From Vicinamibacterales bacterium (GTDB lineage: Bacteria; Acidobacteriota; Vicinamibacteria; Vicinamibacterales; SCN-69-37): a stretch of 64,000 nucleotides of DNA. The stretch lies in assembly GCA_030827135.1 (NCBI GenBank), contig JAURFE010000005.1, positions 1 through 64,000 on the forward strand. Direction: 5' to 3'. This document shows positions 1 to 64,000 of the stretch, one piece after another. Numbering within the stretch: the stretch's first letter is position 1; the number at the start of each line of letters is the position of its first letter. A program made the position numbers and the translations under genes. The notes under the pieces were generated by a model. It had not been told where the DNA came from. It saw only the letters and a program-made list of their open reading frames with translations, and ran no database searches.

Positions 1-1281
1 CGGATCATTTCCGGAAAAGAGGAAGCGCGCCTGATTCACCTCGCCGCCGCGTACGCGGCCGGCGTTGGGGGCAATGCGTCGGTCGTGGTCGATATCGGCG
101 GCGGGAGCGTCGAGATTACCCACGGCACCGCCGCCCGGATGCAGATCGGCGAGAGCTTCAAGATCGGCGTCATCCGTCTGACCGAACGTTTTGTCTCAAG
201 TGACCCGCTCTCCAAATCCGACGAGCAGAAGATGGTGCGGCACATCCGCCGCCAGACCGGCAGCCACATCAAGGCGCTGGTGCGGCGGGGCTTCCATCGC
301 GTCATCGGCACGTCCGGCACGATTCAGGCGTTGGGCGTCCTGGCCAGTGAGCGGCTGCGCGATGGCGGCGACCTGCGGAACCGTCGTATTCCGGCGAAGG
401 CACTGAGCCGGGTGCGCCGGGTGCTGACGTCGCTCACGCTCGACGAGCGACTCGCGCTGCCCGGGCTGGACCCGCGGCGCGCCGACGTGACGGTGGCCGG
501 AGCCGTGCTGCTCGACACACTGCTGGAGAGCCTGGGGGCGGACTCGCTGACGCTCTCCGACTTTGCGCTGCGCGAGGGACTGATCCTCGACTACATCAAG
601 AAAAACGGCGCCCACATCCGCACGGTCGAACGATACCCGGACGTCCGACGACGGAGCGTTATTGAACTGGCCGGGCGGTGCCGGTATGTCGCGCCGCACG
701 CCCAGCAGGTGGCACGGACGGCGCTGGCGCTGTTTGATGCCACGCAGCCCGACCACCAACTCGGCCCCGACGCGCGCGAGTGGCTGGAATTTTCAGCCCT
801 GCTCCACGACATCGGCGCCCACATCAGTTATGAACGGCACCACAAACACTCGCAGTACTTGATTCAGCACGGTGACCTGCGCGGGTTCGATCCGGATGAA
901 ATCCAGCTGATGGGACTCGTGGCGCGGTATCACCGGCAGTCTCCGCCCAAGAAGGCCCATGCGGACTTTGCGGCCCTGCCGCCGGCGCGGCGGCAGACCG
1001 TCCGGGTGCTCGGCGCCCTGCTTCGGCTTGCCGAGGGGCTCGACCGGTCACACGCCCAGGTCGTGGAGGACCTGGAGACCGAACGCACCGAGACCGACCT
1101 GCTCGTCCGGCTGCGGACCTCCAGCGACCCCGAACTCGAACTCTGGGCCGCCAACCGTCATGCCGCCGCTCTGGCGAAGGTGCTGGACCGGCCGATCCGG
1201 TTCGAGGCGGTGCCATGTAACACGAAATTTACACGTTCGAAACTGGTGCGAAACCGCCTGCCGGTACGCTCCTCCGCATGA
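1..1281 (+). CDS. ppx: Exopolyphosphatase / GppA-type phosphatase, 5' truncated by window edge
   Basis: Hydrolyses terminal phosphate from polyphosphate (Ppx) or pppGpp (GppA); the two share one fold. The frame is open at base 1, so the N-terminus lies outside the window. Visible are the [11 protein letters not shown] segment and the DIGGGSVE phosphate-binding loop of the ASKHA ATPase fold. The C-terminal half carries an HD-type metal site ([15 protein letters not shown]) near base 800, as in long Ppx/GppA proteins. The stop overlaps the pstS start (ATGA), so it heads the pst operon seen here, linking polyphosphate turnover to phosphate uptake. Ppx versus GppA cannot be decided by eye; the operon favours Ppx. 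Confidence 0.9.
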
Positions 1282-2288
1282 GATTCAGGCTCCTCGTCGC
1301 CACCGTATTCACCTCTGCTCTGGTTGCCGCGTGCGGCGGGTCCACCGCCGAACAGGCGCCGGTCATCGCCCTGGATGGATCCAGCACCGTGTTCCCCATC
1401 AGCGAAGCGGTTGCCGAGGAATTCCAGATCCGGAACCCGACGATGCCGGTCACGGTCGGCACGTCAGGGACCGGCGGCGGCTTCAAGAAGTTCTGCCGGG
1501 TGGAGACGGCGATTTCCAATGCCTCGCGGCCGATTTCCGCGTCCGAGATCGCGGAGTGCGCCAAGGCCGGGGTCGAGTTCATTGAACTGCCCGTCGCCTA
1601 CGACGGCATGGCCGTAGTCGTGAATCCCAAGAACACCTGGGCGACGGACATCACGGTTGCCGAGCTCAAGACCCTCTGGGGACCGGACGCGCAGGGCAAG
1701 ATCCTCAAATGGAATCAGGTGCGTGCCAGCTGGCCCGACCGCGACATCCGCCTGTATGGCGCCGGCGCCGACTCCGGCACGTTCGACTACTTCACCGAAG
1801 TCATCAACGGCAAGGCCAAGGCCAGCCGCGGCGACTTCACCCCCAGTGAAGACGACAACGTGCTCGTGCAGGGTGTGGCCGGCGACGAACTGGCGCTCGG
1901 CTTCATGGGCCTCGCCTACTACGCCGAAAACCAGGACAAGCTGAAGTTGCTCGGTGTGGATGATGAAAATCCGGACAACGGCGTGGGTCCCATCCAGCCG
2001 TCGTTCGAGACCGTCCGCGGCGGCACCTACCGTCCCCTGTCGCGCCCGATGTTCATCTACGTCAACGCGGTGCAGCTCGAGGCGCGGCCGGAAGTGCGGG
2101 CGTTCGTCGACTTTTATCTGGCCAACACGCCGACGCTGACGAAGGAAGTGGGCTTTGTGGCCCTCGCGGATGCCGAAGCTGCCGCCGTGAACGCGCGGTA
2201 TGCCGCGCGCACCAGGGGCACCATGTTCCCGGCTGACGACCACACGCCGAAGACCCTCGAACAGCGTCTGCAGGGCGGCACCCGGTGA
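1278..2288 (+). CDS. pstS: Phosphate ABC transporter substrate-binding lipoprotein PstS
   Basis: Periplasmic phosphate receptor of the Pst ABC importer, 336 aa. The N-terminus is a lipoprotein signal peptide with lipobox LVAAC (Cys about residue 19), so it is probably membrane-anchored. The phosphate-binding loop [12 protein letters not shown] is clear, as are the [10 protein letters not shown] opening of the mature domain and a [10 protein letters not shown] loop. The ATG overlaps the ppx stop and the stop overlaps the GTG of pstC, indicating translational coupling. No pho box can be seen because the operon promoter lies upstream of the window or inside ppx. Confidence 0.95.
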
Positions 2289-3171
2289 CACGTCCGTGGC
2301 ACCGACGCATCGAGTTCGTGATCGAGCGTCTGCTCTTCGTCTGCGCGGCGGCGTCGGTGTTTGTCACGGCCGGCATCATCGGCGTCCTCGCGTTCGAAAC
2401 GTTTGAGTTTTTCGGCGATGTGCCGGTGACCGACTTCCTGTTCGGCACCGTGTGGACGCCGCTGTTCTCGGATCAGCAATTCGGCGTCCTCCCGCTCGTG
2501 GCCGGCACCATGCTGGTGTCGGCCATCGCCATGCTGGTGGCGCTGCCGACCGGCGTGCTCGCCGCCATTTATCTCAGTGAATACGCACCGGCGGGCGTCC
2601 GCCGCGTGGTCAAACCCGTGCTGGAAGTGCTCGCGGGGATTCCGACGGTCGTGTACGGCTACTTCGCGCTGCTCTACGTAACGCCGCTGCTGCAGCAGCT
2701 GTTCCCCTCCATGTCGGCGTTCAACGCCCTCAGCCCCGGCCTGGTGATGGGCATCATGATTCTGCCGCTGGTCTCCTCGCTCTCCGAGGATGCCCTGCAC
2801 GCCGTCCCGAACGGGCTCCGGGAAGGCGCGTATGCCCTGGGCGCCACCCGGATGCAGGCCGCCGTGCGGGTGGTGGTGCCGGCCGCGTTTTCGGGCATCT
2901 CGGCGTCGTTCATTCTGGCAATGTCGCGGGCGATCGGCGAGACGATGATTGTCGCCATTGCCGCCGGACAGCAGCCCCGCATGACGCTGAATCCGCTCGA
3001 ATCGGTCGAAACCATGACGGCCTACATCGTGCAGGTCAGCCTGGGCGACAGTCCCTCCGGCTCCCTGCAGTTCCGCACGATTTTTGCGGTGGGCATGTTG
3101 CTGTTCCTGATGACGTTTGCGCTGAACATGGCCAGCAACTGGCTCCGGCGGCGGTTCCGCGAGGTGTACTG

Positions 3172-3172
<1 letters not shown>
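2285..3172 (+). CDS. pstC: Phosphate ABC transporter permease PstC
   Basis: Integral-membrane half of the Pst channel, 295 aa. About six hydrophobic segments are visible, beginning with a TM segment near residues 15-38. The inner-membrane ABC permease (EAA-like) loop around [15 protein letters not shown], which contacts the PstB ATPase, is present, followed by the [12 protein letters not shown] segment typical of PstC. The start is GTG at 2285, overlapping the pstS stop by four bases; the stop overlaps the pstA ATG by one base. It should pair with PstA as a heterodimer. Confidence 0.95.
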
Positions 3173-3998
<826 letters not shown>

Positions 3999-4002
<4 letters not shown>

Positions 4003-4814
4003 CGACTCCGATCCGCTCCCTCTCAACCCTCACGTCCGGTCAGGTCAAATCGGATACGCCCGTGAAGATTGCCGTCACCGGCATGAACTTCTTCTACGGC
4101 GCCACCCAGGCCCTGGCCGACATCACGATCGCCCTGCACGCCAACCTGGTCACGGCGTTTATCGGCCCCTCGGGCTGCGGCAAGAGCACGTTTCTGCGCA
4201 CCTTGAACCGGATGAACGACATCATTCCGGGCACCCGCGTCGAGGGCTCGGTGACCATCGACGGGCGGGACATCTACGGCGGAGGCACCGACGTCGTCGA
4301 TCTCCGGCGCCGGGTGGGCATGGTGTTCCAGAAGTCCAATCCGTTCCCCAAGTCCATTTTCGAGAATGTCGCCTACGGCCTGCGCATCAACAACCTCGCG
4401 AAGACCCGGAGCGAACTTGAGGAACGGGTTGAGGAAAGCCTGAAGGCCGCGGCCATCTGGGACGAGGTCAAGGACCGTCTCCACGCCTCCGCACTCGCGC
4501 TCTCCGGCGGGCAGCAGCAGCGGCTCTGTATCGCGCGGGCACTCGCCATCCGGCCGGAGATTCTGCTGATGGACGAACCGGCCTCGGCGCTTGATCCGAT
4601 TGCCACGCAGCGGATTGAGGAACTGATCTACCAGCTCAAACGTGACTATACGATTGTGATCGTCACGCACAACATGCAGCAGGCCGCGCGGGTCTCGGAT
4701 GCCACTGCGTTCTTCTGGCTCGGCCGGCTCGTGGAATACGGGCCGACGGAGAACATCTTTACCAATCCTGCGGAGAAGCTGACCGAGGATTACGTTACCG
4801 GGCGTTTTGGGTAA
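3999..4814 (+). CDS. pstB: Phosphate ABC transporter ATPase PstB
   Basis: ATP-hydrolysing subunit, 271 aa. Walker [10 protein letters not shown], the [10 protein letters not shown] segment typical of PstB, ABC signature LSGGQQQRL, Walker [13 protein letters not shown] and the switch His in IVTHNMQQ are all present. The ATG at 3999 is chosen because it overlaps the pstA stop as ATGA; the same frame runs open far upstream inside pstA but that part reads as a shadow. Residues 1-20 form a short leader before the ATPase domain begins. Confidence 0.96.
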
Positions 4815-4833
4815 GCCCACGGGGATCACGCGT

Positions 4834-5493
4834 ATGGAACGCCACGTTCGGCACTTTCAGGAAGAACTCGACGAACTCAAGGGACGACTGCTCGAAATGG
4901 GCGGTCTGGCCGAGGACCGGCTGCGTCTGGCCGTGCGTGGGCTCGTCGAGCGCGACAGCACCCTGGTGGACAAGGTGCTCACCAGCGACGCCGCCATCAA
5001 CCAGCTGCATATTGAGATCGACGACCGGTGCTTCAAGCTGCTGGCCCTCCATCAGCCGATGGCGGTGGACCTGCGCTCGATCGTCGCCGCCGTCAAGATC
5101 AACACCGACCTTGAGCGCGTCGGCGACCTGGCGGTCAACATCTCGGAGGCCGCCCGCCGGTATCTCCAGCATCCGCCCGTCAAGGAACTCATCGACATTC
5201 CTCAAATGGCGGAACTGGCGCAGGACATGTTGCGGGACGCCCTCGACGCGTTCGTCCGCCGGGACCCGGAACTGGCCCAGGACGTTCTGGCCCAGGACGA
5301 CGCCCTGGACGCCCTCAAGACGGCCGTCTTCCGCGAACTCCTGGGCTACATGCTGCGGGACTCGACCACCATAGAGCCGGCGCTCGACCTGGTCCTCATT
5401 TCCCGTCACCTGGAGCGAATCGGGGACCACGCGACCAACGTCGCCGAGGACGTGATCTTCATGGTCTCGGCAAAAGACGTGCGACACCAATAA
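4834..5493 (+). CDS. phoU: Phosphate-transport regulator PhoU
   Basis: Negative regulator of Pst activity and of PhoR/PhoB signalling in known systems, 219 aa, cytoplasmic and all-helical. It shows the twofold PhoU repeat: the metal-binding DLRSIVAAVKINTDLERVGDLA motif near residues 75-100 and its counterpart LISRHLERIGDHATNVAED in the second half. The ATG at 4834 is preferred because the N-terminus MERHVRHFQEELDEL matches the family. A TTG at 4807 would overlap pstB and is less likely. It closes the operon; no phoB/phoR is visible nearby. Confidence 0.93.
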   Translation: MERHVRHFQEELDELKGRLLEMGGLAEDRLRLAVRGLVERDSTLVDKVLTSDAAINQLHIEIDDRCFKLLALHQPMAVDLRSIVAAVKINTDLERVGDLAVNISEAARRYLQHPPVKELIDIPQMAELAQDMLRDALDAFVRRDPELAQDVLAQDDALDALKTAVFRELLGYMLRDSTTIEPALDLVLISRHLERIGDHATNVAEDVIFMVSAKDVRHQ

Positions 5494-5526
5494 CCCCAGG
5501 CGCCATTCTGGTTCTACAATAGGTGC

Positions 5527-5721
5527 ATGACGGCACTCACGTGTGTCTACTGCCGCCAGCAGCCCCCCGACAGCCAGTGGCACCCGTTCTGCAGTGAACG
5601 GTGCCGCATGGCTGACCTGGGACGCTGGCTGCAGGGAGACTACCGGGTGCCGGGTTCCTCCGTTGCCCCCGAGCAGGATCCGTCCGACGAGGACGACCCG
5701 CCGGGGCCGTTTGCTTCGTGA
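5527..5721 (+). CDS. yacG: YacG-type zinc-binding protein (DNA gyrase inhibitor family)
   Basis: A 64-aa protein with the YacG pattern: CVYC, then FCSERCR, then DLGRWL and a Y-x-V-P-G end. The four cysteines bind one zinc; in E. coli the family inhibits DNA gyrase. The first half of the ribbon is slightly divergent (CVYC rather than CPxC). TACAAT at 5515-5520 lies only six bases before the ATG, so if it is a -10 box the message would be nearly leaderless; no good -35 was seen. The acidic tail of about 15 residues is unremarkable. Confidence 0.8.
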   Translation: MTALTCVYCRQQPPDSQWHPFCSERCRMADLGRWLQGDYRVPGSSVAPEQDPSDEDDPPGPFAS

Positions 5722-5739
5722 AAGGCGCGCGCGTTCCTT

Positions 5740-7026
<1,287 letters not shown>

Positions 7027-7065
7027 CGCCGCAGGCGGGGCGCCGACGGCAAGCAGGAGGATTGG

Positions 7066-7983
7066 ATGCTGCGAGGACTGGTCATGGCCGTCGGGATTCT
7101 GGCGACCACGGTGTGTACGTCGGCCTCACAACCGCCCCAGGCGCCAGCCCGGGCGACGTTTGACGCCGCCCGGGCTTTTGAGCATCTCAGGGCACAGGTC
7201 GCGATAGGCCCCCGTCCGGCCGGTTCCACGGGGATCCGGCAGACCCGTGCCTATCTCACCCGCCAGCTCACGGCGATGGGCCTCACGGTCCAGGAGCAGC
7301 CGTTTGTCGCCACCACGCCGCTCGGACCGGTGGAGATGGTCAACCTCATCACGGTGCTGCCCGGCCGCCGGCCTGAACGCATCCTGCTGACCGGCCATTA
7401 CGACACCAAACTCTACAAGGACATCGTCTTCGTCGGCGCCAGCGACGGCGCGTCCAGTGCGGCCCTGCTGGTCGAACTCGCGCGCGTGCTGAAGGACCAG
7501 CCGCAGGAGTTCACGTACGAGTTCATCTGGTTTGATGGTGAAGAAGCGATGGTCGAATGGGACATCGACACCGATTCCACCTACGGCAGCCGGTACTACG
7601 TGCAGGCGGCGCAGAAGGCCGGCGCACTCGCCCGCATCAAGGCCATGGTCCTGGTGGACATGATTGGGCATCGCGACCTGCAGATTGAGCGGGACAGTCA
7701 TTCCGCACCGTGGCTCACCGACATCATCTGGAGCGCGGCGCGCCGCCTCGGGCACGGCCAGATCTTCCGCGACGTCACCACGACGATCGAAGACGACCAT
7801 GTGCACTTTGTCCGCGCGGGAATCCCGTCGGTGGACATCATCGATCTGAATCACTTCATTGCGCGCGGGCACTGGCACACGGCCAGCGACGACTTGGCGG
7901 CCGTCTCCGAACGGTCCCTGCAGATCGTCGGCGACGTGCTCCTCGCTGCGTTGCCCGATATCGAAAAGCACATCGCACGCTAG
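7066..7983 (+). CDS. Secreted M28-family peptidase / glutaminyl-peptide cyclotransferase-like
   Basis: A 305-aa exported zinc enzyme. Residues 1-22 form a Sec signal peptide. Zinc-site elements follow in M28 order: TGHYDTK, GASDGASSAALL, FDGEEAMVEW, LVDMIGHRDL and the late histidines in NHFIARGHWHTASDD. The wording around the second and third motifs resembles glutaminyl cyclases, which convert N-terminal Gln to pyroglutamate, more than aminopeptidases. Activity as a cyclase rather than a peptidase is an inference. A clear SD-like AGGAGG (7055-7060) lies before the ATG. Confidence 0.85.
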   Translation: MLRGLVMAVGILATTVCTSASQPPQAPARATFDAARAFEHLRAQVAIGPRPAGSTGIRQTRAYLTRQLTAMGLTVQEQPFVATTPLGPVEMVNLITVLPGRRPERILLTGHYDTKLYKDIVFVGASDGASSAALLVELARVLKDQPQEFTYEFIWFDGEEAMVEWDIDTDSTYGSRYYVQAAQKAGALARIKAMVLVDMIGHRDLQIERDSHSAPWLTDIIWSAARRLGHGQIFRDVTTTIEDDHVHFVRAGIPSVDIIDLNHFIARGHWHTASDDLAAVSERSLQIVGDVLLAALPDIEKHIAR

Positions 7984-8032
7984 GCAGGATCGCAGCACGC
8001 GCCGCATCAACAGGTCCCCACGAAACTCCGTA

Positions 8033-8066
8033 CAAAACAAGCGGCGGCTGCACGAGCAGCCGCCGC
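8033..8066 (-). terminator. Intrinsic terminator of the SWIB gene
   Basis: A perfect 10-bp GC-rich stem (GCGGCGGCTG / CAGCCGCCGC, 8041-8066) with a 6-base loop. Reading on the minus strand it is followed by TTGTTTTGTA, a U-rich tract. It lies 27 bases past the stop of the SWIB gene, exactly where a rho-independent terminator is expected, and between two convergent genes. Confidence 0.85.
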
Positions 8067-8092
8067 GAGTCTCGTCGTCGAATACGACGGGT

Positions 8093-8443
8093 TTACTTCA
8101 GGTGCTTGCCGACGAGCTTGGTCATTTCGAACATGTTGACCATGCTCTTTCCACCGAACACAGCCTTCAGCTTGTCGTCCGCCTTGATGTTGCGGCGGTT
8201 GACCTTGTCCTGCAGGTTGTTCTTCTTGATGTACGCCCACAGACGCTTGGTCACTTCGGTGCGCGGAATCGGCTTGTCGCCCACGACCGCGGCCAGCGTT
8301 GCGCTCGGCGTCACCGGACGCATGAACGCCGCATTGGCCTTCCGCGCCGTCTTCTTCTTCGCCACCGGCTTCTTCGCCGCCGCCTTCTTCACGACTTTCT
8401 TCGCGACTTTCTTTGCAGCCTTCTTCGCAGCTTTCTTCGCCAT
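8093..8443 (-). CDS. SWIB/MDM2-domain protein with histone H1-like Lys/Ala tail
   Basis: A 116-aa basic protein. Residues 1-35 are an AKKAAKK-type repeat resembling histone H1 or HU C-terminal tails, here at the N-terminus. Residues ~40-116 form a SWIB domain: FMRPVTPSATLAAVVG, PRTEVTKRLWAYIKKNNLQD, and a C-terminal DDKLKAVFGG...MFEMTKLVGKHL. SWIB domains are known from eukaryotic chromatin remodelers, Chlamydiae and some other bacteria; function in bacteria is unclear. Nucleoid binding through the tail is an inference. It stands alone, with its own terminator downstream. Confidence 0.9.
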   Translation of the reverse strand: MAKKAAKKAAKKVAKKVVKKAAAKKPVAKKKTARKANAAFMRPVTPSATLAAVVGDKPIPRTEVTKRLWAYIKKNNLQDKVNRRNIKADDKLKAVFGGKSMVNMFEMTKLVGKHLK

Positions 8444-8535
8444 CTCGTCTCCTTGGAAGACGCGTTACGCGTCGGCATAGTCTCGCACGAAAATCGGGTT
8501 TTTCAGAGGGAAAACGACGTCGCCCCGCTCTGGCG

Positions 8536-9738
8536 TCACAGGAGCGCGCGCATCTCGGACTCGGTCAGCACCCCGCGGGCCTTCTTCGCGGCCGCAAAGA
8601 TCCGCTCGACGCGCTCCTCGTCAGCCACCAACCCGCGCCGCTCCAGCCAGTACACGACGTTGGATTTGCCGGACATCGGACCGACTTCAATCTCCTGCTC
8701 ACGCCCCACCAGTGAGGCCGGCACCCCGGAATACACGGCGTCCACCAGCGCGGCATCCTGCTTCTTGTAGGCCTTGATCACGGCCGCGGCGTGGACGCCT
8801 GTGGCCGTGCGGAAGGCATCTCTCCCCAGCACCGGGTAGTTCGGCGGCATGGGAACGCCACAGGCCTCGGCCACGACCGCCGCATAGGCGGTCAGATGCG
8901 TCAGATCGGCCTGACGAGCCCCCATCAGGACGAGATTCACGAGGAGCGCGTCCATGGGCGTATTGCCCACCCGTTCGCCGATGCCGAGCGCCGCGCCGTG
9001 CAGCCGGGTGGCCCCCGCGTCCCAGGCGGCGAACGAATTGGCAATCGAGAGGTCCCGGTCCCGGTGGCCGTGCCAGTCGATGCCGACACCACCACCACAC
9101 GCGTCCACAATGGACTGGATGAAACGCGTCACGGCCGCCGCGCCCGCCGGGGTCGCGTGCCCGACGGTATCGGCGATGCACACGCGGGAGGCCCCCGCCC
9201 GGATCGCCGCCGTATACAGTCGCTGCAGAGAGGCCGGGTCGGCCCGCGTCGTATCTTCCGTCACATACATGACGGGCAGGCCCTCCTTCACGGCAAACCC
9301 GATGGCCTCCTCGGTGAGCGCGACCAGTCGGTCAAGCGTCCAATCCTCGGCGTACTGCCGGATGGGACTCGACCCGATGAACGCACAGCACTCGATCGGC
9401 AATCCGACCCGCTGCGAGATCCGCGCAATCGGCTCGATGTCGGCCAGCACGGTGCGCGCGGCACAGTTGGCCTGCACACGCATCCGGTTGTCGGCAATCT
9501 CACGGGCCAGACGCTCCACGTCGGCGACGACGTGGGGGCCTGCACCGGGCAGGCCGATGTCTGCGGTGTCAATCCCGAGCGCATCGATCAAATGCAGAAT
9601 GCGAATCTTGTCGTCGATGGAGGGCGTATGCACCGACGGTGACTGCAACCCATCACGCAACGTTTCGTCATCGAGTTGCACCGGCGGGCGCGGCGGCGCG
9701 GGGTCCACGGTGTTCCAGTCGTAAATCAGCGGGTGCAT
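8536..9738 (-). CDS. Isopropylmalate/homocitrate synthase-like DRE-TIM enzyme
   Basis: A 400-aa acyl-CoA/2-oxoacid condensing enzyme of the DRE-TIM metallolyase family. The DETLRDGLQSP motif, IDWHGHRDRDL metal-ligand loop, GERVGNTPMD and a GVHAAAVIKA segment are visible. It is shorter than canonical LeuA and ends after the catalytic and linker regions, so the C-terminal leucine-sensing domain is absent. That fits homocitrate synthase-like or unregulated isopropylmalate synthases; the substrate cannot be assigned by eye. The ATG at 9738 is chosen because extending upstream would run into the neighbouring gene. No other leu or lys genes are nearby. Confidence 0.8.
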   Translation of the reverse strand: MHPLIYDWNTVDPAPPRPPVQLDDETLRDGLQSPSVHTPSIDDKIRILHLIDALGIDTADIGLPGAGPHVVADVERLAREIADNRMRVQANCAARTVLADIEPIARISQRVGLPIECCAFIGSSPIRQYAEDWTLDRLVALTEEAIGFAVKEGLPVMYVTEDTTRADPASLQRLYTAAIRAGASRVCIADTVGHATPAGAAAVTRFIQSIVDACGGGVGIDWHGHRDRDLSIANSFAAWDAGATRLHGAALGIGERVGNTPMDALLVNLVLMGARQADLTHLTAYAAVVAEACGVPMPPNYPVLGRDAFRTATGVHAAAVIKAYKKQDAALVDAVYSGVPASLVGREQEIEVGPMSGKSNVVYWLERRGLVADEERVERIFAAAKKARGVLTESEMRALL

Positions 9739-9752
9739 GGCGCTCTCGTGTT

Positions 9753-10019
9753 CTATTTCCGAATCCACATCCAGGCGATCGTCAGCCAGCCGGCGGCAGT
9801 CACCAATCCGCCCCATGTCGCGGCGCGTGCCACCCCCGCCTGACGGGCCTCGGCCATCAGCGCAGCGAGGGCCGCCTCCGGGCCGCGTCCCAACTCAAAA
9901 TGTGCCGTCCGCAACTGGAAGTCGCGAATCGCACCGTGCATCCACCAGTCGAACACGGCACTGCCGACGATCACCCCCACCAGCAACCAGACCAGGAACG
10001 GCACAGCCAGCGTGCGCAC
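9753..10019 (-). CDS. Small two-TM membrane protein, unknown function
   Basis: An 88-aa protein starting with GTG. Two hydrophobic segments, about residues 5-25 and 66-86, flank a soluble stretch with a few charged residues (RTAHFELGRG). No family was recognised. It sits 11 bases after the FHA-GAF phosphatase and 14 bases before the condensing enzyme on the same strand, so all three may be cotranscribed. Confidence 0.6.
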   Translation of the reverse strand: MRTLAVPFLVWLLVGVIVGSAVFDWWMHGAIRDFQLRTAHFELGRGPEAALAALMAEARQAGVARAATWGGLVTAAGWLTIAWMWIRK

Positions 10020-10030
10020 GTCGGCGCGCG

Positions 10031-11659
10031 TCAGTGCGAACCTCCCGGTCCCAGGTACCGAATCACCATGGCCGTGATGTCGTCACCCTGCGCGGTTCCC
10101 GCTGTGAAGGCACCGACGGCGTCAAACACCTGCGTCACCAGCGCCTCCGCGTTCGTGTCGGCCGCCGCCCGCAGCGACGCAAGCACACGATCGTCGCCGA
10201 ACTCCTCGCCCGCGGCGTCCTGGGCCTCCGACACGCCGTCGCTGAAGACCAGCACGGTGTCCCCGGGCACAAGCTGCACCTCCGCCTGCGCGTACGGCGC
10301 AAACTCCAGCAGGCCCACCACGGGTCCGCCCTCCTCAAGACGCCGCACGCCTGAGGGACCGACGACAAAGGGCGGGTTGTGTCCGGCGTTGGTGTAGGTC
10401 AGCAGCCCGTCGATGGTCACGACGCCCATCATCAGGGTCACAAAGCGCGACTCGATCCCGCGGCGGCACAACGCCTGATTCGCCACGGTGACAAACGGCG
10501 CAGGCCCTTCGAAGCCGCGCACCTGCGACGCAAACATCCCCTGCATCAGCGCGGACAACAACGCGGCCGGTGGCCCTTTGCCGGCCACGTCTCCGAGGGT
10601 GAAGCCGAAGGCCTTGCCGTCGAAGTCGAGGTAATCGAAGAAATCGCCCCCGATGGATCGGCAGGGTATGGACGCAGCCGCCGCTTCAACAAACTTGAGC
10701 GTCGCGAGCGGCTTGGGCATCAGGGCCTGCTGGATCTCGGCCGCGATGCGCATCTCCTGCTCCATCTTCGACTTCTCGAGCTTTTCCCGGTACAGCTGCG
10801 CACTCTCGATCGCGACCGACGCTTCAGACGCCAGCGTCTCCAGTGCGCGCTGGGTCACTTCGGAGAGCAACGACCCCTTTTCGCGACTGTCGAGATACAA
10901 CACGCCGATCCGCCGGTCCTCGCTCTGCGCGTCCGCCGCATCCACATACTGCACGAGATTGAGCGGCACACACACGATGTGCCGAATCCCCAGCGCCAGT
11001 GTGCCCTGGTGCGCGTCGGCGAGACCGCCGTCGAGCAGGTCGGTGACCACCCGGACCTGGCCGAACCGGAAGACCTCCTCGGGAATTTTCTGACTGACGT
11101 TGAAGGTGGAGTCGGTCAGGGAGATCTTTCCGCGGCTGCGCGCAAGCTTGAACTCCAGCCGATCGTCGGGCGTCGCCATCATGATGAAGGCCCGCTCCGC
11201 ACCCGAAAGCTCGATCGCGGCGTCGAGCACCAGTGCGAGCACTTCCTGCAGCACACGGCCTGATCCCAGGGATCGGAAGCCGTCGAGCAGGGCCGTAATC
11301 TGCCGGAGGTCGTCGCGGGCGCCGGTATTCGATCGGGACAAGGAGATCGTGTCGGACCCGATATGGCACACCAGATCGGCCCCGCCGCCCCGGCCGAGCC
11401 GGATCCGATCCCCGGACGAGAGGCCCCGCGTCGTGACCTGCGCCTCGTTGACGAACGTGCCATAGCGCGACTGCAGGTCACGCAGCACGTAGCCGCCGTT
11501 CTCCACATCAATCGTGGCGTGCTCCCGCGACACTTCGCTGCCGCTGAGCCGGAGATCGTTGGATTCGCGTCGACCAATCATGAACGGGGTGTGGTCCACG
11601 AACACCACACGGGTTCCGAGCGTATCGGTCACATCGAGTCGAAGCGGATCGAGCATCAT
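10031..11659 (-). CDS. FHA-GAF-SpoIIE (PP2C-type) serine phosphatase
   Basis: A 542-aa cytoplasmic signalling protein. Residues ~1-95 are an FHA domain (IGRRESNDLRL, SREHATI, LRDLQSRYGTFVN) that binds phosphothreonine peptides. Residues ~120-290 resemble a GAF sensor. A short helical linker with EMRIAAEIQQALMPK leads into a SpoIIE/RsbU phosphatase domain with the metal aspartates in GGDFFDY, LGDVAGKGPPAAL and FSDGVSEA. RsbU-type phosphatases usually act on anti-sigma antagonists; a STAS protein sits at 33868 in this window but is not adjacent. A double ATG start is present (11659/11656). Confidence 0.92.
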   Translation of the reverse strand: MMLDPLRLDVTDTLGTRVVFVDHTPFMIGRRESNDLRLSGSEVSREHATIDVENGGYVLRDLQSRYGTFVNEAQVTTRGLSSGDRIRLGRGGGADLVCHIGSDTISLSRSNTGARDDLRQITALLDGFRSLGSGRVLQEVLALVLDAAIELSGAERAFIMMATPDDRLEFKLARSRGKISLTDSTFNVSQKIPEEVFRFGQVRVVTDLLDGGLADAHQGTLALGIRHIVCVPLNLVQYVDAADAQSEDRRIGVLYLDSREKGSLLSEVTQRALETLASEASVAIESAQLYREKLEKSKMEQEMRIAAEIQQALMPKPLATLKFVEAAAASIPCRSIGGDFFDYLDFDGKAFGFTLGDVAGKGPPAALLSALMQGMFASQVRGFEGPAPFVTVANQALCRRGIESRFVTLMMGVVTIDGLLTYTNAGHNPPFVVGPSGVRRLEEGGPVVGLLEFAPYAQAEVQLVPGDTVLVFSDGVSEAQDAAGEEFGDDRVLASLRAAADTNAEALVTQVFDAVGAFTAGTAQGDDITAMVIRYLGPGGSH

Positions 11660-11671
11660 CGCAGTCGCAGT

Positions 11672-11860
11672 CTACTTGAACATGGCCCAGAGCACCGCCG
11701 TCAGCGCCCCGATGGCAAGCAGGAGCACCACGACCCGGGGCCGTATCCGTGGCGTGGCCGGCCTCCGTGACACTTCCGGGCCCTCCGCCGTCGGGGAGCC
11801 GCACTTGTAACACACGATCGCCTTCACAGCGATAGTGGCCCCACACTCACGACACGTCAT
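11672..11860 (-). CDS. Small zinc-ribbon protein with C-terminal membrane anchor
   Basis: A 62-aa protein. MTCRECGATI...CYKCG gives two CxxC knuckles of a zinc ribbon within residues 1-25. A basic proline-rich linker follows, then one TM helix at about residues 42-60. The ATG at 11860 is chosen since the zinc ribbon begins immediately. It reads towards the FHA-GAF phosphatase, 12 bases upstream of it, and is divergent from the rhomboid-like gene with only 37 bases between the starts. Confidence 0.7.
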   Translation of the reverse strand: MTCRECGATIAVKAIVCYKCGSPTAEGPEVSRRPATPRIRPRVVVLLLAIGALTAVLWAMFK

Positions 11861-11897
11861 ACGATTACCCGTCCCGGCCCTGCCCGGGCCCTCAAGT

Positions 11898-12410
11898 ATG
11901 CGCTTTCCTCTGCGCGACGTAATCCCGTCGCGATCCCGTCCGGTCGTGACCTGGGTGACCGCCGCCCTTGCCGCACCGATCCTGCTCGGCACATCACCCA
12001 CGCCGACAACCGCCGCCCTCCTGGCACTGACCGTGGTTCCGCTGCTCGTGCTGGGCGAAACCGTGGAGGATCAACTTGGGCGCACCCGGTACCTCTCCAT
12101 GTGCGCGGTGACGATGAGTCTGGGCACCTGGCTCGGAGGCCCCCCGATGGCCGCCCTCGCGGCCATCACGGCCGGCGTCGCCGGCACCCACATCGCCTTG
12201 TTCCCGACCGCACGAATCCTGGTCACCCTGGGGTTCGCCCTGGTGGAAATTCCGGCCTTCTTCATTGCGGGGTGCTGGATCATGACGCTGGTGATCGCCC
12301 GCGTCCCGCTGACCGGCGCGGCCGTCTCCCTGGTGCTGGCGGCGGCAGCCGCCCGGGTCATCCGTCCGCGCGAGCACGCGCGGTGGGATCACTTTGACAC
12401 GGCGCGTTAG
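11898..12410 (+). CDS. Rhomboid-like membrane protein lacking catalytic residues (pseudo-rhomboid)
   Basis: A 170-aa polytopic protein. The opening MRFPLRDVIPSRSRPVVTW is the standard bacterial rhomboid N-terminus. Further on, LGETVEDQLGRTRYL and HIALFPTARIL...EIPAFF align with the rhomboid core. Where active rhomboids have GxSG before the conserved Gly and LFP segment, this protein reads ALAAITAG, so the nucleophile Ser is replaced. The HxxGNM loop before the VED segment and the TM6 catalytic His are also missing. It is therefore a short, probably inactive relative; a role in membrane-protein binding is speculative. Confidence 0.7.
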   Translation: MRFPLRDVIPSRSRPVVTWVTAALAAPILLGTSPTPTTAALLALTVVPLLVLGETVEDQLGRTRYLSMCAVTMSLGTWLGGPPMAALAAITAGVAGTHIALFPTARILVTLGFALVEIPAFFIAGCWIMTLVIARVPLTGAAVSLVLAAAAARVIRPREHARWDHFDTAR

Positions 12411-13397
12411 CTAGCCTTCGAGACCTCCCCCGCCCTTCTTTCGAATCTCCGCGCCAAGGGTCGCCAGTTCGATGATCAACTTCTCCCACGCGGCGTCGTA
12501 GTCCGCCGCGGGCATCGACGGCTTTTTTCGGCGCAACGCATCGACCTGCTGCGTCAGCAGATCCTGCCGCTGCAACAACATCTGCAGCGCCGGATCACTC
12601 GGCCGCGCTTCTACCCTGGCGTCGAGATACGTCATGGTCGCCAGCATCCCATCATCGCCGGTGACTGACGCCGCGTCGCGGCCGACGCCGTCACCGTTGT
12701 CTTCAATGAGTGCCCGTTCAGTCGACAGGAGCCCCTTCTGCTCGAAGTGTTCCTTCTGCAGCCGGGACGCGTAGGTGAAGGCTTCCCAGATCGACGTGCG
12801 GCCGTTCTTGTCGAGATCCGCCTGCGGTGCCGTGAGCGCCTGCGCAAAACTGCCGGCAAAAATCGTGGCGTACCGCTGCGCGGGCTGGGCGGTGGCGGTG
12901 ATGACGATGCGACGATCGCCGGTGAGGCCGGCGGCAAAAGGAAAACTGACGCTGGCGGTGTTCACGAACACCACACGCCCCTTGATCGGCGCGAGGAGTT
13001 CGCTCCACTCGGCCACGGTCAGGTCTGGGCCAATCAGGTTGAACTTCGCCGCCGGGCCATCGCCGGTGCCATGGCCGACGAGGAATACGAACACCACATC
13101 GGTCGGTGCCACGGTCTGGCTCAGGCGCGTGAACGTCGCGCGAACGTCCACAGCCGTGGCTCGGAGTTCCCCGTCTCTGGGCTGCTCGGTCAGCACCGTG
13201 ATGTGATCCTGGGCAATGCCAAACGTGTCCTTCATCGCCACGGCCACCTGATCGATCCAGCCACGGTGCTGGGTGGCGAACTGCGGCTCCCCCGACGCGC
13301 CCTGAACCAGGACAACGTGCCGGGCCGGTTGCGCGTGGGCGACGGTCGCCCCCAGGCTGAGAGCCGCGGCCGCGAACAGCGACAACGCGCGCATCAC
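12411..13397 (-). CDS. Secreted caspase/legumain-like protein, expected catalytic Cys absent
   Basis: A 328-aa exported protein; residues 1-22 are a signal peptide ending AHA. The core resembles the clan CD (C13/C14) fold: VVFVFLVGHGTGDG supplies the catalytic His, but the strand expected to carry Cys reads VVFVNTASVSFPF, with no cysteine. Two calcium-loop-like segments follow (DLDKNGRTSIWE, an EF-hand pattern, and EDNGDGVGRD). The C-terminal ~60 residues are helical and charged. The ATG overlaps the stop of the TPR/peptidase gene by four bases, so the pair is coupled. A serine could in principle replace the nucleophile. Confidence 0.7.
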   Translation of the reverse strand: MMRALSLFAAAALSLGATVAHAQPARHVVLVQGASGEPQFATQHRGWIDQVAVAMKDTFGIAQDHITVLTEQPRDGELRATAVDVRATFTRLSQTVAPTDVVFVFLVGHGTGDGPAAKFNLIGPDLTVAEWSELLAPIKGRVVFVNTASVSFPFAAGLTGDRRIVITATAQPAQRYATIFAGSFAQALTAPQADLDKNGRTSIWEAFTYASRLQKEHFEQKGLLSTERALIEDNGDGVGRDAASVTGDDGMLATMTYLDARVEARPSDPALQMLLQRQDLLTQQVDALRRKKPSMPAADYDAAWEKLIIELATLGAEIRKKGGGGLEG

Positions 13398-15934
13398 AGG
13401 CCTCCAATCGCCGCGAGCAGCAGGTCCTGCGCGCGCGAGTACGTCGGCGCCTGTTCCAGCGCCTTCAGCGCGGCCTTCCGAGCGTCATCCTTCCTGCCAA
13501 GCCCCAGATAGGCTTCGGCGACGTCGGCGTGCGCCTCTGCCAGATTCGGTGGTCCGAGTGCCAGCGAGGCGAGCAACTCCACCAACGCAGCCGCGTATTC
13601 CCTGCGGGCCAGCGCCTGCCGGCCCAGCGCGGCGTGTGCGGACGCATCAAATGGATCGACGTCTGCAATCACGCGCAAGGCTACGGCTTCCGACGCATCG
13701 TCTTTCGCGGAGCGCGCAATGGCCACGAGGCGACGAGCGGCCTCGACGTTGTCGTGATCCCAGGTCAGGAGCCGGCGCAGTTCGTCACGGGCCCGGGCGG
13801 CGTCGCCCTGCTGTTCGGCGATGTCCGCCAGCAGCGCGCGTGGACTCGCCTCCCCTTGCGCCATGGGCGCGAGAGCGGCCGCGCGTTCAAGCGCGCCTCG
13901 CGCCCCGACGAGATCACCCGCCTTGTGGAGCGCTTGTCCATAGGCGAGTTGCACGGAGAAACTGTCCGGGTGGTCCTTCGCGAGCACCGTCAATGTTTCG
14001 AGGGTCCCCCCTGCGGTCTGCTGCGCGGCCTTTGGCACCGCCATCGCACGGGCAAGCTGCCCGTACTGCGCATCCACGAACGCGGCAAAGGACGCGTCCA
14101 CCTCATCGACCGTCTTGCCAAAGGCCTTCGCAAACGCCTCCGGGTCCTTCGCACCGCCGGCGTACGCGGACAACAGCGACCGCAGACCCACATCCCCGTT
14201 GAGTGAAATCAGATACTCGGTGAGCAGCGACGCCTCGAAGTAGGCCAGCGCCATGTCGCGGGGACGCTGGAACGCGGTCGGCAATCCCTTCACGCCGAAC
14301 GTCCGCTTCGCGGACAGGGCGCGCGCAAATTCCAGTGCGTTCTCACGGCCCCACGCCGTGTTGTACCGATGCTCCTCATACACCGAGATGCCCTCGGTGA
14401 GCCATCGCGGCACTTTGTAGTTGGACGCCTGCAGCGAGAATACGTGGGCGATCTCATGCCACAGCGTCGCCTGCCAGCTGAACGTTCCCGGGGGCCGCGC
14501 CGACGGCGAGCTCATGGCCACGACGCGCCCGAAACACGCGCCGAGCGCGAATTCCAGTCCCGGCAGCCCCATGGTGCGCACGGCGAAGTCGTCGTGTTTC
14601 GGAAAAATCTCGATCAGGATCGGCCCCTGTGGCGTAAACCCGTACCGATCGACGAATGTCGCGTACGCCCGCTCGGCCAGCGGCACGGCATAGGGCGTCA
14701 GCACATCGGCTTCGTGCTTCGCAAACTTGAACACAAACGGCCCGGACTCGACCTCCACGAAGGACGCCATCGTGTCGAGCAGTTGCAGCAGGTTGAAGGT
14801 CACCGTGTTGAACGGATCGAGTTCGAACGCCCGCTCAAGTTCCTGCCGGGCCTGCGCTTCGTCTCCGGTGCGCATCAGATACAAACCGAGATCGGCGTGC
14901 GCTGTGGCGTGGTTGGCATCGAGCGTGACGGCCTTGCGCGCAAACGCCGCCGCATCCGCGAAGCGGTACGCACGCGCAGCCTGTTCGCCGAGGCTCAGGT
15001 ATCCACGCACAAACAACGGGTTCGACGCGACCCCGCGGGCGACGATCGCCTCGGCCACCTCGAGATCGCCGGTGGCGTACGCCACGGCGGCACGAAGCGC
15101 CATCTCGTCGTAGGTCCCTGGCCGGACGGCGGCCATCTTGTCGAGCGCCTCCGCCGCACCGGTACGGTCGTCTGCCGTCAGGCGCCGTTCCGCCGTCAGC
15201 AGCCAGACGTCCGGGTGACTGGGCGCCAGGGTGCCGGCGCGTTCAAGCGCCTCATCGGCCGCCTGAGCATCCTCAGCCGCCAGCGCGCGGGAGAGTCCGA
15301 GGTGGGCGCGCACCCAGCCCGCGTCAGCCTCCAGGGCGGCCCGGTAACTCCGTACCGCCTCCCCGAACTGATGGCGCTCGTAGAGCATGTCGCCCCACGC
15401 GGCTTCCATCTCCGCCTGCTGGAGCGGAAGCGGTCCGACGCGCTGGAACAGCGTGTTCGCCTGACGGATGTCGTCCATGGCGTGCGCGGCGCGCGCCATC
15501 CGCAGGGTGTTCTCGGGCGTCATGTCGAAGCTCTGCTCCAGCAACTGCGACAGGCGCCGGCGTCCCTCGGCCCGGCGCCCCTCTCGGAGATCGAGCAGGC
15601 CGAGCTCAAGCAGCGCGTCAGCCATGTCACCGGCCTCGACGCGCGCGGTGAGCCGCTGGCGCGCCGCCGCCGTCTTCCCCTCGAAGATTTCCACGAGGGC
15701 CACCGCGACGTCACGCGTGGCCTGCGGAGCCTCGGTCCCCGCCGCGATGGTGCGTGCGCGTTCGAGGGCGCCGCGGCCCAGCGCCACCTTTACGTGACGC
15801 ACCAGCGTATCGGCAGAGAGCGGCAGGTCCTGCGTCGAACCTCCCGGCACCGCTCCGGGCGTCGACACCAGCGCCAACGCCACAAGGGCCGTCAGCAGGA
15901 GAACACGTCGTGGCGATCGCGGCGAGGTGGCCAT
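13394..15934 (-). CDS. Exported TPR protein with gluzincin (HExxH) peptidase domain
   Basis: An 846-aa protein. After a signal peptide (to about residue 28) come many TPR-type helical repeats (~60-400), then a peptidase MA-like domain with LWHEIAHVFSLQ and the third ligand in WLTEGISVYEEH, followed by more TPR repeats to the end. HExxH with a downstream Glu is the gluzincin zinc site. Such TPR-peptidase-TPR proteins are common in Acidobacteriota; substrates are unknown. The ATG at 15934 directly precedes the signal peptide; 15958 is an alternative. It is coupled to the caspase-like gene and divergent from the zinc-ribbon gene. Confidence 0.85.
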   Translation of the reverse strand: MATSPRSPRRVLLLTALVALALVSTPGAVPGGSTQDLPLSADTLVRHVKVALGRGALERARTIAAGTEAPQATRDVAVALVEIFEGKTAAARQRLTARVEAGDMADALLELGLLDLREGRRAEGRRRLSQLLEQSFDMTPENTLRMARAAHAMDDIRQANTLFQRVGPLPLQQAEMEAAWGDMLYERHQFGEAVRSYRAALEADAGWVRAHLGLSRALAAEDAQAADEALERAGTLAPSHPDVWLLTAERRLTADDRTGAAEALDKMAAVRPGTYDEMALRAAVAYATGDLEVAEAIVARGVASNPLFVRGYLSLGEQAARAYRFADAAAFARKAVTLDANHATAHADLGLYLMRTGDEAQARQELERAFELDPFNTVTFNLLQLLDTMASFVEVESGPFVFKFAKHEADVLTPYAVPLAERAYATFVDRYGFTPQGPILIEIFPKHDDFAVRTMGLPGLEFALGACFGRVVAMSSPSARPPGTFSWQATLWHEIAHVFSLQASNYKVPRWLTEGISVYEEHRYNTAWGRENALEFARALSAKRTFGVKGLPTAFQRPRDMALAYFEASLLTEYLISLNGDVGLRSLLSAYAGGAKDPEAFAKAFGKTVDEVDASFAAFVDAQYGQLARAMAVPKAAQQTAGGTLETLTVLAKDHPDSFSVQLAYGQALHKAGDLVGARGALERAAALAPMAQGEASPRALLADIAEQQGDAARARDELRRLLTWDHDNVEAARRLVAIARSAKDDASEAVALRVIADVDPFDASAHAALGRQALARREYAAALVELLASLALGPPNLAEAHADVAEAYLGLGRKDDARKAALKALEQAPTYSRAQDLLLAAIGGL

Positions 15935-15974
15935 GCGGGGGTCTTCAGAATCTACCATGGGATAAGATCCGCTC

Positions 15975-16247
15975 ATGGCGCTGAACGAACGGGACTTCTT
16001 CACCGAGACGACCGAGAGCAAACCGATGTCGTTGTCGTGTCCGCAGTGCCGGCACCGCGACGACTATCAAATCAAATGGCTCCTGCGCACAAAGAAGGAG
16101 CGCATCCCGAGCGGCGCCGATTCCCGCGACCGCGCAATCTTCGACAAGGTGCGCGACCACCTCTATCGCGTCGATGATTTCGTCAACTGCTCCAAGTGCC
16201 GCCGGCGGTTCGAAATCCCGTCACACCAGTCGATGGTCTTCCTCTAG
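15975..16247 (+). CDS. Small zinc-ribbon protein, unknown function
   Basis: A 90-aa protein with two knuckles far apart: CPQCRHRDDY near residue 22 and CSKCRRRFEI near residue 72. Between them lies a charged segment with several Arg/Lys and Asp. The arrangement suggests a zinc ribbon holding a long insert, possibly nucleic-acid or protein binding. No family was recognised. It starts 41 bases from the divergent TPR-peptidase gene and is followed closely by the glycosyltransferase-like gene. Confidence 0.65.
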   Translation: MALNERDFFTETTESKPMSLSCPQCRHRDDYQIKWLLRTKKERIPSGADSRDRAIFDKVRDHLYRVDDFVNCSKCRRRFEIPSHQSMVFL

Positions 16248-16271
16248 AACTCCGGAACTCCGGAACTTCGA
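16248..16271. repeat. Short tandem 8-mer repeat in spacer
   Basis: AACTCCGG is repeated twice and then followed by AACTTCG, filling the whole spacer between the zinc-ribbon stop and the next ATG. It resembles in kind, but not in sequence, the heptamer repeats at 37308 and 50936. Confidence 0.6.
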
Positions 16272-16272
16272 T

Positions 16273-17379
16273 ATGTCTGTGGTCTTCTACATCTCGGGCC
16301 ATGGCTTCGGCCATGCGTCGAGACAGACCGAGGTGATTCACGCACTGGCCGCGAGGCGGCCCGAATGGCCGGTCATCCTTCGCACGGCGGTCGCGCCTTC
16401 CCTGCTCAGCCGGTCGCTGCGGGTGCCCTTCACGCTGCTTGAGGGCCCCTGCGACACCGGGCTCGTCCAGCGCGACTCGGTGACGAACGATGACGAGGCG
16501 ACGTCACGGGACGCGTTGGCCTTCTACGCGGCGTTCGAGGAACGGGTCGACGCAGAGTGCCGGCGCCTCGCGGGTCTCACGATTCAGGTCATCGTCGGAG
16601 ATATTCCGCCCCTCGCGTTTGCGGTGGCTCATCGTCTCCGCGTGCCGTCGGTCGCGATCGCCAATTTCACCTGGGACTGGATTTATGAGTGGCAGGAGGA
16701 CCTCCGCGATACCCCCGGGTTCCTCACGCGGATTCGCGAGGCCTACCGTCACGCGTCGCTGGCGCTGCGGCTGCCCTTTTCCCCGGCGCTTGACGTGTTC
16801 CCGAAGGTCGAGGCCTTGCCACTGATCGCCCGGGTATCCGAACAGCCGCGCGCGGCGACCCGGCGCCGCATCGGCATTCCCTCCACACGCAAGGTCGCAC
16901 TGCTGTCGTTCGGCGGGTACGGACTGCAGCGTCTTGATGTCACCGGACTCGACTGCCTGGACGACTGGACCGTCCTGCTGACCGATCGCATTGCCTCGTC
17001 GGTGGCCCCCAATCCGCACGTCGTATACCTCGCGGAAGACACCTTCACGACGGGGCAGCTGCGCTACGAAGATCTCGTCGCGGCCAGCGATGTCGTCGTC
17101 ACGAAACCCGGCTACGGGGTCCTGAGTGAATGCGCCGCTACGGGGACGGCCCTCCTGTACACGTCGCGGGGACGCTTCCGGGAATACGATCTGATGGTGC
17201 AGGAGATGCCGCGGTTTCTCCGGTGCCGCTATCTCCCGCAGCACGAACTGTTCGCAGGCCGATGGAAGGCGGCGCTTGAGGCGGTCATCGCGCAGCCGCC
17301 GCCCCCCGAACAGCTTGAGGCCACGGGCGCGGCCCGCGCCGCCGAGTGTATAGACTTACTTGTGCACCGTCACGAGTGA
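16273..17379 (+). CDS. Glycosyltransferase-like protein (GT-B, MurG/arabinokinase N-domain type)
   Basis: A 368-aa protein. The N-terminus VVFYISGHGFGHASRQTEV matches the glycine-rich loop of UDP-sugar GT-B enzymes and of the N-terminal domain of plant L-arabinokinase. The second half has VALLSFGGYGL and VVTKPGYGVLSECAATGTALLY, the nucleotide-sugar binding region of MurG-like proteins. No signal peptide or TM segment is present, so it is likely cytoplasmic. Substrate is unknown. The ATG at 16273 is chosen because the glycine-rich loop starts there. Its 3' end overlaps the convergent methyltransferase by 24 bases. Confidence 0.75.
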   Translation: MSVVFYISGHGFGHASRQTEVIHALAARRPEWPVILRTAVAPSLLSRSLRVPFTLLEGPCDTGLVQRDSVTNDDEATSRDALAFYAAFEERVDAECRRLAGLTIQVIVGDIPPLAFAVAHRLRVPSVAIANFTWDWIYEWQEDLRDTPGFLTRIREAYRHASLALRLPFSPALDVFPKVEALPLIARVSEQPRAATRRRIGIPSTRKVALLSFGGYGLQRLDVTGLDCLDDWTVLLTDRIASSVAPNPHVVYLAEDTFTTGQLRYEDLVAASDVVVTKPGYGVLSECAATGTALLYTSRGRFREYDLMVQEMPRFLRCRYLPQHELFAGRWKAALEAVIAQPPPPEQLEATGAARAAECIDLLVHRHE

Positions 17380-17997
17380 CCACATGCGCGGCCGGTTGAC
17401 CAACTCGACCGAGTGCGGCGTCACCGCGGCTTCCTCAAACAACGCATCCCGATCGACGTCCGACTTGAATCCAACGTGCACCGTCAGGGGGGACAACCAG
17501 CGTTCCACTCGCGAGAGCACCGGGCCCTGGCTGCGGAAGTGATTCAGGATGATCAGCCGGCCCCCGAGCGCACAGACCCGGTGCATTTCCTTCAGCACGG
17601 TCACCGGGTCGGGGACGACGGAGATCACGTAGGGCGCGTACACCACATCAAAGCTGTTGTCGGGGAATCGCAGGTCGGCGGCGTCCATCTGAAACAGGCG
17701 CGCATCAAGCCCTTCACGCGCCACGCGCTCCTCCGCACGGTCAAGCATCGGCTGCGAGAAGTCGATGCCCGTCACCTGACAGGTCTTTGGATACAGCGAG
17801 AGATTGAGCCCGGTGCCCACACCGACTTCAAGAACGCGGGTACCGGGACCGGGCGCCATCACCGCCATGGCGCGCAGGCGCCCCCGCTGCAGGATCGGGC
17901 CAAACGCCAGGTCGTAGACCGACGAAATCTTGTCGTAGACCCGCTCAACAAACTCGTTCTCCACGACAGCGACTGACACTTCACCGGGCGGCTTCAT
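17356..17997 (-). CDS. PmtA-like phospholipid N-methyltransferase (Rhodobacter type)
   Basis: A 213-aa SAM-dependent methyltransferase. Motif I is VLEVGVGTGLNLSLY, motif post-I VTGIDFSQPML, and the N-terminus VYDKISSVYDLAFGPILQRGR is typical of Rhodobacter-type phosphatidylethanolamine methyltransferases related to UbiE. The start at 17997 overlaps the upstream gene's stop (ATGA), so the two methyltransferases are coupled. Together they could carry out the successive methylations from phosphatidylethanolamine to phosphatidylcholine. UbiE/MenG-like function is the main alternative; the neighbour argues for phospholipid. Confidence 0.75.
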   Translation of the reverse strand: MKPPGEVSVAVVENEFVERVYDKISSVYDLAFGPILQRGRLRAMAVMAPGPGTRVLEVGVGTGLNLSLYPKTCQVTGIDFSQPMLDRAEERVAREGLDARLFQMDAADLRFPDNSFDVVYAPYVISVVPDPVTVLKEMHRVCALGGRLIILNHFRSQGPVLSRVERWLSPLTVHVGFKSDVDRDALFEEAAVTPHSVELVNRPRMWSLVTVHK

Positions 17998-18584
17998 CAG
18001 GCGCATCGACGACTCCATCCCAGCACGTAGGCGGGCGGCACATTCCGCCAGACCAGATGCCGCGCCGGTCGGCTTCCGAGACGCGCGCTCATCTCCCGAC
18101 GGAACGCCCTGGCCAACGGCGCCGGGTAGCTGTGCGCGTATTGAAATGTGGTGAACGTGCCGCCCGGCCGAAGGACCGCGACAATGCCGTCGAGCACCGC
18201 CGCGGTGACCGCCGCCGGGAGGGAGGCAAACGGCAGCCCCGAAATGATGTGATCGACACGATCGAACCCGGCCGACGCTGTGAGCGCCTGAAGATCGGCC
18301 GCGGAGCCACAGACCGCCTCCACACGCGGACATCGACGCTGCAACTGCTCCACAAACCCGGGATCCACGTCGATCGCAAGACAGCGCGCAGCCGGGCCCA
18401 GATGCTCCGCAATCACCCGGGTAAACACGCCGGTCCCCGGGCCCAATTCAACCACGCGGACGGGGCCTGACAGATCGAGATCCGCCACCATGGCGCTCGC
18501 CAAGGCCCGGGAACTCGGCGCCACGGCACCGGTCGTTCTGGGGCTCCGGACAAATCGCCCGAGCATGGCCAGGTGCTCGTTCAT
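17997..18584 (-). CDS. Phospholipid N-methyltransferase (Sinorhizobium type, KsgA-like)
   Basis: A 195-aa enzyme. FVRSPRTTGAVAPSSRALA at the N-terminus is the hallmark of Sinorhizobium-type PmtA. Motif I reads VVELGPGTGVFTRVI and the IISGLPFASLP segment replaces the NLPY-type motif of related rRNA dimethylases. It likely methylates phosphatidylethanolamine using S-adenosylmethionine. It is the first gene of a coupled pair and starts eight bases after the end of the homocysteine methyltransferase gene, so one transcript could make both the methyl donor and its users. Confidence 0.8.
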   Translation of the reverse strand: MNEHLAMLGRFVRSPRTTGAVAPSSRALASAMVADLDLSGPVRVVELGPGTGVFTRVIAEHLGPAARCLAIDVDPGFVEQLQRRCPRVEAVCGSAADLQALTASAGFDRVDHIISGLPFASLPAAVTAAVLDGIVAVLRPGGTFTTFQYAHSYPAPLARAFRREMSARLGSRPARHLVWRNVPPAYVLGWSRRCA

Positions 18585-18592
18585 CGGTCGGA

Positions 18593-20431
18593 CTATACCG
18601 CGTTTCTCGCAGTCAGCCGGCTCAGCAGCCGGTGCGCCGCCTCCGACGCGCCGTGCAGGGCACTGACCCTCAGCCCGTGGCCCCGATCCCGCAGGGCCTG
18701 CGCCGTGGCGAGCGCCCAGGCGAAACCCGCCCCCCCTTCATCCGGCGCGGATCGCAGGTGTTCGAGCAGCCCTTCCGGCAGGCGGACACCGGTCACTTCG
18801 CTGGCGTGGAATTCCACCTGGCGTGCGCTTTCGACCGCCACCACGGCGGTCACCACCGGCAGCCCCGTGGCTTCGAGGCGCGGCCGCACGGCATCAAACG
18901 CCGCGAGATCGAACACGGGAGGCGTCAGCAGATATTCGGCACCGGCTTCCACCTTGAACTCGAGGCGCCGCCATTCCGCATCAAGGTTCGGCGCAAACGG
19001 GTTCACGGCTGCGCCAACGTGGAACCGCGTGGCCACACCGATCGACTGTCCACCGATATCGATTCCATGATTCAGGCGGGTCACCATGTTCAACAGGCCG
19101 ATCGCATCCACATCAAAGCCAGACGTGGTATCCGCGTAGGCTGACTGCGGCGCGGGATCACCGGTCGTCAACAACACATTCCGGATGCCCATTGCATGCG
19201 CGCCAAGCAGATCCGACTGCAGCCCCATGAGATTGCGGTCGCGACAGGCGACATGCAGGATCGCATCAAGTCCGGTTTCGCGCTGGATATGCAGCGCAAG
19301 CGCCAGGGCGCTGACTCTGGCGCCGTTGCGCGGATAGTCCGGCACGCTGACGGCTGTCGCCCCGGCGGCCGCCAGCGCGCGCGCGTGGGCCGTGGCCGGC
19401 GTCAGGTCCAGCCCCCGCGGCGCTGCCGCCTCCCCGACATAGACAAACATTCCTGCGGCCAGCTGGCGGCCAAACGCCGACTTCTCTCCACGAGGCACCC
19501 CGGGAAGTTCCACCGTCGGGTTCGCGGTGGAGACCTGCCGCGCGGGTGCCGGCCCCGGCACGGTCGCGCGGACGGTCTGGGCGATCTGCCGGATGTGTTC
19601 CGGTGTCGTGCCGCAGCATCCGCCCACCAGCCGGACTCCCGTCGCCAGGAATCGTCGCGCGTAGCTCGCGAGGTACTCGGGCGATCCCAGATACAGATTG
19701 CGGCCATCCACATCACGCGGCCGGCCGGCATTCGGTTGTGCCGACAGCGGACACGCCGTGAGTCCCGCCATCCGCTCAATCGTCTCGAGCATCGCCGCGG
19801 GCCCCACGCTGCAGTTCACACCGATCACATCGGCACCTGCGCGTTCCAGCGCCGGGGCAAACGTCTCAGGCGGCGTGCCATCCAGACTGTTCCCATCGTC
19901 TTCCGTCGTCATCTGCGCGACGATGGGCAGGCGGCTGACGCGGCGGACACCGGTGATGGCCGCGACCAGTTCATTGACGTCGCGGAAGGTTTCGAGCACA
20001 AACAGGTCGACGCCGCCTTCGGCAAGTGCGGCCGCCTGTTCCGCGAAGATCTCTTCGGCCTCGCCGATGCCCGTCCTGCCCCACGGCTCGATGCGCACGC
20101 CGAGCGGGCCGATGGCGCCCGCGACAAAGACCCGGTCTCCGGCGATGCGGCGCGCGAGCGTGGCGCCCGCGAGATTGATCGCATGGACGTCGGCCGACAA
20201 TCCGAACGTGCCGAGCTTGATCCGGTTGGCGCCAAACGTGTTGGTTTCGATGACGTCGGCACCCGCGCGCACGTAATCCTCGTGCACCTCGCTGACCAGG
20301 CCGGCGTGCGTGAGGTTCAGTTCGTCGAAACAGCGATTGAGGAAGACGCCGCGCGCGTAGAGCACGGTCCCCATGGCGCCGTCACACACGAGGACGCGTT
20401 CCCGGAGCGCGTCGAGAAACGCGCGTGCCAC
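18593..20431 (-). CDS. Bifunctional homocysteine S-methyltransferase / methylenetetrahydrofolate reductase
   Basis: A 612-aa fusion. Residues ~1-300 are the homocysteine-binding barrel with DGAMGTVLY near the start and zinc ligands in GVNCSVGP and GGCCGTTPEH. Residues ~330-612 are a MetF-type flavin barrel (HVACRDRNLMGLQSDLLG, LLTTGDP). It would reduce methylene-THF and methylate homocysteine to methionine, as in YitJ-type proteins of similar length. The GTG at 20431 is chosen because it lies two bases after the nuoI stop (TGATCGTG), implying coupling. No SAM riboswitch is visible since nuoI is immediately upstream. Confidence 0.9.
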   Translation of the reverse strand: MARAFLDALRERVLVCDGAMGTVLYARGVFLNRCFDELNLTHAGLVSEVHEDYVRAGADVIETNTFGANRIKLGTFGLSADVHAINLAGATLARRIAGDRVFVAGAIGPLGVRIEPWGRTGIGEAEEIFAEQAAALAEGGVDLFVLETFRDVNELVAAITGVRRVSRLPIVAQMTTEDDGNSLDGTPPETFAPALERAGADVIGVNCSVGPAAMLETIERMAGLTACPLSAQPNAGRPRDVDGRNLYLGSPEYLASYARRFLATGVRLVGGCCGTTPEHIRQIAQTVRATVPGPAPARQVSTANPTVELPGVPRGEKSAFGRQLAAGMFVYVGEAAAPRGLDLTPATAHARALAAAGATAVSVPDYPRNGARVSALALALHIQRETGLDAILHVACRDRNLMGLQSDLLGAHAMGIRNVLLTTGDPAPQSAYADTTSGFDVDAIGLLNMVTRLNHGIDIGGQSIGVATRFHVGAAVNPFAPNLDAEWRRLEFKVEAGAEYLLTPPVFDLAAFDAVRPRLEATGLPVVTAVVAVESARQVEFHASEVTGVRLPEGLLEHLRSAPDEGGAGFAWALATAQALRDRGHGLRVSALHGASEAAHRLLSRLTARNAV

Positions 20432-20433
20432 GA

Positions 20434-20886
20434 TCAACGCGCCTGGGTGGCGGGGGGCGTGCCCGGGGCCGCCACAAGCAGCTCGGTCTTGTCCCAGATG
20501 AAATCCTGGTTGCTGTAGACCGCGAGCTCGTAGTCCTTGCCCATGAAGATGGCCGACACCGGACACGCTTCTTCGCAGTACCCGCAGAAGATGCAGCGCG
20601 TCTTGTGAATCTGGTACAGCTCGGCGTAGCGCGGCCCCGCCTGCACCGTGCCGGTGTTCTCGGCGGCTTCGAGATAGATGGCATCCGCCGGGCACGCGAC
20701 GGCGCACAGGCCGCACGCCACACACTTTTCGAGGCCGTTTTCGTCCCGCATCAGCACTTGTTTGCCACGATACCGCGGGAAGGTCGGCACCTTCTCGTCC
20801 GGATACCTGACCGAAATCGGCTTCCGGAACATGTGTTTGAAGGTATTCGCGAACCCTTTGATGAACGGCACGATCATGGGCGCCAT
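20434..20886 (-). CDS. nuoI: NADH-quinone oxidoreductase subunit I, 2x[4Fe-4S] protein
   Basis: A 150-aa ferredoxin-like subunit. Two cluster motifs are clear: CVACGLCAVACP and CIFCGYCEEACP, with the preceding FRKPISVRYPDEK and RYRGKQVL that are typical of complex I NuoI rather than free ferredoxins. No other nuo genes are in the window, so it is separated from its complex or is a second copy. It is coupled to the methionine-synthesis fusion downstream. The ATG at 20886 gives the usual NuoI N-terminus; 20877 is an alternative. Confidence 0.9.
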   Translation of the reverse strand: MAPMIVPFIKGFANTFKHMFRKPISVRYPDEKVPTFPRYRGKQVLMRDENGLEKCVACGLCAVACPADAIYLEAAENTGTVQAGPRYAELYQIHKTRCIFCGYCEEACPVSAIFMGKDYELAVYSNQDFIWDKTELLVAAPGTPPATQAR

Positions 20887-20968
20887 GATATCAAAAGGCG
20901 TCCAACTGGACGCTGTGACCCCAGAGGTGACAAAATTTCCCCCAGGCACGTCTAACATCAGGAATTGC

Positions 20969-20976
20969 AAAAGGAG
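20969..20976 (+). promoter_or_regulatory. Strong ribosome-binding site that fixes the lepB start
   Basis: AAAAGGAG lies seven bases before a TTG at 20984 that is in frame with lepB. The first in-frame ATG (about 21060) has no comparable site, so TTG is taken as the start. Confidence 0.7.
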
Positions 20977-20983
20977 CAGTGCC

Positions 20984-21709
20984 TTGGACCATCCCGACCG
21001 CCGACCGGACGACTTGCTGACACCCCCTGCCGCGCCGACCTCCCCGGAATGGCCGCGCATGGTCGAACCGGAGAGTGAGGAGGCTTGGATGGCGCTCGGG
21101 ATTACGCCTCCGCCGGCCACCCAGCCCACGGTGCCCCGCCCGACGGGTCACGACGTCGCCCGCCTCACGCGTGATCGACGCTCGGCCATCCTCAGCCGGA
21201 TTGGCGAAGAGGTGGTGGCCTGGACCAAGACCCTGGCGTCCGCCGCCGTATACGCCACGCTCATCGTCACGTTTGGCTTCCAGGTCGCCCGCGTCGAAGG
21301 CCAGAGCATGGCCCCCACCCTTGAGGATCAGGACCGCCTGATCGTCAACAAGCTCGCCTATCAGCTTGATTCCCCGAAGCCCGGCGACATCGTGATGCTG
21401 TATTACCCGAAAGACCCGGGCAAGTCCTTCGTCAAGCGCGTGATTGCCGAACCGCTCGACACCGTGCGTATCGTCGACGGCAAGGTCTATGTGAATGAAG
21501 TGCCGCTGGAGGATGACTTCATCCCGGAGGAATACCGGATGAACGACAACCTCGGTCCCGACCTCGTGCCGGAGGGGTACTACTTCGTGATGGGTGACCA
21601 CCGGAACAACAGCTCCGACAGCCGCCACTGGGGCTTCGTGCCGAAGAAATACATCCTCGGCAAAGTGCAGTTGCGCTGGTGGCCGTTCAGCCACGCCAAG
21701 GTCTTCTAG
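20984..21709 (+). CDS. lepB: Signal peptidase I
   Basis: Membrane serine protease that removes Sec signal peptides, 241 aa. The catalytic Ser is in VEGQSMAPTL, the Lys in KSFVKRVIA, and the box E motif is GDHRNNSSDSRHWG. One TM segment (about residues 83-100) precedes the catalytic domain. The first ~70 residues are a proline-rich cytoplasmic extension not needed for the family; it follows from using the TTG start with a strong SD. The stop overlaps that of the convergent acyl-CoA synthetase within the palindrome CTAG. Confidence 0.92.
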   Translation: MDHPDRRPDDLLTPPAAPTSPEWPRMVEPESEEAWMALGITPPPATQPTVPRPTGHDVARLTRDRRSAILSRIGEEVVAWTKTLASAAVYATLIVTFGFQVARVEGQSMAPTLEDQDRLIVNKLAYQLDSPKPGDIVMLYYPKDPGKSFVKRVIAEPLDTVRIVDGKVYVNEVPLEDDFIPEEYRMNDNLGPDLVPEGYYFVMGDHRNNSSDSRHWGFVPKKYILGKVQLRWWPFSHAKVF

Positions 21710-23511
21710 GCGTCGTAGATCGACGCGATCTCTGCCGCGTACATCGTGTCGATGACCCGGCGCTTCACTTTGAACGTGGGCGTCAACTCTCCGGTGGCGA
21801 TGCTGAACTCGCGCGACAGCAGCCGGAACTGCTTCAGCCGCTCAAACTGCGCGAGCCCGCGATTGATCTCGTCCACAAGTCCCGCGTACACGGATTGGAC
21901 ATCCGGCTGGGCGAGCCACTGCTGAATCGCCTCACCACCTGACGGCACCTGGGTCCCCATGCGCGCGGCGAGCGCCGCGAAGTCGGGCACCAGCAGGACC
22001 GCCGGGAAGTGCCGCTTCTCCCCCACCACCACGGCTTCCGACACCAGGGGCGACGCCTTGAACTGCGCCTCGATCGCCGATGGCGCGATCTTCTTGCCGC
22101 CCGAGGTGACGATGAGTTCCTTCTTGCGATCGGTGATTCGGAGATACCCGTCCGCATCAAGCGTGCCGATATCGCCGGTGTGAAACCAGCCGTCGCGCAG
22201 CACCTCGGCGGTGTCGGCCGGGCGGTTGTAGTACCCCCGCATGATGTTCGGCCCCTTCGCCAGAATCTCGCCGTCGTCGGCGATGCGGATCTGCACATTG
22301 GGAATCGCCACACCCACGGCCCCGAGCCGCACGTCGTGGTTGGGCGTCACCGTCAGCACCGGTGATGTCTCCGTCAGACCGAACCCTTCGATGATGGGCA
22401 GCCCGACGCCGAAAAAGAAGCGGGCGACGTCGGCATTCAGCGCCGCGCTGCCCGACACCACGTAGCGGAATCGTCCGCCGAGTCCCTCGCGCACCTTGGC
22501 GAACACGAGGCGCTCGGCCAGCGCGGATTGCAGACGCAACCCGACAGGCATCGGCTTCCGCTCCGGCACGTACTGGCCACGGCGATGCGCCACACCCATT
22601 GCCCACTTGAACAGCGCCCCCTTCACGCCAGGCAGCGCGAGCCCCTTCTGAAGGATGCGCGACTGGAGTTTCTCGAACACCCGCGGCACACCTGTCATGA
22701 TCGTCGGACGCACCTGCAGCAGATCTCGCCCGAGGGACTCGTTGGATTCGGCGAACGCCATCCCGACGCCATTGGCCATGTATACCCAGGTGACCATCCG
22801 TTCGAACGAATGCGACAGGGGCAGGAACGACAGCGCGGTGTCGGTCTCAGAGACAGGAAGGATGGCGCAGATATCGCGCAGATTGGACGCGAGGTTGCCG
22901 TGCGTCAACATCACGCCCTTCGGCTCCCCCGTGGTCCCCGAGGTGTAGATGAGAGTCGCCAGATCATCCGGCGTCACGGTGAGTGACCGGTCATCCCCGC
23001 CTACCTGCCGCCCACGCGCCGCCACGTCAGCCAGCGAAAGTACCGTCAGTCCCTCGCGGGACGGCAGGGGGTCCGGCGGATCAATCACGATGATCGTCGT
23101 CAATGCCGGCACACTCGCCGCCACCGACAGCACCTTGTCCAACTGGATCGCCGTGGAGACGACGACGACCGCCGCGCCGCAGTCGCGCAAAATGTAGGCC
23201 ACCTGCTCGGGGGCCAGGGTGGGATAAATCGGGGCCGTTGCGGCCGCGGCCGTGAGCACAGCCAGATCGGTGACCACCCACTCCGGCCGGCTTTCGCACA
23301 CCATCGCCACCCGGTCGCCGGGCTGCATGCCGAGGGACCGTAATCCGTGGCTGACCGTCTGCACCTCGCCCAGAAGCTGCCGGCCCGTCAGCCAACTCAC
23401 ACCTGCCGCGCCGCACCTCGCGATAATCGGCCGATCCGGATATCGCCCGCCTACAAACGCAGGCACTTGGGCAATTGTCGGTGGCAGGTGGGGAACGATG
23501 TCAGCGGCCAT
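21706..23511 (-). CDS. Long-chain acyl-CoA synthetase (AMP-forming)
   Basis: A 601-aa ANL-superfamily enzyme activating fatty acids to acyl-CoA. The P-loop-like [18 protein letters not shown] is at about residues 180-200; GFGLTETSP, the GWFHTGDIG aspartate motif and [15 protein letters not shown] with the hinge lysine region are present. Length and the [11 protein letters not shown] segment match FAA/long-chain types. It starts inside the end of moaC (11-base overlap), so it is cotranscribed with rex-moaC. The ATG at 23511 is preferred over one eight codons earlier. Confidence 0.92.
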
Positions 23512-24004
23512 TGGGCAGCAGTCTACGATAGACACCGCTCCGGCCGCCTGACTTCCGCGTGAGGCAGACCCCGCTGATTTCCATGGCCCGATCCACGGCC
23601 TTGACCATGTCGTAAATGGTGAGCGCCGCGACGGTGACCGCCGTCAGGGCTTCCATTTCGACCCCGGTCGGTCCCGTCGTGCGCACGGTGGCGGTCACCG
23701 TGTACCCCCATCGGCGCGGCGTCAGGCGCACATCCACATGGGAGAGCGCCAGCGGATGGCACAACGGAATGAGTTCGGCGGTCCGCTTCGCCGCCATGAT
23801 GCCGGCCAGACGCGCGGCCTGCAGCGGGTCGCCCTTCTTGATCGCTCCCGCCCGGATGGCGCGCACCGCCGCCGCGCTCATGCGGATCTCCCCGACCGCC
23901 GACGCCTCGCGCGTCGTCGCCGGCTTGTCGCCGACATCCACCATCGTGATGCGCCCGCGCGCATCCACGTGGGACAGTGCGGGCGACTTACTTGTCTTCG
24001 TCAT
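23501..24004 (-). CDS. moaC: Cyclic pyranopterin monophosphate synthase MoaC
   Basis: Second enzyme of molybdenum cofactor synthesis, 167 aa, cytoplasmic hexamer. Conserved segments are [20 protein letters not shown], the [18 protein letters not shown] helix, [15 protein letters not shown] with the catalytic His, and [23 protein letters not shown]. It overlaps the 3' end of rex by 17 bases. No other moa genes are adjacent, but a molybdopterin oxidoreductase lies at 47425. Confidence 0.96.
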
Positions 24005-24671
24005 CACCGGACTCCCCGCGGGCGAGAAAAAACGAGAGACTCTCGAGTGACACGGTCAGGTCCACATTTTTCAGCTTCACGCCGGGCGGCACCTTGAGGG
24101 CGCCGGGGGAAAAATTCAGGATGGCGCGAATGCCGGAGGCCACGGCCGTGTTGGTGACATCCTGCGCCGCTGACGCGGGCACGGCCAGCACCACGATGTC
24201 GATGCTGTCGCGCTTGACGAGCTTCCGGAACTCGGACATGTCCACGATCCGCACTCCGCCACGCGACTTGCGGCCGACCTTCCCGCGCTCGGCGTCGAAC
24301 AAGGCGACGATCTCGAAGCCTTCCTGCCGGAATCCCGGGTAGTCCGCCAGCGCCAGCCCGAGGTTGCCCGCGCCGACAATGGCCACGCGTACGGTGCGGT
24401 CGAGTCCGAGAATCACCCGCAGGTGCCGCTTCAACTCACGGACGTAGTAGCCGACGCCGCGGACGCCGAACTCTCCGAAGTAGGCGAGGTCCTTCCGGAT
24501 CTGGGCGGCGTTGAGATGAAACTGCTCGGCGAGTGTACGCGACGACACCGTCTTCACGCCGGCCGCATCCAGCGTATTGAGGCAACGCAGGTACACGGAC
24601 AAGCGTCCGGCCGTGAGTTCCGATACCTGTTCTCCGCCGTTGCGCACCTTGTTACGCGTCGTCACAAGCAT
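23988..24671 (-). CDS. rex: Redox-sensing transcriptional repressor Rex
   Basis: A 227-aa NADH/NAD+-responsive repressor. The N-terminal winged helix ([33 protein letters not shown], about residues 42-75) precedes a Rossmann fold with [16 protein letters not shown]. The C-terminal swap helix ends in [11 protein letters not shown]. The protein senses the NADH/NAD+ ratio in known cases. Being first in a likely rex-moaC-acyl-CoA synthetase unit, it may autoregulate, but no Rex box was identified in the 38-base spacer to the divergent gene. Confidence 0.95.
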
Positions 24672-24709
24672 GGGATTCTAGCCCGGAAGTCCGTGTAACA
24701 TCGAACGCC

Positions 24710-25825
24710 ATGGCGTGCTGGCGCTCGGTGGGCGTATTCGTGATCGGCCTCGCCCTTCTCGCGACGGCCACACACGGCCAGACGCTCTCGCGCATGGCCA
24801 CCACGGTACACGCCGTGACCCGATACCCCGTGTTTTTCCACGACAAGGCGCTGGCCCTGGTCGGCACCACGGTGCCGGTTGCCGGCGGCGCCCTCAACGG
24901 TTTCCCGGTCGAGGCGCCCCGCACCTTCGTCATCGCCCCGCGTTCGGGCGAACCGCCCTCGCGGGTCTCCGAGTTTCGCGGCCGGCTCTTCGATGTTGGC
25001 CGCTTCCTCTCGGACGACTCCAGGCTCGGCCCGCTGAACCTGCCCCCCATCATCTCCTCCGTGATGGGGGATCGCTGGCCCGCGCGTGAGCAGCTCTTCG
25101 TGCTGACGGGGGCCACCTGGTCCGATCCCCCTGCCGCCAACGACATCTCCGTGCGGGCCATCGCTCTGGCACCAGCGGCGTTTGAGGGCCGCACGGTGAC
25201 GCTCCGCGGTCGCTTTCGCGGGCGCAACCTGCTGGGTGACCTGCCCGCATGGCCGCGGCTCAGCGAGTGGGACTTCGTGCTGCAGTCCGCCGATGCGGCG
25301 ATCTGGGTTCTTGGGCGTCGTCCGCGCGGCAGCGGATTCGACCTGAGCCCCACCAGCCGTGCCCAGACCGGGCGCTGGCTGGAGGTTACCGGGCGCATCG
25401 AGATCCGGGAAGACCTGCCCGTGCTGATCGCCGACTCCATCCGGACCACACAGGCCGAACAGGACGTCATGGACGAGCCCGAGCCCCCCACCCCCGCGCT
25501 GCCCCCGCCCACGGTGGTCTTCACCGCGCCGGCCGCCGGCGAGGTGCTGGTCGCCAGGGACGCCGTCGTCCGGGTCCAGTTCTCCCGCCCCATGCGCGAA
25601 TCGACCTTCGCTGATCACATCCGCGTCACCTACTCCGAATCGACCATGGCGATGCCGCCATGGACGGTGACGTATCGTCCCGGCCCGATGGCCATCGAAA
25701 TCCGGTTTGCGTATGCACTCGCGGGCGGGGTTGAGGTGCGCGTCGAGTTCCTGGACGGCATCGTGTCGGCCGATGGCGGCGCCCTGCCGGCATCGACGTT
25801 GCGGTTCACGACGGCCGGCGGTTAG
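24710..25825 (+). CDS. Secreted protein with C-terminal Ig-like (SbsA/Big_5 type) domain
   Basis: A 371-aa protein of unknown function. Residues 1-23 form a signal peptide ending THG. The middle part (residues ~140-250) resembles an OB-like beta domain (GRTVTLRGRFRGRNLLGDLP...EVTGRIEIREDLPVLIAD). After a Pro-rich linker, residues ~265-371 look like an Ig-like Big_5 domain (ARDAVVRVQFSRPM...ALPASTLRFTT). It is divergent from rex and its stop overlaps that of plsC. Confidence 0.65.
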   Translation: MACWRSVGVFVIGLALLATATHGQTLSRMATTVHAVTRYPVFFHDKALALVGTTVPVAGGALNGFPVEAPRTFVIAPRSGEPPSRVSEFRGRLFDVGRFLSDDSRLGPLNLPPIISSVMGDRWPAREQLFVLTGATWSDPPAANDISVRAIALAPAAFEGRTVTLRGRFRGRNLLGDLPAWPRLSEWDFVLQSADAAIWVLGRRPRGSGFDLSPTSRAQTGRWLEVTGRIEIREDLPVLIADSIRTTQAEQDVMDEPEPPTPALPPPTVVFTAPAAGEVLVARDAVVRVQFSRPMRESTFADHIRVTYSESTMAMPPWTVTYRPGPMAIEIRFAYALAGGVEVRVEFLDGIVSADGGALPASTLRFTTAGG

Positions 25826-26556
25826 GCCGGCGTCAGGCGGGCTTCAATCGCGCGCCGAACGGCCGTGATGACCTCGTCGCGCTGGGTGAACGTCAGCCCT
25901 GCGGTGGGCACCGGCGCCGAGAATTCGACCGTCACGGTCACGGGCCACAGGAGCGGGCTGCCCTTGCGCATGGCATCCCTGGCCCCGGTGATCGTGACCG
26001 GCACCACGGGCACCTGCGCCGCAATCGCCATGACGAACCCGCCTTTCTTGAACGGCAGGAGTGCACCGGTCTTGCTGCGGGTCCCTTCTGGAAAAATCAT
26101 GAACGACTTGCCCGCCTTCAGGACGTCGGCCGCGCGATTGACGGCCGGCAGACTCTGTCCGGGGTTGGCGCGTTCCAGGGGCACAAACCCCGCCGCATCA
26201 AACACCCACACCATCAGAGGCAGCCGCCGGAGTTCAGCCTTGTAGAGCACCGACACCTGCGGAAAGAGCGCGCGCAGGGCGAGAAACAGAGCGGGCGGCT
26301 CGATATTGCTCGCATGGTTGGCGGCATAAACGGCGGGGCCGCCCGTCTGGATGTGCTCGGTGCCGCGAACACGCACGGAAATCCCGGACAGTGCAAAGCC
26401 GAGACGCACCCCGCCACCGCCGGCGGCGTACAGCAGGCGCGGGTCCCTGGTCACGACGGTCCACAGGAGCACTGGGGGCGCGACGAGAAGGACATAGAGC
26501 GAGACCCCGGCCAATGTGGCCAGGGTCCGCATCGTCGCGATAAGCGTGGTGATCAC
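25822..26556 (-). CDS. plsC: 1-acyl-sn-glycerol-3-phosphate acyltransferase
   Basis: A 244-aa membrane-associated enzyme that converts lysophosphatidate to phosphatidate. A TM segment occupies residues ~12-35. Motif I reads NHASNIEPP, with Glu where the family has Asp (HX4D); motif II is FVPLERAN and motif III IFPEGTRSKTG; motif IV is VPVVPVTI. The Asp-to-Glu change in the catalytic dyad is confirmed from the nucleotide sequence. It follows carD by 12 bases on the same strand. Confidence 0.85.
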   Translation of the reverse strand: MITTLIATMRTLATLAGVSLYVLLVAPPVLLWTVVTRDPRLLYAAGGGGVRLGFALSGISVRVRGTEHIQTGGPAVYAANHASNIEPPALFLALRALFPQVSVLYKAELRRLPLMVWVFDAAGFVPLERANPGQSLPAVNRAADVLKAGKSFMIFPEGTRSKTGALLPFKKGGFVMAIAAQVPVVPVTITGARDAMRKGSPLLWPVTVTVEFSAPVPTAGLTFTQRDEVITAVRRAIEARLTPA

Positions 26557-26568
26557 GCGCGCGGGAAA

Positions 26569-27171
26569 CTACGACGCGCGTGCAGTGCGGGCCGCGCGTG
26601 CGGGCGCCGCGGGCGGAGCGGCCGCAGCCTTTGTCGCGCGGGTGGCCTTGGCAGCCTTGGCGCGGGCTTCGTTCTTGGCCTGCGTGCTGAAGCACTGCTC
26701 CAGCGAGGAGTCAACGCGCTCGTCAATGACCGGGACCTTTTCGCCGATTACCTCCGAAATTTCCGAGACGACCAGAAATTTGGCGCGGTCCAGCATGCGC
26801 TTCTCACGGAACGACAGGCTCTTCGACTTGGCGAGGTGGCTCAGGCTCTTGAGCACTTCGACCACGTCGTAGATGGACCCCGTCCGCATCCGATCGGAAT
26901 TGTCCTTGAAGCGGCCTTTCCAGTTCTGGTGACTCTCGATGTTGCCATCACCCAGCAGGTCGAACAGCCGCTGCACTTCCTCGTCCGTAATTGCCCGTCG
27001 AAGCCCGACGCCGTCGACGTTGTCGACTGGCACGAACACCGTCGTTTCGTTCGCCATGCGCAGCTGGTAGAAGCCGCACGTCGTTCCCATGATGGTCTTG
27101 GTTTCGATACGCTCGACGATGCCTAGCCCATGATTTGGGTAGATGACCTTGTCACCGATCTCGAATGCCAC
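26569..27171 (-). CDS. carD: CarD-family RNA polymerase-binding regulator
   Basis: A 200-aa transcription factor. Residues ~1-60 form the RNAP-interacting Tudor-like domain (GDKVIYPNHGLGIVERI, VFVPVDNVDGVGLR); residues ~65-160 are the helical DNA-contact domain (NWKGRFKDNSDRMRTGSIYDVVEVL). The last ~35 residues are an Ala/Lys/Arg/Pro tail that is longer than in mycobacterial CarD. It probably stabilises open complexes, including rRNA promoters. Start is GTG preceded by a G-rich stretch (GGGGGG). A near-consensus promoter lies 33 bases upstream. Confidence 0.93.
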   Translation of the reverse strand: MAFEIGDKVIYPNHGLGIVERIETKTIMGTTCGFYQLRMANETTVFVPVDNVDGVGLRRAITDEEVQRLFDLLGDGNIESHQNWKGRFKDNSDRMRTGSIYDVVEVLKSLSHLAKSKSLSFREKRMLDRAKFLVVSEISEVIGEKVPVIDERVDSSLEQCFSTQAKNEARAKAAKATRATKAAAAPPAAPARAARTARAS

Positions 27172-27203
27172 GTGCCCCCCGGTTACTGAAACAGCGAGAG
27201 GTC

Positions 27204-27232
27204 ATTATAGCCGACAGAAGCGTAACCGGCAA
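27204..27232 (-). promoter_or_regulatory. Sigma70-type promoter of carD
   Basis: On the minus strand TTGCCG (27232-27227), a 17-base spacer, and TATAAT (27209-27204). The -10 is a perfect consensus and the -35 matches 4 of 6. Predicted 5' leader is about 25-30 bases. Confidence 0.75.
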
Positions 27233-27282
27233 CGTCCAAGACGACAAAATCTTCTATTTCAATCACTTAGCCGTGTCCACCT

Positions 27283-29076
27283 TTACTTCACGATCTTTCC
27301 GATGTGCCCTTTGCCTGTTCTCGGGCCGAGATTGTCCCGCACAAGTTCCCGCTGGCTGTCAGCGACGGAAAATCCGGCTTCGTAGACCATCTGTGCCACG
27401 CGCTGGAGCTTCGGGAACAGGATCTTCTCCACCGAATCGCTGGGCTGGTGATAGTCGGGATGGGTTCCGGTAAAGAAAAACGCGACCGGAATGCCCTTTG
27501 ACGCATAGCTGTAATGGTCGCTCCGGGTGTAGAAGCTGTTCGGATCCCGAGGGTCGTTGTATTCGTAGTTCAGCGCCAGGGGTTCGGCGGTCGAGAGGTT
27601 CGCGTCCACCACCATGTTGTGGAGGTCGGTTGAAATGCGGTCCGCGCCGATGACGTACACCGTGCTGGCTTCAGACGGGTTGTTGTCGCGGTTCCGGCCG
27701 ATCATGTCGATGTTGAATTGCGCCTGAATCCTGTCGAGCGGCACCACAGGGTGGTCGGCCATATACCGCGACCCCTGAAGGCCTGACTCCTCACCGGAGT
27801 GCCACACAAACAACACGGATCGCCGCGGCTTGGGTCCCGTGGCGAAGGCTTTCGCGATCCCCATCATCCCGACCGTCCCGGACCCGTCATCATCCGCGCC
27901 GTTGTTGATGAGGTCTGGAGCGCCTGTCGCGCCCACCGGCGTCGCCCCGCGGCCACCGATCGCCAGTGGCGCCGTGCGGTAGCCGGTATGGTCGAGGTGG
28001 GACCCGAACATGACGTACGTGTTCTTCAGCACGGGGTCCCGGCCCTCCACCAACCCCACCACGTTCTTCGTCAGTTGAGTACCGATGATGTCGTAGCTGT
28101 TGTTGATGTCGATGGTCACCTTTACGCCGGACACGGAGAACGTCGGCAGTGCGGCCCCTTCATCGGCTTTCGCCTTGAGGTCGGCAAACGACGAGGGCGC
28201 GGCGGCCAGCAGGGCTTCGAATACACGCTCGTCGCCGGTGATTTGCGGCGGGACCAGTGCGTCGAGGCGCTGCACCGACGTCAGGTCCGGAGCCACGGCC
28301 GGCTGGCCTCCGCGCCCCCCGCGGCCTGCGCCGCCTGCGCGGCCGCCACGGCCGGTGCGGGCCTGTGCCAACGCCGCCTGCGCCTGCGCAACGGCGAGGT
28401 TGGCCTGCTGCAGGGCGTCCTGTGCCTGCGTCAGCGCCAGTTCCGCCGGGGTGGGAGGCGCCGGCGCCGGCGCAAACCCGAGTGCGGCTCTGGCCCCCAT
28501 AGTTTCAATCGCGTACCGGCTGCGCGCGCCCAGCAGACGCTGGACATTGGTGATCGTCCTGGGACCGTTGCCCATCCACACGACCAGTTTGCCTTTGGGG
28601 TCCCGGCCGGCGTAGTCATCGTGGGCCGGATCTGCCACCGAAAGCCCGTACCCGACGAACTCGACACCATCGAACGTCAGGGTCTGCCGGCCCCCTGCGC
28701 TGGTCGGCACCGTGAGGCCCGCGCCATGTTTGAACACGAGCGGCGCCTTGCCCGGCGCCTCGATCGTGATCGTCGAGTTGTTCGTCACGCGGTACTCGTG
28801 CTGTTTGACCGACTGGAAATAGCTGCCGTTGCCGCCTGCGGGTTTGACGCCCATCTCCCGCAACCGCTCCGCGACATACTGCGCGGCGAGGCCATACCCC
28901 TCGGTGAAGAGCCGTCGGCCTTCCAAGTCATCCGACGCAAGATACGTCAGCCACGTCCTCAAATCGGCCTCGGCGATTGTGGTCCGATTGCTCCGCTGCG
29001 CCTCGGCGACGGTGCCTGCCGGCCCCCACGTCATGCCAACCAGTACCACCGCCAACACGACCATTCGCTTCCACAT
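27283..29076 (-). CDS. Secreted M28 zinc aminopeptidase with PA-like insert
   Basis: A 597-aa exported protein; signal peptide to about residue 26 (VAEAQ). Zinc ligands appear as SHLDHTG, NGADDDGSGT, HSGEESGLQGSRY, NIDMIGR and HPDYHQPSD. Residues ~110-320 form a PA-like domain broken by a low-complexity stretch of Ala/Gln repeats and Gly/Arg (AQAQAALAQARTGRGGRAGG). Probably digests extracellular or periplasmic peptides. It starts two bases after the membrane protein upstream on the same strand, so the two are cotranscribed. Confidence 0.9.
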   Translation of the reverse strand: MWKRMVVLAVVLVGMTWGPAGTVAEAQRSNRTTIAEADLRTWLTYLASDDLEGRRLFTEGYGLAAQYVAERLREMGVKPAGGNGSYFQSVKQHEYRVTNNSTITIEAPGKAPLVFKHGAGLTVPTSAGGRQTLTFDGVEFVGYGLSVADPAHDDYAGRDPKGKLVVWMGNGPRTITNVQRLLGARSRYAIETMGARAALGFAPAPAPPTPAELALTQAQDALQQANLAVAQAQAALAQARTGRGGRAGGAGRGGRGGQPAVAPDLTSVQRLDALVPPQITGDERVFEALLAAAPSSFADLKAKADEGAALPTFSVSGVKVTIDINNSYDIIGTQLTKNVVGLVEGRDPVLKNTYVMFGSHLDHTGYRTAPLAIGGRGATPVGATGAPDLINNGADDDGSGTVGMMGIAKAFATGPKPRRSVLFVWHSGEESGLQGSRYMADHPVVPLDRIQAQFNIDMIGRNRDNNPSEASTVYVIGADRISTDLHNMVVDANLSTAEPLALNYEYNDPRDPNSFYTRSDHYSYASKGIPVAFFFTGTHPDYHQPSDSVEKILFPKLQRVAQMVYEAGFSVADSQRELVRDNLGPRTGKGHIGKIVK

Positions 29077-29078
29077 GA

Positions 29079-29444
29079 CTATCGTCTCTCTTCCTTCCGC
29101 GCGGCACCCTGCAACACGCTCGTGATGACCGCACTGATGAGGCCCACCAGAAGGGCGGCCACAAAAGTCGTGAAGTAGCCCGTGACCTCAAACCCCTCAA
29201 GGAACCAGGAAGTCAGCCACAGGCAGAACGCTGAAATGACAAAGTAGAAAAGGCCGAGGGTCAGGAGCGTGACCGGCAACGTCAGGACCACGAGCACTGG
29301 TCGCACGACCGAGTTGATGACACCGAGCACCGCCCCCGCCACGATCGCGTCCTGCACAGAGTCGACGCGCATGCCGGCCAGCAACGAGGCCACCATGTAG
29401 ATCGCGATGGCGTTGGCGATCCATCGCAATATCAGTCCGGTCAT
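29079..29444 (-). CDS. Four-TM membrane protein of the phage-holin-4-2 family
   Basis: A 121-aa very hydrophobic protein with four TM segments. GAVLGVINSVVRPVLVVLTLPVTLLTLGLF is the core of this family, widespread in bacterial chromosomes outside phages despite its name. No phage genes are nearby, so a lytic role is not implied. It overlaps nothing and leads directly into the M28 peptidase gene. Confidence 0.85.
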   Translation of the reverse strand: MTGLILRWIANAIAIYMVASLLAGMRVDSVQDAIVAGAVLGVINSVVRPVLVVLTLPVTLLTLGLFYFVISAFCLWLTSWFLEGFEVTGYFTTFVAALLVGLISAVITSVLQGAARKEERR

Positions 29445-29483
29445 CGGCCCTCCGTCTCTCGAATGTTATACTGCCCTTCCGCC

Positions 29484-29572
29484 GCCGGAGTGGCGAAACT
29501 GGCAGACGCGCGAGACTCAAAATCTTGTTCGCTTAACGGCGAGTGTGGGTTCGATTCCCTCCTCCGGCACCA
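29484..29572 (+). tRNA. tRNA-Leu (anticodon CAA)
   Basis: Acceptor GCCGGAG pairs with CTCCGGC, followed by A and an encoded CCA (29570-29572). The anticodon stem CGAGA/TCTTG (one G-U pair) frames the loop CTCAAAA with anticodon CAA. A long class II variable arm (TTCGCTTAACGGCGAG) confirms leucine. The T-stem GTGGG/CCCTC contains a U-U mismatch at its second pair. TATACT at 29467-29472 is a plausible -10 box; no good -35 was seen. Confidence 0.95.
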
Positions 29573-29610
29573 ATGCTCAAACGCTGGCCCCCTTGCCATA
29601 GAATCCCTGC

Positions 29611-31107
29611 GTGGCCCGACTGACACGACGCCATCTCCTGAAGGCCGGCTTGTGGTCGGCGTCGGCCGCAGCCATGGCGCACGTTGGGGCGCGCTTTGAC
29701 ATCGGCCGCGTCGGGGCGCAACCGCTGACGACGGCCGCGCGGCGGGCGGCGGGGTTTCCGGTGGGGGCCCGTCAGTTTCATGGCGACTCATCAATTGGCG
29801 CAGCCCTGAAGTCGGGCCGAATCGTAGCCGGCTCGCCGCTGGACGCAGTCCAGCAGTCCCTGCTCGAGCGGCCCGGGGGGCCGCGTAATCTCCTGGACCT
29901 GGACGGACAGACTCCCGACGTGCGTCCAGGGCGTCCGGTCCCGGGCCTGCGCTCGCCTGCCGCCCTGCTGCGTGCGCAATTTCCGAACCTCCGGCGGCAC
30001 TTTGTCTTCGAGTACTACGCGTGGTACCGCACCGCCCCCTGGGTGCACTGGAATGAAGCGGGCCACGCCCCGCCGGCCAGTATCGCCGCGTCGACCGTGC
30101 CCGCCCTTGGCGCGTATGACTCCACGAGCGTCGCCGTCATCGAACAACACGCGCGCTGGATGGCGGACGCCGGCGTCGGCGCGATCGCAATCAGTTGGTG
30201 GGGCCAGGACTCTCGGGACGACCAGGCGACCCATCTGATCATGGACATCATGCGGGCGCACGACATCCACGTGACGTTCCACCTCGAACCGTACCGCGAC
30301 GACCGGGTGCACACCTATGCCTCCGACGTCCTGTACCTCCTCCGCGAATACGGCGACAAACGCCGCTGGGACAACTTCCTGCTGCTCGACCGTGCCGACG
30401 GCACGGCCGCACCGGTCTTCAAGTCATTCCGCACCATCCTGCCGCCGACCATCATCGACTGCAACGGTGTGCGTCAGCCGGTGCCCGACTATGCGCCCGA
30501 TGAGGCGTGGCGCGCACAGACCGATGCCATTCGCAACGCGGTACGGCCGGATTTCGACCGAATTGTCCTCCTCGCAGATTCGCTCGACCTGGGACGAACA
30601 CAGGCCTCCGGATTCGATGGCATCGCCATCTACGACAGTTACGTGCGGCCGGCCACCTGGGCGGCCGCCGCCGACACGTTCGGCGGCAACGAGCTGCTGT
30701 ATTCGTTTGCGATCAACTGCGGGTTTGACGGCTATCTGCCCGTTATCCCCCGCGGCGAGTGTGATGTGCCGCTGCCGTTTGAACCACCGATGGGCGTCGT
30801 CAACTGGTCGTCCGATCCGTCGCGTCGGGCAGCCGAGCAGGCCTCTCGCGCACGCATCCTCGAGTCGTGGCACGAAACACTGCGTCTGCAGGCCGACCGG
30901 GAACGGTTCAACGCGCGCTCAGGGTTCTTCCTCACGTACGTGAACACCTTCAACGAATGGCACGAAGGCACCAGCTTCGAACCCGCGCGACATCGACGGG
31001 ATCTCACGCCGGCCGAACGCGCCCTCGGGTATCACAACCCGGACGACGGTGCGTGGCGGCTGCACCTGCTCCAATCACTGCTGCAACCGGTCACCGGTGA
31101 CCGCTGA
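29611..31107 (+). CDS. GH99-like glycoside hydrolase with Tat signal
   Basis: A 498-aa exported protein with a Tat-like start (TRRHLLKAG, hydrophobic to about residue 27). The barrel shows FEYYAWYRTAPWVHW, AISWWGQDSRDD, FHLEPYRD, and near the C-terminus NTFNEWHEGTSFEPA. The last two are the catalytic-region motifs of GH99/GH71-like enzymes (endo-alpha-1,2-mannosidase/mannanase type). Substrate is unassigned. GTG start 38 bases after the tRNA. Its end overlaps the next gene by 11 bases. Confidence 0.8.
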   Translation: MARLTRRHLLKAGLWSASAAAMAHVGARFDIGRVGAQPLTTAARRAAGFPVGARQFHGDSSIGAALKSGRIVAGSPLDAVQQSLLERPGGPRNLLDLDGQTPDVRPGRPVPGLRSPAALLRAQFPNLRRHFVFEYYAWYRTAPWVHWNEAGHAPPASIAASTVPALGAYDSTSVAVIEQHARWMADAGVGAIAISWWGQDSRDDQATHLIMDIMRAHDIHVTFHLEPYRDDRVHTYASDVLYLLREYGDKRRWDNFLLLDRADGTAAPVFKSFRTILPPTIIDCNGVRQPVPDYAPDEAWRAQTDAIRNAVRPDFDRIVLLADSLDLGRTQASGFDGIAIYDSYVRPATWAAAADTFGGNELLYSFAINCGFDGYLPVIPRGECDVPLPFEPPMGVVNWSSDPSRRAAEQASRARILESWHETLRLQADRERFNARSGFFLTYVNTFNEWHEGTSFEPARHRRDLTPAERALGYHNPDDGAWRLHLLQSLLQPVTGDR

Positions 31108-32167
31108 GCCCGCGCCTCGTCGCCCTGCGACCGTGCACGTGCTGTCGATTCACGCAGGCTACCGCTGTCAGCACGCGGGGCGGTGCTGCACCTCCAACTG
31201 GCCCATTCCCGTCGAACCGTCCCACCTCACGCGGCTGGAGGATCTGATCGCGCGCGGTGTCGTCGCGCCCACGGGACCAGCTATCGCCGCGGTCATCCGG
31301 GAGCCCGACGGGCCGGCACTGCTGGGCCGCGATCACGGACGGTGCGTCTTTCACGATACCCACGCCGCCGGCGGATGCCGGATCCAGCGCGCGGCCGGGC
31401 ACGAGGCCCTGCCCCTGTCGTGCCGGCAGTTTCCGCGGCAGTCGGTCACCGATCCCCGTGGCGTCTCCGTGACGCTCTCGCACTACTGCCCGACCGCCCG
31501 CGCCTTGCTCAGCACCGCCGGGGGTCCGGTCGGGATTGTTGACCGCACAACGGCGTTTCCGGCCCACGAGGAATACGCCGGCCTTGACGCCACGGCCAGT
31601 CTTCCGCCGCTCCTCCATCCCCGGTGCCTGCTTGAGTGGGACGCGTGGTGGCTGACTGAGGCGCTCGCGGTGCGGTTGGTTGATGACGACCCGCGGCGAG
31701 GACTTCCGCGTCTCGCGCTCGCCGTCGAACACCTGCGGACATGGCGCCCCGGCACGGTTCCGCTTCGCGACCTCGTGCAGCGCGCGTTTGATGTGGCGTC
31801 GATCGCCGCTGTGGCTGAGTGGGACCCTGCCGCCGATGCTCTGGCGACGCACGTGGCCGACGCCCTGGCCGCCGTGCCGGAGGAGTGGCGGCCGGACGCC
31901 GGCCGAGCGCTCGCCACACGTGCCGCAGCACTGCCGGACGGCGAGGTCGGACGATTCCTCGCTGCGCACGTCTTTGCAAACTGGTCGGCCTATACCGGGC
32001 GCGGACTGCGCACCTGGTATCGATCGGTCGAAGCGGCGGGATGTCTGGTACGACTGACGAACGACCCGGGGATGGTCGACCTGGTGTTGCGGCATCTCGC
32101 CGACTCCAGCGCGCTCATCACGCGCTGGAGTCGAGCGGAGACCTCGCCGGTTATTCGCCGGCCATGA
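31097..32167 (+). CDS. YkgJ-type cysteine-cluster protein
   Basis: A 356-aa protein. The N-terminal domain carries CQHAGRCCTSNWPI, CVFHDTH, CRIQRAAGHEALPLSCRQFPR and HYCPTAR, the spaced cysteines of the CxxxCC (YkgJ/FliB-related) zinc or iron cluster family. The rest (residues ~150-356) is helical, Ala-rich, without recognised motifs. The GTG at 31097 overlaps the hydrolase gene; a GTG at 31133 is possible. The 3' end overlaps pruA (convergent) by 17 bases. Confidence 0.7.
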   Translation: MTAEPAPRRPATVHVLSIHAGYRCQHAGRCCTSNWPIPVEPSHLTRLEDLIARGVVAPTGPAIAAVIREPDGPALLGRDHGRCVFHDTHAAGGCRIQRAAGHEALPLSCRQFPRQSVTDPRGVSVTLSHYCPTARALLSTAGGPVGIVDRTTAFPAHEEYAGLDATASLPPLLHPRCLLEWDAWWLTEALAVRLVDDDPRRGLPRLALAVEHLRTWRPGTVPLRDLVQRAFDVASIAAVAEWDPAADALATHVADALAAVPEEWRPDAGRALATRAAALPDGEVGRFLAAHVFANWSAYTGRGLRTWYRSVEAAGCLVRLTNDPGMVDLVLRHLADSSALITRWSRAETSPVIRRP

Positions 32168-33800
32168 ACGGGTACTTGTAGTCGGCAGCCGGCACGAACG
32201 TTTCCTTGATCGTGCGCGTGCTCACCCACCGCGTCAGGTTCGACTTGGAACCCGCCTTGTCGTTGGTGCCCGACGCGCGGGCGCCACCAAACGGCTGCTG
32301 ACCGACGACCGCGCCCGTGGGCTTGTCGTTGATGTAGAAATTGCCCGCCGCATTCCGCAACGCGCTCGTCGCCTCGCGCACGGCCGACCGCTCCTGCGCG
32401 AACACGGCGCCCGTCAAGGCGTATGGCGAGGTGCGGTCGAGGATGTCGAGTGTCTCGTGCCACTTGCCATCCGGGTAGACATATGTCGTGACCACGGGTC
32501 CGAAGATCTCCTCGCACAGCAGGCGGTACGACGGGTCGTTCGTCTCGACCAGCGTCGGCTCAATGAAGTAGCCCTTCGACGCATCGCAGCCGCCGCCCTG
32601 CAGCACCTTGGCGCCCTTTTTGGCATCGGCGATGTACGCGCTGATTCGATCAAACGCCTTCTTGTCGATGACCGCGCTCATGAAGTTCCGGAAATCGCGC
32701 GGATCGCCCATCTTGATCTCGCGCATCATCGCAATCGTCCGGTCGCGCACTTCGCTCCACAACGACTGCGGCACGTAGACACGACTGGCGGCCGAGCACT
32801 TCTGGCCCTGATACTCGAACCCGCCGCGCACAATCGCCACCGCCACCGCCTGCGGATCCGCCGAGGGGTGCGCAATGATGAAGTCCTTGCCGCCGGTCTC
32901 ACCCACCAGGCGCGGATAGGTCTTGTAGCGGCTGATGTTCTCCCCCACGGTCTTCCACATGCTCTGGAACACTTCGGTGCTTCCGGTGAAGTGAATGCCC
33001 GCGAGATCGGGCGAGTTCAACACGACGTCACTGATCGCGCCGGCACTGCCGGGCACGAAATTGATGACGCCTGGAGGCAGCCCCGCCGCCTCGAAAATCT
33101 TCATGACGTAGTATCCGCTCAACACCGCCGTGGATGCCGGCTTCCACACTGCGGTGTTCCCCATCAGCGCGGGCGCACTCGACAGGTTGCCGCCAATCGC
33201 CGTGAAGTTGAACGGCGACACCGCGTAGATGAAGCCTTCGAGGGCGCGGTATTCCAGCTGATTCCACACGCCCGGGCCGTTCGCCGGCTGCTCGCCGTAG
33301 ATGTCCTGCGCGTACTGGGCGTTGAAGCGCCAGAAATCGATCAGCTCGCATGCCGCATCGATTTCGGCCTGATACACCGTCTTCGCCTGCCCCAGCATCG
33401 TCGCCGCATTCAGCGTCGCGTTATGGGTGGTGGCCAGCAACTCCGCGGCCTTCAGAATAACGGCGGCCCGATCCTCCCAGGGCCAGCTCGCCCACTCGCG
33501 GCGGGCGGCAAGCGCAGCGTCAATCGCCTGCTGCACATGTTCCGGAGAGGCCATGTGGTAGTCGGCGAGCACGTGGCCGTGGTCAAACGGCATCACGCAT
33601 TGCCCGGTCTTGCCGGTGCGGATTTCCTTGCCGCCGATGATGATCGGAATGTCGACCCGCTCGGTGGCCATGGAGGCCAGGCGCGCCTTGAGGGCTGCCC
33701 GCTCGGGGGACCCGGGCGCGTAGGACTTGACGGGTTCATTGACAGCCGCGGGCACGCGGCGTACGGCACTGAGCGAAGCGATGGAAGACATGCGGAACAT
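32151..33800 (-). CDS. pruA: L-glutamate gamma-semialdehyde (1-pyrroline-5-carboxylate) dehydrogenase
   Basis: Second step of proline degradation, NAD+-dependent oxidation to glutamate; 549 aa. AVSPFNFTAIGGNL, IHFTGSTEVFQ, catalytic Glu in LVGETGGKDF, catalytic Cys in YQGQKCSAASR and EEIFGPVVTTYVY are present. The GNFYINDKPTGAVVGQQPFGG segment is specific to P5C dehydrogenases. It is stand-alone, not fused to PutA, and no proline dehydrogenase is nearby. ATGs at 33800 and 33791 are both possible. Confidence 0.95.
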   Translation of the reverse strand: MFRMSSIASLSAVRRVPAAVNEPVKSYAPGSPERAALKARLASMATERVDIPIIIGGKEIRTGKTGQCVMPFDHGHVLADYHMASPEHVQQAIDAALAARREWASWPWEDRAAVILKAAELLATTHNATLNAATMLGQAKTVYQAEIDAACELIDFWRFNAQYAQDIYGEQPANGPGVWNQLEYRALEGFIYAVSPFNFTAIGGNLSSAPALMGNTAVWKPASTAVLSGYYVMKIFEAAGLPPGVINFVPGSAGAISDVVLNSPDLAGIHFTGSTEVFQSMWKTVGENISRYKTYPRLVGETGGKDFIIAHPSADPQAVAVAIVRGGFEYQGQKCSAASRVYVPQSLWSEVRDRTIAMMREIKMGDPRDFRNFMSAVIDKKAFDRISAYIADAKKGAKVLQGGGCDASKGYFIEPTLVETNDPSYRLLCEEIFGPVVTTYVYPDGKWHETLDILDRTSPYALTGAVFAQERSAVREATSALRNAAGNFYINDKPTGAVVGQQPFGGARASGTNDKAGSKSNLTRWVSTRTIKETFVPAADYKYPFMAGE

Positions 33801-33867
33801 CTTACATCTGCCGCCGCGAATCGGGAATCGACGGGCCGAGATCGCTTAGAATCGAAGGCGGCGTTTT

Positions 33868-34212
33868 ATGGAAATTACCCGGCGGATTGAGGATGGCGTT
33901 GCGGTGCTGGCCCTGGTGGGCCGGCTCACGGTGAACGACACGCCCGGCGAGTTGAAGGCTGCGGCGGCGCAGGCGATCACCGCGGGTGCAACAGCGGTTG
34001 CGCTCGATCTGTCCCAGGTGCCGTACATCGACAGCACACGGCTCGGCGAATTGATCGCCGCACACATCACGGTCGCGCGTCAGAACGGCCGTCTGGTTCT
34101 GATCTGCCCCACCCAGCGCATCACGGCACTGCTGAAACTCGCCGGCCTCGAAGGGATCTTCAAAACCTACCCGTCATTCGACGCCGCCCGCACCGCCCTG
34201 CGCCGGGGCTGA
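33868..34212 (+). CDS. STAS-domain anti-sigma factor antagonist
   Basis: A 114-aa single-domain protein. The STAS core reads ALVGRLTVNDTPGELKA, VALDLSQVPYIDSTRLGELI, and the terminal LAGLEGIFKTYPS. Ser/Thr in IDSTRLG is where SpoIIAA/RsbV homologues are phosphorylated. The partner kinase and phosphatase are not adjacent, but the SpoIIE phosphatase at 10031 could act on it (inference). TAGAAT at 33847-33852 may be a -10 box. Confidence 0.85.
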   Translation: MEITRRIEDGVAVLALVGRLTVNDTPGELKAAAAQAITAGATAVALDLSQVPYIDSTRLGELIAAHITVARQNGRLVLICPTQRITALLKLAGLEGIFKTYPSFDAARTALRRG

Positions 34213-34225
34213 CGGCGCCCCCGGA

Positions 34226-34735
34226 TTACGCCCCGGCCGCCGGTTCCGCCGCCCGGGCGCCCAGTTCCCGATCAAGATCAAGGATCGACGACGGATCGTC
34301 CTTCACCATGCGCAGCTTCGCGACGATGTCGCGGACGGTTTTTTCCTCTTCGACCTGCTCGGTGATGAACCACTGCAGTTCGGCCATGGCCGCAAAGACC
34401 TTTTCGGTGAAGGCCATCTCGTAAAGGGCGTCGATCTGCTGGCTGACCACCTTCTCCTGGGCCTGCGCCGCCTCGAAGACCTCGAGGAGCGACCCGAAGG
34501 TGGCACCCGGTTCGGCAATTCCGCCGAGTGTCACTGGATAATGGCGGGCAATCAGGAAGTTGAGCAGCTTCATCGCGTGCGCGTACTCTTCCTGACTCTG
34601 CAGCCGAAACCAGTGGCCGGCGCCCGTGAACTGGCGGTGTTCACACCAGGCCGCCATCGCCAGATACGAAAAGGACGCGGAGAACTCGGCCGCGACCTGC
34701 TGGTTGATTGCACTGAGCACTTTGGGAGTCATCAT
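34226..34735 (-). CDS. Ferritin
   Basis: A 169-aa iron-storage protein. The ferroxidase-centre residues lie in QQVAAEFSASFSYLAMAAWCE, LQSQEEYAHAMKL, EKVVSQQIDAL and LQWFITEQVEEEK, the standard bacterial FtnA layout. Start: two adjacent ATGs (34735/34732) after GAGGTAGAG. The C-terminal Ala-rich tail is short. It is divergent from the M28 peptidase and reads towards the STAS gene. Confidence 0.93.
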   Translation of the reverse strand: MMTPKVLSAINQQVAAEFSASFSYLAMAAWCEHRQFTGAGHWFRLQSQEEYAHAMKLLNFLIARHYPVTLGGIAEPGATFGSLLEVFEAAQAQEKVVSQQIDALYEMAFTEKVFAAMAELQWFITEQVEEEKTVRDIVAKLRMVKDDPSSILDLDRELGARAAEPAAGA

Positions 34736-34780
34736 CTCTACCTCGTCTTCCCCAGTATGTCCTATCCAGGAGCGGCTATC

Positions 34781-37309
34781 ATGTCGGCCATGGCACGACG
34801 CTCCCGTCTTCCGCTTCTCACCGCTGCCGTCCTCCTGCTTGTGGGCACGTCCAGCGCCTCCCGCCTCTCCGCACAGGCCGGTCCGGCCGCCGATTACCGA
34901 GCGGCAGTTGACCTCTGGGAAGCGGGCCGGTATCACGACGCGCTACCGCGCCTGCTCGCCGTTCTCCGGTCGCCGGCGTCGGCGGACTACCTTGAGCGCA
35001 TCGCACTGTTGACCGGCGAGTGGTACCCGTCCACCGCCATCGCTGACGATGGACGGCTGCCCAGGCTGTCACCGTCGGGCCAGTTCGTCTCGTACGAAGT
35101 CGGCCCCGCCGCGGACCCGACGACGCGCATCGTCCGCGCCACTGCCGGTGGGCCACTCGTCGCCGAGGTGCGCGGCGAAGGCGTGGTGATCAACGCCGCC
35201 GGCACCCACGCCGCCTGGATCCGGCAGCCGGATGGCGCCCTGGTGTCGCGCGACCTGCGCTCGGGCGCCGAGACCCTCCACAACACAGGGGCCCTGCTCA
35301 AGACCGCGCCGCACTTTGCAGCCGATGGCCGCCAGCTCCTGTTTGTCGGCGCCGACCCGGGTGACCTCACCCGATCAGACATCTATCGCACGCGGCAAGG
35401 CGAGGTCGCGGAACGCCTGACGACCGAGGCAGGCTTCAAGACGCTGTCGGCCGTCGACCCCTCCGGCGCCGCCCTGCTCTACATCACCGGCGGGGCGCCG
35501 ACCTTCCGCGCCCCGGGCGCCGCTCCGGCAGGCGGCCGCGCGGGTGCCGGGGGGCGTGCAGGAGGTGCGGGCGGGGGGACGACCGCGACGTTCTCCGTGC
35601 TGAATCTGTCCACCGGGGCCACACGCACCATGCCGGGCACCGGGGCCACCATGTCGGCCAACGGACAGACCCTCGCGTGGGTGACCCGCAGCGCGGACGC
35701 CTACACCTTGTACACATCCCCGACGCTGTCGGACACGGTCACGGTCGTGCGCACCGGGCGGGAGCGATTGGAGGCGCCGGCGCTCTCCCCGGACGGCACG
35801 GCCGTCGCCTATCAATGGATGCAGTTCTCGGACTGGGACATCTATGTCTCACGCGGCACCATCCACACACGGGTGACGCGCGACATCCAGCACGACCTCC
35901 TGCCGCGATTCCTGACCAGCACCACTCTCATCGGCATGATGGGCGAAGCGCGGCACCGCCGCAGCCAGATTTACGACCTCGTGACCGGCACGCGGCGGCG
36001 TCTGCTCCACAACAACACCATTCGCACCGTCGTGCCCGAGTACAGCTGGCAGGGCTCCGCCGACGGGCGCTACGTGCTCACGGTCGCCGATTATGACGGC
36101 GACACGGTGTCTCCGGAGCGCGGCATCTACGTCACCGATCTGACGCGCACGATCACACCGGCGGAGCTGACGACGCGCCTGACCGCGCAACTCGCGCACG
36201 AGACGGAATTGCGGACGCGCACCACCGCGATGTTCCAGCCGATGGCCGCGCAGGTGCGTGAGGTCCTCGCGGACGCGTCGGTGACCCGCGTCTTTGAACA
36301 TGCGAAGGATCTTTTCGCGTTTGACTCCAAACACATCTCCCAGCCCGGCAACGCCAGGGCGATCGAGTATCTGGCCAACGCGTATGCGTCGTTCGGCTAT
36401 CAGCCTGAGCAGCAGTGGTTCACGCAGGCCAACGCCCTTGGCGGCCGCACGGCCAACGTGCTGGCCACGCTGCGAGGGACCGTGAACCCCGAGCTGGTGT
36501 ACGTCATCTCCAGCCACTTCGATTCAGTCGCCACGGGTCCGGGTGCCGACGATGACACGTCGGGCACGACTGCGCTGCTCGAGACCGCGCGCCTGCTCGC
36601 GAAGACGCCGATGCCGGCGACGATCATCTTTGCGTCGCTGACCGGCGAGGAAGCCGGCTTGCTCGGCAGCCGCGAATTTGTGCGGCAGGCGGCGGCAAAC
36701 AAGGTGCGCATTGTGGGCGCGCTGAACAATGACATGATCGGCTGGGCCGGTGAAGGTCCCCAGCTGAACAACACGATCCGGTACTCGAACGCCGGCATCC
36801 GTGACATCCAGCATGCGGCCGCGTTCCTCTTCACCGACATCGTGCTCTATGACACGAAGTACTACCGCGGCACAGACGCCGCCGCCTTCTACGAAGCGTG
36901 GGGCGACATCGTCGGCGGGATCGGGTCGTACCCGATTCTGGCCAATCCGCACTATCACCAGCCAACCGACTACCTGGACACGATCAATCAGCGCCAGGTG
37001 ACCGAAACGGCGAAGGTGACGGCCGCAACCATCATGTATCTGGCGTCGAGTCCATCCCGACTGAACAACCTCGTGGCCGCGCGCACCGGCAACGGCGTGA
37101 CCCTCACGTGGGACGCCAGTCCTGAAACCGGCATCACCTCCTACATCGTCGCCTACGGTCCAGCAGCCGACCCTCTGCGCACGCGCATCACGGTGCGAAC
37201 GCCCACGGCCACCCTTCCCTCGCTGCCGGCCGGCACACGGATCGCCGTCAAGGCCGTCAACGACAAAGGCCTCGAGGGCTGGGACTGGGCGAGGGGAGAA
37301 GTCAGGTGA
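34781..37309 (+). CDS. Secreted TolB-propeller/M28 peptidase with C-terminal Fn3-like domain
   Basis: An 842-aa exported protein. A signal peptide (to about residue 28, RLSAQ) is followed by a WD40/TolB-like beta-propeller (~80-500) broken by a Gly/Ala/Arg low-complexity loop. The M28 domain (~560-760) has SSHFDSVATG, GADDDTSGTTALLE, TGEEAGLLGSR, NNDMIGW and NPHYHQPTD. The last ~80 residues look like a fibronectin type III fold. The ATG at 34781 has AGGAG eight bases upstream. Confidence 0.88.
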   Translation: MSAMARRSRLPLLTAAVLLLVGTSSASRLSAQAGPAADYRAAVDLWEAGRYHDALPRLLAVLRSPASADYLERIALLTGEWYPSTAIADDGRLPRLSPSGQFVSYEVGPAADPTTRIVRATAGGPLVAEVRGEGVVINAAGTHAAWIRQPDGALVSRDLRSGAETLHNTGALLKTAPHFAADGRQLLFVGADPGDLTRSDIYRTRQGEVAERLTTEAGFKTLSAVDPSGAALLYITGGAPTFRAPGAAPAGGRAGAGGRAGGAGGGTTATFSVLNLSTGATRTMPGTGATMSANGQTLAWVTRSADAYTLYTSPTLSDTVTVVRTGRERLEAPALSPDGTAVAYQWMQFSDWDIYVSRGTIHTRVTRDIQHDLLPRFLTSTTLIGMMGEARHRRSQIYDLVTGTRRRLLHNNTIRTVVPEYSWQGSADGRYVLTVADYDGDTVSPERGIYVTDLTRTITPAELTTRLTAQLAHETELRTRTTAMFQPMAAQVREVLADASVTRVFEHAKDLFAFDSKHISQPGNARAIEYLANAYASFGYQPEQQWFTQANALGGRTANVLATLRGTVNPELVYVISSHFDSVATGPGADDDTSGTTALLETARLLAKTPMPATIIFASLTGEEAGLLGSREFVRQAAANKVRIVGALNNDMIGWAGEGPQLNNTIRYSNAGIRDIQHAAAFLFTDIVLYDTKYYRGTDAAAFYEAWGDIVGGIGSYPILANPHYHQPTDYLDTINQRQVTETAKVTAATIMYLASSPSRLNNLVAARTGNGVTLTWDASPETGITSYIVAYGPAADPLRTRITVRTPTATLPSLPAGTRIAVKAVNDKGLEGWDWARGEVR

Positions 37310-37342
37310 TTGAGGATTGAGGATTGAGGATTGAGGATTGAC
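37308..37342. repeat. Five tandem copies of a 7-bp repeat
   Basis: GATTGAG occurs four times in a row followed by GATTGAC, beginning within the stop codon of the M28 gene and ending three bases before the next start codon. Confidence 0.95.
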
Positions 37343-37344
37343 TT

Positions 37345-38301
37345 GTGAGTGTTCGCGTTTGTCCCCAGTGCGGATTTTCGCACCTGCGGCCGTCGCGGGC
37401 GCACACTGGGTTTGGGCACGTGCAGGCGTGGTGGACCCGGACGCGGTGGTTCCAGTGTCAGACGTGCGGCTGGCGCGGGCGGATCCGCGACGTGTGGAGT
37501 GCCGATACGGCGTTCCCGGATCTCCCGCCGCTGCGTCTCGGGCGCGAACTCGACATCGAGGTCCTGCAGCAACGGGATGAAGAAGCGCTCGTGGACCTCG
37601 TGCTCTCCCACCAGGACGCGATCCAGCGCACGGTCAAATTGTGGCTCGACGACAGCCGACCGGCGCCCCCGGGATGGCTGCGCGTCACGACCGTCGCCAG
37701 TGCCAAGCGGTTGCTGACCGCCCAGGTGGTGCACGAAATTTCGCTCGACTACGACCTTGGATGGTGTTTGGACTGCATCAGCCGGCGGGAACACCTGAAA
37801 CACACCGAGCACCGCCACTGCCCGCATACGCCGACAGGGTACGACCTCGTGGTCTGGATGGCGCAGTCGGGCCACTGGCCGACGCTGCCGCCGACCGTCC
37901 ACAGTGGCAACCTGGATGGCGGGGCCCGGATGCTCGGCGTGATCGCCCGGCACTGGCACGGGGACCTGCTCGTCACGCCGGTCGCGGCGCCGGAGGCGGC
38001 GGGTGTCGCCCACGCGTCCCCACCTCCGGGCGTCACCACCACGCAGCATGCGGCCGTCGCGACGTTGACGGTGTGCCCGGAGTGCCACGGTCCCTATCTG
38101 CAGCGGGCGCATCGGCACTCAACCCTGGATCGCTGGCGCACACGCGTCACACGCCGGTATCCGGTGCGGTGTGCGGCCTGCGGATGGACCCGCTGGGTGG
38201 CCGCGCCGATTCTTGTGCGCTTCAGTTCCGGCACCGACACGCCGTCGGACCCTATCGAAGGTCGCCAGATCGAGCGCATCGATCCAGACGACGTAGAATA
38301 G
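37345..38301 (+). CDS. cREC-like (cyclic-phosphate-processing receiver) domain between two zinc ribbons
   Basis: A 318-aa protein. Residues ~5-47 are a zinc ribbon (CPQCG...CQTCGWRG). Residues ~95-200 match the cyclic-phosphate-processing receiver (cREC) pattern: LWLDDSRPAPPGW, then TTVASAKRLLTAQVVHEISLDYDLG, then a TGYDLVVWM segment and a VHSGNLDGGARM end. Residues ~240-290 hold a second ribbon (CPECHGPYL...CAACGWTRWV). Known cREC proteins have been linked to RNA repair and conflict systems by comparative genomics; the ribbon-cREC-ribbon fusion is not one I recognise. GTG start. A His/Cys-rich insert (CLDC...HTEHRHCPH) interrupts the domain and may bind another metal. Confidence 0.75.
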   Translation: MSVRVCPQCGFSHLRPSRAHTGFGHVQAWWTRTRWFQCQTCGWRGRIRDVWSADTAFPDLPPLRLGRELDIEVLQQRDEEALVDLVLSHQDAIQRTVKLWLDDSRPAPPGWLRVTTVASAKRLLTAQVVHEISLDYDLGWCLDCISRREHLKHTEHRHCPHTPTGYDLVVWMAQSGHWPTLPPTVHSGNLDGGARMLGVIARHWHGDLLVTPVAAPEAAGVAHASPPPGVTTTQHAAVATLTVCPECHGPYLQRAHRHSTLDRWRTRVTRRYPVRCAACGWTRWVAAPILVRFSSGTDTPSDPIEGRQIERIDPDDVE

Positions 38302-38305
38302 CGGC

Positions 38306-39139
38306 ATGTCGTATGACGACCTGCCGCTGCGGCCGGGTACGGGCCAACGCCCGCCGCCTGTGCCGGAGCGCCCCCCCGCCGCCTCACCGCTCCGGTGGGT
38401 GGCCGTGGGTGCAGTCGCGCTTGTCGCCGGTGCCGCGCTGGCGTTCTGGTGGATGACCCGGGCCCAGCCGGAAGACCCCGTGCCCGCACCGACCGCGGCC
38501 AGTGACGGCGCGCAGTCGTCGAACCGGCCCCTCCGCCAGCCCATCGAACTGCCCGCGCTTGACGCGTCGGACGCGCTCTTCCGCGACCTCGTCGGCGTGT
38601 TGTCCCGCCACCCCGCCCTGGCGCGCCTGTTGGCGACCGATGGGCTGGTGCGGCGCGCGGTCCTCGCCGTCGAGCAGGTCGGTGACGGCCGCACGCCGTC
38701 TGTGCCGCTGATGCCCCTGCGTCCCCCCACGCGCCTTGCGATTGTCGGCGGTGCATCGGGCCCGATGGATGCGCGCACGTATGCCCGGTGGGACGCGGCG
38801 ACCACCGCCTTGACGTCCCTGAATCCGCCCGAGGCGGCGCAACTCTATGTCAACGTGAAGCCGTTGTTTGACGCGGCCTATGCGGAGCTTGGACATCCCG
38901 GTGGGGACTTTGATGCGGCGATCACCAGGGCAATCGACATGTTGACCGTCGCGCCGGTGCCCGCGTCCCCGCCGGACCTGTTGAGGCGCCTTGGCTACTT
39001 CGAGCACAGCGATGCCACGTTGCGGTCGCTCCGCCCCGTCCAGAAGCAGTTGATCCTGACAGGCCCGGATGCCCAGCGGCGCATCACCGACTGGCTGCGC
39101 CGTCTGGCCGCCGCACTCGACCTGCCGATTACCGGCTGA
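38306..39139 (+). CDS. DUF3014-domain membrane-anchored protein
   Basis: A 277-aa protein. A Pro-rich cytoplasmic N-terminus and one TM helix (about residues 29-50) precede a conserved domain: ELPALDASDALFRDLVG, LMPLRPP, AAQLYVNVKPLFDAAYAELG, and LRSLRPVQKQLILTGPD. This spacing matches DUF3014. Function is unknown. It starts five bases after the cREC gene stop, so it is likely cotranscribed; its 3' end overlaps the convergent methyltransferase by 11 bases. Confidence 0.85.
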   Translation: MSYDDLPLRPGTGQRPPPVPERPPAASPLRWVAVGAVALVAGAALAFWWMTRAQPEDPVPAPTAASDGAQSSNRPLRQPIELPALDASDALFRDLVGVLSRHPALARLLATDGLVRRAVLAVEQVGDGRTPSVPLMPLRPPTRLAIVGGASGPMDARTYARWDAATTALTSLNPPEAAQLYVNVKPLFDAAYAELGHPGGDFDAAITRAIDMLTVAPVPASPPDLLRRLGYFEHSDATLRSLRPVQKQLILTGPDAQRRITDWLRRLAAALDLPITG

Positions 39140-40199
39140 GTGACCGCGGTCGCATCCGGTAGTGCGTGACGAGCCACTCGTCACCGCCCCGCCATCCCCA
39201 CAGTTCCGCACACGCCATGAAGAACACACGCCAGCGCACCCACCAGCGGGTCGCCTCGGACGCGCCGTAGGTCTGTTCGAACAGCGGCCGCAACTCGTCG
39301 CGGTGGCGATCCATGTTGGCCAGCCAGGCCTCCGCGGTCTTCTGGTAGTGCGTACCTGATTCGCGCCAATGCCCGTCGACCACCAGATCGGCCTGGAACC
39401 ATGTGGGAAAATCGTCGGACGGCATGATGCCGCCGGTGAAGAAGTGGGCGGCCATCCAATCCGAACGGTCCCGCACTTCGTAGGCATAGGCGTACTGGTG
39501 ATGCGTGAAGATGTGAAAAAAGAGCAGGCCCTCGGGACGCAGCCAGCGCGCGATGCGCGCGAACAGCTCGCGCCAATTCCGCATGTGTTCGAACATCTCG
39601 ACCGACACCACCCGATCGAAGGTGCCCGGCGCCTCGAACGTGTTCATGTCGGCGGTGATCACGGTCAGGTTCGTGAGGCCGTCGCGCTGCGCGGTGGCGT
39701 CGATGAACGCTTTCTGCGTCCGGGAGTTCGAGACCACGACGATCTCACTGCCGGGATAGTGGCGGGCCATCCACAGGGACAGCGAACCCCAGCCGCAGCC
39801 CAGTTCAAGAATGCGCTGCCCGTCGGCGAGACCGGCGCGTTCGGCCGTCAGCGCGAGCATGCGGCGTTCGGCGTCATCGAGCGCGGTGACGCCGGGATCC
39901 CAGAAGGCGGACGAGTACTTGAGGTGGGCGCCGAGCACGCGCTGGAAGAAGGCCGTCGGCACCTCGTAGTGCTGGGTGTTCGCGGCGCGGGTCGCGACCG
40001 CGAGGGGGCCCTGACTGCGGGCGTCAACGAAGGCACGCATGCGCGCCTCGGCAGCCTCGGCGGAGGCCGACCGCTCTTCGCGGAGCCGGCCGGCAATGAT
40101 GCGCCGGATGCCCCAGCGGATGAGCCAGTCGGGCAGCCGGTCGCTCTCCAGCAAACGTTCCCGGATCGACTCCGTGCCCTGCCCTTCGTGTTGCTCCAT
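39129..40199 (-). CDS. Cfa-type SAM-dependent methyltransferase
   Basis: A 356-aa enzyme of the cyclopropane-fatty-acid synthase superfamily. Motifs include HYEVPTAFFQRVLG, SSAFWDPG, ILELGCGWGSLSLWMA, SVEMFEHMRNW, and FFHIFTHH. It lacks the N-terminal lipid-binding domain of the full Cfa at 43011 and is more similar to stand-alone Cfa-like methyltransferases. Substrate is probably an unsaturated lipid or similar molecule, but it could also be a small-molecule methyltransferase. The start at 40199 overlaps the start of the divergent desaturase. Confidence 0.8.
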   Translation of the reverse strand: MEQHEGQGTESIRERLLESDRLPDWLIRWGIRRIIAGRLREERSASAEAAEARMRAFVDARSQGPLAVATRAANTQHYEVPTAFFQRVLGAHLKYSSAFWDPGVTALDDAERRMLALTAERAGLADGQRILELGCGWGSLSLWMARHYPGSEIVVVSNSRTQKAFIDATAQRDGLTNLTVITADMNTFEAPGTFDRVVSVEMFEHMRNWRELFARIARWLRPEGLLFFHIFTHHQYAYAYEVRDRSDWMAAHFFTGGIMPSDDFPTWFQADLVVDGHWRESGTHYQKTAEAWLANMDRHRDELRPLFEQTYGASEATRWWVRWRVFFMACAELWGWRGGDEWLVTHYRMRPRSLSR

Positions 40200-40961
40200 C
40201 TCTCGACGCTCCTCGTGTTTGTGGTGCCGTTCAGTCCGTCGCTCGTGGCGTGGTGCGCCGGGTCGTATGTCCTGCGGATGTTTGGCGTCACCGCCGGCTA
40301 CCATCGATATTTCAGCCATCGATCCTACTCGCTGGCCCGGCCCTGGCAATTCGCTCTGGCCGTCCTGGCACAGACGTCGGGACAAAAAGGCGTCCTGTGG
40401 TGGGCGGCGCACCATCGCGACCATCATCAGCATTCAGACCGTCAGGCCGACGTGCATTCCCCCGTGCAGGAAGGCTTCTGGTGGTCACACGTCGGGTGGA
40501 TCCTGTCGCCCGACTATGACACCTACGACGCCAGGCGCGTCCCGGATTTCACCGTATTCCCCGAATTGCGATGGCTGGACCGCCATCACTGGGTCCCGTT
40601 CCTCGGCTACGGGGCGCTCCTCCTGGCGGTCGGCGGCACCGCGGTGTTTGTGTGGGGCTTCCTGGTCTCGACCGTCCTGCTGTATCACGGCACGTTTCTG
40701 ATCAACTCACTGGCCCACGTCTGGGGCACGCGCCGCTTTCCCACGCCGGATGAAAGCCGCAACAATTTCTGGCTGGCGCTGATCACCCTGGGCGAAGGCT
40801 GGCACAATAATCACCATCACTTCATGTCGAGCGTGCGACAGGGCATCCGCTGGTGGGAAATTGACGTGACGTACTACGTCCTGCGCGCGCTCTCCTGGGT
40901 GGGCATCACGCGCCAACTGCGTGACTTCCCCTCCACGCGGCGCGACGGGTCCACACCGTGA
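40188..40961 (+). CDS. Acyl-CoA/acyl-lipid desaturase (stearoyl-CoA 9-desaturase type)
   Basis: A ~257-aa membrane di-iron enzyme introducing a double bond in fatty acyl chains. The three histidine boxes are HRYFSH, HRDHHQHSD and HNNHHH, separated by hydrophobic segments. The first TM (LLHLSTLLVFVV) starts almost at residue 1, so the start codon is uncertain: GTG at 40188 is used; TTG 40191 is equally possible, and no ATG precedes the first His box. It overlaps the divergent Cfa-type gene head to head by about 12 bases. The stop overlaps the GTG of the next gene. Confidence 0.85.
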   Translation: MLLHLSTLLVFVVPFSPSLVAWCAGSYVLRMFGVTAGYHRYFSHRSYSLARPWQFALAVLAQTSGQKGVLWWAAHHRDHHQHSDRQADVHSPVQEGFWWSHVGWILSPDYDTYDARRVPDFTVFPELRWLDRHHWVPFLGYGALLLAVGGTAVFVWGFLVSTVLLYHGTFLINSLAHVWGTRRFPTPDESRNNFWLALITLGEGWHNNHHHFMSSVRQGIRWWEIDVTYYVLRALSWVGITRQLRDFPSTRRDGSTP

Positions 40962-42214
40962 CGCGCCGCGTCGTGGTGGTCGGCGGCGGCATTGCGGGCC
41001 TCTCGGCCGCCTGGCTGCTGTCGAAGCAACACGAGGTGGTGCTCCTGGAGCAGGCTTCGCGTCTCGGCGGCCACACGCACACCCACGACGTCCCCGACGC
41101 GCAGGTCCCGGGCGGCATCGTGCGTCTGGACACGGGTTTCCTGGTGCACAACAACCGCACCTACCCGCTTCTTGTGCGCCTGTTTCACGAATTGGGTGTG
41201 GAATGCATCGACTCGGACATGTCGTTTGCGGTCACCGGTCGCCGGCCTGATTTCGAGTACAGTAGCCGCAATCTCAACGGACTCTTCGCTCAGCGTTCAA
41301 ACCTCGTGCGCCCTGGACACTACCGCTTGCTGTCCGAAATTCTGCGCTTCAATCGTGAGGCCCCGCGCCTGCTGACCCACCCGGGGGCCGCACAGATGCC
41401 CCTCGGGGATTTTCTCGACAGTCACAGGTTCACCGGAGAATTTCTCGAACGGTTCCTGTTTCCGATGGCGTCCGCCGTCTGGTCCGCCGCCTGGCCGACC
41501 CTGCGCGCGTTCCCCGCGACAACCCTGATCCGGTTCTTCCACAACCACGGGATGTTGTCCGCGACGGACAACCCGGTGTGGCGCGTCGTGCGCGGCGGCA
41601 GCGCCACCTACATTCCCCGACTGCTGCAGACGCCTCGCCTCACCGTGCGCACCAACACGGCACCGGCCAGGGTGACGCGCACGGCCGGCGCCGTCCGCGT
41701 GGAGATCACCGGTCAGCCCTCCCTTGAGGCCGACGACGTGGTGTTTGCGTGTCATGGCGATCAGGTCCTGCCGCTGTTGGCGGACGCGACGGACGCCGAG
41801 CGGCGGGTCCTGTCGTCGTTCACGACCAGCGTCAACGACACGTGGCTCCACACCGACGCGTCGTTCCTGCCGAGGCGTCGGGCCGCCCGCGCATCATGGA
41901 ACGTGCTGATCGGCGAACGCGACGAGGCGTGCCTCACCTACGACCTGAATCGGCTCCAGCAGTTGAAGACGCCCACCCAGTACTGCGTCACGCTGAATCC
42001 GCCCAGGCCCATCGCCCCCGATCGGGTGCTGGCGCGCATGCGCTACACGCATCCCCTGTTCACGCGTGAAGCCGTGGCGGCCCAGGCGCAGTGGGCGGAC
42101 ATCAGCGGCCGGCATCGCGCGCACTTCTGCGGCGCGTACTGGTTCTACGGCTTCCACGAGGACGGCCTGCGGTCGGCGGTGCGCGTCGCTGAGGCGCTGG
42201 GGGTGACGTGGTAA
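40958..42214 (+). CDS. FAD-dependent amine-oxidase-like oxidoreductase
   Basis: A 418-aa flavoprotein. The Rossmann start VVVVGGGIAGLSAAWLL and the LEQASRLGGHTHTH substrate-site segment match the NAD(P)-binding Rossmann/amine oxidase family that sits beside cfa and DUF1365 genes in many bacteria. The C-terminal HFCGAYWFYGFHEDGLRSA is the FAD-contact end. Probably acts on unsaturated fatty acyl groups or their cyclopropane derivatives (inference from neighbours). GTG overlaps the desaturase stop by four bases. Confidence 0.85.
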   Translation: MTRRVVVVGGGIAGLSAAWLLSKQHEVVLLEQASRLGGHTHTHDVPDAQVPGGIVRLDTGFLVHNNRTYPLLVRLFHELGVECIDSDMSFAVTGRRPDFEYSSRNLNGLFAQRSNLVRPGHYRLLSEILRFNREAPRLLTHPGAAQMPLGDFLDSHRFTGEFLERFLFPMASAVWSAAWPTLRAFPATTLIRFFHNHGMLSATDNPVWRVVRGGSATYIPRLLQTPRLTVRTNTAPARVTRTAGAVRVEITGQPSLEADDVVFACHGDQVLPLLADATDAERRVLSSFTTSVNDTWLHTDASFLPRRRAARASWNVLIGERDEACLTYDLNRLQQLKTPTQYCVTLNPPRPIAPDRVLARMRYTHPLFTREAVAAQAQWADISGRHRAHFCGAYWFYGFHEDGLRSAVRVAEALGVTW

Positions 42215-43014
42215 CCGGGCACGCGCTCTATGTGGGCCGACTGCGGCATCGACGCTTCCGTCCCACGCCGCACGAATTCATCTACACGCTGTTTATGCCA
42301 CTCCTCGACATCGACCGCCTCGACGAGGCGGCCGAGGTCTCACGCCTGGTCTCGCGAAACCACTTCAACTGGGCGTCAATCGACGACCGCGACCACGTCG
42401 GGCCTGCCGCACTCCCCTTGCGCGAGCGCCTCGCCGCGCGTGCCCGTGCCGACAGCCGCACGCTGCCCGACGGACCGATCTACGTGCTCAGCCATCTTCG
42501 CTACCTGGGATATGCGTTCAACCCGATCTCGTTCTACTTCTGCTTCGACGCGACGCACACCCTCGCGACCATCGTCGCCGAGGTGAACAGCACGTTCGGC
42601 GAGCAGACGCTCTACTGGCTGCCCGGCAGCGCCACCCCGAACGGCGTCGTGCGACACCGCACGGCCAAGACGATGCACGTGTCGCCGTTTAATGAGGCGC
42701 ATCTCGACTACGACTTCACCGTCACATCCCCGGGCGCCGCGGGCACGTCCCTCGTTGCGCACATGACAACCATCGATCGGACGGAGGGCACCGACGTGCC
42801 GTTTTTTGATGCGACCCTGACGCTGGAACGGCAGCCGTGGGACGCCGCCCATCTCCATCGCGCGCTGCGGCGTCATCCGTGGATGACCGCCAAGGTGATT
42901 AGCGCGATTCACTTCGAAGCGCTGCGGCTGTGGTGGAAGGGCCTGAAGTACGTGCCACATCCGTTGACGCCGCAGCAACGACGCCACAAACGCGAACAGG
43001 AGGCCCGCGCATGA
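42208..43014 (+). CDS. DUF1365 family protein
   Basis: A 268-aa protein. Conserved segments: YVGRLRHRRFRPTPHEFIY, LRYLGYAFNPISFYFCF, EVNSTFGE, KTMHVSPFN and IHFEALRLWWKG. This family occurs next to FAD oxidoreductases and cyclopropane-fatty-acid synthases in many bacteria. Biochemical role is not established, but the context is lipid modification. GTG start overlaps the upstream gene by seven bases; the stop overlaps the cfa start (ATGA). Confidence 0.9.
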   Translation: MVTGHALYVGRLRHRRFRPTPHEFIYTLFMPLLDIDRLDEAAEVSRLVSRNHFNWASIDDRDHVGPAALPLRERLAARARADSRTLPDGPIYVLSHLRYLGYAFNPISFYFCFDATHTLATIVAEVNSTFGEQTLYWLPGSATPNGVVRHRTAKTMHVSPFNEAHLDYDFTVTSPGAAGTSLVAHMTTIDRTEGTDVPFFDATLTLERQPWDAAHLHRALRRHPWMTAKVISAIHFEALRLWWKGLKYVPHPLTPQQRRHKREQEARA

Positions 43015-44282
43015 CCTGGAAGCAGACACACGCCCGCCGCGCATTTTTTGCCGCGGCCGAACACCTCGCCCACGGCAGCCTCGACGTCGTGTGTCCGGAT
43101 CGCACGTGGCAGTTCGGACGGCCGGGGACGGGGCCGGCCGCGATGCTGGTGGTGCACAACGAGCGGGTCTTCGAACGTGCCCTGTTCGGCGGCGACCTCG
43201 CGCTTGGCGAGTCGTTTGTGGACGGCGATTTTTCGTCGCCGGACCTGGTGGCCCTGCTGCGGCTCGCTGTCAGGAACATGGCGGTGTTCCGCGCGCTCAA
43301 CGGCCCGTGGTCGTGGGTCAGCCGGCAGTTGGCGTCGGTCGCGCACTGGCGGCGCCGCAACACCCGCGCCGGGAGCCGTCGGAACATCGCGGCGCACTAC
43401 GACCTGGGCAACGACTTCTTCAGCCTGTTCCTCGACGAGGCGCTGGCGTACTCGGCAGCCTGGTACGACACGACGGGCGACTCGCTCGAGCAGGCGCAGA
43501 TCAACAAGTTCGATCGTATCTGCCGCAAACTGCAGCTGACTCCGGACGATCACCTCCTGGAGATCGGCACGGGATGGGGCGGATTCGCGGCGTACGCAGC
43601 CACACACTACGGCTGCCGGATCACCACCACCACGATCAGCCGCGAGCAGTTCGACGGCGCCCGACAGCGATTTGAGGCCCTCGGAGACGCCGGCCGCCGC
43701 ATCACCCTGCTCTGCGAGGACTATCGCGACCTGACCGGCCAGTTCGACAAGCTGGTCAGCATCGAAATGTTCGAGGCCGTGGGGCTCGAACATTACGACA
43801 CGTTCTTTCGCACCGTGGACCGATTGACCGCCCCTGACGGCGCCGCGCTGCTGCAGCTGATCACCATGAACGACCAGGATTTCCACCGGTCCTACCGGGG
43901 GACCACCGACTGGATTCAAACCTACATCTTCCCCGGCTCCGAACTGGGATCGCTGTCGGAGATTCACCAGTCGCTCGGTCGCGTCACGACGCTCCGCCCC
44001 TTCCACCTGGAAGACCTCGGCGTGCACTACGCTTGCACACTCGCGGCCTGGCGCGAACGGTTCCATGATCGGTTGCATGATGTGCGTCGGCTGGGGATGG
44101 ATGACCGTTTCATTCGCATGTGGGACCTGTACCTGGCTTACTGCGAAGCAGCGTTTCGGGAGCGGCACATCTCGGACGTCCAGTTCCTGCTGACCCGCGC
44201 GTATCACGACGCGCGATACATGGGCGACCCAGTACCGGCCGCTACGGATCCGTCATTTGCGACTTCAACGCACTTGGCATGA
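43011..44282 (+). CDS. cfa: Cyclopropane-fatty-acyl-phospholipid synthase
   Basis: Adds a methylene bridge from SAM across double bonds of membrane phospholipid acyl chains; 423 aa. It has an N-terminal lipid-binding domain (FGRPGTGPAAMLVVHNERVFERALFGGDLALGESFVDGDF), then NIAAHYDLGNDFFSLFLDE, LLEIGTGWGGFAAYAA, SIEMFEAVGLEHYDTFF and YIFPGSEL. Full-length domain order matches bacterial Cfa. The desaturase upstream could supply the double bond it uses. Confidence 0.92.
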   Translation: MTWKQTHARRAFFAAAEHLAHGSLDVVCPDRTWQFGRPGTGPAAMLVVHNERVFERALFGGDLALGESFVDGDFSSPDLVALLRLAVRNMAVFRALNGPWSWVSRQLASVAHWRRRNTRAGSRRNIAAHYDLGNDFFSLFLDEALAYSAAWYDTTGDSLEQAQINKFDRICRKLQLTPDDHLLEIGTGWGGFAAYAATHYGCRITTTTISREQFDGARQRFEALGDAGRRITLLCEDYRDLTGQFDKLVSIEMFEAVGLEHYDTFFRTVDRLTAPDGAALLQLITMNDQDFHRSYRGTTDWIQTYIFPGSELGSLSEIHQSLGRVTTLRPFHLEDLGVHYACTLAAWRERFHDRLHDVRRLGMDDRFIRMWDLYLAYCEAAFRERHISDVQFLLTRAYHDARYMGDPVPAATDPSFATSTHLA

Positions 44283-44319
44283 CACATCAGGTCCGTAGTG
44301 GTGTACAGTCCGAGCGTCG

Positions 44320-44568
44320 ATGCGGAAGTGCCCTGCCTGCGGATCGTCTCGGATATACCCGTCCCGGCTCAGGTCCCTGCTTGAGCAGGCCAGACGCACG
44401 TTCAGCGAGAAGCAGCCGTACCGCTGTCACGCCTGCAATCATCGCGGCTGGTACCAGATTTACGTGCCGCTGACCGAAGGGCCCGACGACAAGCCTGAAG
44501 ACCTCCGCACGGGGCTCTCCTCTACGCCGATTACCCCGGACGACCTCGACCGGATCGATCGCACGTAG
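44320..44568 (+). CDS. Small zinc-ribbon protein
   Basis: An 82-aa protein: CPACGSSRIYPSRLRS...YRCHACNHRGWYQIYV, two CxxC knuckles about 33 residues apart, then an acidic tail ending DDLDRIDRT. The ribbon and tail resemble those of the cREC protein at 37345 (CPQCGFSHLRPSR...CQTCGWRG and an end IERIDPDDVE), suggesting a shared family. Function unknown. Confidence 0.7.
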   Translation: MRKCPACGSSRIYPSRLRSLLEQARRTFSEKQPYRCHACNHRGWYQIYVPLTEGPDDKPEDLRTGLSSTPITPDDLDRIDRT

Positions 44569-44570
44569 GG

Positions 44571-45635
44571 TTACTGGTTCAGCGCCCGGCGCATGCCCGG
44601 CGTGACCAGCACGCGCAGCATGCGGCTGTAGCTGCGCACGCCATCCTCCACGCGATTGGACCGGAGATAGCCATCGTAGACCCTGAACGCAGTGTCGCGC
44701 ACTACGGGTTGTTGACGGGCAAGGCGGGTGGCGAGTGCCTGGATGTCCGCCACGACACCGGGGTCCAGCGTCGCGCGAATTGCCGACCACTCGCCGCGCG
44801 GCAACACCGTGGCCGTCTCAAGCACGACTGCGAAGTGCGCGCTGTAGGCGAGTCCGGGATCACCCAGCACACACGCGAGCCATGCGACCGCGCTGGCGTC
44901 GGCTTCATCGGCGAATCCGGCGAGATGGGCCCACTCATGGGCGAGCACCATCGGGCGCTCGAAGGGCAGCAGGTCCGGATGCACGATCGACTCAAGCGCG
45001 ATCGGATTGACCATGCCGGTCACGCCGGCGGCCGTAAAAAATGGGGTCAGCAGCGGTGAATGTTTTGGGCGACCGGCCACCGACAGCGGTGCCTGCCCGA
45101 GCCGCTGTAACGCGCGCTGAAACGACGGTTCCAGCCGCGCGGCGATCTCCGGATAGCCGCTGGGATGCCCGAGCGCCTGCGGACGCGTCGCCCCGGCCGC
45201 GCGCGCGGCCTGCCGCGCCAACGCGACCATCGCCGCGGGGGCCGGAGGCGCCCCGGGATCTCCGCCGAGCGTCAGTTCGAGCGGCAGCCGTCGATAGTTG
45301 AGTCCCCATGCCATCAGAAACAGCAGCGCCAGCAGCGCCGCGACGCGCACGATGCGACGGGCGCCTTCCCACAGGGCCCCGCGCCAGCCGCGCGCCCGCC
45401 CTGCCGTCACGACCCGTATGGCGACCGAGACAAGAAACACCGCGGCCAGCACCAGTCCCACGTCGATAATCGCCACCGGCGTCAGATTGCTGACCGTCGT
45501 CAGGCCGCGCTGAATCATCGGAAAGATCGCGCGCGAGTACCACGCTTCCACAGCCCAACCCGGCCACGGCGTCACGGCGATGGCCGCGACTGCGAGTGGC
45601 ACAAGCCACCAGCCCCGGACGCGCACCCGTGTCAT
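44571..45635 (-). CDS. DUF3810 membrane metalloprotease-like protein
   Basis: A 354-aa protein. TM segments at about residues 10-28, 45-70 and 88-108 precede a periplasmic or cytoplasmic domain with PMVLAHEWAHLAGFADEADASAVAWL, an HExxH-type zinc motif with a downstream Glu. Those features match DUF3810. The conserved SPLLTPFFTAAGVTGMVNP precedes the motif. Substrate unknown. The ATG at 45635 overlaps the stop of the short upstream gene (ATGA). Confidence 0.82.
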   Translation of the reverse strand: MTRVRVRGWWLVPLAVAAIAVTPWPGWAVEAWYSRAIFPMIQRGLTTVSNLTPVAIIDVGLVLAAVFLVSVAIRVVTAGRARGWRGALWEGARRIVRVAALLALLFLMAWGLNYRRLPLELTLGGDPGAPPAPAAMVALARQAARAAGATRPQALGHPSGYPEIAARLEPSFQRALQRLGQAPLSVAGRPKHSPLLTPFFTAAGVTGMVNPIALESIVHPDLLPFERPMVLAHEWAHLAGFADEADASAVAWLACVLGDPGLAYSAHFAVVLETATVLPRGEWSAIRATLDPGVVADIQALATRLARQQPVVRDTAFRVYDGYLRSNRVEDGVRSYSRMLRVLVTPGMRRALNQ

Positions 45636-45793
45636 GGCGTGAAGTGCGCGTCGTCTTCCACCGTCCACGGCGCACGGTCGATCTCATCCCACTTGCCAAT
45701 CACGAACGCGGCAATCACCCGCCCATCCACGACTCCGAGCTGGCGCTCCACGCCGCCAATCATCTGATCAGTGGTCAAGCGCGCAACATCCAT
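45632..45793 (-). CDS. Hypothetical 53-aa protein coupled to DUF3810 gene
   Basis: A short protein (MDVARLTTDQMIGG...) with mixed charged and hydrophobic residues and no recognised domain. Support comes from an AGGAAGAGG site before the ATG at 45793 and the ATGA overlap with the next gene. It may be an unrecognised small conserved protein. Confidence 0.6.
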   Translation of the reverse strand: MDVARLTTDQMIGGVERQLGVVDGRVIAAFVIGKWDEIDRAPWTVEDDAHFTP

Positions 45794-46299
45794 ACCTGCC
45801 TCTTCCTTCGATGGAGGACGATGGTGAAATCCTCGCGACAACCCACCCAGCCGCGCCACTTTCGCACCGCAACGGGAAGGGTTTCTTGAGCACCACCCTG
45901 GAGCGTCTTAGTTCGCAGAGGACCAACATGGTTCAGAACAGTCAAGCGTCAAGGAAAAGCCCCACTCTCATCATCGATGACACGCCGACCATTATCGAGG
46001 GGGCGCCAGTCGGCGACCTGCGCCCCGTAGCCGCTACTACCTGTCAGTTCGCTGGCATAGCGAGGAGGATCGCCGATAGTCGGTATTACGTGGGTCCTTG
46101 CCAAGCATAATGAGCCCAGGTCCAACCGGTCGATGCCACGATGGCGGCGAGTCTATCAGCAGGGGTCTGGTAGCCAAGCGTCTTGCGCGGACGGCCAGTG
46201 AGCCGTCGCGCGATGCTATCGAGTTGCGTCCGGGGAGCCCTTCGCGTGTCGGAGCCGATCGAGCTCAAGGGGCGGGTCGAGGGTAACATCGTCGGCGGC
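45794..46299. other. 506-base spacer with no confident gene
   Basis: An open frame at 45811-46110 (+, 99 codons) lacks recognisable motifs or a convincing ribosome site, so it is not called. The rest holds the IS30-type remnant described separately. The region separates two minus-strand units and has somewhat lower GC than its surroundings around 45900-46000 by eye. Confidence 0.5.
46125..46229 (-). pseudogene. IS30-family transposase C-terminal remnant
   Basis: About 35 codons read QLDSIARRLTGRPRKTLGYQ followed by TPADRLAAIVASTG, the characteristic C-terminus of IS30-type DDE transposases. Nothing upstream in this frame resembles the rest of the enzyme, so over 85% is missing. The stop normally found after this segment is absent and the frame runs on to 46086. 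No terminal inverted repeats were found. Confidence 0.75.
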
Positions 46300-46794
46300 T
46301 TACTCCGGCTGACGGTCTCGTACCGTGATGGACGAGACTGCGACAGTCACATCCAAGGCATCCTCACCGTGGAACGGGGTAGCGCCTTCATCCACGGGCC
46401 GATCGCGGTCACCGATTGCGGCACGGAGGTGCCCGGCAGTCCGATCAACGGCTCCGAGCAACTGTCCCATCGCGAAGGGCTTCGACACGACCTCGAACGC
46501 GCCGAGCGCGGCCGCGTTCGAGAGAAGGAATTCTTTCGCGATGAGCCCACCGCCGGAGATTGCGATGACTGGCACGTCGATTCGCCGTTTCCTCACCGTC
46601 GTGATCAACTCGATCCCATCCATCCCCGGCATGTTGATGTCGGTGATGACGACGTCGAACTCGAGGACCTCGAGCCTCCTGATGCCCTCACGGCCGTCGG
46701 TCGCGGTCTGCACTTCATGACCGGCGCGCGTCAGGACCCGGGCCACAAGGTCTCGGGTTCCGGGATCGTCCTCGATTACGAGAATGCGCGCCAT
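46300..46794 (-). CDS. Single-domain response regulator (CheY-like)
   Basis: A 164-aa protein with a receiver domain at residues ~1-120: acidic pair in VIEDDPG, phospho-acceptor Asp in VVITDINMPGMDG, and Lys in VVSKPFA. The ~45-residue C-terminal extension shows no DNA-binding motif. No histidine kinase is adjacent, so it is an orphan. The ATG at 46794 is preferred to the TTG one codon earlier. Confidence 0.88.
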   Translation of the reverse strand: MARILVIEDDPGTRDLVARVLTRAGHEVQTATDGREGIRRLEVLEFDVVITDINMPGMDGIELITTVRKRRIDVPVIAISGGGLIAKEFLLSNAAALGAFEVVSKPFAMGQLLGAVDRTAGHLRAAIGDRDRPVDEGATPFHGEDALDVTVAVSSITVRDRQPE

Positions 46795-46873
46795 CAATTA
46801 GCTCCTTGGCCCCCTAGGGAGCCGGCTTCCATCCGCCAAATCCCCCGCCAACGATAACGACGCGTGGACGCAC

Positions 46874-47401
46874 TCAGAACACCCGGCTGGATCCGATACC
46901 CAGCACGAAGTAGACCACCGCACTCACAATCCAGGCCAGGAAGCAGACAAGGATCGCCCGGAAGGTGTCGTCGTAGTCCAGGGCCTGCCGCACGGCGACA
47001 AACGTCGCGGCGATCACCCAAATCGCCACCAGAAACGGCACAAACAATCCGAAAATCGGGACCACCACGAGCACGCCGAAGAGGCCCGGCGCCTGCGCAA
47101 ACCCCACGGTCCGCAGCAACTGCCCGAGGTCGGCTTCAGTGTTCCGGCCCGGCAGCACTCGGGTCCCGATCAACCACAGCGCCAACGCGCCGATGAACCA
47201 GGCGACCAGGGCGTGCACCGCCCCGCGCAGCACCCAGTCCAGGTCGAGGACGCTGAAATACCACGACACGCTGCTCGTCAGGCTCGCCACGGCCACGACA
47301 AGTCCCGCCTGCGCGGTGGCCCCGGGATCATGTTCGACATCTTCGTACGTCGCCGCATCAAGGCGGACGGCACCCATCAGACGTTGCTGGAAGCTGGCCA
47401 T
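46874..47401 (-). CDS. Yip1-like multi-pass membrane protein
   Basis: A 175-aa protein. A soluble start (FQQRLMGAVRLDAATYEDVEHDPGAT) is followed by five hydrophobic segments with LGQLLRTVGFAQAPGLFGVLVVVPIFG, consistent with the Yip1 domain family. Function in bacteria is unknown. It is divergent from the molybdopterin oxidoreductase with 23 bases between starts. Confidence 0.75.
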   Translation of the reverse strand: MASFQQRLMGAVRLDAATYEDVEHDPGATAQAGLVVAVASLTSSVSWYFSVLDLDWVLRGAVHALVAWFIGALALWLIGTRVLPGRNTEADLGQLLRTVGFAQAPGLFGVLVVVPIFGLFVPFLVAIWVIAATFVAVRQALDYDDTFRAILVCFLAWIVSAVVYFVLGIGSSRVF

Positions 47402-47424
47402 GGCGACATCGTACACTCTCTGCG

Positions 47425-49461
47425 ATGGCCCCAAGAAATTCCGACGCGCTGCCCGACGATATTGCTCCGCCCGCCTCGTGGGGTCGCACCACTGTTCACA
47501 CGGCGTGTCCGCTGGACTGCCCGGATGCCTGCAGCCTTGCCGTGTCGCTGGAAGGTGGCCGCATTCAGAAGATTGACGGCAGCCACCTCGCCCCCTCCAC
47601 CGCGGGCTTCATCTGCGGGAAGGTCCGCGGGTTCGACCGGCGGGTCTACAGTGCGGAACGCGTGCTCTACCCCGCGCTGCGCCGTGGTCCGAAGGGGCGG
47701 GGCGACTTCACGGTGGTGAGTTGGGCCGAGGCGCTCGATCACATCGCCGACAAGATGCAGGCGGCCAAAGCAGATCACGGTGCCGAGTCTGTGCTGCCCT
47801 TTTATTACGGCGGCAGCAACGGCCTCCTCACAAACGACATGGAAGACGCGCGCCTGTTCCGCCGCTTTGGCGCCTCGCGTCTCGCGCGCACCGTGTGCGC
47901 GGCGCCGACCACCGCCGCCGCGATGGCGCTGTACGGCAAGATGGCCGGCGTCGGCTACGCCGACTACGTGCACGCCCGCCTGATCATCATCTGGGGGGCC
48001 AACCCACCGGCGTCGGGGATCCATCTTGTCGCCCATCTCAAGCAGGCGCAGAAGAACGGGGCCAGACTCGTGGTGATTGATCCGCGACGCACCGCACTCG
48101 CGCGCACAGCGGATCTCCACCTCGCCGTGCGGCCCGGCACCGACCTTCCGGTGGCGCTGGCCATGATTCGCGAACTGTTTGCGACCGGCGCGGCCGACAC
48201 GACGTTCCTGGATGCCCATGCCACCGGCGTGACCGAACTTCGCGCCGCCGCGGAAGCCTGGACGATGGAACGCGCGGCAAACGTCGCGGGCATCGCGGCC
48301 GACGATCTCCGGCGGCTGACACAGTGGTATGCATCCACCTCTCCCGCGGTCATCCGCTGCGGCTGGGGGCAGGAACGCAATCGCAACGGGGGCGCAGCGA
48401 CGATGGCCATCCTTGCGCTGCCGGCCGTGGCCGGCAAGTTCGGCGTGCGCGGCGGCGGGTACACGATGAGCAACTCCGCGGCGTATGGCCTGACCGCCGA
48501 AACATGGATCAACACACCGCAGGCCGGTACGCGGACAATCAACATGAACCAGCTCGGCCGCGCCCTGACGGACCTGAACGATCCCCCCGTCCAGGTACTC
48601 TTCGTCTACAACTGCAACCCGCTGACCACCATGCCCGATCAGAACCGGGTCAAGCGTGGCCTGGAACGCGAGGACCTGTTCACGGTGGTCTTTGAACAGA
48701 CCATGACCGACACGGCCAAATACGCCGACGTCGTCCTGCCCGCCACGACCTTCCTCGAACACTACGACATTGCCAAAGGGTACGGCGCGTACCACATGCA
48801 GATCGTCCGTCCAGTCATTGAGCCTGTTGGCGATGCGCGGCCCAATCACGACGTCTTCCGCGAACTCTCCGTGCGGCTGGGACTCACCGACGCCGACAGC
48901 GAGTACCTCGGCGAAGCCGAAGGTCTGATGGAGATCACGGGCCGGATGCCCGAGGCGATGAGCGCCGCGCTCCACGACGGGTCCGTCGTGACGGGGCCCG
49001 CCAACGGCACGCCCATCCAGTTTGTGGATCTGTTCCCGAAGACCACCGATCAGAAGGTGCACCTCGAAGGCGCCTACACCTTCCAGCCGGACCCCGCGAC
49101 GGAGGCGTTTCCACTCACGCTGATTTCGCCCGCGAGTGAGCACACGATCTCCTCCACGCTCGCCGAGTTCCGTCCCGGTGTGGTGAAACTGAAGATGCAT
49201 CCTGACGATGCGCGGTCACGCGCGATTGAAGCAGGCGACTCCGTCCGCATCTTCAACGAGCTCGGCGAAGTGTGGTGCCTCGTGGATATCACGCCTGAAG
49301 TACGAGCCGGCGTCGTATCGCTGCCAAAAGGTCTCTGGGCGCGCAGCACGGAGAACGGCGCGACATCGAATGCGCTTGTCCCCGACTCACTGACGGATCT
49401 TGGCGGCGGTGCGTGTTTCAACGACGCACGAGTTCAGGTAGCATTGCGGGCACGACACTAA
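47425..49461 (+). CDS. Molybdopterin-dependent oxidoreductase (DMSO reductase/formate dehydrogenase family)
   Basis: A 678-aa catalytic subunit. The N-terminal [4Fe-4S] motif is CPLDCPDACSL with a fourth Cys in FICGKVRG. MGD-binding segments include IWGANPPASGIH, VIDPRRTALA and VFEQTMTDTAKYADVVLPATTFLE; the C-terminal domain begins near SPASEHTISS. No Tat signal is seen, so it is probably cytoplasmic. A candidate metal-ligand Cys lies in RTVCAAPTT. No electron-transfer partner subunits are adjacent; the next gene is a secreted propeller. Substrate cannot be predicted. Confidence 0.9.
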   Translation: MAPRNSDALPDDIAPPASWGRTTVHTACPLDCPDACSLAVSLEGGRIQKIDGSHLAPSTAGFICGKVRGFDRRVYSAERVLYPALRRGPKGRGDFTVVSWAEALDHIADKMQAAKADHGAESVLPFYYGGSNGLLTNDMEDARLFRRFGASRLARTVCAAPTTAAAMALYGKMAGVGYADYVHARLIIIWGANPPASGIHLVAHLKQAQKNGARLVVIDPRRTALARTADLHLAVRPGTDLPVALAMIRELFATGAADTTFLDAHATGVTELRAAAEAWTMERAANVAGIAADDLRRLTQWYASTSPAVIRCGWGQERNRNGGAATMAILALPAVAGKFGVRGGGYTMSNSAAYGLTAETWINTPQAGTRTINMNQLGRALTDLNDPPVQVLFVYNCNPLTTMPDQNRVKRGLEREDLFTVVFEQTMTDTAKYADVVLPATTFLEHYDIAKGYGAYHMQIVRPVIEPVGDARPNHDVFRELSVRLGLTDADSEYLGEAEGLMEITGRMPEAMSAALHDGSVVTGPANGTPIQFVDLFPKTTDQKVHLEGAYTFQPDPATEAFPLTLISPASEHTISSTLAEFRPGVVKLKMHPDDARSRAIEAGDSVRIFNELGEVWCLVDITPEVRAGVVSLPKGLWARSTENGATSNALVPDSLTDLGGGACFNDARVQVALRARH

Positions 49462-49484
49462 GTCAGTTTTTCTGGAGAGTAGTG

Positions 49485-50933
49485 ATGCGCGCGATTGTCA
49501 GCCTGACATCAATGGTGACCCTTGCCGGTACGATGCTGCTTGCCGAGGACTGGCCTCACTGGCGCGGCCCGTCCCACAACAGCGTGAGCACCGAAACCAA
49601 TCTGCCGGTGACATGGGGCGCGACGTGTGCGGATACGACGACGCCTGCCGTTCCCGCAACCGCGACGCACGACACGCCTGACGGTTCGACGCCGGCCCCG
49701 CAGGGGCGTGGCGGGCAGCGTGGCGAGGGCGCGGGCGGCCGCGAGGGCCGGCCCATGACGCCCTTCACGTGCACCAATCTGAAGACGACCAATGTCTCGT
49801 GGAAGATTCCGCTGCCGGCGTACAGCGGCTCCACCCCGATCATCTGGGGCAACATGATCTTCCTCAATGTCGCCACGGCGGCGAATACGGGAGAACTGGA
49901 ACTCTGGGCGATCGATCGCACCACACAGGCCGTGGCGTGGAAACGGCCACTCGCCAATTCCAACCACATGGAGCGCAAGCAGAACATGTCGTCGCCCTCG
50001 CCGGTGACCGACGGCAGGCACGTGTGGGTGATGACGGGTGTGGGTTCGCTGAAGGCGTTCGACTTTGCCGGCAAGGAAATCTGGTCGCGCAACATCCAGA
50101 ATGACTACGGCCGATTCGGCCTCAACTGGGGCTACGCCTCGTCGCCGCTGCTGAAGCACAACGCGCTGTACGTGCAGGTCCTGCACGGCATGAAGACCGA
50201 TGACCCGTCGTACCTGTTGAAAATCGACGCGTCGACCGGCAAGACAATCTGGAAGGTGGACCGTCTGACGGAGGCGCGCGCCGAGTCGCCCGACTCCTAC
50301 ACGACCCCGCTGTGGGTCGAGGCCAACGGCCGCGCGGAACTGGTCATCACCGGCGGCGACGTCATCTCGGGCCACGACCCGGCCACCGGCGCTGAGTACT
50401 GGCGCGCCGATGTGTTGAATCCCCAGCGCGCCGGCAACTATCGCATCGTCGCCTCCCCCACCATGGTGGGGGATCTGATCATCGCTCCGACGCGCAACAA
50501 TCCGATGGTCGCGATTCGCCCTGGTGGGAAGGGCGATGTCGCGGCGACACACGTGGCGTGGTCGTTTGCGCAGGGGCCCGACGTGCCAACGCCGGTCAGC
50601 GACGGCACGTTGCTCTATGTCGTGCGTGATGGCGGCGTGGCGTTCGCGCTCGACGCCAGAACCGGCGCCACGGTGTATGGCCCGGAGCGTCTGCCGAGCG
50701 GGACCTACAGCGCGTCGCCGATTCTCGCTGACGGAAAGATCTACGTCACCACCGAGGAAGAAGGCATCACGACGGTGTATCGCGCCGGTCCGAAGTTCGA
50801 GATCCTCGCGTCAAACCGCCTCGCCGATGACTGCTCGCCCTATTGCCTGAGCACCGTCGCCATCTCCGACGGTCAGCTGTTCATGCGGACCGCCTCGTTC
50901 CTCTGGGCGATCGGCGACAGAAAAGGGCGGTAA
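49485..50933 (+). CDS. Secreted PQQ-type beta-propeller protein
   Basis: A 482-aa exported protein with a signal peptide (about residues 1-19). Propeller blades follow, with EDWPHWRGPSHNSVSTE at the start and repeated patterns such as WGNMIFLN...ELWAIDRTTQAVAWK and LDARTGATVYG. A Gly/Arg-rich loop (RGGQRGEGAGGREGR) interrupts blade 1. It lacks obvious catalytic residues of alcohol dehydrogenases, so a binding role is likely. The ATG at 49485 has GGAGAG seven bases upstream. The gene ends at the giant palindrome. Confidence 0.85.
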   Translation: MRAIVSLTSMVTLAGTMLLAEDWPHWRGPSHNSVSTETNLPVTWGATCADTTTPAVPATATHDTPDGSTPAPQGRGGQRGEGAGGREGRPMTPFTCTNLKTTNVSWKIPLPAYSGSTPIIWGNMIFLNVATAANTGELELWAIDRTTQAVAWKRPLANSNHMERKQNMSSPSPVTDGRHVWVMTGVGSLKAFDFAGKEIWSRNIQNDYGRFGLNWGYASSPLLKHNALYVQVLHGMKTDDPSYLLKIDASTGKTIWKVDRLTEARAESPDSYTTPLWVEANGRAELVITGGDVISGHDPATGAEYWRADVLNPQRAGNYRIVASPTMVGDLIIAPTRNNPMVAIRPGGKGDVAATHVAWSFAQGPDVPTPVSDGTLLYVVRDGGVAFALDARTGATVYGPERLPSGTYSASPILADGKIYVTTEEEGITTVYRAGPKFEILASNRLADDCSPYCLSTVAISDGQLFMRTASFLWAIGDRKGR

Positions 50934-50935
50934 CA

Positions 50936-51158
50936 CATCGGGGATCGGGGAATCGGAAAGCGATAATCGATTCTCGATAATCGCTAATCTGGGAGTCGGG
51001 AATCTGCATCTGGTAATCGAACAATCTGGCAATCGACCGCGGCGATTACCGATTACCAGATTACCGATTACCAGATTCAGATTCCCGATTCCCGGATTGC
51101 TCGAATATCGAGAAGCGATTACCGCTTTCCGATTCCCCGATTCCCCGATTCCCCGATG
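50936..51158. repeat. Giant imperfect palindrome (~220 bp) built from GAATCGG-like heptamers
   Basis: The left arm (50936-51039) and the right arm (51040-51158) read as inverted copies around a central CCGCGG at 51037-51042, with several mismatches and small gaps. Both outer ends are CATCGGGG/CCCCGATG. Sub-repeats of ATCGGGGA, GGTAATC and GGGAATC occur within the arms. It occupies the whole spacer between two convergent genes, ending two bases before the stop codon of the minus-strand gene. It may serve as a bidirectional terminator. Confidence 0.85.
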
Positions 51159-51160
51159 AC

Positions 51161-54100
51161 TTAGAAGCCCTGGACCATGCCGAGCTGCCACTTCCAGGGG
51201 CGGCGGGCGCGGTCCAGGGCTCGAGCGGCGGACAACTCCAGCGTGATGAAACCGAAGAGGTTCGCGCGCACCGCAGCGCCGTAGCTCCGCACCAGGCGCC
51301 GATCGCCGCCCACAAATGACGGACTCGATCCCGACGACCAGGCCACGCCGGCGTCGACGAACGCCGCGATTTCCAGCGGCACGTAGTACCCGTAGTCGAG
51401 TTCGCCGCGGAGCAACCCCAGCAACGGAGCACGCAGCTCAATGTTCCCCACGGCCACGCGGCTGCCTAACAAGCGATCGAAGGCGTAACACCGATCGGGA
51501 TCAAAGGCCGTGCACTCCCCCGGTTCGTACGATCCGAAGCCGTACCCATGCACGAGTTGTTGATGGCCGGCATACATGCGCGCCAACTGGGAATGCTCTG
51601 CGTCCGCGCCGTAGCGGCCGACGTGCACCGCGCGTATGGCCAGCGTGACCGGCTGGACCGGCATCAGATAGTGCCGCCAATCCGCGGTGGCCGTGATGAA
51701 CTGCAGCGAGCCGCGCGTCGATCGCGCTTCGAAGCGATACCGGCGTCCGAGAATCGGGCTCGTCGGACCAGAGACCGAGGAATCGTGGACGAGGGCGCCG
51801 GTCAGCTCGAAGAGTCCGAGAGAGGTGGCCGTCTTCTCCTTCAACTCGCGCCGCTCGATGAATGCCTCGGTCTCGGTCACATAGATCTGATCTCGCAATT
51901 CACGGTTAAACGCCACCGCATGCGCCCCCACGCCGGCCTCGAACCGGGTGGCGCGACTGAACGGAAAGATCGTCATCGCGGACCCGCCGCGGTAGATCTG
52001 CCGCTCGATCACCTGACGGAGTGTCGTGGTGCCGGCCGCCTCATCCTGCTCCCATTGCAGGTATCCCAGCCGGTACGGAAGCGACTCGACCGACGCCGCC
52101 CAGTTCCAGCGATGGCGCCGGTTGAGGTACGACACCTGGCCGCCGATGTCGTCAACGTCGTCGGACAGTTGAATCCCCATCCCCAGCAGGCGATCGCCGA
52201 GCATGTCGCTGAACATCGCACCGACGCCGCCGCTGACAAAGCCGCCGAACGAGTCAACGCCGGCCGTTACCGTCGGCTGCGTCACGATGTCGAGCGACAA
52301 CGGGCGCGTGTAGGGTTCCGCTGCCACCGGCGGGCCGACCGGTGGCAGTCCCCGCGCGTAGTCGCCGAGCAGACGCGTAATGTCTCCCGTGACCACGCTC
52401 GACAAACTGCGCGGGCGCCCGCTGGCGGCCTCGGGCGTCAATGCAGAAGCGACCTGCGAGACCACCGGGGGCACCATCTCGATGACGTCGGCGGGATCGA
52501 GGATGTAGAGCGCGTGTCCGTCCCGCTCGAACACGCTGAAGGCGAGCCGATCGGTGTCGGCCGCCATCGACAGCGACGGACTCGTCCCCGCGATGCCCGA
52601 GATGCCGGTCGCCATCGCGGTTAATCGCGTGACCGGCCCTCCCTCGATGCCGATGCGGTAGAGGTTGCTGATGCCGTCAGGGTCGGCCACAAACGTCACC
52701 GTGCGACCATCACGGCTCACCTGCGGGCTCAGATGTTTTCCACGCAGAAACGCGTGCAGCGGCGCGACCTCACGCGAGGCCAGCGTGACGGTGGCGAGCC
52801 GCAGTTCTGCCGGACGCAGCATGGCCAGATCCGTGCTGTAGCGCTCGGTCGTAAACACCACGGTGCGCCCGTCAGGGGTGAAGACGGGTTCGAGATCCGC
52901 GAAGGGATCGGACGTCAGCGCCGTGACGGTACCGGCCGGCAGGGTCACGAGATACAGATCCACGAGGCCGCCACGATTGCCGCTGAGCACGAGCGACTGG
53001 CCGTCAGGCGCCCAGGCGGGACTCAGCGCATCATCGAGTCCCTCAAGCACGATTTCCCGCGTAATGCGGCCGTTCTCCGGATCGATGAATGCCAGCACGG
53101 GCCGGCCGCTTCGCACCACCGTGATCACCAGTTGCCGTCCGTCAGGCCGCCAGGCACCAGCGGACTGCAGGAACTGCAGACTGTCGAAGTGGGGATCGGT
53201 CGCGGCACTGATCAGCTTCCGTTCGATCCTGCCCGTGTCGGTGCGCGCCAGAAACAGGTCGACCGACAGCCGGTCCTTCTCAGAGAAGAACGCCACCCGG
53301 GTGCCGTCAGGACTCAGTTTGGGGCCGACGTTGATGCGGCCGCCTCCGTTGTCTTCGCTGAGCAACAGGCGCGGGTCGCTCGTCAGCGATGGCAGGTCCG
53401 CCTGCACGCCGGCAATGGCGGCCCGGATCGACGCGTGCCACGCTTCGGTCAAGCGATCGGGATCACTCCCCAACTGCGCCGCGAGCCCGGCCATGTCGAA
53501 TCGGGGATTGGCGGCCGACCGCAGCAGCGACGACACCGCGCGGTCGCCGTATGTCGATCCGATGAACGCCCAGAACGCGTGGCCCCACCGGTACGGAAAC
53601 AGTCGGGGGTCGTTCAGGTCCTTCAGGTGAGGCAGGCGCTCGGTGATGGCGGCATCCCGCATCCACATCGCCGTCTGCGCATCCACCGGTCCAATCGACA
53701 GGTACTCGGCCATCCCCTCGGCAAACCACAGCGGGTACTGCAGGATGCCGGGCAGACTGAACTCGGCGTCGCGGGGGTCCGCACCGGTGATATCGAACTG
53801 GAAGGCATGCACCAGTTCATGGCCCAGCACGTGGTCGGTGTCGGCGAGCGACCCGGCCATCGGCAACACGATGCGCCGTTTCAGGGCCTCGGTCGCGCCG
53901 CCGGTCCCCTCCCCGATGGCGCCTTCAATGGCATTGGTCTGCCGGAAGTGCGCCGGCGTGGCGTACAGAATCAGGGGTTGCCGGCCCCGCAGCTCATGGG
54001 TGAAAAACCGGGACAGCCGTGCATACCAGCGCTCGGCCATCCGCGCGACGATGCGGGCCGCCTCGGCTTCCTCCTGGTAGTAATAGACGTCAAAGTGCTC

Positions 54101-54214
54101 GGTGGTGAGCACGCGGAAGTCGAAGGTCCGATACTGGACCTTGTTCCGGCCGAAGTACTGGGCCTGCGCGGTGGCCGGCGCCAGCAACCCCGCCAGAACC
54201 AGCAGCACCAACAC
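51161..54214 (-). CDS. Peptidase MA - TolB propeller - outer-membrane beta-barrel fusion
   Basis: A ~1017-aa secreted protein. A signal peptide-like stretch (LVLLVLAGLLAPATAQA) precedes a gluzincin domain with GHELVHAFQF and the Glu in WFAEGMAEYLS. Residues ~280-580 form TolB-like propeller blades (LSPDGTRVAFFSEKD, FTPDGRTVVFTTERY). The last ~350 residues resemble a BamA/surface-antigen barrel (YGFGSYEPGECTAF, VAVGNIELRAPL, LFGFITLELSAARAL) and end in Phe, the outer-membrane sorting signal. The start is uncertain: GTG 54214 is used; it lacks a clear SD, and an upstream ATG (54298) would overlap yggX. Confidence 0.82.
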   Translation of the reverse strand: MLVLLVLAGLLAPATAQAQYFGRNKVQYRTFDFRVLTTEHFDVYYYQEEAEAARIVARMAERWYARLSRFFTHELRGRQPLILYATPAHFRQTNAIEGAIGEGTGGATEALKRRIVLPMAGSLADTDHVLGHELVHAFQFDITGADPRDAEFSLPGILQYPLWFAEGMAEYLSIGPVDAQTAMWMRDAAITERLPHLKDLNDPRLFPYRWGHAFWAFIGSTYGDRAVSSLLRSAANPRFDMAGLAAQLGSDPDRLTEAWHASIRAAIAGVQADLPSLTSDPRLLLSEDNGGGRINVGPKLSPDGTRVAFFSEKDRLSVDLFLARTDTGRIERKLISAATDPHFDSLQFLQSAGAWRPDGRQLVITVVRSGRPVLAFIDPENGRITREIVLEGLDDALSPAWAPDGQSLVLSGNRGGLVDLYLVTLPAGTVTALTSDPFADLEPVFTPDGRTVVFTTERYSTDLAMLRPAELRLATVTLASREVAPLHAFLRGKHLSPQVSRDGRTVTFVADPDGISNLYRIGIEGGPVTRLTAMATGISGIAGTSPSLSMAADTDRLAFSVFERDGHALYILDPADVIEMVPPVVSQVASALTPEAASGRPRSLSSVVTGDITRLLGDYARGLPPVGPPVAAEPYTRPLSLDIVTQPTVTAGVDSFGGFVSGGVGAMFSDMLGDRLLGMGIQLSDDVDDIGGQVSYLNRRHRWNWAASVESLPYRLGYLQWEQDEAAGTTTLRQVIERQIYRGGSAMTIFPFSRATRFEAGVGAHAVAFNRELRDQIYVTETEAFIERRELKEKTATSLGLFELTGALVHDSSVSGPTSPILGRRYRFEARSTRGSLQFITATADWRHYLMPVQPVTLAIRAVHVGRYGADAEHSQLARMYAGHQQLVHGYGFGSYEPGECTAFDPDRCYAFDRLLGSRVAVGNIELRAPLLGLLRGELDYGYYVPLEIAAFVDAGVAWSSGSSPSFVGGDRRLVRSYGAAVRANLFGFITLELSAARALDRARRPWKWQLGMVQGF

Positions 54215-54250
54215 ACAAACCAGCTGTGTGCAGTAAGATGCGTGGGCATC

Positions 54251-54538
54251 ATGACTGCCGATGTTCCGGCCCGCACTGTCCACTGCGTCAAACTGCATCG
54301 CGAACTCCCGGCCCTGCCCTCTGCCCCCTGGCCCGGCGCGCTCGGCCAACGCATCTACGAACAGGTCTCTCAGGAGGCCTGGACGATGTGGGAGGAGCAG
54401 ATGAAGATGATTCTCAACGAGTATCGCCTGTTGCCTTTCCAGAAGGAAGCCCAGCAGCTCGTTGCCAAACACATGGAAGAGTATTTCTTCGGCAAGGGCT
54501 CCGCCCTCCCTCCGGGTTTTGTGCCGGAACCGAAGTAA
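54251..54538 (+). CDS. yggX: Fe(2+)-trafficking / oxidative-damage protection protein
   Basis: A 95-aa cytoplasmic protein. VHCVKLHRELPAL, LGQRIYEQVSQEAWTMWEEQMKMILNEYRL and MEEYFFG are the YggX family signature; the conserved Cys is in VHCVKL. In enterobacteria it protects Fe-S enzymes against oxidation. It is divergent from the barrel-protease gene and followed by the peptide transporter 34 bases later. Confidence 0.93.
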   Translation: MTADVPARTVHCVKLHRELPALPSAPWPGALGQRIYEQVSQEAWTMWEEQMKMILNEYRLLPFQKEAQQLVAKHMEEYFFGKGSALPPGFVPEPK

Positions 54539-54572
54539 CATCCGCCGACGCAAGCTTCAGGAGGACTGACAC

Positions 54573-56123
54573 GTGGCAGCATCAACGGCAACTGCGGGCA
54601 TGGCGCCCACCAGCTCAGACAAGTCGTTTTTCGGACACCCGCGCGGGCTGTCCACTCTGTTCTTCTCTGAAATGTGGGAACGGTTCAGTTATTACGGGAT
54701 GCGGGGGTTCCTCATCCTCTACATGACCGCGCCCGTCGAAATGGGCGGACTGGGCCTCGGCACTGCCACCGGCGCCGCCATCTACGGCACCTACACCTCC
54801 ATGGTCTACCTGCTGAGTCTTCCCGGCGGCTGGATCGCCGACCGGCTGATCGGCCAGCGCAAGGCCGTGCTCTACGGAGGCATTCTCATCGCGTCCGGCC
54901 ACTTCTCGCTCGCCTTCCCCGCCAACGCCACGTTCTATCTCGGCCTGATTCTGATTGTGTTCGGCACCGGTCTGCTCAAACCCAACATCAGCGTCATCGT
55001 TGGCCAGTTGTACAGCCAGAAGGACATCCGCCGGGACTCCGGCTTCTCCATCTTCTACATGGGGATCAACCTCGGCGCGTTCATCGGTCCGCTCATCACG
55101 GGCTTGCTCGCGCAGGACGAGGGCTTCCGCGGCTGGCTGGGCAGCATGGGCATGAATCCCAATTCGTCGTGGCACTGGGCCTTTGGTGCGGCGGGGGTGG
55201 GCATGACCCTGGGGCTGATTCAGTACGTCCTGGGTAGTCGTCACCTGGGTGAAGCGGGCCTCAAGCCCAGCCCGGCCTCCTCTCCGGAAGCCTTCGATCG
55301 GCTCAAGAAGAAGTCGACGATGTGGTTTGCGGCGGCGCTGGTGGCGATGGCCGTGGTCGGAGCGGCGCTGGCCAACGGCAGCATCACGATCACTCCCGAG
55401 GAAGTGACGGGTGGATATCGCTACGTGCTGATTGCGGTCACCCTCGGATTTTTCGGCTGGCTGTTCATGGGTAACCAATGGACGAAGGAAGAGCGTGGAC
55501 GCCTGTGGGTCATCACGGTGTTCTTTGTTGCGGCCGCGCTGTTCTGGTCGGTGTTTGAACAGGCGGGCTCCACGCTGAATCTGTTCGCCGATCGCAGCAC
55601 CGACAACCGGATTTTCGGGTACGCTTTCCCCAGCAGTTGGTTCCAGTCACTCAACGCGCTGTTCATCGTGATGTTCGCGCCCGTCTTTGCGTGGCTCTGG
55701 GTGAAGCTCGGCGAGAGCCAGCCGGCCAGTCCGGTGAAGTTTTCGTTCGGCCTGATCGGCGTCGGCCTCGGATTCCTGGTGCTGATTCCGGCCGCGCAAC
55801 TGGCCGCATCAGGGGGGCTCGTCAGCCCGCTGTGGCTGTCGCTCACGTACCTGCTCCACACCTGGGCTGAGTTGTGCCTGAGCCCGGTAGGCCTGAGTTC
55901 CATGACCAAGCTCGCGCCAGCCCGCATCGTGTCGCTGATGATGGGCGTCTGGTTCCTGGGTGCGTCGGTGGGCAATTACCTCGGCGGCGAAATGGCCGGC
56001 CTCTACGAGACGATGCCGCTGCAGAATCTGTTTGGCGTGGTCGGCCTGTTCGGCGTCATTGCCGGCGTCATCATGCTCACCTTCTCGGGCCGGCTCACCA
56101 AGATGATGCACGGCGTGAAGTAG
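54573..56123 (+). CDS. Proton-dependent oligopeptide transporter (POT family)
   Basis: A 516-aa inner-membrane symporter with about 14 TM segments. The POT signature EMWERFSYYGMRGFL (ExxERFxYYG) is at residues ~34-48, followed by LPGGWIADRLIGQRKAV and the FGTGLLKPNISVIVGQLY segment. It imports di- and tripeptides in known cases, fitting the many secreted peptidases in this window. GTG start preceded by AGGAGG (54559-54564) with an 8-base spacer. Confidence 0.93.
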   Translation: MAASTATAGMAPTSSDKSFFGHPRGLSTLFFSEMWERFSYYGMRGFLILYMTAPVEMGGLGLGTATGAAIYGTYTSMVYLLSLPGGWIADRLIGQRKAVLYGGILIASGHFSLAFPANATFYLGLILIVFGTGLLKPNISVIVGQLYSQKDIRRDSGFSIFYMGINLGAFIGPLITGLLAQDEGFRGWLGSMGMNPNSSWHWAFGAAGVGMTLGLIQYVLGSRHLGEAGLKPSPASSPEAFDRLKKKSTMWFAAALVAMAVVGAALANGSITITPEEVTGGYRYVLIAVTLGFFGWLFMGNQWTKEERGRLWVITVFFVAAALFWSVFEQAGSTLNLFADRSTDNRIFGYAFPSSWFQSLNALFIVMFAPVFAWLWVKLGESQPASPVKFSFGLIGVGLGFLVLIPAAQLAASGGLVSPLWLSLTYLLHTWAELCLSPVGLSSMTKLAPARIVSLMMGVWFLGASVGNYLGGEMAGLYETMPLQNLFGVVGLFGVIAGVIMLTFSGRLTKMMHGVK

Positions 56124-56127
56124 GGGC

Positions 56128-56865
56128 GTGGGCCTCAGGAAATACCAGGAAAAACGTAACTTTGCCTCGTCACCCGAGCCCAGGGGTGATGAGGCAAAAG
56201 CGCGGCGTCGCCGCAAGAATGCGCCGCTGTTTTTCTGCGTACAGAAACACCTGGCCAGTCATCTGCACTACGACCTGCGGCTCGAACACAACGGCGTGCT
56301 GCTCTCCTGGGCGGTGCCCAAAGGGCCGTCGCTGGACCCGGCCATCAAACGGTTCGCGGCGCAGGTGGAGGATCATCCAGTCGAATACGGCGCCTTCGAG
56401 GGTGTGATTCCTGAAGGCTACGGAGCCGGCATCGTCATGCTGTGGGATTCGGGAACATGGGCGCCGGAGTCACCCGACGTGGATGCCGCTCTCGCCAAGG
56501 GCGACCTGAAGTTCCGGCTTGATGGCTACAAACTCAAGGGATCCTGGGTCCTGGTGCGCACGCGTGGTTATCAGCGACCGGGCCAGAAGGCGACTGGACC
56601 CAGCTGGTTGCTTATCAAACACCGCGACGAGTGGTCTGGCGATCTGGATATCACCGAGTTTGCGCCGCTCAGTGTGAAGTCCGGGGAGGACTTCCCCGCC
56701 ATCATGGCCGCTCAGGACCCGGCGCTGTGGCTGAACAACCCGAAGGCTGGCGGCGGCGCGACCGGTGCTATGCTTCGAAGCGTTATCGAACAGGCGGCTG
56801 AGCTGAAACTCGCCGAACTGGAGCGGTCCCAACCCGCACGACCAAAAAGGGAGAGAAAGAGATGA
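56128..56865 (+). CDS. Stand-alone LigD-type 3'-phosphoesterase
   Basis: A 245-aa protein matching the N-terminal PE domain of DNA ligase D. CVQKHLASHLHYDLRLEHNGVLLSWAVPKGPS contains the catalytic His-Asp-Arg set, followed by VEDHPVEYGAFEGVIPEGYGAGIVMLWDSGTW and LLIKHRDEW. The family removes 3'-phosphate or ribonucleoside ends during repair. No ligase, primase or Ku gene is next to it. The C-terminus (PKRERKR) is strongly basic. GTG start is the only reasonable one; the SD is weak. Confidence 0.88.
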   Translation: MGLRKYQEKRNFASSPEPRGDEAKARRRRKNAPLFFCVQKHLASHLHYDLRLEHNGVLLSWAVPKGPSLDPAIKRFAAQVEDHPVEYGAFEGVIPEGYGAGIVMLWDSGTWAPESPDVDAALAKGDLKFRLDGYKLKGSWVLVRTRGYQRPGQKATGPSWLLIKHRDEWSGDLDITEFAPLSVKSGEDFPAIMAAQDPALWLNNPKAGGGATGAMLRSVIEQAAELKLAELERSQPARPKRERKR

Positions 56866-57305
56866 AGCGCACACTTGTTACGCTGGCCGCTCTGGCGGCT
56901 TTGTCAGTTGCCATGCCGGCGTTCGCTCGCCAGGCCGCCGCGCCACCTGCCGCCCAGCCCGAAGCCAAACCGGCCCCGGTTGATCCCGCAGTCGCCGCGT
57001 CGTACGTGGGCAAGTGGACCGTCGACCTGCAGAGCCCGCAGGGCGCGATGCAGCTCGCACTCGATGTCAAGATCGACGCCGCCAACAAGGTCACCGGCAC
57101 GCTCGAAAGTCCGCAGGGTCCGACGAATATCGCCGGCGAATTCAAGGACAGCGTGCTGGGCTTCGCCATCAATTTCGATGCGGGTGGCCAGATGATCGAG
57201 ATCTGGTTCGAAAGCACACTCAAGGACGGCAAACTCGCCGGGACGATGTCGCTGGGTGACATGGGGAGCTTCCCGTTCACCGCCGTTCGCGCGAAGGGGC
57301 TCTGA
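56862..57305 (+). CDS. Secreted hypothetical protein A (tandem paralogue)
   Basis: A 147-aa protein. Signal peptide to about residue 22 (PAFARQ), an Ala/Pro-rich linker, then a beta-rich domain: GKWTVDLQSPQGAMQLALDVKID, KVTGTLESPQGP, KLAGTMSLGDMG. It is related to the next gene. ATG overlaps the phosphoesterase stop by four bases and its own stop overlaps the next start. Confidence 0.7.
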   Translation: MKRTLVTLAALAALSVAMPAFARQAAAPPAAQPEAKPAPVDPAVAASYVGKWTVDLQSPQGAMQLALDVKIDAANKVTGTLESPQGPTNIAGEFKDSVLGFAINFDAGGQMIEIWFESTLKDGKLAGTMSLGDMGSFPFTAVRAKGL

Positions 57306-57709
57306 TGCGGTCCACAGTCCTGCTCGCTGCGCTGGCTGTGCTGCTCAGTGCAGCTGCCTTTGCTCAAGAGAAGGCCGCGCCACCCGCGAAGGTTGCAGGC
57401 GCGTGGCAGACGACGCTGGAGATGGAAGTCGGCAACGCCAGCATCGTGCTGACGTTTGCGCAGGACGCGGAGAAACTGACCGGCACCTACGCGGGCCGGT
57501 ACGGCAAGTACCCGCTCGTCGGCACCGTCACCGGGAACAAGCTCGACTTCGTCGTCACCATCAATGCCGAAGGCACGGAGACCCAGATGCACTTCATCGG
57601 CGAGATTGACGCCGCGGGGGCGGCGCTGAAGGGCACGGCCAACCTCGGCGGCATGGGCGACGCGGGCTGGTACGCCAAGCGCGTGCCCGAGAAGAACGCG
57701 GCCTCATAG
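57305..57709 (+). CDS. Secreted hypothetical protein B (tandem paralogue)
   Basis: A 134-aa protein with a signal peptide (AAFAQ) and the same pattern as its neighbour: GAWQTTLEMEVGNASIVLTF, KLTGTYAGRYGKYP, LKGTANLGGMGDAGW. Similarity to protein A is clear by eye over most of the mature part. Function unknown. Confidence 0.7.
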   Translation: MRSTVLLAALAVLLSAAAFAQEKAAPPAKVAGAWQTTLEMEVGNASIVLTFAQDAEKLTGTYAGRYGKYPLVGTVTGNKLDFVVTINAEGTETQMHFIGEIDAAGAALKGTANLGGMGDAGWYAKRVPEKNAAS

Positions 57710-57756
57710 GGCGCGGCTTCGGCCGCGCCGCTCATGCGCCATACAATTGGAGGACG

Positions 57757-58476
57757 ATGGCTCGTCCTCCACTTGACCTCACTTCTTCCGCGCGCCGGGC
57801 GATGGAACGCCTGGCGTCAGACCTGCAGCGTGTGCTCGACGAGCGGTTTGTGGCGCTCGTCGCGTACAGCCCCACGCGTGCCGTGGCATTCGCGACGCGA
57901 CTGGCGGCCGACGACCTGCAGGCCCTTGCGCCCCTCGTGGATCGCTGGCATCACGACGGTCTCGACACGCCGCTGCTCCTGACACCGGACGAGTTTCGAC
58001 GATCCTTCGACGCCTTCCCGCTTGAATACGGCGCAATCCTCGATCGCCATCTGGTCATTGCCGGCACCGCACCGTTTGACGAGGCGCGCCCCGCGGATGC
58101 CGACATTCGCCGCGCCTGTGAGATTCAGGCGAAAGCGTTCCTCATCCACATGCGCCAGGGCTGGCTGCACGCGGCCGATCATCACCACGAACAGGCCGTG
58201 ATGCTCGAGCAGTCGGCCGCCCCCCTGCGCGTACTCCTCGCCAACGTCGCACGTCTCAGCCATCAGGACGCCGGCGCCACTTCTGACAACGACGACGCAC
58301 TTGTCGCGTTTGGGGAAACCCACATTGGCCTTCCGGCGGAAGTGCTGCGCGGAGTGCTGGCACTGGACGCCCATCCGGAGCGCGCGGGTGAGCTGGTCAA
58401 GTCGCCGGACTTCATGAACGCGTATCTGCTCTCGGCCGAAACCCTGTGGGCCTTCGCGGACGCATGGCGACAGTGA
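57757..58476 (+). CDS. Hypothetical protein, possibly nucleotidyltransferase-like
   Basis: A 239-aa cytoplasmic protein. SDLQRVLDERFVALVAYSPTRA and PLLLTPDEFRRSFDAFPLEYGAI loosely resemble proteins with an N-terminal nucleotidyltransferase fold, but the GS/DxD signature is missing. The second half is helical and acidic. Its end overlaps the TPM gene by 13 bases. Confidence 0.55.
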   Translation: MARPPLDLTSSARRAMERLASDLQRVLDERFVALVAYSPTRAVAFATRLAADDLQALAPLVDRWHHDGLDTPLLLTPDEFRRSFDAFPLEYGAILDRHLVIAGTAPFDEARPADADIRRACEIQAKAFLIHMRQGWLHAADHHHEQAVMLEQSAAPLRVLLANVARLSHQDAGATSDNDDALVAFGETHIGLPAEVLRGVLALDAHPERAGELVKSPDFMNAYLLSAETLWAFADAWRQ

Positions 58477-59300
58477 CCCGACGAAGCGCCGGTGCCGCGC
58501 TGTCTGTCCTGGTGCTGCTGCTCGCAACGCGCACCTCGCCGGCGTTTGCGCAGACGCAGGAGGCCACCATCCCGGCGCTGACGAACACGGTCAATGACTT
58601 CGCCAACGTCATCGACCCTTCGTCGGCCACGGAGATCGATCGTCTGATTCGGGCGCTGCAGGCCGCGTCGGGCGACGTCATCGTGGTCGCAACCATCAGG
58701 AACATGGCGCCGTACGGGTCGATTGAAGAGTACGCGGTGCGGATGTTTCAGCAGGCCGGCATCGGCACGAGGACCTCGGACAACGGTCTGTTGATGCTGG
58801 TCTCCGTTGAGGATCGCAAGGTGCGCATTGAGGTGGGGTACGGCCTTGAAGAGTTTGTGACCGACGGGTACGCCGGTGAACTCATTCGGACCGCCCTGCT
58901 GCCGGCGTTCCGGCAGGATCGGTACGGCGCCGGCCTGGTGGAGGCCACGCAGGCGCTGGTGTGGCGACTGGCCGCCGCGCGCGGAGTGACCCTGACCGAC
59001 GTGGCCCCCCAGGCGCCGGCCCGGCAGCGGGACACGAATTCGATCGCGCCCGGCGCCCAGAAGGTGTTCACGATTGCTCTGATCATCTTCTTTGTCATCA
59101 GTGCCATCGCCCGGAACTCCGGCGGTGGCTCGACACCCTTTAATCGACGATCGCGTCGGAACACCTGGAGCGGGTGGCACGGCGGCCTTGGCGGCTTCGG
59201 CGGCGGCTTTGGCAGTGGCGGGTTTGGCGGTGGCGGCGGAGGATTCGGTGGGTTTGGTGGCGGCCGCAGCGGCGGCGGCGGCGCGTCCGGTGGGTGGTAA
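58464..59300 (+). CDS. TPM-domain protein (YgcG-like) with Gly-rich tail
   Basis: A 278-aa exported membrane protein. Signal peptide to about residue 30; TPM domain at ~40-180 (VNDFANVIDPSSATEIDRLIRAL, GIGTRTSDNGLLMLVSVEDRKVRIEVGYGLE, GLVEATQAL); a TM helix near residue 205; a C-terminal tail of Gly/Phe/Ser repeats. This architecture is typical of YgcG/TPM phosphatase-like proteins that pair with LemA, which is the next gene. Confidence 0.9.
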   Translation: MATVTRRSAGAALSVLVLLLATRTSPAFAQTQEATIPALTNTVNDFANVIDPSSATEIDRLIRALQAASGDVIVVATIRNMAPYGSIEEYAVRMFQQAGIGTRTSDNGLLMLVSVEDRKVRIEVGYGLEEFVTDGYAGELIRTALLPAFRQDRYGAGLVEATQALVWRLAAARGVTLTDVAPQAPARQRDTNSIAPGAQKVFTIALIIFFVISAIARNSGGGSTPFNRRSRRNTWSGWHGGLGGFGGGFGSGGFGGGGGGFGGFGGGRSGGGGASGGW

Positions 59301-59310
59301 AGTGGTGGCC

Positions 59311-59868
59311 ATGCGTAGACTTCTATCGGTTGCTGTCGTGCTCGTCGTCGGCGTCGCCGGCTCCGGATGTTCGTACAACACATTCACGGCTCAGGAAGAG
59401 GCCATCAAGGGCCAGTGGGCGCAGGTCGAAAATCAGCTGCAGCGCCGCAGCGACCTGATTCCGAATCTTGTCGAAACCGTGAAGGGGTTCGCCCAGCAGG
59501 AGAAGGATGTGTTTGGTGCGGTCGCCGATGCGCGCGCCAAGATGGCCGGCGCCACGACACCCGCGCAGAAAATCGAAGCGGGAAACGCCGAGAGTTCCGC
59601 CCTCGCCCGCCTGCTCGTGGTCATGGAGGCGTATCCCCAGTTGAAGTCCGACGCGACGTTCAACCGTTTGATGGATGAACTGGCGGGCACCGAGAACCGG
59701 CTGTCCACCGAGCGCATGCGGTACAACGAGAAGGTGCAGGCGTACAACACGATGCGCCGCCAGTTTCCGTCAAACATCACCGCGTCGATCTTCAGCTTCG
59801 ACGAATACCCGTACTATGAGATTCCCGACAGCGCGAAGGTCAATCCTCGCGTGAACTTCGGGGGCTGA
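59311..59868 (+). CDS. lemA: LemA family lipoprotein
   Basis: A 185-aa protein. Lipobox GSGC at about residue 20. LemA core: NTFTAQEEAIKGQWAQVENQLQRRSDLIPNLVETVKG, then LMDELAGTENRLSTERMRYNEKVQAYNTMRRQFPSN, a long coiled-coil bundle. TPM-LemA pairing is widespread; the role may be envelope stress or membrane assembly. Confidence 0.95.
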   Translation: MRRLLSVAVVLVVGVAGSGCSYNTFTAQEEAIKGQWAQVENQLQRRSDLIPNLVETVKGFAQQEKDVFGAVADARAKMAGATTPAQKIEAGNAESSALARLLVVMEAYPQLKSDATFNRLMDELAGTENRLSTERMRYNEKVQAYNTMRRQFPSNITASIFSFDEYPYYEIPDSAKVNPRVNFGG

Positions 59869-60365
59869 TGATGGTCCAGGGGCTCCTGCCTGAGTTTGAT
59901 CAGGAGATGGCCGTCACGCGCCGGCTGCTCGAACGCAGCCCGGCGGCGTCGTTCGACTGGACGCCCCATCCAAAGTCCTTCACGCTTGGCGCACTCTCAA
60001 CGCACCTGACGCGTATCCCCCGCTGGGGTGAACGCATCCTCACGCAGCCTGACTACGACCTCTCGTCGGCTCCAGCCACACCTCCGCCCGCGCACGGGAC
60101 ACCCGCGGAGGTGCTGGCGGCATTTGATTCGGCGGTCGTCGCCGTGCGGCAGCTGCTGACGATGCTCAGTGACGCGGAGCTGCAGGCGCCATGGCGGCTC
60201 ACACGGAATGGCGAGGTCATGATGACCGTGCCGCGAATCGCCGCGTTCAAGTCCTTCGTGATCAATCACAGCGTGCATCATCGCGGCCAACTCAGCGTGT
60301 ACCTTCGCCTGCTGGACGTCCCGGTGCCGGCGATGTACGGCCCCACTGCCGACGAGCGGATGTGA
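59868..60365 (+). CDS. DinB-family putative metal-dependent protein
   Basis: A 165-aa four-helix-bundle protein. Likely metal-binding histidines are in ALSTHLTRIP and INHSVHHRGQLSVYLRLL, the DinB/YfiT pattern. Such proteins often are thiol-dependent transferases. The ATG overlaps the lemA stop. Confidence 0.82.
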   Translation: MMVQGLLPEFDQEMAVTRRLLERSPAASFDWTPHPKSFTLGALSTHLTRIPRWGERILTQPDYDLSSAPATPPPAHGTPAEVLAAFDSAVVAVRQLLTMLSDAELQAPWRLTRNGEVMMTVPRIAAFKSFVINHSVHHRGQLSVYLRLLDVPVPAMYGPTADERM

Positions 60366-61846
60366 GACGCGGAAGCCTCGCGGGCCGCATCGCCGCTGGA
60401 GCCGGTGCCGCCGCTTTGTTTGTCGTCCTGGCGACCGCCAACTCCGGGGGGTATCGATTCGGCGTCTCGGACCAGGCCTATTACGTCCCGGCGATTCAGC
60501 ATCTGCTCGACCCCACCCTCTTCCCACGCGACTCGGCACTGCTCGACGCGCAATCCAGCCTGATGACCTCCGACCAGTTGATGGCCGGTGTCGTGCAGGC
60601 CACCACCGGCTCTCTGCCCGGCGTGGCGGCCGGTTTCTACCTCATCTCCCTGCTCGTGTTGATCGCCGCCGCCGTGTACTTCGCCCGCAGCCTCCAGTTC
60701 TCCTGGTGGGCGGTCGCGGCGTTTGGCCTTCTGCTCACGATGCGGCATCGGATCGCGAAAACCGGTGCCAACTCGCTGGAAGGGTACATGCACCCTCGGC
60801 AGATGGCATTCGGGCTCGGCGTACTCGCGCTCGCCTCCATCGTCCGCAACCGGTTCGGCGTGGCCGTGCTGTGTGTGGCAATGGCGGGTGTGCTGCATCC
60901 CACGACCGCTTTGTGGTTTGGACTGGCGGTGGTCGCCGGCGCGGCCGTGCGGCATCCTGAGTGGCGCTGGCAGATTGGGACGATCGGGGTGCTGGGTGGA
61001 TTGGCGGCCGTATGGGCGGTGAGTGTCGGCCCACTTGCCGGACGACTGGTCACCATGGATGCGTTGTGGCTCCAGGTGCTCGACACCAAGGACTATCTCT
61101 TCCCCACCGAATGGCCCCTCGATGCGTGGCTGCTGAACCTTGCGTACCCCGTCGTGATCTGGTGGACGTGGCGAGCACGCGAGCGCCGTGGCCTGGCCGT
61201 CCAGGGAGAGTCCGCCCTCGTCGCAGCCACTGTGGCGCTCACCGCGGTGTTCGCGATCTCGATTCCGCTCACCGCACTGGATCTCGCGCTGGCCGTCCAG
61301 TTGCAGATCACGCGCGTGTTCTGGGTGCTCGACTTCCTCACGCTCGCCTCTGTGGCGTGGTGGATCACACGGACGCCACGTCTGGCCATCGTCGCGGTCG
61401 CCCTCCTCGCGATCGCAGCAGCCGCTCGCGGGTATTACCTGCTCGAAGTCTGGCAGCCGGAACGGCAGCTCGTCACGGTGGACCTCCCGAAGACTCCATG
61501 GGTGGACGCGATGACGTGGCTGCGCTCACAACCGGCGGACTGGCACGTTCTCGCCGACCCGGATCACGCCTGGAAATACGGCGTCAGTGTGCGCATCGCC
61601 GCAGGCAGGGACACCGTGCTTGAGGGCGTGAAAGACAGCGCCCTCGCGCTCTACAGTCGCGACGTGGCGGTTCGTGTAGCGGCCCGCACGCGCGACCTTG
61701 TCGACTTCCCTCTGCTCACCACTGCCAGGGCGCGCGCGCTTGCCGCCTCGTACGAGGCAGATGTCGTCATCGTGGAGGCCGCGCACCAGCTCGACCTGCC
61801 CGTCCTGTATCGCAATGATCAGTTCGTCATTTTTGACCTCCGTTGA
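60362..61846 (+). CDS. Polytopic membrane protein, unknown function
   Basis: A 494-aa protein with about ten TM segments. Large loop near the start (RFGVSDQAYYVPAIQHLLDPTLFPRDS) resembles the sugar-acceptor loop of GT-C-type enzymes, but the catalytic DxD was not found. The C-terminal ~100 residues are soluble. GTG start overlaps the DinB stop. Confidence 0.6.
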   Translation: MRRGSLAGRIAAGAGAAALFVVLATANSGGYRFGVSDQAYYVPAIQHLLDPTLFPRDSALLDAQSSLMTSDQLMAGVVQATTGSLPGVAAGFYLISLLVLIAAAVYFARSLQFSWWAVAAFGLLLTMRHRIAKTGANSLEGYMHPRQMAFGLGVLALASIVRNRFGVAVLCVAMAGVLHPTTALWFGLAVVAGAAVRHPEWRWQIGTIGVLGGLAAVWAVSVGPLAGRLVTMDALWLQVLDTKDYLFPTEWPLDAWLLNLAYPVVIWWTWRARERRGLAVQGESALVAATVALTAVFAISIPLTALDLALAVQLQITRVFWVLDFLTLASVAWWITRTPRLAIVAVALLAIAAAARGYYLLEVWQPERQLVTVDLPKTPWVDAMTWLRSQPADWHVLADPDHAWKYGVSVRIAAGRDTVLEGVKDSALALYSRDVAVRVAARTRDLVDFPLLTTARARALAASYEADVVIVEAAHQLDLPVLYRNDQFVIFDLR

Positions 61847-62828
61847 TTCGCGGTTCGCGCCGGCTGCGGGGCTCTCCAACGGTCACGTCATGACGATCGC
61901 GGCCTGGGCACGGCCACGTCGGCTGCCAGGATTGCCGCGCCCGCTCACACGGTTCATTGCCGTTGATGAGGACTCGCACGTGCGCGCGGACTGTTATTGG
62001 CAGCCGTCCCGTCCCACGGCGCCAACCCTGCTCGGCCTCCACGGACTTGAAGGATCGAGCGAAGCCCACTACATGCGCGGCCTCGCCGACAAGGCCTGGT
62101 CCCGCGGCTGGAACCTGGTGCTCCTGAACCAGCGCAACTGCGGAGGGACCGAGCACCTCTCACCAGGGCTGTATCACTCCGGGCTCACCGCGGACCCCAT
62201 CGCAGTGCTCAAAGTGCTTCACGCTGAAGTGCCGATGCCGGGCATTGCGATCGCCGGCTACTCCCTGGGCGGCAACCTGACGCTCAAGCTCGCCGGCGAG
62301 GCGGCCTCCGCATCGGATCTGCCGATCGTGGCTGTGGCCGCCGTCAGCCCCACGATCGATCTCGCCCTCTGCGTGGACGCCCTCGAACAGCCCGCCAACA
62401 TGTTCTATCAGTGGAATTTTGTGCGCGGCCTGAAGGCCCGGATGCGACGCAAAGCGGCGTTGTGGCCCGGCCGTTTCGCACTCACTCCGCTCAGCCGCAT
62501 CCGGACCATCCGCCAGTTTGACGACGCCTACACGGCGCCGTCGCATGGATTCGGGACTGCGGCGAACTACTACCAGCTGGCCAGCGCCCTTCGCGTCGTT
62601 GACGCCATTCAGGTACCCGCACTCATCATTGCGGCCGATGATGACCCGTTTGTCCCCACGTCGCAGTTTACGAGTGACGCGGTGCGCAGCAATCCACTGG
62701 TCACCGTGTCGATCCAGTCGCACGGCGGCCATTGCGGCTTCATCGCGCGGGCGACCCCGGCCTACGACGGGTACTGGGCCGAAGCCCGCGTCGTGGATTT
62801 TCTGACGGCGGCGGTCAGCGGACTTTGA
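61815..62828 (+). CDS. YheT-like alpha/beta hydrolase
   Basis: A 337-aa enzyme of the YheT/ABHD1-3 family. GLSNGHVMTIAA near the start, oxyanion HGLEGSSEAHYM, LNQRNCGGTEHLS, nucleophile elbow AGYSLGGNLTLKL (Ser), AADDDPFVP (Asp) and SHGGHCGFI (His). Substrate probably an ester or acyl-lipid. The ATG lies inside the previous gene (32-base overlap); a TTG at 61833 is an alternative. Confidence 0.85.
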   Translation: MISSSFLTSVDSRFAPAAGLSNGHVMTIAAWARPRRLPGLPRPLTRFIAVDEDSHVRADCYWQPSRPTAPTLLGLHGLEGSSEAHYMRGLADKAWSRGWNLVLLNQRNCGGTEHLSPGLYHSGLTADPIAVLKVLHAEVPMPGIAIAGYSLGGNLTLKLAGEAASASDLPIVAVAAVSPTIDLALCVDALEQPANMFYQWNFVRGLKARMRRKAALWPGRFALTPLSRIRTIRQFDDAYTAPSHGFGTAANYYQLASALRVVDAIQVPALIIAADDDPFVPTSQFTSDAVRSNPLVTVSIQSHGGHCGFIARATPAYDGYWAEARVVDFLTAAVSGL

Positions 62829-64000
62829 CGCCGTTTTTCATGACCAAATCGACACGCTGCAGCAGATTGATGTACTTCAGCACGTCGCCACGAACGGCAA
62901 TGATATCGGCATATTTCCCCGGCGTAATCGTGCCGACATCGGCATCCTTCTTCATCATCAGCGACGGCCAGTAGGTGGCGCTGCGGATTGCCTCCATCGC
63001 GGGAATCCCCATCTCGCGTACCCAGACATCGAGTTCGTTCCACGTGCTCTGGCTGTGGAACTGCGTGGGAATGCCGCTGTCAGTGCCGATGAGCAGCGTC
63101 ACACCAGCTTCGCGCAACTGAGTAACTTTCCGCTTGAGTGTCGGCTTGCGTGCCGGCGTGAGCTGGAAGTAGCCGAGTTCTCCAGGCTTACGGAGCGACT
63201 GGCGAATGTCGTTCACGATGTCGGCGCCAAGCCCCAACTGCCAGGACGGGTCGTCGAGCGACTCCGGATTGTCGCGCAGATATTCGTAGTTGAAGAGTCC
63301 TTGCACGGTGGGCGTCCAATAAAACGGGCCCTTGTTCATCTGCGCCGTGCGCTCGCGAATCGCGGCCATGACGTCTTCGGGGTATTCGGGAGACGTCGCC
63401 AGTCCGGTATGCTCGAAGTTGTCCACGCCCACCTGCATTCCCAGCCGGATTTCTTCAGGCCGATGCGAATGCCCCACCACGGGCAGACCGTTGGCGTGGG
63501 CTTCGCTGACGACCGCCTCGACCTCCGCGCGCGTCATCTGGTCCTGGTCGATCAGCTTGATGACATCCACGCCCGCGGCAGCCAGTCGCTTGACCTTGGC
63601 CCTCGCGTCGTCCACGCCATTCACGCCCCATCGGAACTGCTCGGTCCCCGGATAGGGCGCCTTCTGAATGAACGGCCCGGACATGTACATCCGCGGACCG
63701 GGAATCTCTCCGCGATTGATGCGTGTACGAACGTTGATGCTGGCTTCGAGCGGAGCGCCAAGGTCACGTGCCGATGTCACACCGGCCCGCAGCAGCTGAT
63801 GCGCCGAGGCCGGCATGATTTCGTTCTCGAAGCGCGCAGGGTACGTCTTGTCCCAGTGCGTGTAGTCGGAGTGCCCTGCAATCATCAGGTGCACATGCAT
63901 GTCCCACAGGCCGGGCAGTACGGACATGCCTTCGGTGGAGATGACCGTCGCGCCGTCAGGCACCGCCAGTGTGCCGACCGTGCCGACGGCCGTAATGCGC
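62815..64000 (-). CDS. Metal-dependent amidohydrolase, 5' end outside window
   Basis: Frame stays open to base 64000, so the start lies beyond the window. At least 394 codons. LPGLWDMHVHLM gives the HxH metal pair, GVDVIKLID the carboxylated-Lys region, VVGHSHRPEE and NFEHTG later metal histidines, and LLIGTDSGIP the catalytic Asp. It resembles secreted imidazolonepropionase/prolidase-like amidohydrolases. It overlaps the convergent hydrolase by 14 bases. Confidence 0.9.
   Translation of the reverse strand, partial: RITAVGTVGTLAVPDGATVISTEGMSVLPGLWDMHVHLMIAGHSDYTHWDKTYPARFENEIMPASAHQLLRAGVTSARDLGAPLEASINVRTRINRGEIPGPRMYMSGPFIQKAPYPGTEQFRWGVNGVDDARAKVKRLAAAGVDVIKLIDQDQMTRAEVEAVVSEAHANGLPVVGHSHRPEEIRLGMQVGVDNFEHTGLATSPEYPEDVMAAIRERTAQMNKGPFYWTPTVQGLFNYEYLRDNPESLDDPSWQLGLGADIVNDIRQSLRKPGELGYFQLTPARKPTLKRKVTQLREAGVTLLIGTDSGIPTQFHSQSTWNELDVWVREMGIPAMEAIRSATYWPSLMMKKDADVGTITPGKYADIIAVRGDVLKYINLLQRVDLVMKNGVKVR

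Follow-up and report, generated by a model that had tools for sequence, protein, structure and literature searches.

Organization of the locus

The window, i.e. the whole stretch of 64,000 nucleotides that was analysed, contains a gene with a GTG start codon whose product, here named P0001, is a cREC domain enclosed between two zinc ribbons (Table 1). The recognised neighbours of this fusion gene are an M28 peptidase, a DUF3014 protein and genes for fatty-acid cyclopropanation (CMAS and similar), and no kinase was identified near it. In fusion-bearing genomes the gene order is aldehyde dehydrogenase (minus strand), STAS, ferritin-like protein (minus strand), M28 peptidase, fusion and DUF3014; the ferritin-like gene was not detected in one of them. 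The earlier note on this DNA had described a DUF3014 protein as coupled downstream: the gene indeed begins 4 bp past the stop codon of the fusion, but the link is positional, and DUF3014 is found in 12 of the 14 genomes of the family, six of them devoid of the fusion.

Table 1. Features of the fusion locus and coordinates in the window
Feature	Position	Strand	Basis
M28-family peptidase, upstream neighbour of the fusion; exact start uncertain	34613..37309	+	profile match; synteny
GATTGAG tandem array, dispersed genomic repeat	37308..37341	+	x4.9 units; genome-wide matches
P0001, ribbon-cREC-ribbon protein	37345..38301	+	318-aa ORF; orthologues
N-terminal basic zinc ribbon of P0001, residues 4-51	37354..37497	+	member of ribbon alignment A4
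Linker 1 of P0001, conserved, helix 79-93, leads into cREC	37498..37629	+	dN/dS ~0.06; AlphaFold2
cREC receiver-like domain of P0001, residues 96-205	37630..37959	+	PF20274; invariant columns in A5; REC fold
Cys/His insert within cREC, possible third zinc site	37765..37827	+	C141xxC144 ... C159xH161
C-terminal basic zinc ribbon of P0001, residues 242-289	38068..38211	+	ribbon alignment A4
DUF3014 protein, conserved positional partner of the fusion	38306..39139	+	E 5.3e-29; synteny
Standalone ribbon protein, 82 aa, same ribbon family	44320..44568	+	A4 profile

Downstream, the region 39129-44282 holds two cyclopropane-fatty-acid-synthase-like methyltransferases, one (39129-40433) recognised by profile and the second by similarity, together with a probable desaturase, a FAD oxidoreductase and a DUF1365-like protein, read by eye. 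This cluster separates DUF3014 from the standalone ribbon gene of the window, whose counterpart directly follows DUF3014 in two other genomes (G013 and G010). The tandem heptamer that the earlier note placed directly upstream of the fusion is real, but as a part of the module it is ruled out: it is a dispersed repeat, with 11 exact, partly overlapping 21-mer matches across the genome, and it is absent upstream of the gene at four of the six orthologous loci. A separate array, CGATTAC/CCGATTCC, at 51043-51168, is likewise an intergenic-type repeat.

Domain structure of P0001

The two ribbons, each with a net charge of +7, carry paired CxxC motifs (C6xxC9 and C38xxC41 in the N-terminal one, C244xxC247 and C276xxC279 in the C-terminal one), and a Cys/His insert is found within cREC between the SLDYDLG and TGYD motifs, both as anticipated in the earlier note. 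The zinc ligands of the N-terminal ribbon and the putative ones of the insert are invariant across the orthologues, and those of the C-terminal ribbon are kept in all five full-length copies, the sixth being frameshifted. An assembly artefact is ruled out by the conservation of the architecture in six genomes, at full length in five.

The central domain, identified as cREC from the letters of the DNA, was confirmed by a profile search, which gave a match to cREC_REC (PF20274) over residues 98-200 with an E-value of 2.2e-18 and a score of 67.2 bits, against a curated cut-off of 27. This is the best Pfam match of P0001, and no canonical receiver family is among those listed; phrog_1479, of unknown function, also matches the cREC region (E 1.6e-11). 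The motifs are WLDD, SLDYDLG, TGYD and VHSGN. In a set of 48 aligned cRECs, which includes P0001, the invariant residues are D102, D103, S133, L134, D135, D137, L138, G139, H186 and N189 (P0001 numbering); all these columns are present in P0001, and the aspartates of LDD and SLDxDLG, predicted to be catalytic, are kept.

Structure prediction agrees with this assignment. The AlphaFold2 model, obtained from an input alignment of 48 sequences, has pLDDT values above 90 for most of residues 81-205, with lower values in the insert (67-79); the ribbons reach about 71-85 and display a strand-helix-hairpin pattern, while the long linker 2 and the tail are of low confidence. Matches of the model to solved structures are almost all receiver domains, the best one having a Z-score of 8.2 over 86 residues with 2.0 A rmsd; this value is borderline as evidence for the fold by itself, but it agrees with the PF20274 match. 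The response-regulator receiver PrrA (PDB 1ys6), with Z 8.2 over 86 residues, shares the fold and the acidic pocket, but is only 20% identical, and P0001 has the distinctive SLDxDLG and VHSxN motifs; moreover, unlike response-regulator receivers, the modelled domain appears shorter in its C-terminal part and would lack a fifth strand. Among the predicted viral structures that match the model is that of a phage protein with a cREC annotation, and a sequence search for a solved cREC structure gave none.

P0001 thus resembles the described cREC_REC proteins (PF20274; PMC7824862) in profile, receiver fold, acidic pairs (LDD and SLDxDLG) and TGYD and VHS-N motifs. Conversely, it differs from them by the zinc ribbon at each end, the Cys/His insert and its chromosomal locus, the described proteins being mostly from phages or prophages. 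Most of the cRECs sampled here measure about 100-180 aa, compared with 318 aa for P0001; fusions to Nudix domains have been reported (PMC7824862). Such an insert exists outside the fusion as well: two unfused cRECs bear cysteines at the same position, between DLG and the equivalent of TGYD. L035, a standalone cREC from another family of the same order, shares the CxxC...CPH arrangement and is 39% identical over the domain, whereas in the viral L134 the Cys-rich insert lies at the corresponding place, but is not residue-for-residue alignable. Unlike P0001, both proteins lack ribbons of the A4 type, described below.

A family of basic zinc ribbons

Both ribbons belong to a family of basic ribbons of 47 residues, common in the order, with the consensus CPxC...RSRxR..ER.R...T..RPYRC..CGWRGW. 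In the A4 alignment of 25 members, C3, P4, C6, C35, C38 and W40 are invariant and the net charge ranges from +6 to +13 in 46-48 aa; the two ribbons of P0001 align with all the invariant columns and with four cysteines each. The A4 profile matches the N-terminal ribbon with E 2.7e-16, although matches to the P0001 ribbons are partly so by construction, both being included in A4, whose members were first found through similarity to them. No NCBIfam model matches P0001 and its ribbons reach none of the Pfam and NCBIfam cut-offs listed: the fusion is not an already described family. By sequence, a ribbon finds among solved structures C2H2 zinc fingers and weak zinc-ribbon matches only, which we take as driven by composition.

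Outside the fusion, this family is represented in the order by standalone proteins of about 80-120 aa or by fusions to sugar enzymes; a ribbon duplicated around a cREC distinguishes P0001 from these members. In four loci (L010, L012, L020 and L026) the ribbon forms the C-terminus of putative CapD- or WecA-like sugar enzymes, as read from their sequence. In three others (L013, L016 and L029) the ribbon gene lies between genes for an O-antigen ligase (Wzy_C) and an NT5C-like phosphatase, and in L025 and L033 it adjoins topoisomerase IB. P0001 exposes an unnamed family of basic ribbons that recurs in surface-polysaccharide loci of an Acidobacteriota order. Tandem pairs of CGWRGW ribbons occur in some A4 loci (L013 and L014). 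Standalone copies are found in five of the six fusion-bearing genomes; of the eight genomes devoid of the fusion, seven have none and G002 has a single weaker match, within a frame of 190 aa. Close relatives of the standalone protein of the window are those of L025 and L033, from another family, beside topoisomerase IB.

Distribution and evolution of the fusion

The same architecture is present in five other genomes of the family (G011, G013, G010, G006 and G007), with 60-84% identity to P0001; in G010 the gene is split within the variable linker 2 by a frameshift, which may be genuine or due to an error of sequencing. When 84,980 species genomes were scanned with a pattern-based method, whose reach is limited to close relatives, the same five orthologues were returned and no others. 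No other ribbon-cREC fusion was among the matches listed in searches of the class (193 genomes) and of the phylum (396 genomes), and no related fusion was found in phages, plasmids or viral contigs. The ribbon-cREC-ribbon protein shows a known domain family in a new architecture, confined, among the genomes searched, to one bacterial family.

The fusion gene is under purifying selection, with dN/dS values of 0.10 against G011 and 0.16 against G013, which rule out a decayed gene; within the protein, linker 2 stands at about 0.6, compared with about 0.02-0.18 in the ribbons and in cREC. Two genomes (G008 and G009) lack it between its flanks, both of which are kept, so that the M28 gene runs directly into DUF3014; in four others (G001, G002, G003 and G004) M28 and the fusion are both missing from the locus. 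In the DUF3014 tree, which has one fork below the star threshold in the relevant part, G008 and G009 are nested within the fusion-bearing clade and two changes are counted in total, a single gain and a single loss of the fusion if the tree is rooted among the fusion-less genomes. Within the family the locus is chromosomal, keeps its synteny and has been inherited vertically; it is not an island. Thus, the gene is conserved where present but dispensable, since G008 and G009 keep both flanking genes without it.

Possible function

The cREC domain owes its name and its predicted role, the processing of cyclic phosphates, to its association with NAD/ADPr and RNA-ligase genes; it is regarded as a cyclic-phosphate phosphoesterase by prediction, with operonic links to RNA ligases (PMC7824862). 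A paper of 2022 still described it as experimentally uncharacterized (PMC9503650), and a literature search, extended to work after that paper, found no assay of its activity.

The explanation that we tentatively prefer, as a possible rather than a probable one, is that P0001 is a cytosolic, lineage-specific phosphoesterase of the cREC family, held on an anionic target by its basic ribbons. The cREC domain, with its complete acidic active site, would cleave a phosphate ester, which by family precedent could be a cyclic phosphate on a nucleotide, on an ADP-ribose derivative or on an RNA end; the two strongly basic ribbons, both drawn from the family common in the order, would hold the enzyme on its anionic target, most simply a nucleic acid, and a link with DUF3014, if any, is one that we infer. 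The cREC match far above the cut-off, the confident REC fold, the invariant columns, the low dN/dS, the basic ribbons, an architecture kept in six genomes and the family prediction for cREC with its operonic links to RNA ligases (PMC7824862) argue for this explanation, as does the Streptomyces phage Anedea, one of the phage matches, in which a cREC gene is flanked by tRNAs and stands about 3.4 kb from an RNA ligase. The dispensability of the gene, missing in G008 and G009, the lack of an RNA-repair partner (RtcB, KptA) among the neighbours or in the genomes, and a literature in which no activity of a cREC was found argue against it. It is kept at the level of the family because cREC activity is a prediction and RtcB and KptA were not seen. 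Moreover, basic charge need not mean binding to RNA or DNA, because such ribbons otherwise accompany polysaccharide genes. A more specific version, in which a phage-type domain was taken up, joined to the lineage's own ribbons and kept in the chromosome as a cyclic-phosphate phosphodiesterase tethered to nucleic acid, is improbable; if it were true, ribbons of this family might serve the order generally as a targeting tag.

The gene company of the ribbon family makes a non-enzymatic role nearly as good an explanation as the phosphoesterase, although a rather unlikely one in itself: P0001 would be a regulator or scaffold of the cell envelope, in which the ribbons bind proteins and cREC, which has a receiver fold, works in the manner of a receiver, as a switch, or senses a ligand. 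Ribbons placed between O-antigen ligase and NT5C-like phosphatase (L013, L016 and L029) or fused to putative CapD- and WecA-like enzymes, and the DUF3014 gene close behind the fusion in fusion-bearing genomes, are consistent with such a role. However, strong selection maintains the complete predicted active site, cREC is stated never to occur together with histidine kinases (PMC7824862), DUF3014 occurs without the fusion, and the literature search found no cREC described as a switch. It is also conceivable, but improbable, that the target of P0001 is a small cyclic nucleotide or an ADP-ribose-derived signal in phage defence or counter-signalling, the ribbons being incidental. Indeed, up to 18% of jumbo phages carry a cREC, and the domain is associated with genes for NAD/ADPr processing (PMC9503650); 126 cREC-encoding stretches were confirmed in one viral-contig scan; yet no defence gene was recognised among the identified neighbours of P0001, and its vertical, syntenic and chromosomal inheritance, outside any island, speaks against this role.

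The proposal of the earlier note, that P0001 forms with its neighbours a module for RNA repair or RNA end-processing, appears very unlikely. The family prediction for cREC (PMC7824862) and the basic ribbons point in that direction. Conversely, no RNA-repair or RNA-processing gene was recognised among the annotated neighbours, which are M28, DUF3014 and fatty-acid genes, the survey of the homologous fusions gave no RNA-repair partner of the RtcB or KptA type in the genomes bearing them, and the heptamer repeat is unrelated. None of the six genomes with the fusion has RtcB and none of the 14 genomes of the family has KptA, in searches whose controls were positive in 9 and 3 of the 14 genomes. 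The note was right about the domains, while the RNA or nucleotide end-processing that it suggested has the predicted activity of cREC as its one source.

P0001 joins a widespread domain of predicted activity to ribbons that may bind an anionic target, and, as a stable, chromosomal and selected two-ribbon family, it offers a convenient protein for testing the activity predicted for cREC.

Other cREC-like proteins of the phylum

Other cRECs were found in the class and phylum genomes searched; among the matches listed, those from elsewhere in the phylum (L175-L182) are without such ribbons. In another Acidobacteriota family (f38; L177-L182), a distinct receiver-/cREC-like family with the motifs LLDDD..RHRWF, FLDHDL and VHTRNADGAMRMV is present in many genomes.
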